38,133 nt of DNA, from contig DYNF01000036.1 in NCBI GenBank assembly GCA_020721205.1, forward strand, positions 1 to 38,133. Direction: 5' to 3'. This DNA is from Prochloron sp. SulCav_FS08_3_32_3330. GTDB taxonomy: Bacteria > Cyanobacteriota > Cyanobacteriia > Cyanobacteriales > DYNF01. Position numbers and translations under genes: made by a program. Shown here piece by piece: positions 1-38,133 of the stretch (its first letter is position 1; every line of letters starts with the position of its first letter). The notes below the pieces were generated by a model. That model saw only the letters and a program-made list of their open reading frames with translations, did not search any database and was not told where the DNA came from.

Positions 1-106
1 TTGTGGGAGAGGGGCTGGGGGTGAGGGCTTTTCTGACTTTGAAAACGCCCTGCTATAGATGTAGTGCTGAATACACCACAACGAACAAACTTAATTCAAT
101 TAGTTT

Positions 107-1726
107 CTATATTTCCTCCTCTATTTCCCTTATAATTTCATTTTCATACGCTTTTTCCACTGAACCAACCGAACGAGGTTGAGGAGGAATAGCCGCAATA
201 ATCGCATCAATTACTTTACTAACACAGATTATTTCTAATTCTAAATCATCGGGATATGCTTGTCCTTTTGGCACAATTGCTCTTTTAAATCCTAATTTAG
301 CTGCTTCTTTTAACCTCAATTCCATCTGAGAAACTAATCTTACTTGCCCCCCTAATCCTAATTCTCCAATTAAAACGGTGCGCGGATCTACCACCCGATC
401 CCGAAAACTAGCGACAATGGCGATCGCCATCCCTAGATCCGCCGCCGGTTCTCCCACTCCTAATCCTCCGGCTGAAGCGACATAAGCATCTAATTTTGAG
501 AGGGGTATTCCTACCCTTTTCTCTAACACGGCGAGGATCTGCTGTAAACGGTTATAATCTACTCCTGTAGTAGAGCGACGAGGAGAGGTGTAACTGGTAG
601 GACTGACTAATGCCTGTATTTCCACTACAATGGAGCGAGTACCCTCACAAGCTACCACCGAAGCAGTACCCGGAGAAGGATCCTCCCGATTTCCTAAAAA
701 TAACTCGGAAGGGTTGGAAACCTCAGCTAATCCATGTTCCACCATTTCAAAAATCCCGATTTCATGAGTCGCTCCAAAACGATTTTTTACTGAGCGTAAT
801 AAGCGATGAGAGGCATAGCGATCGCCCTCAAAATATAACACTGTATCCACTAAATGCTCTAAAACTCTGGGTCCGGCGATCGTTCCATCCTTTGTCACAT
901 GACCAACGATTAAGAGGGTAATATTTTCCCGTTTTGCTACCTGCATTAAAGCGGAGGTACATTCCCTCACTTGAGCCACTGAACCGGGAGCGGAATTTAA
1001 AGAAGAAAAATAAAGCGTTTGAATACTATCAATAACAGCAACTTGAGGTTTTAAAGATTCTAATTCTTTAATAATTTCCTCTAAATCTGTTTCTGGCATT
1101 ACATAAATATTCCAGTTATCCGTTGAATTATCTGTTAATATTTCTGGTTTAACTTTTACCACAGAATCCTTCTTTTTCCTGTCTTTATTCCCGTTTTTTG
1201 TAGCGGATTCATCGTCATTAATCTGCGTAATATTTTGTACTTCTTTATGAGTTGCCCCTAAACGACTAGCCCTCAGTTTAATCTGTTGTCCCGATTCCTC
1301 CGCCGATACATATAAAATCCGAGGAAGGGTTTGAGAAAGTTGATTCGCTGTCTGCAATAATAAAGTAGATTTCCCAATCCCTGGATCCCCACCAATCAAA
1401 ACTAAAGAGCCTGGCACCATCCCCCCCCCTAACACCCGATCAAACTCCCCATAACCAGAGGGAAAACGAGGTTGTTCATCGCTGGTAATCTCACTAAATT
1501 TTAAAGAAGCTCTAGGTTTCCCTTCCCCTGTAGAATGGGAAGAATTACGAAGTTGAGACTGCCATCCCCCTCGGCTAAAACTACCATTACTATTACTATT
1601 AGAAGCGGTTTCTTGTATTTGTTCCTCTAAAGTGCCAAAAACATGACAGTTAGGGCATTTTCCGTACCATTGTACTGATTCAGTGCCACATTCGCTACAA
1701 ACATAAACAATACGAGGTTTTGCCAT
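107..1726 (-). CDS. radA: DNA repair protein RadA (Sms)
   Basis: RadA is a RecA-like ATPase that promotes branch migration of recombination intermediates in the cytoplasm. The 539-residue protein shows the family's layout: an N-terminal four-cysteine zinc finger (C10, C13, C24, C27), a Walker A loop GGDPGIGKS near 112-120, the RadA-specific KNRFG motif at 314-318, and a C-terminal Lon-protease-like domain. An extra lysine/asparagine-rich stretch at about 166-204 interrupts the ATPase core and makes the protein longer than the typical ~455 residues. The start is ATG, just after an AT-rich region with no strong Shine-Dalgarno. It is transcribed divergently from rpaB, about 240 bases away. The family call is secure; the role of the insert is unknown. 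Confidence 0.97.
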   Translation of the reverse strand: MAKPRIVYVCSECGTESVQWYGKCPNCHVFGTLEEQIQETASNSNSNGSFSRGGWQSQLRNSSHSTGEGKPRASLKFSEITSDEQPRFPSGYGEFDRVLGGGMVPGSLVLIGGDPGIGKSTLLLQTANQLSQTLPRILYVSAEESGQQIKLRASRLGATHKEVQNITQINDDESATKNGNKDRKKKDSVVKVKPEILTDNSTDNWNIYVMPETDLEEIIKELESLKPQVAVIDSIQTLYFSSLNSAPGSVAQVRECTSALMQVAKRENITLLIVGHVTKDGTIAGPRVLEHLVDTVLYFEGDRYASHRLLRSVKNRFGATHEIGIFEMVEHGLAEVSNPSELFLGNREDPSPGTASVVACEGTRSIVVEIQALVSPTSYTSPRRSTTGVDYNRLQQILAVLEKRVGIPLSKLDAYVASAGGLGVGEPAADLGMAIAIVASFRDRVVDPRTVLIGELGLGGQVRLVSQMELRLKEAAKLGFKRAIVPKGQAYPDDLELEIICVSKVIDAIIAAIPPQPRSVGSVEKAYENEIIREIEEEI

Positions 1727-1950
1727 TTTATTAAAAAAATTTAAAAAATTTAAAATTTAGTTATATTTCTTAAACTTATGTTACGAGAATTTTAAAATAT
1801 ATAGTACAATCTTAACCAACCTGATCCCCTAACAAAATAACTTAAAATTACAATGAGTAAATGCTTTTAGATTAACCAATACTTTTAAAATAAGATTTTT
1901 GATTCAAACAACTTATAATTAAACTTAATGATTAGTAATTTAACTTAAAA

Positions 1951-1956
1951 AAGGAG
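1951..1956 (+). promoter_or_regulatory. Shine-Dalgarno deciding the rpaB start
   Basis: The sequence aaggag is a full anti-16S match 11 bases before TTG 1968. The in-frame GTG at 1956 begins inside it, which argues against the longer start. Confidence 0.7.
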
Positions 1957-1967
1957 TGTTAAGTCCC

Positions 1968-2696
1968 TTGGAAATCCATAAGGAAAAAATCCTCGTCGTA
2001 GATGATGAAGCTAGTATTCGACGCATCTTAGAAACCCGTTTGTCTATGATCGGTTATGATGTAGTCACCGCCGCCGATGGGGAAGAAGCCCTTGATACCT
2101 TTCGTCTAGCTGAACCTGATTTAGTGGTTTTGGATGTGATGATGCCGAAACTCGATGGTTACGGCGTTTGTCAAGAGTTACGCAAAGAGTCTGATGTGCC
2201 GATTATTATGTTAACTGCTTTGGGTGATGTCGCCGATCGCATTACGGGCTTAGAGTTGGGGGCAGATGACTATGTGGTTAAACCTTTTTCACCGAAGGAG
2301 TTAGAAGCGAGGATCCGCTCTGTCTTAAGACGAGTTGATAAAGAAGGAGCGCCCGGGATCCCTAGTTCTGGGGTGATTCACGTTGCTTCGATTAAAATTG
2401 ATACAAATAAGCGTCAAGTTTATAAAGGTGATGATCGAATCCGTTTAACGGGAATGGAGTTTAGTCTATTGGAGTTATTAGTGAGTCGCTCCGGGGAGGC
2501 TTTTTCTCGCTCAGAAATTTTACAGGAAGTGTGGGGATATACTCCTGAGCGTCATGTGGATACTAGAGTGGTAGATGTGCATATCTCTCGTTTAAGAGCA
2601 AAATTAGAGGAAGATCCTTCTAATCCTGAATTAATTTTAACGGCTAGGGGGACGGGGTACTTATTTCAAAGGATTCTGGACTTAACGGATGATTAA
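1968..2696 (+). CDS. rpaB: OmpR-type response regulator RpaB (ycf27)
   Basis: RpaB is the essential cyanobacterial response regulator paired with the NblS/Hik33 kinase; it controls high-light and photosystem genes. The protein has a receiver domain (acidic pair near D12/D13, phospho-acceptor D56 in VVLDVMMPK, conserved lysine in VVKPFSP) and an OmpR/PhoB winged helix (EVWGY, RVVDVHISRLR, GTGYLF). I chose TTG at 1968, giving MEIHKEKILVVDDE, because aaggag at 1951-1956 lies 11 bases upstream and known RpaB proteins begin at this point. A GTG at 1956 would add four residues but overlaps the Shine-Dalgarno itself. Sequence conservation is very high throughout, so the assignment is firm; only the start codon is open. 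Confidence 0.95.
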   Translation: MEIHKEKILVVDDEASIRRILETRLSMIGYDVVTAADGEEALDTFRLAEPDLVVLDVMMPKLDGYGVCQELRKESDVPIIMLTALGDVADRITGLELGADDYVVKPFSPKELEARIRSVLRRVDKEGAPGIPSSGVIHVASIKIDTNKRQVYKGDDRIRLTGMEFSLLELLVSRSGEAFSRSEILQEVWGYTPERHVDTRVVDVHISRLRAKLEEDPSNPELILTARGTGYLFQRILDLTDD

Positions 2697-2716
2697 AAAT
2701 TAAAAATCAAATTATT

Positions 2717-2805
2717 ATTCGTTATTTGTTATTCGTTATTCATAAAATAATCATTAATATTTTAAATAAATTTACTATATAAAATACAAATAACAAGTAA
2801 CGAAT
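2717..2805. repeat. Inverted repeat with heptamer character after rpaB
   Basis: Two 17-base arms, attcgttatttgttatt at 2717-2733 and aataacaagtaacgaat at 2789-2805, are inverted copies with one mismatch around a 55-base AT-rich loop. The left arm consists of ttattcg/ttatttg heptamer steps, like the short tandem heptamers known from cyanobacterial spacers. There is no T-tract, so it is not a classical terminator. Confidence 0.6.
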
Positions 2806-2831
2806 CATTAAAAACTTACAATTAATAATTA

Positions 2832-3479
2832 ATGAATAAATCAAACAATCAGAATTATATACGTTTATTGCCTTTTATTGTGGGGTCAATAGGAGGTTTT
2901 TTCTTGTTAATTAATCGTTTTACTACCCCCGTTTTATTAGATTCTCAAGCGCGATCGGATGTGGTAGGGGTGATTTTATGCGGTTTTTTAATTTTAATTG
3001 GTTTAATTTGGCAAAATATTCAGCCCGTTTCTCCTGATGTAGTAGAATTAATTGGAGAACAAGGATTTGAATTGGCTGAATTTTTACCCGATCCGATTAA
3101 AACGGAATTAGCATGGGCAAGTCATTTAATTTTAACTAATACTGTGACTACTTCAATTATTATTTATCATCAAGATCAAGTAATATTAAAAAGGGGCATT
3201 TTAGGGCAGAATAATCAAGTTAAAACCGGGGCAATTGTGCAAAAAGTATTAACACAAAAAAAAGCGATTTATTTAGTAGATTTAAAGTTATATCCGGGCA
3301 GAATAGAATTTGATTATTTTCCTGAGAATATTCAAGGAATTATTTGTCAACCTTTAGGAGATCAAGGTGTTATGATCTTAGGAGCAAATGCCCCTCGTAG
3401 TTATAGCAAAAAAGATGAAAATTGGATTGAAGGAATAGCAGATAAATTAACAGAAAGTTTGCGTTATCTTCATGAATAA
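2832..3479 (+). CDS. Cofactor assembly of complex C subunit B (CCB2/CCB4 family)
   Basis: Members of this family take part in covalent attachment of haem c(i) to cytochrome b6 during b6f complex assembly in the thylakoid membrane. The 215-residue protein has two N-terminal membrane segments (about 11-27 and 43-60), then a soluble domain with the features I recall for cyanobacterial CCB2/CCB4 homologues: PDVVELIGEQGFEL, a TELAWAS stretch and an IIYHQDQVILKRGILG core. Length matches the family. It follows rpaB on the same strand across a 135-base repeat-bearing spacer, so co-transcription is possible but not shown. The ATG start has no clear Shine-Dalgarno. The family call rests on recognised sequence, without an alignment. 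Confidence 0.8.
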   Translation: MNKSNNQNYIRLLPFIVGSIGGFFLLINRFTTPVLLDSQARSDVVGVILCGFLILIGLIWQNIQPVSPDVVELIGEQGFELAEFLPDPIKTELAWASHLILTNTVTTSIIIYHQDQVILKRGILGQNNQVKTGAIVQKVLTQKKAIYLVDLKLYPGRIEFDYFPENIQGIICQPLGDQGVMILGANAPRSYSKKDENWIEGIADKLTESLRYLHE

Positions 3480-3486
3480 ATCCCGT

Positions 3487-3702
3487 TTGTTGTTGGGCTT
3501 TAGCACTATTTCCATTAATTATTTAGTGCTAAAGCACAACAACGAACAATTTATTAGTGCTAAAGCACAACAACGAACAATTATTTAGTGCTAAAGCACA
3601 ACAACGAACAATTTATTAGTGCTAAAGCACAACAACGAACAATTATTCGTGCTAAAGCACAACAACGAACAATTATTAGTGCTAAAGCACAACAACGAAC
3701 AA
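3487..3702. repeat. Six-copy 30/31-bp tandem repeat with inverted leading copy
   Basis: Units built on gtgctaaagcacaacaacga begin at 3525, 3556, 3587, 3618, 3648 and 3678 (periods 31, 31, 31, 30, 30). A single inverted copy precedes them at 3487-3510 (tttgttgttgggctttagca). Each unit contains a small palindrome gtgct-aa-agcac. The array fills the gap between two convergent genes and stops two bases before the stop codon of the minus-strand gene. The inverted copy can pair with any forward copy, so it may act as a hairpin barrier between the two transcripts. Confidence 0.9.
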
Positions 3703-3703
3703 T

Positions 3704-6688
3704 TTAGATAGACTGTAATTCTTTTTGCAATTGTATTACTTGAGCCGAAACAATGGGATTAGAATCATTTTTTAACATCGGTAATAACTCTAAACAAATA
3801 CGAGGACTAGCTTCCTTCAAATACCATAATACCGCCTCTCTTACTACATTATTCGGATGACGTAAACAGACTAAAGTCGCTTCTTTCGTAATAGTCCATC
3901 GTTGCGATCGCCCTAAATGAAAACAACAGGCTAAAGTCCAGTCTGATAGAAAATGACGAAAAGTAATTAAATGACGGAGGCGATCGCTCGGTTTCATTGG
4001 TTTATAAGGTACAATTGTATCAATAACCGCCAATTTAGTTAAATTAAGATTTAAACCTCCATCTAATAATTCTAAAATTAAAGCTTTTTGAGGTAAATCT
4101 AAAGTATTATCTAAAAGTTCTAACCCTAAAGCGATACTATTTTGAGAATCAGAGTTTAAATTTAAAAGTGCCGCTTGAATCGAAGATAAAGGATATAAAA
4201 ATTGCATTAAAAAGAAACAACGCTCTAAAAGATCTTTTTGCATACCCATTAAAGCAGAATTAAGTAAATCCACTTCTTCACAAGAAACTCGATCATTATT
4301 TAAGTCTAATCTTGCTCCATAAATTTGTCCTAATAATAATAATTCTTGATCAATTAAAGTTTCAATCCCACTACGTCCTAGTTGATCTAAAACTGTTTCA
4401 ATACCCATTTCACCTCCAGTTTTTAAGATGATTCGTAAAATATTACGTCTTGCTAATCCCCAACTACTCATTAGTTGATTAACTAATTCATTAAAGGCTT
4501 CAGGCGTAGCAATTTCTGCCATTAATCCCCACATTTGAGACCGAATAAAATCAGATTGACGAGAATCTATTGCCAAATTTATTAAAAATGGTAAGGCATC
4601 ATTTCCCATATTAATTAAAGTTTGTCTGGCAACTTCTCTTGTAGATTTGTAACTCAATCCTTTTAATAAAGAAGGATAATAATTATTGATTCTTTTTGCA
4701 CCAATAACTTCTAATAAAGCGGATCTTACTTTTGCCGATTCATCTTGAAGTAATGAGGGAATATATTTAATAATAAATTCTAGATCCGTAATATCTTTAA
4801 GAGCTTGAGTCCCTACAATACGCTCTCTTTCCTTCGGTGAAAGTAACATTTTTTCTAAAGAGGCTTCTGCTTGGCTACTTTCTTGAGCATTCCCTTGACG
4901 AAACAGTAAACTAGCGGCTGTACCCCTCACTACGGCATCTACACGCTCATTTAAGTAAGGCTTAAGGATTTTTGGATCCAGATCCGTTTGAGATAACCAT
5001 AAATAACGTAAAGCTAATCCTAACACTTCAATGGGAGGTTTTTTCTCTACTAAACGCTGAACTTCTAAACGATAAGTAGTAGTAGGATTTTTTAACATCG
5101 CTGTTAAACTCTGTTTTTGTAAAGAAGGAGATAAAGTCGTTAAAAGAGGAGATAAAACCTCCCCTGCATTCATCGGATCAATACGCTCTAAAAGTTGAAT
5201 ACAAGAGCGTTGATCCGCTTCTGTGGTTTTCTGAGCTAAAGATTCTAAAATTGCCCGTTTAAAGGCTTTTAAATCCACATCCCCAAAACCTAAACGCCCT
5301 TTCTCCGCCCCATCTACTAATAAACTCACATAATTTGATCTTAAAAACCATGCACTTAACGCCCAAACCGTCGAAAAAACCACAATAGCTCCGATAAAGA
5401 TTCCTCCCTGTAATTGTCTTAATGCTTCGATATTTTTGTCAGGAAAACTCCATTTTAAGAGTTTGATTCCGACTAAAATTGTGATGCCCGTTAAACCCGT
5501 CGCCAAAGGTTGGGCAACTCCCTGTACAAAGGTTTGAATTGAACTTCTAATTTCACTAGGGAGGGGTTGAAATAAAAATGGTTCAATACCCGCAATCAGA
5601 GTATAACGTAATAATTCATCAAAAAATCTAAGGATAATTGATCCCCAAAAGATAATTTGAGCGGCGGAAATCATCGCATTTAAGCCTAGAAATTGATTTA
5701 GAATTAGTGTTATTACACCTAATACTGAGAGAGAAATAGGTAAAAACATAGCGGCAACGAATACTCCTAGACGTTCTACGGCTCGACTAGAAACAAACCA
5801 TTGAGTTCCTAACTCTACTAATCCTAAAATACCCGAATAGAGACCTAAAAATTTAGCCATTGCATCGCCACTATATTGAGTATCTAGTTCTCCTAAATAT
5901 TGAAATTCTACTAATAGATATAATACTTCTCCCATGATGAAAAACAGAAACAAAGGAATAATATATTTTCTCAAAGAGCGATCGGTTTTTTTCGAGGCAT
6001 AACTACTTTGTAAATCTTCGATTTCTCTGACGGGGGTATCAGGAAAAGCTTGTTTATATTTTTTAGTTAAATAAAAGAGGATAGTTCCACCAATGATTAT
6101 CATTCCCCCTGCTACCCAGAGAATATTTTTTACTCCAATCAAGGGAATTAAAATTAAAGAAAGGGAAAATCCAGCGATTACATCTCCCATTAATAAACCA
6201 CTAGAAATAATGGGATAAGTACGTTTAATTTCCCGAATATTAAAGATTTGATTTGCCGCTACTTGGGTATTAAGATCGTTGAGAATATCTTGAGCATCTA
6301 GCCATAAACGTAAAACAAAAATTGTAGCAACGGCGATAATTTCTATATTAATGGCAATCCGAAATAGGATTAAAGGTAGAGACATTAATAAGACAATCAC
6401 AATAAAAACTTGTCGTAGGGGAAGGTTTTTTTGTAACCAAGAATAGAGAAAACCTAGCCCCGAACTCATGACGGCACTAGCAATATAAATAAAAGGTAAA
6501 TTTTCTGCACCACATCTTTCTAAAAAGAGTGCTACTACTGCCTGTTCTAACCATACCATGCCGATGGAAGTGATGGTATAGAAGACAAACATTAAAAATG
6601 TGCGCTCTCCTTCTTCAGGGCGTAAGTTAACAAGTTTGAGAATTTTTGAGCGCCAATCATTACGAGGACGAGAACGGATTGTTTTCAT
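3704..6688 (-). CDS. ATP/ADP-carrier-like (NTT/TLC type) membrane protein with C-terminal HEAT repeats
   Basis: The 994-residue protein has two halves. Residues 1-455 hold about twelve hydrophobic segments resembling the nucleotide transporter (NTT/TLC) and major-facilitator folds, starting with the LVNLRPEEGERTF lead-in typical of this group. Residues about 470-994 are soluble helical repeats (e.g. DAVVRGTAASLLFR, SAKVRSALLEVIGA, NNVVREAVLWYLKEAS) of the HEAT type, which usually serve as protein-docking scaffolds. Similar fusions occur in cyanobacteria; their substrate is not known to me, and true ATP/ADP exchange should not be assumed. The ATG lies three bases after the glycosyltransferase stop, so the two genes are almost certainly translated from one mRNA. 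Envelope or thylakoid location is inferred. Confidence 0.75.
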   Translation of the reverse strand: MKTIRSRPRNDWRSKILKLVNLRPEEGERTFLMFVFYTITSIGMVWLEQAVVALFLERCGAENLPFIYIASAVMSSGLGFLYSWLQKNLPLRQVFIVIVLLMSLPLILFRIAINIEIIAVATIFVLRLWLDAQDILNDLNTQVAANQIFNIREIKRTYPIISSGLLMGDVIAGFSLSLILIPLIGVKNILWVAGGMIIIGGTILFYLTKKYKQAFPDTPVREIEDLQSSYASKKTDRSLRKYIIPLFLFFIMGEVLYLLVEFQYLGELDTQYSGDAMAKFLGLYSGILGLVELGTQWFVSSRAVERLGVFVAAMFLPISLSVLGVITLILNQFLGLNAMISAAQIIFWGSIILRFFDELLRYTLIAGIEPFLFQPLPSEIRSSIQTFVQGVAQPLATGLTGITILVGIKLLKWSFPDKNIEALRQLQGGIFIGAIVVFSTVWALSAWFLRSNYVSLLVDGAEKGRLGFGDVDLKAFKRAILESLAQKTTEADQRSCIQLLERIDPMNAGEVLSPLLTTLSPSLQKQSLTAMLKNPTTTYRLEVQRLVEKKPPIEVLGLALRYLWLSQTDLDPKILKPYLNERVDAVVRGTAASLLFRQGNAQESSQAEASLEKMLLSPKERERIVGTQALKDITDLEFIIKYIPSLLQDESAKVRSALLEVIGAKRINNYYPSLLKGLSYKSTREVARQTLINMGNDALPFLINLAIDSRQSDFIRSQMWGLMAEIATPEAFNELVNQLMSSWGLARRNILRIILKTGGEMGIETVLDQLGRSGIETLIDQELLLLGQIYGARLDLNNDRVSCEEVDLLNSALMGMQKDLLERCFFLMQFLYPLSSIQAALLNLNSDSQNSIALGLELLDNTLDLPQKALILELLDGGLNLNLTKLAVIDTIVPYKPMKPSDRLRHLITFRHFLSDWTLACCFHLGRSQRWTITKEATLVCLRHPNNVVREAVLWYLKEASPRICLELLPMLKNDSNPIVSAQVIQLQKELQSI

Positions 6689-6691
6689 TAG

Positions 6692-7876
6692 TTACTTATT
6701 CCCCGATCGCTGATCTAAAATACAATCATAAACATTTAATGTTTGTTGAGCTAGTTTTCCCCATTGAAAACGCTCTTGTAAATCTCGATAAGCATTTTCC
6801 GTGAGAAATTTTCCATAATCGGGATTTTTCAATACTTCTAAGATACCCCATGCAAGGGAATCCGAATTATTTACATGAGTAACTATCCCCGTTTTTCCAT
6901 GTTGTACCACTTCAGGTAGTCCTCCCGTACTAGATACCACCACCGGAACACGCGCGGCAAAACTTTCAAGCGCAACGATCCCAAAAGGCTCATATAAACT
7001 CGGAAAAACCGCACAATCAGCGATCGTTTGAAACTTATCCAGATCTTCATCACTCATAAAACCCGTAAAAGTACATTTATCACCGATTCCTAGATGCCAA
7101 GCTTGATTTTTTAAATGATTCGTATTTCCCCCGCCAATAATCACAATTTTTACATTTCCATTCATTTCCCATAACACCTTTGGCACAGCATTTAATAACA
7201 CAGAAATGCCTTTTTCATAAGTCATACGTCCCACATAATAAATAATTTTTTCCTCATCCCTTGCAAAAAGACGACGAAAACCGATCGCATCAAAATCTGG
7301 CTCATGTTGTTTCTTTTCAGGACAAATACCATTATAGATTACATCTACCCGCTCTTTCTGCGTCTGTAAAGCCCTACCCACTTCCTCACGCATATAGTTA
7401 CTACACACAATCACACGCCACGCCTCCTGTGCTAACTGTCTTTCCTTTTCAGCGATATAACGGTGAGTATCATTGTGAATACCATTATGACGACCATATT
7501 CCGTAGCGTGAATCGTCGCAACGAGAGGCAGATTAAAATGATGTTTAAGAGCGATCGCCGCATCTCCTACCAGCCAATCATGAGCGTGAAGAAGATCAAA
7601 ATCACCTTGTTCCTTAATTAAATTACCACCATAGCCCCCCATGCTATGATTCATATTACCGATCCAATTAAAAAAATAATCACTGTATTGCACAGGTACT
7701 CGATGAATATGGATCCCATTTACTATTTCAGAAGAAGGAGCCTGACCAAACTCCATCGTCATTAAATGGACTTCATGCCCCAACTTGACGATTTCTGGAT
7801 ATAATTCTGCTACATGACGGGCGATCCCGCCCACGAGCCGAGGAGGAAACTCCCAAGCGAGTACCAATATTTTCAT
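6692..7876 (-). CDS. Glycosyltransferase family 4 protein, glycogen/starch-synthase-like
   Basis: This is a GT-B fold, retaining glycosyltransferase. It opens with KILVLAWEFPPRLVGGIARH, the glycine-rich loop (VGG, about 15-17) shared with starch and glycogen synthases. The C-terminal half has YVGRMTYEKG (214-223) and the nucleotide-sugar E-x7-E motif, E296 and E304 in EPFGIVALE. I chose ATG 7876 (394 residues) because homologues begin at MKILVLAWEFPP; an ATG at 7933 would add 19 unrelated residues. Donor and acceptor cannot be told from sequence; cell-envelope or storage polysaccharide are the usual roles of this subfamily. It is the first gene of a two-gene unit with the HEAT transporter-like gene, three bases apart. 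Confidence 0.85.
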   Translation of the reverse strand: MKILVLAWEFPPRLVGGIARHVAELYPEIVKLGHEVHLMTMEFGQAPSSEIVNGIHIHRVPVQYSDYFFNWIGNMNHSMGGYGGNLIKEQGDFDLLHAHDWLVGDAAIALKHHFNLPLVATIHATEYGRHNGIHNDTHRYIAEKERQLAQEAWRVIVCSNYMREEVGRALQTQKERVDVIYNGICPEKKQHEPDFDAIGFRRLFARDEEKIIYYVGRMTYEKGISVLLNAVPKVLWEMNGNVKIVIIGGGNTNHLKNQAWHLGIGDKCTFTGFMSDEDLDKFQTIADCAVFPSLYEPFGIVALESFAARVPVVVSSTGGLPEVVQHGKTGIVTHVNNSDSLAWGILEVLKNPDYGKFLTENAYRDLQERFQWGKLAQQTLNVYDCILDQRSGNK

Positions 7877-8069
7877 AAGTACCAATAAATATGATGAATT
7901 TTTATTATTATAAACAATCTTAGAGAAATTCAAAATTCAAAATTTGGAAAAATTCTCCAAAAAAACCTCATCCCGTAATGATACTTGGTATTTTGTCTAT
8001 TGAAAACATAGAGACTATACTAAAAACAAGATCAGTAACTATCCAAGAAATTAAAGGAGATTGAAAGTT

Positions 8070-8510
8070 ATGACTGTAATGACAGATTTAAAACAATTAT
8101 ATGAAATAGATGATAGTTTATGGTTAGAAGAAACTATTTTTTTATTAAAAACCAAACAATTTAATGAATTAGACTTAGACAATTTAATTGAGGAGTTAGA
8201 AGCCTTGGGTAAAAGTGATTTTAATAAAGTTAAAAGTTTACTAAGACAAATAATAATTCATTTATTATTATTACAATATTGGACAAAAGAATCTGAAAGA
8301 AATCAAAAACATTGGCGAGGAGAAATTCAAACTTTTAGATTTGATTTAAACAATAATTTAACCACTAATTTTCAAAATAAATTAAATCAAGAATTAGAAT
8401 CAATTTATCAAAATGCCGTAAAATTCGTTAAAATTAAAACAGACTTAAAAGATTTTCCGATAAAATGTCCCTACACTTTAGAACAAATTTTAGAAGAAAA
8501 TTATTATTGA
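8070..8510 (+). CDS. DUF29 domain-containing protein
   Basis: A 146-residue soluble protein of the DUF29 family, common and often multicopy in cyanobacteria, with no established function. It shows the family pattern: LYEIDDSLWLEETIFLLK, a second helix LDLDNLIEELEALG, then LLRQIIIHLLLLQYW, and W/R residues in the middle. I took ATG 8070 because aaaggaga at 8053-8060 sits nine bases upstream; a TTG at 8061 is closer than a Shine-Dalgarno normally allows. The gene stands alone between the glycosyltransferase operon (divergent) and a small unknown gene (convergent). DUF29 genes often sit among mobile or accessory loci, but nothing here shows transfer. Confidence 0.85.
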   Translation: MTVMTDLKQLYEIDDSLWLEETIFLLKTKQFNELDLDNLIEELEALGKSDFNKVKSLLRQIIIHLLLLQYWTKESERNQKHWRGEIQTFRFDLNNNLTTNFQNKLNQELESIYQNAVKFVKIKTDLKDFPIKCPYTLEQILEENYY

Positions 8511-8552
8511 TCTATTATAATTTATTCAAGATGGCTAATAACAATAAGAATG

Positions 8553-8618
8553 AGTAGGGTGCGTCAGACTATAAATCTTAATATAATAAAGAAAATTAAT
8601 AAATCTGATGCTCTCTAC
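8553..8618. repeat. Imperfect inverted repeat (ggtgcgtcaga type)
   Basis: The left arm gtagggtgcgtcaga (8554-8568) and right arm tctgatgctctctac (8604-8618) pair at 12 of 15 positions around a short AT-rich loop, between two convergent genes. Elements with ggtgcgtcaga ends are frequent in cyanobacterial spacers. It could stop transcription from either side. Confidence 0.55.
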
Positions 8619-8631
8619 AATCTAATTTAAG

Positions 8632-8973
8632 TTACTTAATAGCTTCAAAAATAGCAGTTAATAAACGTTTTTGAATTGCGGGAGTTTCTAATACTTTTTT
8701 ATCACACAAAAAAGGTTGAATCCCTAACAAGGTTATATCATATTTCACCTTAAGATTAAAACCGCTATTCTCAAAAATAGTTTCATATTCAGGAGGTACT
8801 GGTATATTATTAAGCCAATATTCACCATGAATTGTTTGATTATCGTAAAAAGCAATACCTAAATTACCTTTATCATAGCGAAAAAATTTAATTTGTTTTA
8901 CTGTACGTTGTTTTATACCAGTTACATCTGATATTAAATCACCTATTTTAAAGATTGAACCAAGATCAAACAT
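8632..8973 (-). CDS. Small hypothetical protein (113 aa)
   Basis: I do not recognise this protein. It begins MFDLGSIFKIGDLISDVTGI, lacks a signal peptide or membrane segment, and appears to be alternating beta and loop (VKQIKFFRYDKGNLGIAFYD) followed by a short helical end. Translation is supported by a good Shine-Dalgarno: the minus strand reads gaggag eight bases before the ATG. It has its own small spacer on both sides and is not obviously in an operon; glyQ lies upstream on the same strand after about 180 bases holding a weak inverted repeat. Codon use resembles its neighbours. It is probably a real gene of unknown role. Confidence 0.65.
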   Translation of the reverse strand: MFDLGSIFKIGDLISDVTGIKQRTVKQIKFFRYDKGNLGIAFYDNQTIHGEYWLNNIPVPPEYETIFENSGFNLKVKYDITLLGIQPFLCDKKVLETPAIQKRLLTAIFEAIK

Positions 8974-9156
8974 TTAAGTTAACTCCTCTTTATTCTTAAT
9001 TAATTTATTATAGCAAATAATTGAGCTATTATATAATAATACCAATTACTTTTTTTTGTACAATAGGTATCTTATGTATAAATAAATTAGTGGGCAACTA
9101 ATACTATGATGAACTTTACAGTAATCAAATACTATTTCATTACCCACCTTACATAA

Positions 9157-10041
9157 TTAAGCTTTAACTAACTCTTTTAAAGGAAAATTTAAGGATTCTC
9201 TTTGTTCTAAATAAACCTGAGCAATCTCCTTCGCTAAATGTCTGATCCTAGCAATATAACGAGTTCTTTCCGTTACCGCAATCACGCCCCTTGCATCTAA
9301 TAAATTAAAGCTATGGGAACATTTTAACACATAATCTAAAGCAGGTAAAACTAAACCTTTTTCAATTAATTGTTGAGCTTCTTCTTCATATAAACTGAAT
9401 AACTTAAAGAGAAAATCAGGATTAGATGCTTCAAAATTATAAGTACATTGTTCAACTTCTGCTTGTAAGAAAATATCACCATAATTAATATTATCCGTCC
9501 AACGAATATTATAAATAGTATCTACCTCTTGTAAATACATCGCTAAACGCTCTAAACCGTAGGTTATTTCAATCGAAACAGGTTTACAATCAATTCCACC
9601 ACATTGCTGAAAATAGGTAAATTGAGTAATTTCCATCCCATCTAACCACACTTCCCAGCCTACACCCCAAGCACCAAGGGTAGGAGATTCCCAGTTATCT
9701 TCCACAAAACGGATATCATGATCATCAGGATTAACACCTAAAACTCTTAAAGAATCAAGATAAATTTCTTGAATATTATCAGGGGAAGGTTTAATTAAAA
9801 CTTGATATTGAAAATAATGTTGAACACGATTAGGATTTTCACCATAACGTCCATCAGCCGGACGACGACAGGGTTCTACATAAGCAACCGACCAAGGTTC
9901 AGGTCCGATCGCGCGTAAAAAAGTATGATGATTCATTGTACCCGCACCTTTTTCTGTATCGTAGGGTTGGGCGATTAAACAACCTTGATCGCTCCAAAAT
10001 TGATTTAATTGAGTAATAATAGACTGAAAATTAAGGGACAT
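9157..10041 (-). CDS. glyQ: Glycine--tRNA ligase alpha subunit
   Basis: GlyQ is the catalytic-core subunit of the bacterial alpha2beta2 glycyl-tRNA synthetase, charging tRNA-Gly in the cytoplasm; the beta subunit (glyS) is not in this window. The 294-residue protein matches the family's length and carries its strongly conserved segments: [54 protein letters not shown] and [20 protein letters not shown]. The C-terminal part [20 protein letters not shown] is also typical. ATG start at 10041. The gene is free-standing, as is common in cyanobacteria where glyQ and glyS are unlinked. Confidence 0.97.
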
Positions 10042-10226
10042 AGATTAATTTAGTTAGTTTGTCTTTGCAAAATAAATATAAAATAAATTGAAACTTCCAT
10101 TATATACTATTTCTGTCATTTCAGTGAATAGTTATTAAGTAATAGGATTAAAAGTTGAGAATTTTTATTAACTTATCTTTATTTTTTATTAACTTAAATT
10201 AAATCTGGTAACTTGTTTAAGAATTT

Positions 10227-12395
10227 TTACAACTTATTAAATAGATATTCCCAACCAAAAACGCCAGAGATTTCTACGCCTAAACTTTTTCTTGAAGGGA
10301 AGTGTCCTAAAGGAGCATTTAATAAATTAAAATTTAGATTTTTAGAGTTTAACATATTGCCAATTTTTGTCCAACCAATCGTAACAGAAAATTTTTCATA
10401 AACAAGACGATTATATATGCCTAAATTACCTCCACAGTCAAGCCAAATTTGTTTTTGCACAGAAAAACCAAATTTATTATTACTATATTTTAACCATAAT
10501 TGATCTATAATTTTTAAGTCCTGACTAAGAAAATTTTTACAGTTATTTTCCGTTAACCAACCTTCACTTTTTCGGTTACAAATTATTAACATTATGTTAG
10601 CAGTTTCTAAGTCTGCTCCTTGCCAGTTTCCATCTGCTAAAAGCTGATCTAATTTATAAAATAAAGGTGTTAATTTTAGATTAGATTGAGGTGATGTTTT
10701 AGGTTTATTTTGATTTTCAACATTATTAGGTAAAGGAGCTTGAGGAGGAGTAGAATTTGGATTATTATTTACAGCAGTTTTTAATTCAGGATGGGAGAGG
10801 AGAGAGCATAACAATTTCTCTAACATTCCATAATATTTTAATACCACAGTATCAAAATAACCCCCTAAAAATAGAGGAAAACAACCTATATTAGCAAGTT
10901 CAGAATTGAGAATTATATCAGAATAAGATAACCAATTTCCATTTTTTCGCCAACCTACTTGATGAGCAAATTGATCATACACATCCCAATTATAAACTGC
11001 TAGTTTAAGTTTAACACCACAATCAAGCCAAATTTGTTTTTGAATTGAAAAACCAAATTTATGATTACTATATTTTAACCAAAGTTGATCAATCTTGATT
11101 AAATCTTCTTGAGGAAAAATTAATAATTGTTCTTGTTTAACTTCTAACCAACTACTTTGATCTAATATTTCTAACATTCGATCTGATGTTTCTTTATTAG
11201 CATTTTTCCAATCTTTTTGCTTTAAAAATTCCTCTAATTTTTGATAATTTTGTTTAGTTTTATTTTTTACATTGTTTAAAGAATTTTGAGATGAATTAGT
11301 ATTTTGTGAAGATGAAATTGGTTCTTTTTTATCTGGATCAGGAACTTTTGACGAATTTTGAGATGAATTAATGTTTTGTGAAGATGAAATTGGTTCTTTT
11401 TTATATTGATCAGGAACTTTTGGCGGATTTTGAGTGTTTATAGGTGTGACAATAACATTGGTATTTAAAGCTTTTAAAGCTGTTAAAACTTCTCTAGCCG
11501 ATTGAAAGCGATCGCTGATTTTATCTGCTAACATTTGATCTAAAATTTCAGCTAAATTTTGATTAATTGAAAAGTTATTTTTAGTTAACCATTCTTTCCA
11601 GCACCAAGTAAAACTATAAACATCAAAAATTTCATCTACCATACTTCCATTTATTTCTTCAGGTAACACTCCTGTTAACATTCTAATGGCAGTTACAGCT
11701 AAACTATATAAATCACTAGAAGCATTAACTATGCCTCTATTTTGTTCGGGAGGAGCATAAGCAGGAGTGCCTACACTTGTTCCCATTTTTGTCATAATAG
11801 TGGAGGTAATTTGTTTAGAAACACCAAAATCTATTAAGACTAATTTGCTAGTTTTTCCATAAATTAAAGGATCAAGAGGTGTCTTTCTGATTAATATATT
11901 TTCTGGTTTAATATCTCGATGAATGACCGATTTTTGATGAATAAAATCTAAAACAGGGATCATTTGTAATAAAAAATTCTTAACAACATTTTCGTTAAAT
12001 CTTTTGTGTTTTTGGATATTTTTTAAAATATCTTGACCTTCAATATATTCTTGAATTAAATATAACTTACTATCCTGTTCAAAAAATGCTAATAAATCAG
12101 GAATTTGAGGATGTTTGCCCAATTTTTCTAATAATTCTGCTTCTTGTTCAAATAATTCAATACATTTTTTTAAAGCCCCACTACCCTGAGATAAAGGTAA
12201 AAATTGTTTAATCACACACACACTATTTCTTTTTGCTTGATCCCTAGCCAGAAAAGTACGTCCAAAACCGCCTTCTCCTAAATAACGTATACCTCGATAA
12301 CGATCCATTAACAATAATTTTTGACCACATTTTTCACAAAAATTATGCGGATCTGGATTTTGATGAAGACAATCAGGATTAAAACATTTACTCAT
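10227..12395 (-). CDS. Ser/Thr protein kinase with zinc-ribbon N-terminus and two GUN4 domains
   Basis: The 722-residue protein begins with a four-cysteine ribbon (C4, C9, C20, C23), then a complete Hanks-type kinase domain (about 33-310): glycine loop LGEGGFGRTF, K63, catalytic HRD 159-161, DFG 189-191 and the activation-segment end YAPPEQ. A polar linker (about 311-383) contains a duplicated ~23-residue block around KKEPISSSQN. Two GUN4 domains follow, at about 384-515 and 578-705, each with the signature IDQLWLKYSN.KFGFS.QKQIWLDCG. GUN4 binds porphyrins and activates Mg-chelatase in tetrapyrrole synthesis, so a porphyrin-sensing kinase is a reasonable inference, not shown. Start ATG 12395 is chosen because homologues begin at the cysteine ribbon. 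No membrane segment is visible. Confidence 0.9.
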   Translation of the reverse strand: MSKCFNPDCLHQNPDPHNFCEKCGQKLLLMDRYRGIRYLGEGGFGRTFLARDQAKRNSVCVIKQFLPLSQGSGALKKCIELFEQEAELLEKLGKHPQIPDLLAFFEQDSKLYLIQEYIEGQDILKNIQKHKRFNENVVKNFLLQMIPVLDFIHQKSVIHRDIKPENILIRKTPLDPLIYGKTSKLVLIDFGVSKQITSTIMTKMGTSVGTPAYAPPEQNRGIVNASSDLYSLAVTAIRMLTGVLPEEINGSMVDEIFDVYSFTWCWKEWLTKNNFSINQNLAEILDQMLADKISDRFQSAREVLTALKALNTNVIVTPINTQNPPKVPDQYKKEPISSSQNINSSQNSSKVPDPDKKEPISSSQNTNSSQNSLNNVKNKTKQNYQKLEEFLKQKDWKNANKETSDRMLEILDQSSWLEVKQEQLLIFPQEDLIKIDQLWLKYSNHKFGFSIQKQIWLDCGVKLKLAVYNWDVYDQFAHQVGWRKNGNWLSYSDIILNSELANIGCFPLFLGGYFDTVVLKYYGMLEKLLCSLLSHPELKTAVNNNPNSTPPQAPLPNNVENQNKPKTSPQSNLKLTPLFYKLDQLLADGNWQGADLETANIMLIICNRKSEGWLTENNCKNFLSQDLKIIDQLWLKYSNNKFGFSVQKQIWLDCGGNLGIYNRLVYEKFSVTIGWTKIGNMLNSKNLNFNLLNAPLGHFPSRKSLGVEISGVFGWEYLFNKL

Positions 12396-12420
12396 AGTAA
12401 TTAGAAAAATTATCAATTAG

Positions 12421-12490
12421 TAGGGTGGGTAATAGCGATCATTATCTTTTGGCAATAATTTTAAACTTTTTGTTATTATTGCCCACCTTA
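12421..12490. repeat. Hairpin with ggtgggtaat / attgcccacc ends
   Basis: The arms tagggtgggtaat (12421-12433) and attgcccacctta (12478-12490) are near-inverted copies. The same type of arm pair recurs at 25356-25406 and more weakly near 9090-9150, which suggests a dispersed miniature element. Confidence 0.6.
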
Positions 12491-12560
12491 ATTTTATTCG
12501 ATAAGAGGATAATTTAGACAAATTATTGATTAATTTATTACTTAATTTAATTATGTGGTT

Positions 12561-12624
12561 AAAAGTCGGGGATTTTAGATAGGTTAAATTTGTGAAAATA
12601 AATTAATGAAAATCCCCGACTTTT
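12561..12624. repeat. Perfect 16-bp inverted repeat (aaaagtcggggatttt)
   Basis: The arms at 12561-12576 and 12609-12624 are exact reverse complements, separated by 32 AT-rich bases. The length and perfection suggest a hairpin element or miniature inverted-repeat insertion. No open reading frame lies inside. Confidence 0.85.
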
Positions 12625-12635
12625 GAGAATCTTGT

Positions 12636-12752
12636 AGGGGCATGACATCAGTAACTTTTGTTACTCATCATTAAATCATCAAATGTCATGCCCAACCCCA
12701 TCAGTAACTTTTGTTACTCATCATTAAATCATCAAATGTCATGCCCAACCCC
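12636..12752. repeat. 53-bp direct duplication ending in gtcatgccc
   Basis: The block starting catcagtaacttttgttact occurs at 12646-12698 and again directly at 12699-12751 with no visible change. Each contains the small palindrome agtaac-tttt-gttact and ends in atgtcatgcccaacccc, the inverted partner of ggggcatgacat at 12637-12648. This looks like a hairpin element whose right half was duplicated. Confidence 0.8.
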
Positions 12753-12760
12753 ACCAATAA

Positions 12761-13210
12761 CTATTAAATAATCATCATTAATTTTAGTTTATTTTTGATT
12801 TAATTATGTGGTGGGGCATGGCATTTGTTAAGTTAATGGTTAGAATAATAAATTAATGATGCCATGCCCCTACATTAAATTCAATCGCTTTAGCCGATTT
12901 TAGCGATTAACTATTAAATAATCATCATTAATTTTAGTTTATTTTTGATTTAATTATATGGTGGGGCATGGCATTTGTTAAGTTAATGGTTATAATCAAA
13001 ATTAAATGATGCCATGCCCCTACATTTAATTTAATCGCTTTAGCCGATTTTAGCGATTAACTATTAAATAATCATCATTAAATTGAGTTTATTTTTGATT
13101 TAATTATGTGGTGGGGCATGGCATTTGTTAAGTTAATGGTTATAATCAAAATTAAATGATGCCATGCCCCTACATTAAATTTAATCGCTTTAGCCGATTT
13201 TAGCGATTGG
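12761..13210. repeat. Three 150-bp tandem repeats containing ggggcatggcat hairpins
   Basis: Units start at 12761, 12911 and 13061 with an exact 150-base period and only scattered differences. Each unit has an AT-rich lead (ctattaaataatcatcatta), an inverted repeat whose arms are ggggcatggcat and atgccatgcccc about 40 bases apart, and a tail with aatcgct...agcgatt arms. No reading frame of note spans a unit. The near identity implies recent amplification by unequal crossing-over or slippage. The roughly 970 bases between the kinase gene start and the first antitoxin are filled by this and the preceding repeats; I see no gene there. Confidence 0.92.
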
Positions 13211-13364
13211 TTTCCTTTAATTTTAATTCAAGGCGGGTTAAATGGTTAATTTTTAATCTCACAATGAAATAAATTTCATTGCTAATAGTGATCGTCTGCT
13301 AAAGCGACTAAATCAATAAAATTATGGTATCATAAGATTAAATTTTAAATAAATTCCATTAACA

Positions 13365-13577
13365 ATGATCATGAAACAAACTATTGAAAAAATAAAAATT
13401 AGTGAAATAAATGAAGTGATTAAACAAATGGGAGTTAATCAAAATACCATCATTAATCTTACCATTGAAACAGTAGAAGATGATTTTTTAACCCTGTTTA
13501 ATCAAATTGGACAAGAAGCACAGTCCAATGGACTAACTGAAAAAATCCTTGAAGAATTATTAGCAGATGAGTCCTAA
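13365..13577 (+). CDS. Putative antitoxin of a PIN-family TA module
   Basis: A 70-residue protein directly upstream of, and overlapping by 11 bases, a PIN-domain toxin gene. The second half (NLTIETVEDDFLTLFNQIGQ... and LTEKILEELLADES) resembles the small antitoxins that precede COG1569-type PIN proteins in cyanobacteria. No DNA-binding motif is obvious, though the N-terminus could form a short strand-helix dimer. The start is ATG 13365 or ATG 13371; both lack a strong Shine-Dalgarno. The antitoxin role is inferred mainly from position, size and acidic C-terminus. Confidence 0.7.
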   Translation: MIMKQTIEKIKISEINEVIKQMGVNQNTIINLTIETVEDDFLTLFNQIGQEAQSNGLTEKILEELLADES

Positions 13578-13989
13578 ATTTATTGTGATTGATACTAATA
13601 TTTTTATTAGTGCCGCCCTGAGTCCTAATGGCACGGCATATCAGGCTTTTGCTAAAGCAATTAATAATTTTACAGTGGTACAAAATGAGGAAACTTACCA
13701 AGAAATAGCACAGCGAATTTATAAATCTAAATTTGATAAATATATATCAGATGAAAGAAAGAAATTATTTTTAAACATGATCAAAAATAAGAGTTATTTT
13801 ATTAAGAAAAAATCTCAAATAACCATTTGTCGAGATCCCGATGATAATAAATTTTTAGAACTTGCTTTAGATTCCAATGCCGAATTTTTAATGACAGGAG
13901 ATAAAGACCTTTTATCGCTTAAATCTCTACTAGAATATAAAAATTTGATTATTAGTCCCAGTGATTTTTTAGTTAAAATAGTAATTTAG
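13567..13989 (+). CDS. PIN-family toxin (COG1569-like ribonuclease)
   Basis: PIN-domain toxins are Mg-dependent ribonucleases that block growth when their antitoxin is lost. The 140-residue protein has the expected acidic residues: D9 in VIDTNIFISA, a glutamate in the YQEIAQRIYKSKF helix, the DPDDNKFLELAL helix and the C-terminal LMTGDKDLL. This arrangement matches the putative toxin PIN family typical of cyanobacteria. Its ATG lies inside the antitoxin's last codons, so the pair is translationally coupled. The module sits right after a large repeat array and is followed by a hairpin element (13995-14053), consistent with an accessory locus. It looks intact. Confidence 0.85.
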   Translation: MSPKFIVIDTNIFISAALSPNGTAYQAFAKAINNFTVVQNEETYQEIAQRIYKSKFDKYISDERKKLFLNMIKNKSYFIKKKSQITICRDPDDNKFLELALDSNAEFLMTGDKDLLSLKSLLEYKNLIISPSDFLVKIVI

Positions 13990-13994
13990 TTATA

Positions 13995-14053
13995 AGGGCA
14001 TGGCATTTGTTAAGTTATCAGTTATAATCAAAATGAAATGATGCCATGCCCCT
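13995..14053. repeat. Dispersed copy of the ggggcatggcat hairpin element
   Basis: The arms agggcatggcat (13995-14006) and atgccatgcccct (14041-14053), with the inner sequence ttgttaagtta...gttataatcaaaat, closely match the hairpin core of the 150-bp tandem units at 12761-13210. The flanking parts of the 150-bp unit are absent, so the hairpin is the likely mobile core. It separates two toxin-antitoxin modules. Confidence 0.85.
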
Positions 14054-14088
14054 ACAGTCGTTATCTAAAAAAAAGGAGATAATTAATT

Positions 14089-14313
14089 ATGTTACAAACT
14101 GTTAAAGGAGTTTATCAAAACGGCTCAATTATCTTAGCAGAAACTCCTAAAAACATCAAAGAAAGTCAAGTTTTAGTAACTTTTATAGAGGATAATATAT
14201 CAGATAGTGTTGATCATAATTCTACAGATAAATTATTTAGTTTCCTCAGAGGAAAAATTCAATATTTTGAAGATTTAACTACTCCTACTACTGAAGAATG
14301 GGGAGAAATATGA
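14089..14313 (+). CDS. Putative VapB-like antitoxin (74 aa)
   Basis: This small protein starts MLQTVKGVYQNGSIILAETP, the beta-hairpin opening used by a group of cyanobacterial and archaeal antitoxins that resemble DUF104/AF2212-type proteins. The acidic C-terminal tail (FEDLTTPTTEEWGEI) is typical of toxin-binding ends. A clear Shine-Dalgarno, aaaggag, lies ahead of the ATG. Its TGA overlaps the ATG of the downstream PIN toxin in an ATGA arrangement. Identification rests on position, length and the N-terminal pattern. Confidence 0.75.
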   Translation: MLQTVKGVYQNGSIILAETPKNIKESQVLVTFIEDNISDSVDHNSTDKLFSFLRGKIQYFEDLTTPTTEEWGEI

Positions 14314-14702
14314 CTGTTGTTTTAGATACTTGTGCTTTAATTTGGTGGAGTCTTGATCCTGATCAACTTTCCGATCAAGCTAAATTAGTTTGTGACGAAA
14401 TGGAAATCGAAAAAAATGGCTTAGTTGCTTCCATTTCTTTATGGGAAATTGCCATTAAAATTAAAAATAAAAAATTAGATTTAGGTGTTTCTTTAACGAC
14501 TTATATTGAAACTTTACAAAAATCGGATGTTATTAAAATTGTTCCCATTGATGAAAATTTATGGTTAGAAAGTGTTGCATTAGAATGGGATCATAAAGAT
14601 CCAGCAGATCGAGTCATTGTTGCTTTAGCTAAAAAATATCAAGCTAATTTAATTACAGCAGATAAAACAATAATGAAATTTTATGAATCAGTTATTTGGT
14701 AA
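14310..14702 (+). CDS. VapC-family PIN-domain toxin
   Basis: A 130-residue PIN-domain ribonuclease. It carries the standard acidic set: D6 in VVLDTCALIWW, the glutamate of LWEIAIKIKNKKLDLG, D in HKDPADRVIVALA, and the final TADKTIM. The length and the WEIAIK and DPADR signatures identify the VapC subgroup with confidence. I placed the start at ATG 14310, which overlaps the antitoxin stop (ATGA) and puts the first catalytic strand at the N-terminus as in relatives; an in-frame ATG at 14298 would add four residues. The gene appears intact, so this second module should be functional. Confidence 0.9.
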   Translation: MTVVLDTCALIWWSLDPDQLSDQAKLVCDEMEIEKNGLVASISLWEIAIKIKNKKLDLGVSLTTYIETLQKSDVIKIVPIDENLWLESVALEWDHKDPADRVIVALAKKYQANLITADKTIMKFYESVIW

Positions 14703-14708
14703 AAAATT

Positions 14709-14927
14709 ATGAGTCAAACAACCCCTTCTCATTTTGACAAAGAAGATTCAGATGATTTACTTCCTGAATATGATTTTGATTATAGTCAAGCCAAAAAAAA
14801 CCGTTTTGCTAAATCTAATCAAGCACAACTTATTGTCACAATTGACCCTGATCAAGCTATAGTAAGAAAAAACAACTTTATTCAAAATCCAGATATTCAT
14901 TCTTATCAAGGAGATGAACTAAAATGA
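14709..14927 (+). CDS. Small acidic protein, possible orphan antitoxin
   Basis: A 72-residue hydrophilic protein with an acidic start and the core LLPEYDFDYSQAKKNRFAK, followed by IVTIDPDQA. Similar EYDFS...KNRF small proteins lie next to type II toxins in many cyanobacteria, where they are taken to be antitoxins or module accessories. It begins six bases after the vapC stop and overlaps the next gene by ATGA, so all belong to one transcript. No toxin that would pair with it remains nearby. I cannot assign a function beyond this contextual guess. Confidence 0.5.
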   Translation: MSQTTPSHFDKEDSDDLLPEYDFDYSQAKKNRFAKSNQAQLIVTIDPDQAIVRKNNFIQNPDIHSYQGDELK

Positions 14928-15097
14928 CAAATATTCCCTCAGTCAATGACATTATTAATAATTTAATCGGCGATGATCAAGAAATTAGGGATCTAATTAT
15001 CGAATCTTCTTTAAAAATGCAAATTGGACAAATTATTTATGATGCTAGAATTAAAGCAAATTTAACTCAAGAAGAATTAGGAAAATTAATAAAATAA
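14924..15097 (+). pseudogene. Truncated XRE/HTH-type antitoxin gene
   Basis: The 57-residue frame starts with ATG in an ATGA overlap with the gene before it. It ends LKMQIGQIIYDARIKANLTQEELGKLIK, the first two helices of a Cro/CI-type helix-turn-helix. In intact relatives the recognition helix and about 30 more residues follow; here a stop codon comes right after helix two, and the sequence turns at once into a hairpin (15100-15118). The most likely reading is a HigA-like antitoxin whose 3' end was lost. A genuine shortened protein cannot be excluded because the frame itself is open and well placed. Confidence 0.6.
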
Positions 15098-15099
15098 TG

Positions 15100-15118
15100 A
15101 ACAGGCAAGATGCCTGTT
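15100..15118. terminator. Short perfect hairpin between convergent genes
   Basis: The sequence aacaggca-aga-tgcctgtt is an 8-bp perfect stem with a 3-base loop, lying between the end of the truncated HTH frame and the stop of sigC. It lacks a T-run, so it would be a weak terminator at best; it may instead be a small repeat. Confidence 0.45.
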
Positions 15119-15126
15119 ACATTACA

Positions 15127-16359
15127 CTAATCCAGAGAATCAAGATAATCCCTAACTCGGTTACGATTTTTGGGTTGACGGAGTTTTTGCATCGCTTTAG
15201 TTTCAATCTGGCGCACTCTTTCCCTTGATAAGTCTAAAATACGACCAATTTCTGCTAATGAACAAGGTTTCCCTGTTTTTAAGCCAAAACGTAAATCAAT
15301 CACTTCCTGTTCCCGATCGGTTAAATAAGCTAAAAGATCATCTAACTCCTGTTGCAGACCTTCCCGAATTAATAATTCTTCAGGAGAAGCACTATCCGTT
15401 TCTAAAAGATCCCCTAATTCTGTATCTTTTTCTTTCCCTACTTTAATATCTAAAGACACAGAACGAGGTACTTTTGCTAATACTTCCCTGATTTGTTCCG
15501 GCGTAATATCCAATTCCTGAGCAATCTGCTCTAAACTAGGAGTTTGACCCGTTACCTGAGAAAGTTGGCGTTGAGTTTTTTTAATTTTATTTAATTTTTC
15601 CGTAATATGAACGGGAATACGAATCGTACGACTTTGAGTGGCGATCGCTCTAGTCATTCCTTGACGGATCCACCAATAAGCATAGGTACTAAAACGATAA
15701 CCTTTAGTGGGATCAAACTTATCTACAGCCCTTTCCAAGCCTAAAGTTCCCTCTTGAATAAGGTCTAATAACTCTAAGCCTCGATTTTGATATTTTTTCG
15801 CCACAGATACCACTAAGCGTAAATTCGCTTTAATCATCTGTTCTTTCGCTCTGATGCCAATTTTTTGCACAAGTTCTAATTCTTTAACATCAATCCCCGC
15901 CACTTCTGCCCAACGTCGTTTACCTTTGCTTAAAATTTGTTTTAATTGAGAAACTGTTAAATTAGCTTTACTTGCCCATTTTTCTAAAGAAGGACGATGA
16001 CTAAGTTGAGACACTAACCGATCATGAATGTCAATCAAATTGATATATTGAGCTAAAATCTTGTCTCCTTCTTCAGCCCCTTGACGACGCTTTTCTAATA
16101 ATTGCATTAGACTCTGAACTTTTTGGGCAACTGCCACTTCTTCATCCTTTTGCAGTAAAGGTACTCGTCCAATTTCTTGTAAGTAAACCCTGACTAAATC
16201 TGTAGACAAACGATGACTTTTTGTTGAAGTAGGAACAGAATTTCCTTCTTCATCAAAAACGGAAGAATCATCGAAATCAACATTTACCCCTTGAGAATCA
16301 AGGGTAAAAGAATCATTTTCGACGGTTTCGGAAGGGGAAGACAAAGGTGAAACTGACAT
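15127..16359 (-). CDS. sigC: RNA polymerase sigma factor, group 2, SigC-like
   Basis: A sigma-70 family factor of 410 residues with regions 1.2 to 4.2 present. Region 1.2 reads TDLVRVYLQEIGRVPLLQKDEEV; region 2 has ANLRLVVSVAKKYQNRGLELLDLIQEG and the -10 recognition helix YRFSTYAYWWIRQGMTRAI; region 4 has LSRERVRQIETKAMQKLRQP. The TDLVR opening and the KLRQP..RNRVRDYLDSL ending match cyanobacterial SigC, a group 2 sigma linked to stationary-phase, nitrogen and heat responses, rather than the principal SigA. I set the start at ATG 16359, with ggag nine bases upstream; the longer frame to 16458 adds 33 unrelated residues. Monocistronic by context. Confidence 0.85.
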   Translation of the reverse strand: MSVSPLSSPSETVENDSFTLDSQGVNVDFDDSSVFDEEGNSVPTSTKSHRLSTDLVRVYLQEIGRVPLLQKDEEVAVAQKVQSLMQLLEKRRQGAEEGDKILAQYINLIDIHDRLVSQLSHRPSLEKWASKANLTVSQLKQILSKGKRRWAEVAGIDVKELELVQKIGIRAKEQMIKANLRLVVSVAKKYQNRGLELLDLIQEGTLGLERAVDKFDPTKGYRFSTYAYWWIRQGMTRAIATQSRTIRIPVHITEKLNKIKKTQRQLSQVTGQTPSLEQIAQELDITPEQIREVLAKVPRSVSLDIKVGKEKDTELGDLLETDSASPEELLIREGLQQELDDLLAYLTDREQEVIDLRFGLKTGKPCSLAEIGRILDLSRERVRQIETKAMQKLRQPKNRNRVRDYLDSLD

Positions 16360-16603
16360 GATGATCACTCCAATATCAAAGTTGAGTCTAACTGTGGGCT
16401 TTTTTATTTGATTGTTCCCAGATTTGACAAAAAACAGAACATCTGTTAATAAAACCACTATTCTTATCTACCACGATTTTTCTTCCCATTCCCGAAAATT
16501 AGATACATTTCTTAACTTATTCTTGGTTATTCGTTATTCCTCGTTAAACTCTGATTAATTGAATTACTTAATTCCTAAAATATATATATCATATTTTGAA
16601 TTA

Positions 16604-17473
16604 TTATTTTGGGTATTTTTTCATTAAATTTTGAACTTCGGAAGCATGGTAGGAACTTCTCGTTAAAGGTGAGGAAACTACCTGTAAAAAGCCTATTTCT
16701 TTCCCATATTCTCCATAAAGATTAAATTGTTCAGGCGTAATAAATGCTATCAAGTCTAAATGTTTAGCCGTAGGTTGTAAATATTGACCAATTGTGAGAA
16801 TATCACAGTCAACTTTTCTTAAATCTCTCATTACTGCCTTTACTTCTTCCTCGGTTTCTCCTAATCCCACCATTAACCCCGATTTAGTGTAAATTTTAGC
16901 AGATAACTCCCTCGTTTTTTGTAACAATTCTAGCGATCGCTGATAATTCCCTTGGGGACGGGTTTTTTTATATAATCGAGGTACAGTTTCCGTATTATGA
17001 TTTAAAACTTCTGGTTTAGCCTTAATAATTATATTTAAAGCCTCCCAATTTCCACATAAATCAGGAATTAAAACTTCAATCGTGGTTTTTGGTGATAATT
17101 TACGAATTTCCTCAATACATTTCACAAATTGAGAAGCACCTCCATCCGCTAAATCATCCCGATTTACAGAGGTTATCACCACATGACTTAAATTCATTCT
17201 TCTGACAGCCTCTGCTAAATTAAGAGGTTCAAGAGGGTCTAACGCTTGGGGTTTTTTCTCAAAATCAATATCACAATAAGGACACGCCCGGGTACAAGCT
17301 GGACCCATAATCAAAAAAGTCGCAGTCCCCGCCTTAAAACATTCCCCAATATTCGGACAAGAAGCCTCCTCACAGACTGTATTGAGATTTAAGTCTCGTA
17401 AAATTTCCTTAACATTGCCTACTCTTTGCCATTGAGGGGCTTTTACTCTTAACCAATCAGGTTTAACTGTCAC
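16604..17473 (-). CDS. lipA: Lipoyl synthase
   Basis: LipA is a radical-SAM enzyme inserting two sulfur atoms into octanoyl groups on lipoyl-dependent enzymes such as pyruvate dehydrogenase and the glycine cleavage system. The 289-residue protein has both iron-sulfur sites: auxiliary cluster cysteines C34, C39, C45 ([12 protein letters not shown]) and the SAM cluster C60, C64, C67 (CTRACPYCD), plus the C-terminal RSSY motif whose serine binds the auxiliary cluster. The start is GTG 17473, preceded by aggag at a spacing of ten. Many cyanobacteria have two lipA paralogues; I cannot tell which this is. lipB is not adjacent. Confidence 0.96.
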
Positions 17474-17535
17474 TTTTTTTTAACTCCTACTATACGATTA
17501 TCAATATTTATGATATTATAAATATTAATGCTAAT

Positions 17536-17547
17536 CAGTGATCACTG
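17536..17547. promoter_or_regulatory. Perfect 12-bp palindrome upstream of tRNA-Pro
   Basis: The sequence cagtgatcactg is a perfect palindrome 20 bases before the tRNA, with a half-site-like agtaatcact at 17550-17559. It could be an operator or part of the tRNA promoter region, but no protein can be named. Confidence 0.3.
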
Positions 17548-17566
17548 TTAAGTAATCACTCAAAGG

Positions 17567-17640
17567 CGGGATGTAGCGCAGCTTGGTAGCGCACCTCGTT
17601 CGGGACGAGGGGGTCGCAGGTTCAAATCCTGTCATCCCGA
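17567..17640 (+). tRNA. tRNA-Pro (anticodon CGG)
   Basis: The 74-base sequence folds as a tRNA. The acceptor stem is cgggatg/catcccg with discriminator A at 17640. The D-arm region is gcgcagcttggtagcgc, the anticodon stem is cctcg/cgagg with loop ttcggga, and the T-arm includes ggttcaaatcc. The loop places CGG at positions 34-36, decoding CCG (proline). No CCA is encoded. A run of eight T follows directly from 17641 and may contribute to termination. Confidence 0.97.
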
Positions 17641-17823
17641 TTTTTTTTGATTATTGTGTCGTGCTATATAATCACCAGAACTAATTTTTTTGATAATTAA
17701 GCTAATCGTCTGAAATAAGTTCTAGCTTGTTAAGATAAAATTGTGTTGATTTAACTTTGTCAATAATCTCTGATTTTTTATTTTCTGTCAAAAGCCCCCA
17801 CCTACTTCATTCTTTTTACTAAT

Positions 17824-18936
17824 ATGATTAAAGTTCTCCTTGTTGAAGACTCTGCGATCGCAAAAATTTTACTTACTCGTTTGATTAATTCTACTACGGA
17901 AATGATGGTGGTAGGGACTGCTTCTTCGGGAGTGGAAGGCTTAGAATTAATCCCAAAATTGAGACCTGATGTCATTTGTACTGATCTTCATATGCCCAAA
18001 ATGGACGGTTTACAATTTACTTCAGAAGTTATGACTAATTATCCTACTCCAATTTTAGTAATTAGTGCCTCTGTACAGGTAGAAGATACTCGTAATGTTT
18101 TTCTTTTATTACAGGCAGGAGCAGTGGATATTTTTCCCAAACCTAGAGCGGGTTTAAGTAATGAATATGATGCAATTAAATCTGAATTAGTTAACAGAAT
18201 TAAAGTTTTATCCGGTGTTAAAGTTTTTCGTCGGTCAAAATCTTCTTTAAACTCAGTTAGTTTAAAAGATAAAGATGTTAAAGAAAGTGATATTACTCCG
18301 GTTATTAGGAAAAATAAAGATATTATTCCGGTTATTAATTCTTCCTTTTCTACTTCTGTAATTAAAATAATTACCATTGGCTCATCTACGGGAGGACCTC
18401 AAGCTTTATTAGAATTATTAACTAATTTACCGTCTAATTTTCCTGTCCCTATTGTCTGTATTCAACATATTAGTGAGGGTTTTTTACAGGGTTTATTAGA
18501 TTGGTTATCTTATAATTGTGCTTTAAAATTTCGGATCGCTCAACCCTCAGAAATTCCTCAGCCCGGAGTTGTTTATTTTCCGCCTGAAAAACATCATTTA
18601 GAATTGGATCATCAAGGACGTTTTTTCCCTACTAGCAGTCCCCCTTTAGCCGGACATCGCCCCTCTGTAACGGTAACATTTCAGGCGATCGCTAAATTCT
18701 ATCGAAATCGGGCGATCGGCGTTTTATTAACGGGTATGGGGCGAGATGGGGCGGATGGTTTATTAGATCTTTATAAAGCTGGAAGTTTGACGATCGCACA
18801 GGATGAAAATACGTCCGTAGTTTTTGGAATGCCGAAAGAGGCGATCACTTTAGGGGCGGCGGAGAAAATTTTACCGATTCAGGAAATAGCCCCGCTATTG
18901 TTACAAAAAGTAGGTATTCCTTATTTTCGATCTTAA
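17824..18936 (+). CDS. cheB: Chemotaxis response regulator, protein-glutamate methylesterase CheB
   Basis: CheB removes methyl groups from chemoreceptors (and deamidates them) under control of its receiver domain. Residues 1-120 are the receiver with phospho-acceptor D54 (TDLHMPKMDG). A linker at about 135-178 contains a small internal repeat (DITPVI / DIIPVI). The methylesterase domain at about 180-365 carries the catalytic triad: S188 in IGSSTGGPQ, H215 in CIQHISEGF and D308 in LLTGMGRDGADG. The 370-residue length is normal. No CheA, CheR, CheW or receptor gene lies in the window, so here it leads a run of same-strand genes that includes a STAS protein. In cyanobacteria such CheB proteins often serve pilus-based phototaxis; that use is inferred. 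Confidence 0.95.
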   Translation: MIKVLLVEDSAIAKILLTRLINSTTEMMVVGTASSGVEGLELIPKLRPDVICTDLHMPKMDGLQFTSEVMTNYPTPILVISASVQVEDTRNVFLLLQAGAVDIFPKPRAGLSNEYDAIKSELVNRIKVLSGVKVFRRSKSSLNSVSLKDKDVKESDITPVIRKNKDIIPVINSSFSTSVIKIITIGSSTGGPQALLELLTNLPSNFPVPIVCIQHISEGFLQGLLDWLSYNCALKFRIAQPSEIPQPGVVYFPPEKHHLELDHQGRFFPTSSPPLAGHRPSVTVTFQAIAKFYRNRAIGVLLTGMGRDGADGLLDLYKAGSLTIAQDENTSVVFGMPKEAITLGAAEKILPIQEIAPLLLQKVGIPYFRS

Positions 18937-19050
18937 TTAATCCATTGCTAAAAAACCAGATTTAAAAAAGTACCATTTATTGAGAATTGTTATATATTAT
19001 GAATAATCATTTTTAATACATATTTTTAAAATACTAATTCCATTAAGGTT

Positions 19051-20442
19051 ATGTCAAAAGAACTAGAAGATTTGGATCAAAAAGACAGACAAGATGAAAT
19101 TTTTAAGTCTCAATTTAAAACGGTGATCTGGTCTGATGTAGAATATTTGGAATTGGCTCAAACTGTTGAGCCTATTGCGGTAGATTCTTGTGATTATTTC
19201 CCGATAAATGTAAAATGGAAAGAATCTTCTCCTGAGAATGATTATAATAATCAACCTGAAATTAAGGTTTCTGTTATTAATAATATTCAAAATATTAATC
19301 AGGTTATTAATAATATAGAAATTCAGCAAAATTTTTCCATTGGCGAGGTGGAAAAAGAAGTTATTAATTTAGCGGAAGAAGGAGAAGAAAACTTAAGAGT
19401 TAAGGTTGATAAAAATCAATCTAATGTGTTTAGTTCAAAAAAAATTAAACCTAAATTAATTTCCCGATTACATGATGATATTTACAGCAATGATCCTTTA
19501 ATTAAAACTTTACTTTTAAATCCTTTTTTTCAATCAACTATTCTATTTTCTTGTAGTATTTTAATTACAGCTTTTTTCTTATCGAATAAGACTAATTTAA
19601 TTTCTCAAAATACCTCTTTTTCTCCTCAAAACTCAAGCCAAAATGAATTAACGGATAATGCTAATATTTTAGATATTAATAATCTTGCAGAAATTCCCAT
19701 TGAGTCTACATCGGCAAAAGTTGAGCCAGAAAATTCCCCTAATTCTTCAACGCAAAAACCGCCCCAATTAACTAATTATGCTCAGATTAATCTCCCCATA
19801 ATTCCTCCTTTTCCTAATAGGGAAAATCCCCATAATTCTCCCCAAAATGTGGGTAAAAATTCAGTGCCTTTAGCCCCAGCATCAAATCAAAATCAAGTGA
19901 TCATGGATCGTTATTATATACCACAAAATAACCAACAAAATAACCAACAAAATAACAATTCTAACTTACCAAATCAATATATAATGACAGTGGTGGATCG
20001 TTATTATGTGCAAGGAAATTACCCTATTCCTGCTCAAAATTCCCTCCCATCTTCTATACCTGTGGAAGTTAAACCTGCTGTTAATATACCTTCTATTAGC
20101 ACAGTGCCACAACTTCCACCTCCTCCTCCCCTTCTCGAAACTAACTCATCTATTCCTACTTTTTCACCGATAGTTAATCCTGAAATATCACAAAATACTC
20201 CGATTAATCAAAATGAAAAGACAAATCACACTTATATATTACAGGGAGTAATGAATTTTGAGGAAAATTCCGCCGCACTTTTCAAGACAGGGGAAACGGT
20301 ATTACGGATTAATCCCGGAGAGCAAATTAGTGAGAATGGTTGGATTTTAGAAAAATTAGAAAATGGACAAGCAATTTTAAGTAAAAATGGTGAAATTTTA
20401 TCTTTAAGAGTAGGAGAATCTTTTTCGATCAATTTAGATTAA
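19051..20442 (+). CDS. Unknown single-pass membrane protein with GspC/PilP-like C-terminal domain
   Basis: I do not recognise the 463-residue protein as a whole. It has an acidic, asparagine-rich cytoplasmic part (1-150), one membrane segment at about 158-177 (FFQSTILFSCSILITAFFLS), and a long Asn/Pro/Gln-rich extracytoplasmic linker with a QQNN tandem (DNA 19926-19956) and a run of five prolines. The last ~70 residues form a compact all-beta region (YILQGVMNFEENSAALFK... NPGEQISENGWILEKL... ILSLRVGESF). That end resembles the homology region of type II secretion GspC and type IV pilus PilP, which bind secretins. A periplasmic adaptor for a secretion or pilus machine is therefore a reasonable guess. 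It lies between cheB and a STAS gene. Confidence 0.6.
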   Translation: MSKELEDLDQKDRQDEIFKSQFKTVIWSDVEYLELAQTVEPIAVDSCDYFPINVKWKESSPENDYNNQPEIKVSVINNIQNINQVINNIEIQQNFSIGEVEKEVINLAEEGEENLRVKVDKNQSNVFSSKKIKPKLISRLHDDIYSNDPLIKTLLLNPFFQSTILFSCSILITAFFLSNKTNLISQNTSFSPQNSSQNELTDNANILDINNLAEIPIESTSAKVEPENSPNSSTQKPPQLTNYAQINLPIIPPFPNRENPHNSPQNVGKNSVPLAPASNQNQVIMDRYYIPQNNQQNNQQNNNSNLPNQYIMTVVDRYYVQGNYPIPAQNSLPSSIPVEVKPAVNIPSISTVPQLPPPPPLLETNSSIPTFSPIVNPEISQNTPINQNEKTNHTYILQGVMNFEENSAALFKTGETVLRINPGEQISENGWILEKLENGQAILSKNGEILSLRVGESFSINLD

Positions 20443-20527
20443 ATTATTACCAAATCAAAAAAAAGTAAAATAAGTATCTTGCTTATTTATTATAAAATTA
20501 ATTATTATTAACCAATGCTCTACTATT

Positions 20528-20929
20528 ATGCAACCAATAATAAATATTATTAAAATAGTTGGAAAACTAGAAATATTAAGGGGAAAAAATTTGATTGCAA
20601 CAATTCATGCAATTATGGAATCTAAGCCAGAAATTATTATCTTAGATCTTCAAGAAGTTACTTTTGCTGATAGTGGAGGTTTAGGGGCAATTGTCAGAGC
20701 TTTTAAAATTAGTCAAAGTGCGGGATTAAGATTTGTTATTTGCACATCTCAAAGTCAAGTTTTAAGTATTTTTCATTTAACTTCTATGAATCAAATTCTT
20801 GAAATATATAAGACTAAAGAAGAATTTTATGAGCAGTTAAAACAAGAAATTCCTCAATATAATAATTATCTTAACCAAATTCCAGAACTTTCTGTTACAT
20901 TAGATTTATCAGAAACAATTAACAATTAA
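20528..20929 (+). CDS. STAS-domain protein (anti-sigma factor antagonist type)
   Basis: A 133-residue single-domain STAS protein. It keeps the SpoIIAA-like phosphorylation site S49 within TFADSGGLGAIVRAFK, and the hydrophobic strand IIILDLQEVTFAD before it. Such proteins switch partner kinases or phosphatases by serine phosphorylation; the partner is not in this window. It sits 85 bases after the GspC/PilP-like gene and 122 bases before the pentapeptide gene, all on the same strand. The final codons (ETINN, stop) lie within a 7-bp tandem repeat that runs on past the stop, so the C-terminus was probably shaped by repeat growth. Confidence 0.88.
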   Translation: MQPIINIIKIVGKLEILRGKNLIATIHAIMESKPEIIILDLQEVTFADSGGLGAIVRAFKISQSAGLRFVICTSQSQVLSIFHLTSMNQILEIYKTKEEFYEQLKQEIPQYNNYLNQIPELSVTLDLSETINN

Positions 20930-20968
20930 CAATTAACAATTAACAATTAACAATTAACAATTAACAAT
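20914..20968. repeat. Heptanucleotide tandem repeat (aacaatt) n = 7.9
   Basis: Seven perfect aacaatt units run from 20914 to 20962 and a partial aacaat follows to 20968. The stop codon of the STAS gene lies in the second/third unit. Short tandem heptamers are a known class in cyanobacterial spacers. A flanking ggataattgttaatt can pair back to the repeat to form a hairpin. Confidence 0.95.
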
Positions 20969-21051
20969 GGATAATTGTTAATTAAGGTTAAAAGCCTCTT
21001 TTTAAAAATTTATTAAAATAAACATTTATTAAAATAAACATTTTTTGCCTT

Positions 21052-24000
21052 ATGACAACTAATTTTAATTCTAAAACGGAACAACTTTTAACTCTTTATA
21101 AAGAAGGGCAACGTAATTTTAAAGGCTTTAGTTTAACTCAAGGTAATTTAGCCCAATCTAAACTTCCTTTAATTGCGATGGAAGATGCAAATTTAGAAGA
21201 AATTAATTTTGAAAAGGCTAATTTAATGGGGGCAACTTTTAATCGCTCTAATTTAAAAAATGCTAATTTAAAAAATGCTAATTTAATGGGGGCAGACTTA
21301 GTAAAAGTCGAATTAGAAAACTCAAATTTATCAAAAGCTTTAGTAAGTGGTGCAAATTTAAGTGCTTCTAATTTGCAATATTCTGATTTAAGTGGGGCGA
21401 CTTTTGTGGGATCGGATCTAACAGCTACGGATCTAAGAGGTGCTAATTTAAGAGGTACAAATTTTAAAGGTGCTAATTTAAGAGGTGCTAATTTTTTAGA
21501 AACAAATCTTGATTATGCAATTTTAGATTATTCTGATCTCAAACATTCAATTATTCCTGAGGAGTTACGAGAAAAAATATTTTCTCCTCGGCAAGATGAG
21601 CCGAAAAATAGTTATTTAAAGCCGATATTTTATGAAGATGATTCTAATTATAATCAGTCTGAAAATAATGATCATGAGGAGAATACTTATCAGATAGAAA
21701 CGGAAAATAATCAAGCTGAAAATGAAGATAATCAAGCTCAATTTTTCTCATCAGAAGATCATCAGAATTTAACCAGTAGTGATGAAGTTTATAATAGTTA
21801 TTTGTCTGAATTTGGAGAAAATACTCAAGCTAATGAATTACAAATAGATAATTTAGATAGTTCCTTTTTGGAATTTGATGATCATGAATATGAGCAAGAT
21901 CAAGGAGATCAAGCGGTTATTTTTCCTCAAAATTTAGAAGATTTAGATAGTTTATTAGATGATGATTATTTCCCTCAAGAAAATGAGGATTACTCTTTAT
22001 CAGAATTAGGAGAAAATGATGATCAAAGTCAATCTAATGTGACAGATGATTTAATCGAAAATAATCCTTTAGGGACTATTTTAGAGACTTATAAATGGTT
22101 TGATGACTCTGAAGAAATTGAAGAAACTGACAATAATATTTTAGAAATTAGTGCGTCGTTTTCAGATGTTAATTATAATGAAAATGCTGAAAATTTAGAT
22201 AGTATAGAGCATTTAAATGAGGGATTAAATAAAGATAATAATGGGGAAGAAAAAGACAATAATTTCTTTTCTGAAAGAGAAGAAAATTTAACTCAAAACT
22301 TGTCTAATGGGGCAGAAAATTATGAGTTAGGAAATATTTTAGATGATGTTTTAAATTCTGATCATGAATTGTTAAATAAAATTGAAGAAACTGAATTTAA
22401 TTATGTAGAAATGAGTGATCCATTTTTAGAAATTCCTCCTACAGAAAATTTAATAAATGAGGATAATAATGAGGAAGAAAAAGACAATAATTTATTTCCT
22501 GAAAGAGAAGAAAATTTAACTCAAAACTTGTCTAATGGGGCAGAAAATTATGAGTTAGGAAATATTTTAGATGATATTTTAGATCCGGATGATCAATGGT
22601 TTAATGAGTCTGAAGAAATTGAAGTTACTATGTTAGAAATGACTGATCCATTTTTAGAAATTTCTCAAAATTTAGATAACATAGATCATTTAGATAGCAT
22701 AGATAATTTAGATAATATAGATCATTTAGATAGCATAGATCATTTAGAGGATGATCAAGAATGGTTTAAGGAATCAGAAGAAATTGAAGTTAATAATGTA
22801 CAACTTAGTGATTCATTTTTAAAAGTAGCTGAAAATGAGAATGAGTTAAATATTAATCTTGCTGAAAATTTAGATAATTTATTAAATGAAGATAGGGTTT
22901 TAGAAAATCAAATTAAGGAGTTAAATCAAGAAATTAATGAGTTTTTGATAGAAGAAAGGGAAACAGAAAATATTAACGATTTAGAAGCTTATAATAATAA
23001 AGCAACTTTTATCTTAAATGATAGTGAAAAAGATTTACCTGAAATTGAGGATAATTTAGATTCAAGTTTTCTTGAAGAAAATGAAGAAATATTGTCTCAA
23101 TCTTTTACTGAAAATGAAACGGAAAATGTTAATAATTTCTTTGATTTAGAAAGGGATGATCAAGAAATAATTGAAAAACCTACTTTAATAGATGAACCAG
23201 ATTTAAGTTTATCTTTAGATGATAATTTAATCGAAAATGAAGAAATATCGTCTTTATTTTTTACGGAATCTATTAATAAGAGTGAAGAAATAATTGAAAA
23301 ACCTACTTTAATAGATGAACCAGATTTAAGTTTATCTTTAGATGATAATTTAATCGAAAATGAAGAAATATCATCTTTATTTTTTACTGAAGCTATTAAT
23401 AAGAGTGAAGAAAAAGTCGAAAAAGCTACTTTAATAGATGAACCAGATTTAAGTTTATCTTTAGATGATAATTTAATCAAAAATGAAGAAATATCGTCTT
23501 TATTTTTTACTGAAGATATTAATAAGAGTGAAGAAAAAGTCGAAAAAGCTACTTTAATAGATGAACAAGATTTAGGTTTATCTTTAGATGATAATTTAAT
23601 CGAAAATGAAGAAATATCCTCTTTATTTTTTACTGAAGATATTAATAAGAGTGAAGAAAAAGTCGAAAAAGCTACTTTAATAGATGAACAAGATTTAGGT
23701 TTATCTTTAGATGATAATTTAATCGAAAATGAAGAAATATCGTCTTTATTTTTTACTGAAGATATTAGTAATAGTGAGGAAATAATTGAAAAAGCTACTT
23801 TAATAGATGAACAAGATTTAGGTTTATCTTTAGATGATAATTTAATCGAAAATGAAGAAATATCCTCTTTATTTTTTACTGAAGATATTAGTAATAGTGA
23901 TGATCATGACACAACAAACGAAAATGATGACTTTTTCGCAATGCCAACTTCTTCTTATTTAGGGATTTCTTTTGGTGAAGAAAGTAATGAAAATGAATCA

Positions 24001-25350
24001 GAATTGGTTAATAATGTACTCTCTAGTGGATATCTAACAGAAATAGAAGATTTAGATAATAATGATAATTCTCAAATGTTAATAGATGCAAACTTTTCTT
24101 CAAATCAAATTTCTCAAATAGAGGAAATATTACCCGAAATTTCTGAATTAGAATCTCAAGAAGAAATAGATCAAAATATTGAAATTGAACAAAATGAAGA
24201 ACTAGAAAAAGAAAAATTAGCAAAAGAAAAAATGGCAAAAACTACCTTTATTCAAAAGTTGAATAATCCGGTAATTGAGACGATTCAATCTGTGTTAAAT
24301 AATCGAGTTCAATATCATTTCAAAAAACAAGTTTTAGAAGTTTATAAAAATCAATGTGTCATTACTCAATGCAATATTTTACCATTATTAGAAGTAGTAA
24401 TGATCGATCCTTTAGCACAAGAAATGCAGGATCATCCTTCTAATGGCTTGGTTTTAAGACGAGATTTAAGTGTACTTTTTGAATTATATTTATTAGCAAT
24501 TAATCCTTCTGATTTTAGTATTATCATTTCTCCGACGGTTAAAAATTCAGAATATCAGGCTTTAAATGGTCAAAAAATAATGTTACCTTCTTCCGAATCT
24601 GTACAACCCAATTCTAAATTTTTAACTGCTCATCTTAAAAATTGTTCATGGTGTAAATTAACTTTAGATCAATTAGCTAAACAATCCCAAAATCAAGGAT
24701 TAACTTCTAGTAAGTTATCAAATAATACTTTAAAAAATCAGGATAAATTAACAGAAAAAAATAATTCTTTAGCAATGGTTAAAAATTATTTAACTTCTAA
24801 AACGGAACAACCTCGATGGCTTAATCTAGGATTAGCAGGAATTACGGTTTTTTCCTTATTAGGATTATTTTTATTGAATAATTCATCTATTAATAAAAAA
24901 TCTGGAGTTGTTACTTCTAATAATGAAGATTTAAAAACTATAGATATTCAACTAGGAGATTTAATTTATGAAGATAATGGTTTAATTAATCAGGAAAATA
25001 CTTATTTTTCTTTACCTATTCTCACTCATTTAGGGGTTAATACTGGTAATATTAAACCAGAAGGTAATCTGATTAAATTAGAATTTTCAGAAACTCTCAA
25101 AACTAAATTTATTGATTTTAAAATCAAAGATAAAATTTATCAAAAAGAAGGATTAATTATTGAAATAACCTCCACTTCTTACATTCCAATTAAATTTATT
25201 CAAAAACTTGGACTTAAGGAATCAACTATTCCTGAAAATCAAACTATTACCTATAAAGATGTTACCTATATAAAAACATCTGAATTGAAAAAATTAGGAA
25301 TTAAAATTGGTTGGGATGCCCAAAGTAGCACTCTTTCTTTAAATAATTAA
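21052..25350 (+). CDS. Large pentapeptide-repeat protein with acidic repeats, degenerate HNH-like domain and stalk-like C-terminus
   Basis: The 1432-residue protein has five parts. Residues about 35-170 are pentapeptide repeats (ANLMGATFNRSNLKNANLKN), a right-handed beta-helix. Residues ~185-1060 are highly acidic and asparagine-rich, with a duplicated ~40-residue block (around REENLTQNLSNGAENYELGN) and six 41-residue repeats. Residues ~1080-1205 resemble the HNH_2 nuclease fold (VYKNQCVITQCNILPLLEVV, HPSNGLVLRRDLSVLFEL, LLAINP) but the usual A-H-I is replaced by VMID, so catalysis is doubtful. A membrane segment lies at ~1258-1276, followed by a beta-rich end like copper amine oxidase N-terminal/stalk domains. 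Topology suggests a large cytoplasmic part with a small periplasmic tail. Function unknown. Confidence 0.75.
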   Translation: MTTNFNSKTEQLLTLYKEGQRNFKGFSLTQGNLAQSKLPLIAMEDANLEEINFEKANLMGATFNRSNLKNANLKNANLMGADLVKVELENSNLSKALVSGANLSASNLQYSDLSGATFVGSDLTATDLRGANLRGTNFKGANLRGANFLETNLDYAILDYSDLKHSIIPEELREKIFSPRQDEPKNSYLKPIFYEDDSNYNQSENNDHEENTYQIETENNQAENEDNQAQFFSSEDHQNLTSSDEVYNSYLSEFGENTQANELQIDNLDSSFLEFDDHEYEQDQGDQAVIFPQNLEDLDSLLDDDYFPQENEDYSLSELGENDDQSQSNVTDDLIENNPLGTILETYKWFDDSEEIEETDNNILEISASFSDVNYNENAENLDSIEHLNEGLNKDNNGEEKDNNFFSEREENLTQNLSNGAENYELGNILDDVLNSDHELLNKIEETEFNYVEMSDPFLEIPPTENLINEDNNEEEKDNNLFPEREENLTQNLSNGAENYELGNILDDILDPDDQWFNESEEIEVTMLEMTDPFLEISQNLDNIDHLDSIDNLDNIDHLDSIDHLEDDQEWFKESEEIEVNNVQLSDSFLKVAENENELNINLAENLDNLLNEDRVLENQIKELNQEINEFLIEERETENINDLEAYNNKATFILNDSEKDLPEIEDNLDSSFLEENEEILSQSFTENETENVNNFFDLERDDQEIIEKPTLIDEPDLSLSLDDNLIENEEISSLFFTESINKSEEIIEKPTLIDEPDLSLSLDDNLIENEEISSLFFTEAINKSEEKVEKATLIDEPDLSLSLDDNLIKNEEISSLFFTEDINKSEEKVEKATLIDEQDLGLSLDDNLIENEEISSLFFTEDINKSEEKVEKATLIDEQDLGLSLDDNLIENEEISSLFFTEDISNSEEIIEKATLIDEQDLGLSLDDNLIENEEISSLFFTEDISNSDDHDTTNENDDFFAMPTSSYLGISFGEESNENESELVNNVLSSGYLTEIEDLDNNDNSQMLIDANFSSNQISQIEEILPEISELESQEEIDQNIEIEQNEELEKEKLAKEKMAKTTFIQKLNNPVIETIQSVLNNRVQYHFKKQVLEVYKNQCVITQCNILPLLEVVMIDPLAQEMQDHPSNGLVLRRDLSVLFELYLLAINPSDFSIIISPTVKNSEYQALNGQKIMLPSSESVQPNSKFLTAHLKNCSWCKLTLDQLAKQSQNQGLTSSKLSNNTLKNQDKLTEKNNSLAMVKNYLTSKTEQPRWLNLGLAGITVFSLLGLFLLNNSSINKKSGVVTSNNEDLKTIDIQLGDLIYEDNGLINQENTYFSLPILTHLGVNTGNIKPEGNLIKLEFSETLKTKFIDFKIKDKIYQKEGLIIEITSTSYIPIKFIQKLGLKESTIPENQTITYKDVTYIKTSELKKLGIKIGWDAQSSTLSLNN
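23164..23901 (+). repeat. Six in-frame 123-bp repeats (41 residues each)
   Basis: Within the pentapeptide-repeat gene, six consecutive 123-base units encode a 41-residue block with the core ATLIDEQDLGLSLDDNLIE and NEEISSLFFTE. Units 1-2 use EKPTLIDEPDLSL, unit 3 is intermediate and units 4-6 use EKATLIDEQDLGL, showing stepwise duplication. Almost all differences fall at a few sites, so expansion is recent. Confidence 0.95.
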
Positions 25351-25355
25351 TAGTA

Positions 25356-25406
25356 GTAAGGTGGGCATTTGTTATAAAAAGAGATAATTAAGATATGCCC
25401 ACCCTA
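25356..25406. terminator. Hairpin between convergent genes (gtgggcat / atgcccac arms)
   Basis: The arms gtaaggtgggcat (25356-25368) and atgcccaccctac (25394-25406) pair at 12 of 13 positions around an AT-rich loop. It lies between the convergent stop codons of the pentapeptide gene and the AlbA_2 regulator, a placement suited to a two-way terminator. The same arms recur at 12421-12490. Confidence 0.6.
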
Positions 25407-25457
25407 CAGCTACTACTTCTAATAATTCTTGAAGAAGTAAATTTGTGATAAAAACAA

Positions 25458-26516
25458 TTAAAAATAATCATAAATATCAGGAATATTTAAAGCTTGAGAT
25501 GTATTTCCTGCTCTAATATAAAATTTTAATTCTTGATTCTCTTTAAGAAAAGCTTTTTTCTTTGAGGGTTTCACATCAATAATACAAATTTGTTTTTCTT
25601 CTACAGTTTCAAAACGAATATAAATATTTTGAGTCAAATTGATTCCAATATTAGATTTAATTAGATTAATTAAGGTTTGCTCAAAATAATCTATGTTTTG
25701 TTTAGGTTGAGAGAATAATAAAATATCTTTTTCTAAACCGAAAATATTATCATTATTTTCAACTCCTATTAATAATGTACCTCCTTCAGAATTGAGAAAA
25801 GCCACAATAGTTTTTAATACACTAAATCTTAAGTTTTTATTTTCGCAATTTTTGTTAACATCCCATTGCAAAGTGCTTTTATACTCTAAGGTTGAACTTT
25901 CACCTTCTTTAATTAAATCTAAAGCAGATTTTTCAGCACCAATTTTACAAATAGTAGTTAAAAATCGTCTTAATTTTCTTTCTTCAATTTTCTGTTTTAA
26001 AGTTTCTTCACTATCTGCTATTTCAATTACTGTTTTATTGATAACTGCAATATATTGTCCCCAATAATCCTGTTCTAATTGCTGTAAATTTTCTTCAATC
26101 CATTGATCATTTTGGACATTTCCCCAACGATTAAAATAGGTAATTGCTTCTTTAATAGATTGATCTACAATTTCAAAAGGATTTCCTTCCATACTCTTAG
26201 AGATATAATCCCAAGCACCTTTTTTAAAAGCATTACGACAGTCTATAACGGTATCATTTGCTGTTAAAATAATAACTACAGAAGAAAGATTTAAAGATTG
26301 CACTTGATCTAAAATTACAAAGCCACTATCATCGGCTTCCATCCGCATATCAGCAATAATTACATCAAAAGGATTTTGTAATTTTTCTGTTGCTTCTTGA
26401 ACATTAGTTGCAGTTTCAATATTTTGATACCCAAAACGGTTTAACCATTTTATTAATGATTCGAGATAACGAGGGTTATCTTCTACTAAAAGTAAATGAA
26501 TGTTCTGAATTTCCAT
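25458..26516 (-). CDS. Response regulator with AlbA_2 (Schlafen-type) output domain
   Basis: Residues 1-125 form a receiver domain with E12/D13, phospho-acceptor D56 (VIIADMRMEADDSG), T85 and K107. Residues about 148-180 (YWGQYIAVINKTVIEIADSEE) look like the short DUF5678 motif. Residues ~203-330 are an AlbA_2 domain, recognisable by EGESSTLEYKSTLQWD, IVAFLNSEGGTLLIGVENN and IFGLEKD. AlbA_2 is shared with Schlafen proteins and some transcription regulators and is thought to bind nucleic acids, so the output is probably on DNA or RNA rather than by a winged helix. The ATG is preceded by aaggag, 15 bases after the upstream kinase gene's stop, so the two form a two-component operon. Confidence 0.88.
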   Translation of the reverse strand: MEIQNIHLLLVEDNPRYLESLIKWLNRFGYQNIETATNVQEATEKLQNPFDVIIADMRMEADDSGFVILDQVQSLNLSSVVIILTANDTVIDCRNAFKKGAWDYISKSMEGNPFEIVDQSIKEAITYFNRWGNVQNDQWIEENLQQLEQDYWGQYIAVINKTVIEIADSEETLKQKIEERKLRRFLTTICKIGAEKSALDLIKEGESSTLEYKSTLQWDVNKNCENKNLRFSVLKTIVAFLNSEGGTLLIGVENNDNIFGLEKDILLFSQPKQNIDYFEQTLINLIKSNIGINLTQNIYIRFETVEEKQICIIDVKPSKKKAFLKENQELKFYIRAGNTSQALNIPDIYDYF

Positions 26517-26531
26517 GATTGAACTCCTTTT

Positions 26532-29500
26532 TTAATCTTGATAATAGGGAATATACATTTTAAATTGTACACCATTTTCGCCAGTTTCTTTAATATAGCC
26601 TTGCATTTGAGTTAAAGTTCGGCGAATAATATATAATCCTAAACCACTTCCCTGTCCTTTTGGGGAAGTGGTTGTTAAAGGTTGAAAAATCCAATCTTTT
26701 TTATTTTCAGGAATACCTATACCATTATCAGAAAATTCGATAAGTAAGTATTTTTGTTCACCCGGAATTGTTAAACCTCTAATTCCTTCAGGATTGATTA
26801 TATCTTGAGCTTTCATTTTAATGATTAAATTTTCCTGATCTTGATTATGTTTTAAAGAATTTTCTACCATTTCATTTAAAGCACTTTTAATTTTTTCTTC
26901 ATCCCCATAAAAATAAGTATCAGCATTGAGAATTTCTAACTCAATTTCTGCATTGTCAATTTTCGGATTAAGTTGCCATTTTTCAAAGATTTTCTTTACT
27001 TGAAAACGACTATATTTAATCCTAATCCCTTCATTAATTGCTTTTAAATCATTTAACGCTGATTGAGTTATTGTTAGCTGAGTTAATAATTGTTCAAACT
27101 GTAGATAATATTGAGATTTAGTATCTGCTTGATCCATTTCAAATCTTATATTTGAGACAATAACTGCAAGTTCATTATTGACAAAATCCGCAATATCATG
27201 AGCCGTTTTTTTAATAATTAAAAGAATTTCTTTGTAGTTATCTTGAGGAATTTGATCTATTTCTTTTTCTTGTTTTTCTCTACGTTGATGAATTTCCTTA
27301 ACAATATATTCAAGGTCTTCAATAATAGTATTGATCATAGGATATTCTTCTTCCACATTTGGTAAAATCCAATAAGCAATACTTTTTAAAATACTAATTT
27401 CATTAGCAATTTTATGATACATTGCTCGGTTAAGCATATTGGTATCATCAACACTACTTTGAGAATCAAATTTGTTAAAAAATTCCTCACCAGATAAATT
27501 AATAGTTAACATTTCCATAGCTTCAGCATAACGGGGTGAATTTTCTGCAATTTCACTTAAAAAATTTACAGCAGTTTCATTATAAGGACTAGTTGCAAAA
27601 ATGCTTCTAGCACTATATAGCCAAGTTGGTTCTTTATCATCAGAATTAGCGATCGCTTGTTCAAAGTATTGATTTCCTTTACCTTGTTGCTTGATACAGT
27701 AATAAAGCCTTCCTAATGTTATTCTAATAACATTAGCATCATAAGTCCACAAACAAGTCAAATCAATTTTTTCAAGTTTTGCAATTGCCTTTAGATATTC
27801 CGTTGCTCCTTCTAATGCTATAGCGTGTTTGAATAATGTATAGTTATAATTATCCCATTGTTGATCATTAGACAATATAACATAATTATTGGTTTCAAGA
27901 TTTTCTGCTCGATCAAAAAATTGACAAGCTTCCTCATATTTTTTTGAATTTACATAAATTACTGCAATTTTTCTTAAAATATTAACATCATTTGGATAAG
28001 AGTCTAATAAAGTCAAACATTTTTCTACACATTTGTTATAGTCACCTTTTCTTGATAGAGTTTCTATATATTGTTGCCAAGTCATTAGATCATCATCTTT
28101 AATACTTAACGCTTTTTCTAAAAGAGCAATAGCTTTTGGATAAAATTTTTCTTTAGATAGTGCCTTTGCGTAACTGGTTAAAGTAATAATATCATCAGGT
28201 TTAATCTTTAATGCTTTTTCATATAATTGAAATGATTGTGAATAGTTACCAAAATAGGATAGTTTGTCTGCATAAGTTGTTAAAGTAATCCAATTATCAG
28301 ATTCAATTTTTAAAGATTTTTCCAATTGCTCAAAAGCTTTATCATAATTTCCATAATCAAATAGTGCATTACCATATTGAGTTAAAGTTATCACATCATT
28401 AGGATTAAGTTGTATTGCTTTTTCATAAACTAAAAAAGCTTCTTCAAAATAGCCGTTTTTCACTAAAGTATTAGCATAGATACAAAGATCGACTTCATCA
28501 TTTATAGAACTTTCTAAATATCTTTCTAACAAAGGCAAAGATTTTTCTATTTTTCCTAATTTTATTACTAAATTAATATAGCAACCAAGAATTATTGCAT
28601 TGTCTAATTCAATATTTAGAGTATTTTCTAAATATTGTAAAATATTTTCTATACAAGAGAAATATGCTTCACTTTCATCTATGCCTATTAACTCTACTAA
28701 AGTATTAGTAAAATTTATAAAAGTTTCTTTATTCTTAGGTTCAATTTCGAGTGATTGTTTCCAATAAGGTAAAGAGTCTTTCTTTTTTCCTGATATAACT
28801 AAAACATTAGCATAACTAGCAAGAGTTTCTGGATTATTAGGTTCTATGTTTAGAGATTCTTGCAAAAGTTGTTCAGCTTTCTCTAAATCAGACAATGATC
28901 CTTCTATTTTATATAAATTCATTAAAACATTAGCATACCTAGCAAGAGTTTGTGCTTTGTCATACTCATTATTTTCAAGTTGCAAAGCTTTTTCCCAATA
29001 ATCTATAGATTCTTCCCATTGTGTCAATTCAACTAAAGCATTTGCACAGATACGCATACCAATAGCATTATTAGGTTCACTTTTTAAAATAGGTTCTAAA
29101 TAGTTTACACAGTCTTCAAATTTCTTAGCTTTCATCAAAGCATTAGCACGACTATTCTTAGCATAAATATTATCAAAATCTCTTTTGGTAATTTCTTCCC
29201 AAAAAGGTAAAGATTCTTCAAATTTTTCTATTATCATTAAATTATTTGCACAGTTAGTCATCATTTTGATAATTGTCAAATTTTGGGGTTCAAGTTCCAT
29301 AGCTTTTTGGAAATAAGATAAAGATTCTTCTATTTTTCCTGATTTCATTAAAGCATTGGCATAACTCCTAATAGTTATAACATTATCAGGTTCAATTTTT
29401 ATTGCTTTTTGCCAAAAAGGTAAAGATTCTTTTATTCTTTCTAATTTCATCAAAGCATTAGCATAACTACTAATAGTTATCACATTATCAGGTTCAATTT

Positions 29501-29906
29501 TTATTGCTTTTTGCCAAAGAGGTAAAGATTCTTCTATTCTTTCTAACTTCATCAAAACATTAGCATAACTACAAATAGTTTTGACATTATTAGGCTCAAT
29601 TTCTATTGCTTTTTTAAAATAGATAATTGCCTGATCGTATTTTTGTTTTTTTAATAAAGCATTCCCATAATTTCTTAAAATATCACTATTATTAGGATCA
29701 ATTTTTAAAGCTTTGTCAAATAATTCAAAAGCTTTAGGAAACTGTTTTGATTTTGCATAAGCTTGACCACATTCTCTTAATAATTCAACATTATTCTCCT
29801 CTAAACGTAAAGCTTCCTCAAAAAGAGTGATCGCTTTTTCATATTGTCCTGACTCTACCAGAGCTTTACCTTGGGTAAGTAAATTTTCTACTTTTTCACT
29901 AGACAT
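26532..29906 (-). CDS. TPR-repeat sensor histidine kinase
   Basis: The 1124-residue protein begins with about twenty tetratricopeptide repeats (1 to ~770; e.g. ALRLEENNVELLRECGQAYA, KALKIDPNNSDILRNYGNAL), a protein-binding solenoid serving as the sensor. A coiled linker leads to a dimerisation region with likely phospho-acceptor H903 (KKTAHDIADFVNNELAVI). The ATPase domain has an N-box NEMVENSLKHN (1011-1021), G1 DNGIGIP (1060-1066) and G2 GQGSGLGL (1084-1091). There is no membrane segment, so it is cytoplasmic. Two repeats (RIEESLPLWQKAIKIEPDN / RIKESLPFWQKAIKIEPDN) are nearly identical and mark recent duplication. It precedes the AlbA_2 response regulator by 15 bases. The H-box is atypical; kinase identity is otherwise firm. 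Confidence 0.9.
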   Translation of the reverse strand: MSSEKVENLLTQGKALVESGQYEKAITLFEEALRLEENNVELLRECGQAYAKSKQFPKAFELFDKALKIDPNNSDILRNYGNALLKKQKYDQAIIYFKKAIEIEPNNVKTICSYANVLMKLERIEESLPLWQKAIKIEPDNVITISSYANALMKLERIKESLPFWQKAIKIEPDNVITIRSYANALMKSGKIEESLSYFQKAMELEPQNLTIIKMMTNCANNLMIIEKFEESLPFWEEITKRDFDNIYAKNSRANALMKAKKFEDCVNYLEPILKSEPNNAIGMRICANALVELTQWEESIDYWEKALQLENNEYDKAQTLARYANVLMNLYKIEGSLSDLEKAEQLLQESLNIEPNNPETLASYANVLVISGKKKDSLPYWKQSLEIEPKNKETFINFTNTLVELIGIDESEAYFSCIENILQYLENTLNIELDNAIILGCYINLVIKLGKIEKSLPLLERYLESSINDEVDLCIYANTLVKNGYFEEAFLVYEKAIQLNPNDVITLTQYGNALFDYGNYDKAFEQLEKSLKIESDNWITLTTYADKLSYFGNYSQSFQLYEKALKIKPDDIITLTSYAKALSKEKFYPKAIALLEKALSIKDDDLMTWQQYIETLSRKGDYNKCVEKCLTLLDSYPNDVNILRKIAVIYVNSKKYEEACQFFDRAENLETNNYVILSNDQQWDNYNYTLFKHAIALEGATEYLKAIAKLEKIDLTCLWTYDANVIRITLGRLYYCIKQQGKGNQYFEQAIANSDDKEPTWLYSARSIFATSPYNETAVNFLSEIAENSPRYAEAMEMLTINLSGEEFFNKFDSQSSVDDTNMLNRAMYHKIANEISILKSIAYWILPNVEEEYPMINTIIEDLEYIVKEIHQRREKQEKEIDQIPQDNYKEILLIIKKTAHDIADFVNNELAVIVSNIRFEMDQADTKSQYYLQFEQLLTQLTITQSALNDLKAINEGIRIKYSRFQVKKIFEKWQLNPKIDNAEIELEILNADTYFYGDEEKIKSALNEMVENSLKHNQDQENLIIKMKAQDIINPEGIRGLTIPGEQKYLLIEFSDNGIGIPENKKDWIFQPLTTTSPKGQGSGLGLYIIRRTLTQMQGYIKETGENGVQFKMYIPYYQD

Positions 29907-30007
29907 AACTTTAATTTAATATTCAAAAATTGATTTTTACTCAATAGACTTTATAATTTTATTTTAAACTTAATCAAAGCTAATTGTAGAAAATTACATT
30001 TCTTGTC

Positions 30008-30037
30008 AAAAAAAACGCCTGAAACTTAATTCAGGCG
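30008..30037 (-). terminator. Intrinsic terminator of the ATP synthase operon
   Basis: On the minus strand the sequence reads cgcctgaa-ttaagt-ttcaggcg followed by eight T. The 8-bp GC-rich stem, six-base loop and immediate T-run make a textbook rho-independent terminator, about 35 bases after the gamma-subunit stop. Confidence 0.92.
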
Positions 30038-30071
30038 CTTGTTAAAATTTTCTCATGAAAATTGAAACAAA

Positions 30072-31016
30072 TTAAAGTGCTTCAGCACCCGCTACCACTT
30101 CTAATAATTCTTGAGTAATCGTAGCTTGTCTGGCTTTGTTGTAAGACAAAGTAAGAGCTTTCATCAAATCAGAAGCGTTTTCAGAGGCATTATTCATCGC
30201 TGTCATTCTCGCCGCTAACTCACTAGCCGCAGATTCTTGTAATGCTCTTAATAACTGATTATTGAGGTATAAAGGTAATAAAGTATCTAAAATTTGAACT
30301 GGATCCTGTTCATAAATCATATCCGCAGGAAATGTTGCTACAGGTAAGGAGATTTTTTCCCGTTCCACTTTAAACTGACCTTCTCTGACAATTAAACGGA
30401 AAATTTCATCATCTTCTGGCTCTAAACCTTGTAAAGTTAAAGGTAAAAGAGTTTGAATGACAGGTTTTGAACTAATTAAGGACATGAAACGAGTATAAAC
30501 TAACTCTACTCGATCTACTTTTTCTGATAAGAATAAGCTTAATAATTCATCCGCAATTTCCGCCGCTTGTGAGGCAGAAGGAATTTGCTCTAAACCTGTA
30601 TAATTTTCGTCAATCGGTTGATTACGACGCTCAAAATATTGAGTCGCTTTTCTCCCTACTAAGACAAATTTATAATCTAAACCTTGGCTTTTTAATTCTT
30701 TAGCTCTATTTTCGGCGGCACGAATAACATTAGAATTGTAACCACCACATAAGCCCCGATCGCCTGAAACCACTAAAAGAGCCACACATTTAACTTCTCT
30801 TTGTTTTAATAAAGGAAGGTTAGCATCTTCAAATTTTAAGCGATTTTTTAAACCATAGAGAACTTGAGCTAAAGCATCAGCAAAAGGGCGAGTCGCAATA
30901 ACTTGCTCTTGCGCCCGACGTACTTTAGCCGCCGCCACTAGACGCATTGCCTCAGTAATTTTCTTGGTATTTTTAACCGAATCAATCCGATCTCGAATTG
31001 CTTTAAGATTTGCCAT
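30072..31016 (-). CDS. atpG: ATP synthase gamma subunit
   Basis: Gamma is the central rotor shaft of F1. The 314-residue protein starts [24 protein letters not shown] and ends [14 protein letters not shown], both diagnostic. It includes the insertion of about 35 residues (around [18 protein letters not shown]) found in cyanobacterial and plastid gamma, here without the redox cysteine pair of plants. ATG 31016 gives the standard length; the frame extends seven residues further only into a repeat. In cyanobacterial naming this is atpC. It is the last gene of the operon and is followed by a strong terminator. The 232-base spacer before it holds repeats, unusual for adjacent subunits. Confidence 0.97.
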
Positions 31017-31020
31017 ATTT

Positions 31021-31088
31021 AATAATTCAAAATTCAAAATTCAAAATTCAAAATTTAAAATTTTTAATAATTCAAAATTCAAAATTAA
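31021..31088. repeat. Heptamer repeat (aaaattc) in the atpA-atpG spacer
   Basis: The run attcaaaattcaaaattc, continued for about nine imperfect heptamers, begins just before the atpG start codon on its 5' side. On the minus strand it reads as gaattttgaattttga steps and pushes any atpG Shine-Dalgarno into repeat sequence. Confidence 0.85.
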
Positions 31089-31187
31089 CTTAACAATCAC
31101 CAAAGCAATTTTCTTTTTAAATTTTGATTTGTTGAACTTTTCAAATTTTAAATTTTTAGGAACAAGTAACTCATAATATTAGTTCGT

Positions 31188-31241
31188 AGTTGGGCTTTAG
31201 CCCTAAAAAAACTAAATTTTTAAGAGTGCTAAAGCACAACA
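31188..31241. repeat. Inverted pair of gctttagc/gctaaagc elements in the atp operon
   Basis: The arms gttgggctttagccct (31188-31203) and gtgctaaagcacaac (31227-31241) are a degenerate inverted pair of the same element that forms the tandem array at 3525-3700. The position is between atpA and atpG. Confidence 0.7.
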
Positions 31242-31248
31242 ACAAACC

Positions 31249-32793
<1,545 letters not shown>

Positions 32794-32821
32794 TTAATTT
32801 GATCAAACAAAATTCAAAAGT

Positions 32822-32852
32822 AGCTATCAGCTATCAGCTATCAGCTATCAGC
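32822..32852. repeat. Heptamer repeat (agctatc) x4 in the atpH-atpA spacer
   Basis: Four perfect agctatc units lie shortly upstream of atpA on the coding strand of the operon. A second, shorter heptamer run (actgttc) is at 32996-33011. Confidence 0.85.
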
Positions 32853-32890
32853 CCATAACTAAAAAACTGAACTTTTGAACTTTTTAAAAT

Positions 32891-32966
32891 TTAGGTAGAG
32901 ACTTTATATATAACGTCTCTACAAAAATTTAGGTACAGACGTTATATATAACGTCTCTACAAAAAA
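32891..32966. repeat. Duplicated palindrome ttatatataacgtctctac in the atp operon
   Basis: Two tandem 38-base copies, 32891-32927 and 32929-32966, share the core atataacgtctctacaaaaa. In the second copy agacgttatatataacgtct is a perfect 20-base palindrome; in the first, gtagagac and gtctctac form the arms. Both would fold in the mRNA between the delta and alpha genes. Confidence 0.85.
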
Positions 32967-33012
32967 CTAAAAACTGTTTACTGGTAACTAAAAACTGTTC
33001 ACTGTTCACTGT

Positions 33013-33567
33013 CTAAGCATTGCCTAAAGTTAAACTTAAACGACGAAGTTGACCTCTAATACTAGCGTCAATAACTTGAGAGCCAACTTTAATAATGACT
33101 CCGCCAATGATATCAGGATCAATTATGGCTTTAATTTCCACACTTTTCGCCTTAGTCATTGCCTTAACTTTATTCACGATCGCCTCAGTTTGATCTGAAC
33201 TTAACTCCTTAGTAGAAGTAACCTCAGCCAAAACAGTTTGATTAAGTTTGCGTAAAAGATTGAGATATTGAGAAATAATAGCAGGAAGAAAAACGATCCG
33301 TCGTTTATCTACCAATAACATTAAAAAGTTAATCAGATAAGTATTAGCACCTTTACCTAAAACCTTTTTAATTACAGATTTTTTATCATCTGATTTAATA
33401 ATAGGATTAGTAATAAAATCTCTAAAATCTGATGATTCTTCTAATAAATTTTCCATATCTCGACAGTCTTGCCCAAAAGCTTCCGTAAGTTTATGAGCGT
33501 CAGCCACAGACATTAAAGCCTGAGCGTAGGGTTCAGCTATTTGAGAGTTAATTAATGTACTACTCAT
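33013..33567 (-). CDS. atpH: ATP synthase delta subunit
   Basis: Delta connects the peripheral stalk to the top of F1 (the equivalent of mitochondrial OSCP). The 184-residue length is normal, with the N-terminal helical bundle ([16 protein letters not shown]...) and the C-terminal signature [28 protein letters not shown]. Its ATG overlaps the last base of the b-subunit stop codon, so translation is coupled. Cyanobacterial texts name this gene atpD. Confidence 0.97.
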
Positions 33568-34094
33568 TAAAGCACTCCTCCTAAGTTCGCAATACTACGA
33601 TCAATTAGTTTTTGTTGTGCCTTCTCATCCAAAATATTACCTAACTGAGCTGACGATTTTTCGAGAGCTAAAGCTACCACCATAAGTCGCAGTTGGGTAA
33701 TTACTTTTTCCTGTTCCGAGTCAAGATCCTTTCCTGCGGCTTCTTTCATCCGAGCAAGTTCTTCTTCACCCTTAACTAAAAGTTCTTGTTTGAGGACTTC
33801 AGCTCTCGCAGTAGCTTCCTTGCGGATTTGTTCTGCGATCGCATGAGCTTGATCGAGTTTTTGTTGTTGCGTTACTAAAGCACTCGCCGCATTTTTTTGT
33901 TTGCTTTCAGCTTCAGTAATCTCCTCCTCAATTCTAGCTTTGCGTTCTTCAAGGATATTAGTAATTAACTTTTTACCAAAGAAAAACAGCACCCCCACTA
34001 AAATTAAAAGGTTAATCAGGTTGGCTTCAAATATATTAGTATTGATGCCAAAACCCGCAGAATGTGTTGCCAGTATCAATGTTTTCCCGATCAT
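33567..34094 (-). CDS. atpF: ATP synthase b subunit
   Basis: Subunit b forms one half of the peripheral stalk. The protein (175 residues from ATG 34094) has one N-terminal membrane segment ([19 protein letters not shown]) followed by a long charged coiled coil ([18 protein letters not shown] onward). The b-type rather than b' identity is shown by the [15 protein letters not shown] lead. A TTG at 34100 would add two residues, matching relatives that begin MG, but there is no Shine-Dalgarno for either. Paired with b' upstream, as in photosynthetic bacteria and plastids. Confidence 0.93.
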
Positions 34095-34150
34095 TCCCAA
34101 ATCAATTAAATTGTGATTGGTTAATTTATGGTTTTAATTGTTAGCTATCA

Positions 34151-34179
34151 GTAGGAACTTAATCCGATTAAGTCCCTAC
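34151..34179. repeat. Inverted repeat in the b'-b spacer
   Basis: The arms gtaggaacttaat (34151-34163) and attaagtccctac (34167-34179) form a 13-bp stem with one mismatch and a 3-base loop. It lies between the two stalk-subunit genes and could be an mRNA-processing or stability hairpin. Confidence 0.7.
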
Positions 34180-34256
34180 AGGAGGAAACATTTATACAGT
34201 AGTTAGTTATACAGTCAGCAAAAAGTAACTAATTAAGATTAATTACTAATTACCAA

Positions 34257-34688
34257 TTATTTAACTAACTCTGCCCCTAGTAGTTTTTCGAGAATTTGAC
34301 GACTTAAAGAATCTACCTGTTGTTCAAGAGTAGCCATAGCCGACTGTTTTTGTGTCTCGATTTCTTGCTGTACCTGTTCTTTTTGAATCTGAGCTAATTT
34401 CTGAGCCTCTGCCAATTTATCAGCAGTGATCTTTTTCGCCTCAGCCTGAGCAGTAGCAATAACTTCTTGGGACTGTTTCCGAGCGCCAACTAACTGTTTT
34501 TCGTATTCCTGAGTTAATTGTTTAGTCTGTGCTAAACGTTGACGGGCATCTTTTTCCTTTGATTGAATATAATCTGCCCGTTCATCTAAAACCTTACTTA
34601 AAGGAGTGTAAAACACCTTATTCAGTAAGAACATTAGGATTAAAAATTGCACCGCCATTAAAGGCGCAGTGGCATCAAAATCAAACAT
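34257..34688 (-). CDS. atpF2: ATP synthase b' subunit
   Basis: Subunit b' is the second, diverged peripheral-stalk chain found in cyanobacteria and plastids. The 143 residues contain the start [29 protein letters not shown] with its membrane segment, then a heptad-rich Gln/Lys/Glu coiled coil ending in [11 protein letters not shown]. This DATAPLMA opening is diagnostic of b'. ATG start. In cyanobacterial naming it is atpG. Confidence 0.95.
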
Positions 34689-34860
34689 TGTTTATAGATC
34701 CAGTCCAAACTTAAGATCATTAAATAAAATTTAGGACAAGGTGACAACTTAATTCGGTTCAAAATTTAAACTCAAAATTTAAAATTCAAAATAATTATTG
34801 AATTTCAAAAATGTTATAAATTTAGAAAATTTAACATTGCCCCATTGTCCCCATCATCAA

Positions 34861-35157
<297 letters not shown>

Positions 35158-35246
35158 TTACAATGGTTAGTAAAGCATAAATTGACCCTAATGAACCATT
35201 TGTTTTTAAACAAAAGAGATGACAATATTAATCAATCATGATTAAA

Positions 35247-36002
35247 TTAATGTCCATGCTCCTCATCGTGACCCTCAATCGCCTCATGTATATAAGCTCC
35301 AGCAAGGGTAGCAAATACTAACGCTTGAATCGCACTGGTAAATAGACCTAATGCCATTAAAGGTAAAGGAATAAACAGAGGAACGAGAAAAACCAACACT
35401 GCTACCACTAACTCATCCGCCAAAATGTTACCAAAAAGACGGAAACTTAGAGAAAGAGGCTTAGTGAAATCTTCTAAAATTTTAATCGGTAAAAGGATGG
35501 GTATCGGCTCAATATAATTAGCGAAATATCCTAAACCCTTTTTGCTAAATCCTGCATAAAAATAAGCTAAGGATGTTAACAAAGCCAAAGCCACGGTGGT
35601 GTTAATATCATTCGTTGGAGCGGCTAATTCACTTCCGGGAATTGCGATCAATTTCCAAGGAATTAATGCCCCCGACCAGTTAGAAACGAAAATAAATAAG
35701 AACAAAGTGCCGATGAAAGGCAACCAAGGTCTATATTCTTTCTCACCGAGTTGATTTTTGGCTAAATCTCTCAGAAATTCCAAAACGTATTCCATTAAAT
35801 TTTGAATACCTTGGGGAACTCTTTGAATATTTTTTGTTGCTAAAATTGAAGCAATAAGCAAAACGGAAATGACAAACCATGAAGTCATGAAAACTTGACC
35901 ATGCACAGTAAAACTGCCAATTTTCCAGATAAAATGTTTACCTACTTCAATGGTAGCAAGATGAAAAGAATTGATCACGCTCAACCCCTCTAAACTTTCC
36001 AT
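35247..36002 (-). CDS. atpB: ATP synthase a subunit
   Basis: Subunit a provides the half-channels for protons in Fo. The 251-residue protein has the essential arginine R188 in [15 protein letters not shown], the preceding EDFTKPL helix, and the C-terminal [20 protein letters not shown] membrane segment; the histidine/acidic tail EGHDEEHGH is usual. ATG at 36002. Legacy cyanobacterial name atpI. A second, diverged subunit a gene lies at 37142-37891 on the other strand. Confidence 0.96.
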
Positions 36003-36085
36003 TCGGTGATTTTTACCTAAAGATATTAAGAAAAAAAATGGGTTTTTTCTTACACTTAAAAAGCCAGTTTTTCTGTTAAAATTAT

Positions 36086-36529
36086 CTATTCTTTACTTTC
36101 AAACAAAGTGGTTTGAATAGTATAGATAATAATGGCAATTTTATAAGTGAGAAATCCCAAAAAAACAGGTAAAACATGAAGTTCTTGCACTTTAGATGCA
36201 ATAATAATTAACCCTACAAAAATAGCTAATCTTTTTCCATTAGAAATACCTGTTTCTTCTCCTAGTCGCTCCACATCTTTGCCTAACAATTTAAGATATA
36301 CTAGACCCACTATTGCCCCTAAAAGATAATTTAAGGACCAATTAAGAGAATAAGTAAATCCTACTATAAGGGCGATGATCCCTGTCAAAATCAGAGTTAT
36401 CACTAATAAATAATTTTGCAGATGATAAAACTCCGCCATTGAATTATCAATAACACCCTTTGAAGGAGCATCACTAGGATTCACCTCCGGTGCTAGACTA
36501 TCTTCAATAGGCTTTTCAGGTTGATTCAC
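36086..36529 (-). CDS. atp1: ATP synthase assembly protein Atp1/CGL160-like (subunit I)
   Basis: The 147-residue protein is the first gene of the operon. It has a polar N-terminus and four membrane segments ([67 protein letters not shown]). This matches the Atp1 protein preceding atpB in cyanobacteria, related to the plastid factor CGL160, which helps assemble the c-ring and couple Fo to F1. It is not a subunit of the finished enzyme. The [12 protein letters not shown] loop is conserved in the family as I recall it. ATG start. Confidence 0.88.
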
Positions 36530-36832
36530 GTTACTAGGAACTAAACTAATAAATAGTTAATGTGATATTTAATGATTTACCTGTACTTATGGACATAAGA
36601 TACGATTTGTAAACCATGAGACATCATATCATGTAACAGTCACAAAAATTTAAAAAGTCTAAAATCTTATTTTTGGAAATCTCGTTTTTTAAAATATGGT
36701 ATATAATTCTGATTTTTTAGTAAATTATTACTAATATAATCCATCATCGGATAAAATTGCTCTAATTAATCTTATTTAAACAGAGTCAAATCTTAAATCT
36801 TATCTCTCATTATATATTTTTACTAAAAATCA
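36530..36832. other. Divergent spacer between the atp operon and atpR
   Basis: This 303-base AT-rich spacer must hold the promoters of both the canonical operon (-) and the atpR-atpB unit (+). A tataat hexamer is at 36702-36707 on the + strand, without a well-spaced -35. No gene, degenerate atpD/atpC sequence or strong repeat is visible. Confidence 0.5.
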
Positions 36833-37135
36833 ATGATTAATAACATTTGGCTATCTTTATTTTTAGCTTTTATCATAGGAATAACCACAGGTATATTTTA
36901 TTTTGCCGGATTATGGTTAACAGTAAAACGAGTAACCAAAATAACTAAACCTTATTTACTATTAATCCTTAGTTTCTTTATTAGATTAAGCATAATTTTA
37001 CCCATATTTTATGTAGTATTTAAAGATAATAGCTTAAATATTTTACCCTGTGTAGGGGGATTTTTCTTAGTAAGATTTATCTCTTTAAATATAGTTTCTC
37101 AAAAACCAGATCAACAAAGATTAGAAAAGAGTTAA
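36833..37135 (+). CDS. atpR: N-ATPase subunit AtpR
   Basis: AtpR is a small membrane protein specific to N-ATPases, the laterally spread F-type enzymes proposed to pump Na+ or H+; it is thought to help assemble or hold the c-ring glutamates via a conserved arginine. The 100-residue protein has three membrane segments, the GIFYFAGLWLTVKRV motif, and R51 in SFFIRLSIILP, all standard for the family. ATG 36833 follows a long AT-rich leader with no strong Shine-Dalgarno. It is seven bases before the N-type atpB start. The usual upstream genes atpD, atpC and atpQ are absent; the canonical ATP synthase operon lies there instead, pointing away. Confidence 0.88.
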   Translation: MINNIWLSLFLAFIIGITTGIFYFAGLWLTVKRVTKITKPYLLLILSFFIRLSIILPIFYVVFKDNSLNILPCVGGFFLVRFISLNIVSQKPDQQRLEKS

Positions 37136-37141
37136 AACCTT

Positions 37142-37891
37142 ATGTATAAATTTGAACTACCGGATCAAATTATCTTTTGGCAGTGGAATTTTATTACCAT
37201 TAATGCCACCTTAATTTTTACATGGATTGTGATGACAATAATGGTAATTGGATCATGGTATATTACCCGTAAACTTTCCCCATCTACTCGTTTATCTGAT
37301 GGTCAAAATTTCTTAGAAATAATCGTTTTAGGGATTGGACAACAGATTAAAGATATTTCAGGAAGATCACCGAAAAAATTTATCGCTTTTATCGGTACAA
37401 TCTTTTTATTTATTGCCTTTTCTAATATTTTAAGTATTATTCCCGAGCCTTTATTTCGTCCTCCCACTGCTTCTTTATCCACTACCTCCGCCTTAGCTTT
37501 TTGTGTATTTATAGCAGTTCCCTTATATGGGATTCAAACCCAAGGTTTAAAAAATTATTTAAAACAATATTTAGAGCCTACACCTTTTATGTTACCTCTC
37601 AATATTATCTCAGAATTTTCTCGTACTTTAGCCTTAGCAATGCGATTATTTGGCAATGTTTTAAGTGGGACAATGATCGTCGGTTTATTAATTGCTTTAA
37701 CCCCCATTTTTGTCCCCATAATTATGCAATTATTTGGCTTATTAACAGGAGTGATTCAAGCTTATATTTTTGCTATTTTAGCAATGGTTTTTATCGCTTC
37801 AGGGATGGATAATCAAATTATGAATGATAAGATTAAACAGCAAGATCAGGATTTAGAAATAGAGGAAGAAAATGATATTTTTACTATCTAA
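37142..37891 (+). CDS. atpB: N-ATPase-type subunit a
   Basis: A second Fo subunit a, clearly diverged from the housekeeping one at 35247-36002. The 249 residues include five to six membrane segments, the essential arginine R168 in TLALAMRLFGNVLSGTMI, the SEFSRTLALAM helix, and the GVIQAYIFAILAMVFI ion-channel helix typical of N-ATPases. It appears full length and undamaged. It follows atpR by six bases, the order seen in the N-ATPase operon (atpDCQRBEFAG). The next genes expected, atpE, atpF, atpA and atpG, do not appear in the 240 bases left, so its partners are missing here. It may depend on distant genes or on the canonical enzyme. Confidence 0.9.
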   Translation: MYKFELPDQIIFWQWNFITINATLIFTWIVMTIMVIGSWYITRKLSPSTRLSDGQNFLEIIVLGIGQQIKDISGRSPKKFIAFIGTIFLFIAFSNILSIIPEPLFRPPTASLSTTSALAFCVFIAVPLYGIQTQGLKNYLKQYLEPTPFMLPLNIISEFSRTLALAMRLFGNVLSGTMIVGLLIALTPIFVPIIMQLFGLLTGVIQAYIFAILAMVFIASGMDNQIMNDKIKQQDQDLEIEEENDIFTI

Positions 37892-37979
37892 ATTTACTTT
37901 TATCTTTTAGATTACCGATTTTGACTCTTAGATGTGATCGCCATAGCGACTTTTTTTGATATTACTTATATGTTACTTT

Positions 37980-38045
37980 TTGAAGTGCGGAATGTGGGTA
38001 GTAAAATTGCACCTTCAACTCATCTAAAGAGCGATCGCACTTCAA
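37980..38045. repeat. 10-bp inverted repeat (ttgaagtgcg) after the N-type atpB
   Basis: The arms ttgaagtgcg (37980-37989) and cgcacttcaa (38036-38045) are exact inverted copies, the right one overlapping a HIP1 octamer (gcgatcgc, 38031-38038). The spacing of 46 bases resembles the other miniature hairpin elements in the window. Confidence 0.7.
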
Positions 38046-38079
38046 ACTCCCCCAAAAAGCGATTGAATTTTTAGAATCT

Positions 38080-38133
38080 GTAGGAAAGTAGGAGTAGCAG
38101 TCACCTGCTAAACCTCTCCACTAAACCGGACAT
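38080..38133 (-). mobile_element. Probable 3' end of a group II intron (domain V tail and domain VI)
   Basis: Read on the minus strand, the window's last bases give atgtccggttt, the 3' arm of a domain V hairpin (consensus ending ...cgtccggttc). A domain VI-like stem follows: gtggagaggtttagcag, loop gtga, ctgctactcctac, then tttcctac. The end in AC at about 38080 fits the AY rule of group II introns, and stem pairing (agcag/ctgct, agg/cct, gtgg/cctac) leaves an unpaired A on the 3' side for branching. The 5' arm of domain V and any reverse transcriptase would lie beyond the window. Recognised from remembered consensus only. Confidence 0.5.

What the first reader, a model, noticed from the sequence alone, without database searches (positions are those of the whole stretch)
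36833..37891. Stranded N-ATPase pair atpR-atpB beside the canonical ATP synthase operon
N-ATPases are normally encoded as one block (atpDCQRBEFAG). Here only atpR and the N-type subunit a are present, both intact with their key arginines (R51, R168). atpD/atpC/atpQ are missing upstream and atpE/F/A/G are not found in the 240 bases downstream. They sit head-to-head with the housekeeping operon. An intact a subunit with its dedicated helper but no visible ring or F1 might supply an alternative stator to the resident c-ring (a hybrid, possibly Na+-responsive enzyme), or may be a relic of a lost or relocated operon.
Basis: partly seen in the sequence, partly recalled or inferred. Interest (0 to 1): 0.66.

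Follow-up and report, generated by a model that had tools for sequence, protein, structure and literature searches.

The report
Cyanobacterial N-type ATPase with scattered genes
The two 'stranded' genes are one piece of a second, N-type rotary ATPase whose genes, normally one operon, are spread over five places in this cyanobacterium; eight of the nine parts are present and intact, and only the catalytic beta subunit was not found in the draft genome.

Summary
The atpR-atpB pair is real, intact and N-type. The window is a whole contig that ends 242 bases after atpB, so it could not show what else the genome holds. A search of the 4.73-Mb draft finds six more N-type genes at four other places: atpC-atpQ, atpE-atpF, atpA alone and atpG alone. 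Each is open-reading, sits among unrelated genes and scores above its curated cut-off. Only atpD (beta) was not found, by two searches. A dedicated c-ring, stalk, alpha, gamma and epsilon therefore exist, and a subunit a lent to the resident c-ring is unnecessary. In trees of A, B, C, F and R, genes from four of the five places share one sister genome (supports 0.88-0.98), which points to one operon that broke up. Among 52 genomes of the order with N-type atpB, about half have a broken or rearranged operon; this one is the most dispersed and the only one where atpB and atpE are not neighbours. Most likely the pair supplies the stator a subunit and its helper to an N-type ATPase assembled from dispersed genes. 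Whether beta lies in an assembly gap, is lost, or is replaced by the housekeeping beta is open.

The parts
36833..37135 (+). atpR, N-ATPase AtpR subunit (helper of the a/c interface), 100 aa, Arg51 invariant
   Evidence: PF12966 78.6 bits, TIGR03165 64.9 bits over cut-off; R51 in 51/51 aligned sequences
37142..37891 (+). N-type atpB, Fo subunit a, 249 aa, essential Arg168
   Evidence: TIGR03306 317.4 bits over cut-off 302.1; R168 in 52/52 aligned sequences; only copy in the genome besides the housekeeping one
36530..36832 (.). 303-base divergent intergenic region between housekeeping atpI and N-type atpR; would hold the start signals for both directions if each is transcribed from here
   Evidence: coordinates; the promoter scan of the region gives no more sites than chance, so no promoter is claimed
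30072..36529 (-). housekeeping ATP synthase operon atpI-B-E-F'-F-delta-A-G, complete apart from atpD-atpC, which are on contig C207; context, not part of the N-type set

Best explanation
The pair is one fragment of a dispersed N-type (N1No) rotary ATPase. An ancestral atpDCQRBEFAG operon broke up and its pieces moved to separate chromosomal places, keeping eight genes: C-Q, R-B, E-F, A and G. The separately made subunits would assemble in trans. AtpR helps assembly and ion handling at the a/c contact, and subunit a (Arg168) with the two-carboxylate c-ring (Glu30, Glu63) moves Na+ or H+ while F1 hydrolyses ATP. Shown: presence, integrity, N-type identity, common origin of most pieces, and dispersal. 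Inferred: expression, assembly, ion, direction, and the source of beta (most likely an N-type atpD in an assembly gap).
For: N-type genes on five contigs of one 99.4%-complete, 0.7%-contaminated genome: R-B on C91, A on C62 (818 bits, cut-off 750.5), E-F on C6 (143 against 130.85; 231.6 against 224.7), G on C107 (338.7 against 282.35), C and Q on C125 (136.7 against 100.1; 129.8 against 46.7). Apart from R-B, the genes lie at least 2.7 kb from contig ends with unrelated genes between, so contig breaks cannot explain the separation. In single-gene trees own A, B, C, F and R are sister to the same genome G006 (supports 0.88-0.98), E likewise with 0.51; root-to-tip distances are at the 46th to 73rd percentile. 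dN/dS 0.13-0.47 against G006 with dS near saturation for most genes. Dispersal recurs in relatives, including one 6.36-Mb single-contig genome (second A 1.04 Mb from its D-C-Q-R-B-E-F) and one 6.39-Mb contig (A 70 kb from B).
Against: N-type beta was not found with TIGR03305 or with a relative's beta protein, though 49 of 52 N-atpB genomes have it over cut-off. No expression or biochemical data. dN/dS over this distance averages over time before and after the break-up. The tree of G does not resolve its own position, and Q was not put in a tree.
Confidence: 0.66

Rival explanations
1. Hybrid enzyme: N-type beta is truly lost and the housekeeping beta (contig C207) serves both enzymes, so N-type alpha, gamma and epsilon work with housekeeping beta on the N-type Fo.
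For: No N-type beta in the assembly at E up to 1; housekeeping beta is 56% identical to an N-type beta.
Against: The N-type alpha keeps all 26 of 26 positions that are invariant in N-type alphas and differ from its own housekeeping alpha, so it shows no shift toward the housekeeping partner (weak test). The draft has 209 contigs, and in relatives atpD is often found alone, away from the other genes, so a single gene in a gap is easy to miss.
Confidence: 0.14
2. Relic: the N-ATPase lost its catalytic beta recently, is no longer functional, and the remaining genes have not yet decayed.
For: Missing beta. A published precedent exists for a half-set read as possibly degenerate, in Chlorobaculum tepidum (PMC4154653).
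Against: Eight of eight genes are open, with all invariant residues checked present and ordinary root-to-tip distances.
Confidence: 0.16
3. One reading: AtpR and N-type a act as an alternative stator on the housekeeping c-ring.
For: Physical neighbourhood of the pair and the housekeeping operon; no housekeeping gene showed up in the N-type pieces mapped from the other 51 genomes.
Against: A dedicated N-type c and b subunit are present. The neighbourhood may be chance relocation.
Confidence: 0.03
4. Assembly artefact: a contiguous operon misassembled or broken at contig ends.
For: The draft has 209 contigs and the window ends 242 bases after atpB.
Against: C-Q, E-F, A and G are internal to their contigs, with unrelated genes next to them; similar dispersal occurs in a single-contig genome.
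Confidence: 0.01

Closest known systems
N-ATPase operon atpDCQRBEFAG of cyanobacteria (Picosynechococcus plasmids, Acaryochloris pREB4, Aphanothece halophytica)
   Same: Same N-type genes, AtpR with its arginine, two-carboxylate c subunit, long b subunit; in addition to a complete housekeeping enzyme
   Different: There one contiguous operon (Picosynechococcus; Acaryochloris and Aphanothece: PMC8949462); here five separate pieces and no N-type beta in the assembly
Split N-ATPase of Nitrosococcus halophilus and half-locus of Chlorobaculum tepidum (PMC4154653)
   Same: N-type genes not in one block, or incomplete
   Different: Those are a locus split in half (without atpR) and a partial locus; here five pieces with atpR and eight of nine genes kept
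Housekeeping cyanobacterial ATP synthase, split into two gene groups
   Same: Rotary ATPase assembled from genes at separate places (atpD-atpC apart from the rest)
   Different: Two pieces rather than five; the housekeeping enzyme has delta and two b-type subunits

Membership tests
N-type ATPase (N-ATPase) | N-type subunit a with AtpR | tested here: met
   TIGR03306 and PF12966 over cut-off
N-type ATPase (N-ATPase) | N-type alpha, gamma, epsilon, b, c and AtpQ in the genome | tested here: met
   all over the curated cut-offs of the alt_F1F0 models or TIGR02230
N-type ATPase (N-ATPase) | N-type beta (atpD) | tested here: inconclusive
   not found in the draft with TIGR03305 or a relative's protein; the assembly is a draft in 209 contigs, so absence from the organism is not proven
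N-type ATPase (N-ATPase) | genes in one block atpDCQRBEFAG (the usual arrangement) | tested here: not met
   five blocks; but about half of the N-atpB genomes of this order are also broken or rearranged, so the block is usual rather than defining
N-type ATPase (N-ATPase) | no separate delta subunit; b subunit with a C-terminal extension of more than 100 aa | tested here: met
   N-type b is 251 aa and its residues 167-246 match a delta model weakly; no delta gene seen next to the five pieces
N-type ATPase (N-ATPase) | found in addition to a housekeeping F- or A-type enzyme | tested here: met
   complete housekeeping set on C91 and C207
N-type ATPase (N-ATPase) | two-carboxylate ion site in the c subunit | tested here: met
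   Glu30 and Glu63, each invariant in 48/48 N-type c subunits aligned; Ser64, Thr65 and Tyr68 follow
N-type ATPase (N-ATPase) | ion specificity and ATP-driven pumping | not testable with these tools
   Na+ reported for Aphanothece, H+ for the Burkholderia c-ring (PMC5376962)

The most novel reading that the evidence does not exclude
N-type beta is really absent and the housekeeping beta is shared, so that two rotary ATPases with separate rotors, stators and alpha subunits use one common catalytic subunit.
Probability: 0.12. Interest if true: 0.75.

Novelty: new variant of a known kind. Interest (0 to 1): 0.42.

Why it matters
N-ATPases are described as one-block, laterally moved operons. Here, and in milder form in about half of the relatives that carry one, the block falls apart while the genes that remain stay intact. 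If they are used, a rotary ATPase that must not mix its parts with the housekeeping one is assembled from separately placed genes, which raises the question how the two sets are kept apart. It also warns that an 'incomplete' N-ATPase locus seen in one place need not be a degenerate one. The missing beta makes a direct test possible of whether two rotary ATPases can share a catalytic subunit.

Tried and rejected
The scan of genome contigs with AtpB returned only distant matches and no close cyanobacterial N-type relative, probably because the patterns were strict; it gave nothing used here. Three region requests failed on a length rule and were repeated. No other genome of the same family turned up among the relatives searched, so close-strain conservation or within-species dN/dS could not be tested. 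The promoter scan gave chance-level hits. The contig end was compared only with the other own-genome pieces held at that time (C62, part of C6, C107 and C207) and showed nothing shared. Considered and rejected: contig-break artefact; contamination (most pieces share the same sister genome); hybrid with the resident c-ring. Structure prediction was not run, since it would not separate the rivals.

Full report
atpR (36833-37135, +) and an N-type atpB (37142-37891, +) are intact and of the N type by curated models. Arg51 and Arg168 are present and invariant in 51 and 52 aligned sequences. They lie head-to-head with the housekeeping operon, 303 bases from its atpI-like gene. The window is the whole contig C91 of a draft genome of 4.73 Mb in 209 contigs, 99.36% complete and 0.71% contaminated, and it ends 242 bases after atpB.

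The rest of the N-type set is in the same genome. atpA is alone on C62 between a CobW/HypB-type gene and a DedA-like membrane-protein gene. atpE-atpF are on C6, following a HIT-domain gene and genes that look like phycobilisome linkers. atpG is alone on C107 between an M16-like peptidase gene and an NAD(P)H dehydrogenase subunit 2 gene. atpC and atpQ are on C125 after an M24 peptidase gene (methionine-aminopeptidase-like). All pass the N-type or gene-specific curated cut-offs. Neighbours not scanned are named from reading their translations. Apart from the window's pair, these genes lie at least 2.7 kb inside their contigs, so contig ends do not explain the separation.

N-type beta is the exception. 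TIGR03305 and a relative's N-type beta protein find only the housekeeping beta on C207 (besides the related alphas and one chance-level match); it scores 838 on the housekeeping model and 600 on the N-type model, below the cut-off of 752. The housekeeping epsilon follows it. Beta does not stand in front of atpC on C125, where the preceding gene is the M24 peptidase 127 bases upstream.

Comparison with relatives. Of 389 genomes drawn from the order, 52 (this one included) have N-type atpB; 49 of 52 have N-type beta and 49 of 52 N-type alpha over cut-off. The two other genomes without beta were searched only at a strict E-value, so partial genes there could be missed. The order includes Picosynechococcus: two of the handles match its plasmids in contig length and position. 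With genes joined when closer than 1.5 kb, 23 genomes show one block, 18 two, 6 three, 4 four, and this one five. Some one-block cases are rearranged or lack genes, some two-block cases are probably contig breaks (for example G111), and unseen genes may lie elsewhere, so these are approximate counts. Real dispersal is clear where contigs are long: in a single-contig genome (G169) the second N-type alpha is 1.04 Mb from its D-C-Q-R-B-E-F block, and in G119 alpha is 70 kb from atpB on a 6.39-Mb contig. In the other 51 genomes atpB and atpE stay neighbours; only here are they apart.

Origin and constraint. Single-gene trees put own A, B, C, F and R next to the same genome, G006, with supports of 0.88 to 0.98, and E with 0.51; G is unresolved (no G was located in G006) and Q was not tested. 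This covers four of the five places. G006 has R-B-E-F-A together and D-C on the opposite strand, so the B|E, F|A and D|C breaks most simply happened on the line to this genome (inference). Own terminal branches are long (74th to 98th percentile), as expected for a lone representative of its family, but root-to-tip distances are ordinary (46th to 73rd percentile). dN/dS against G006 is 0.13 to 0.47, with dS near saturation for most genes; this shows constraint over the whole history, not specifically since the break-up.

Mechanism. By its parts this is an N-type rotary ATPase: subunit a with its essential arginine, AtpR, a c subunit with Glu30 and Glu63 followed by Ser64, Thr65 and Tyr68, a long b subunit, alpha with its arginine finger, gamma and epsilon. 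In Aphanothece an N-type enzyme is reported to be Na+-coupled, while the Burkholderia c-ring binds mainly H+ (PMC5376962; PMC8949462), and in Picosynechococcus PCC 7002 N-ATPase transcripts do not rise with salt (PMC3468840). The ion here is therefore left open. Assembly from dispersed genes, use, and the source of beta are inference; the roles of AtpR and the a/c contact rest on general knowledge of the family.

Known or new. A split N-ATPase locus was noted in Nitrosococcus halophilus and a half-locus in Chlorobaculum tepidum, while three cyanobacterial N-ATPases are listed there without such a remark in the passages read (PMC4154653). I found no report of dispersal over five places, or of its recurrence in cyanobacteria, in the searches made, but the original N-ATPase paper and the Aphanothece paper were not held.

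Noticed in passing
L150:11351-12866 (G282): N-type atpA matches in two pieces that overlap by a few bases in an otherwise complete operon of a two-contig genome, and the alpha search lists no full match there: a frameshift or a sequencing error.
   Followed up: no
L138 and L169 (G169): One single-contig genome carries two N-type sets, one complete and one D-C-Q-R-B-E-F with its alpha 1.04 Mb away.
   Followed up: partly
L164, L163, L167, L169: N-type atpF gives two adjacent matches in several genomes, suggesting a duplicated or enlarged b subunit.
   Followed up: no
window 21052-25350: A 1432-aa protein with a pentapeptide-like N-terminal part and a tandem array of about six 123-base (41-aa) near-identical units.
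   Followed up: no
window 12646-13208 and 3523-3706: Tandem arrays with 150-base and 31-base units, not examined further.
   Followed up: no
L007:8236-8512 (contig C62, just upstream of N-type atpA): Short tandem repeats, seen as two overlapping ORFs that repeat the same peptide, directly upstream of the relocated atpA; possibly related to how it moved.
   Followed up: no
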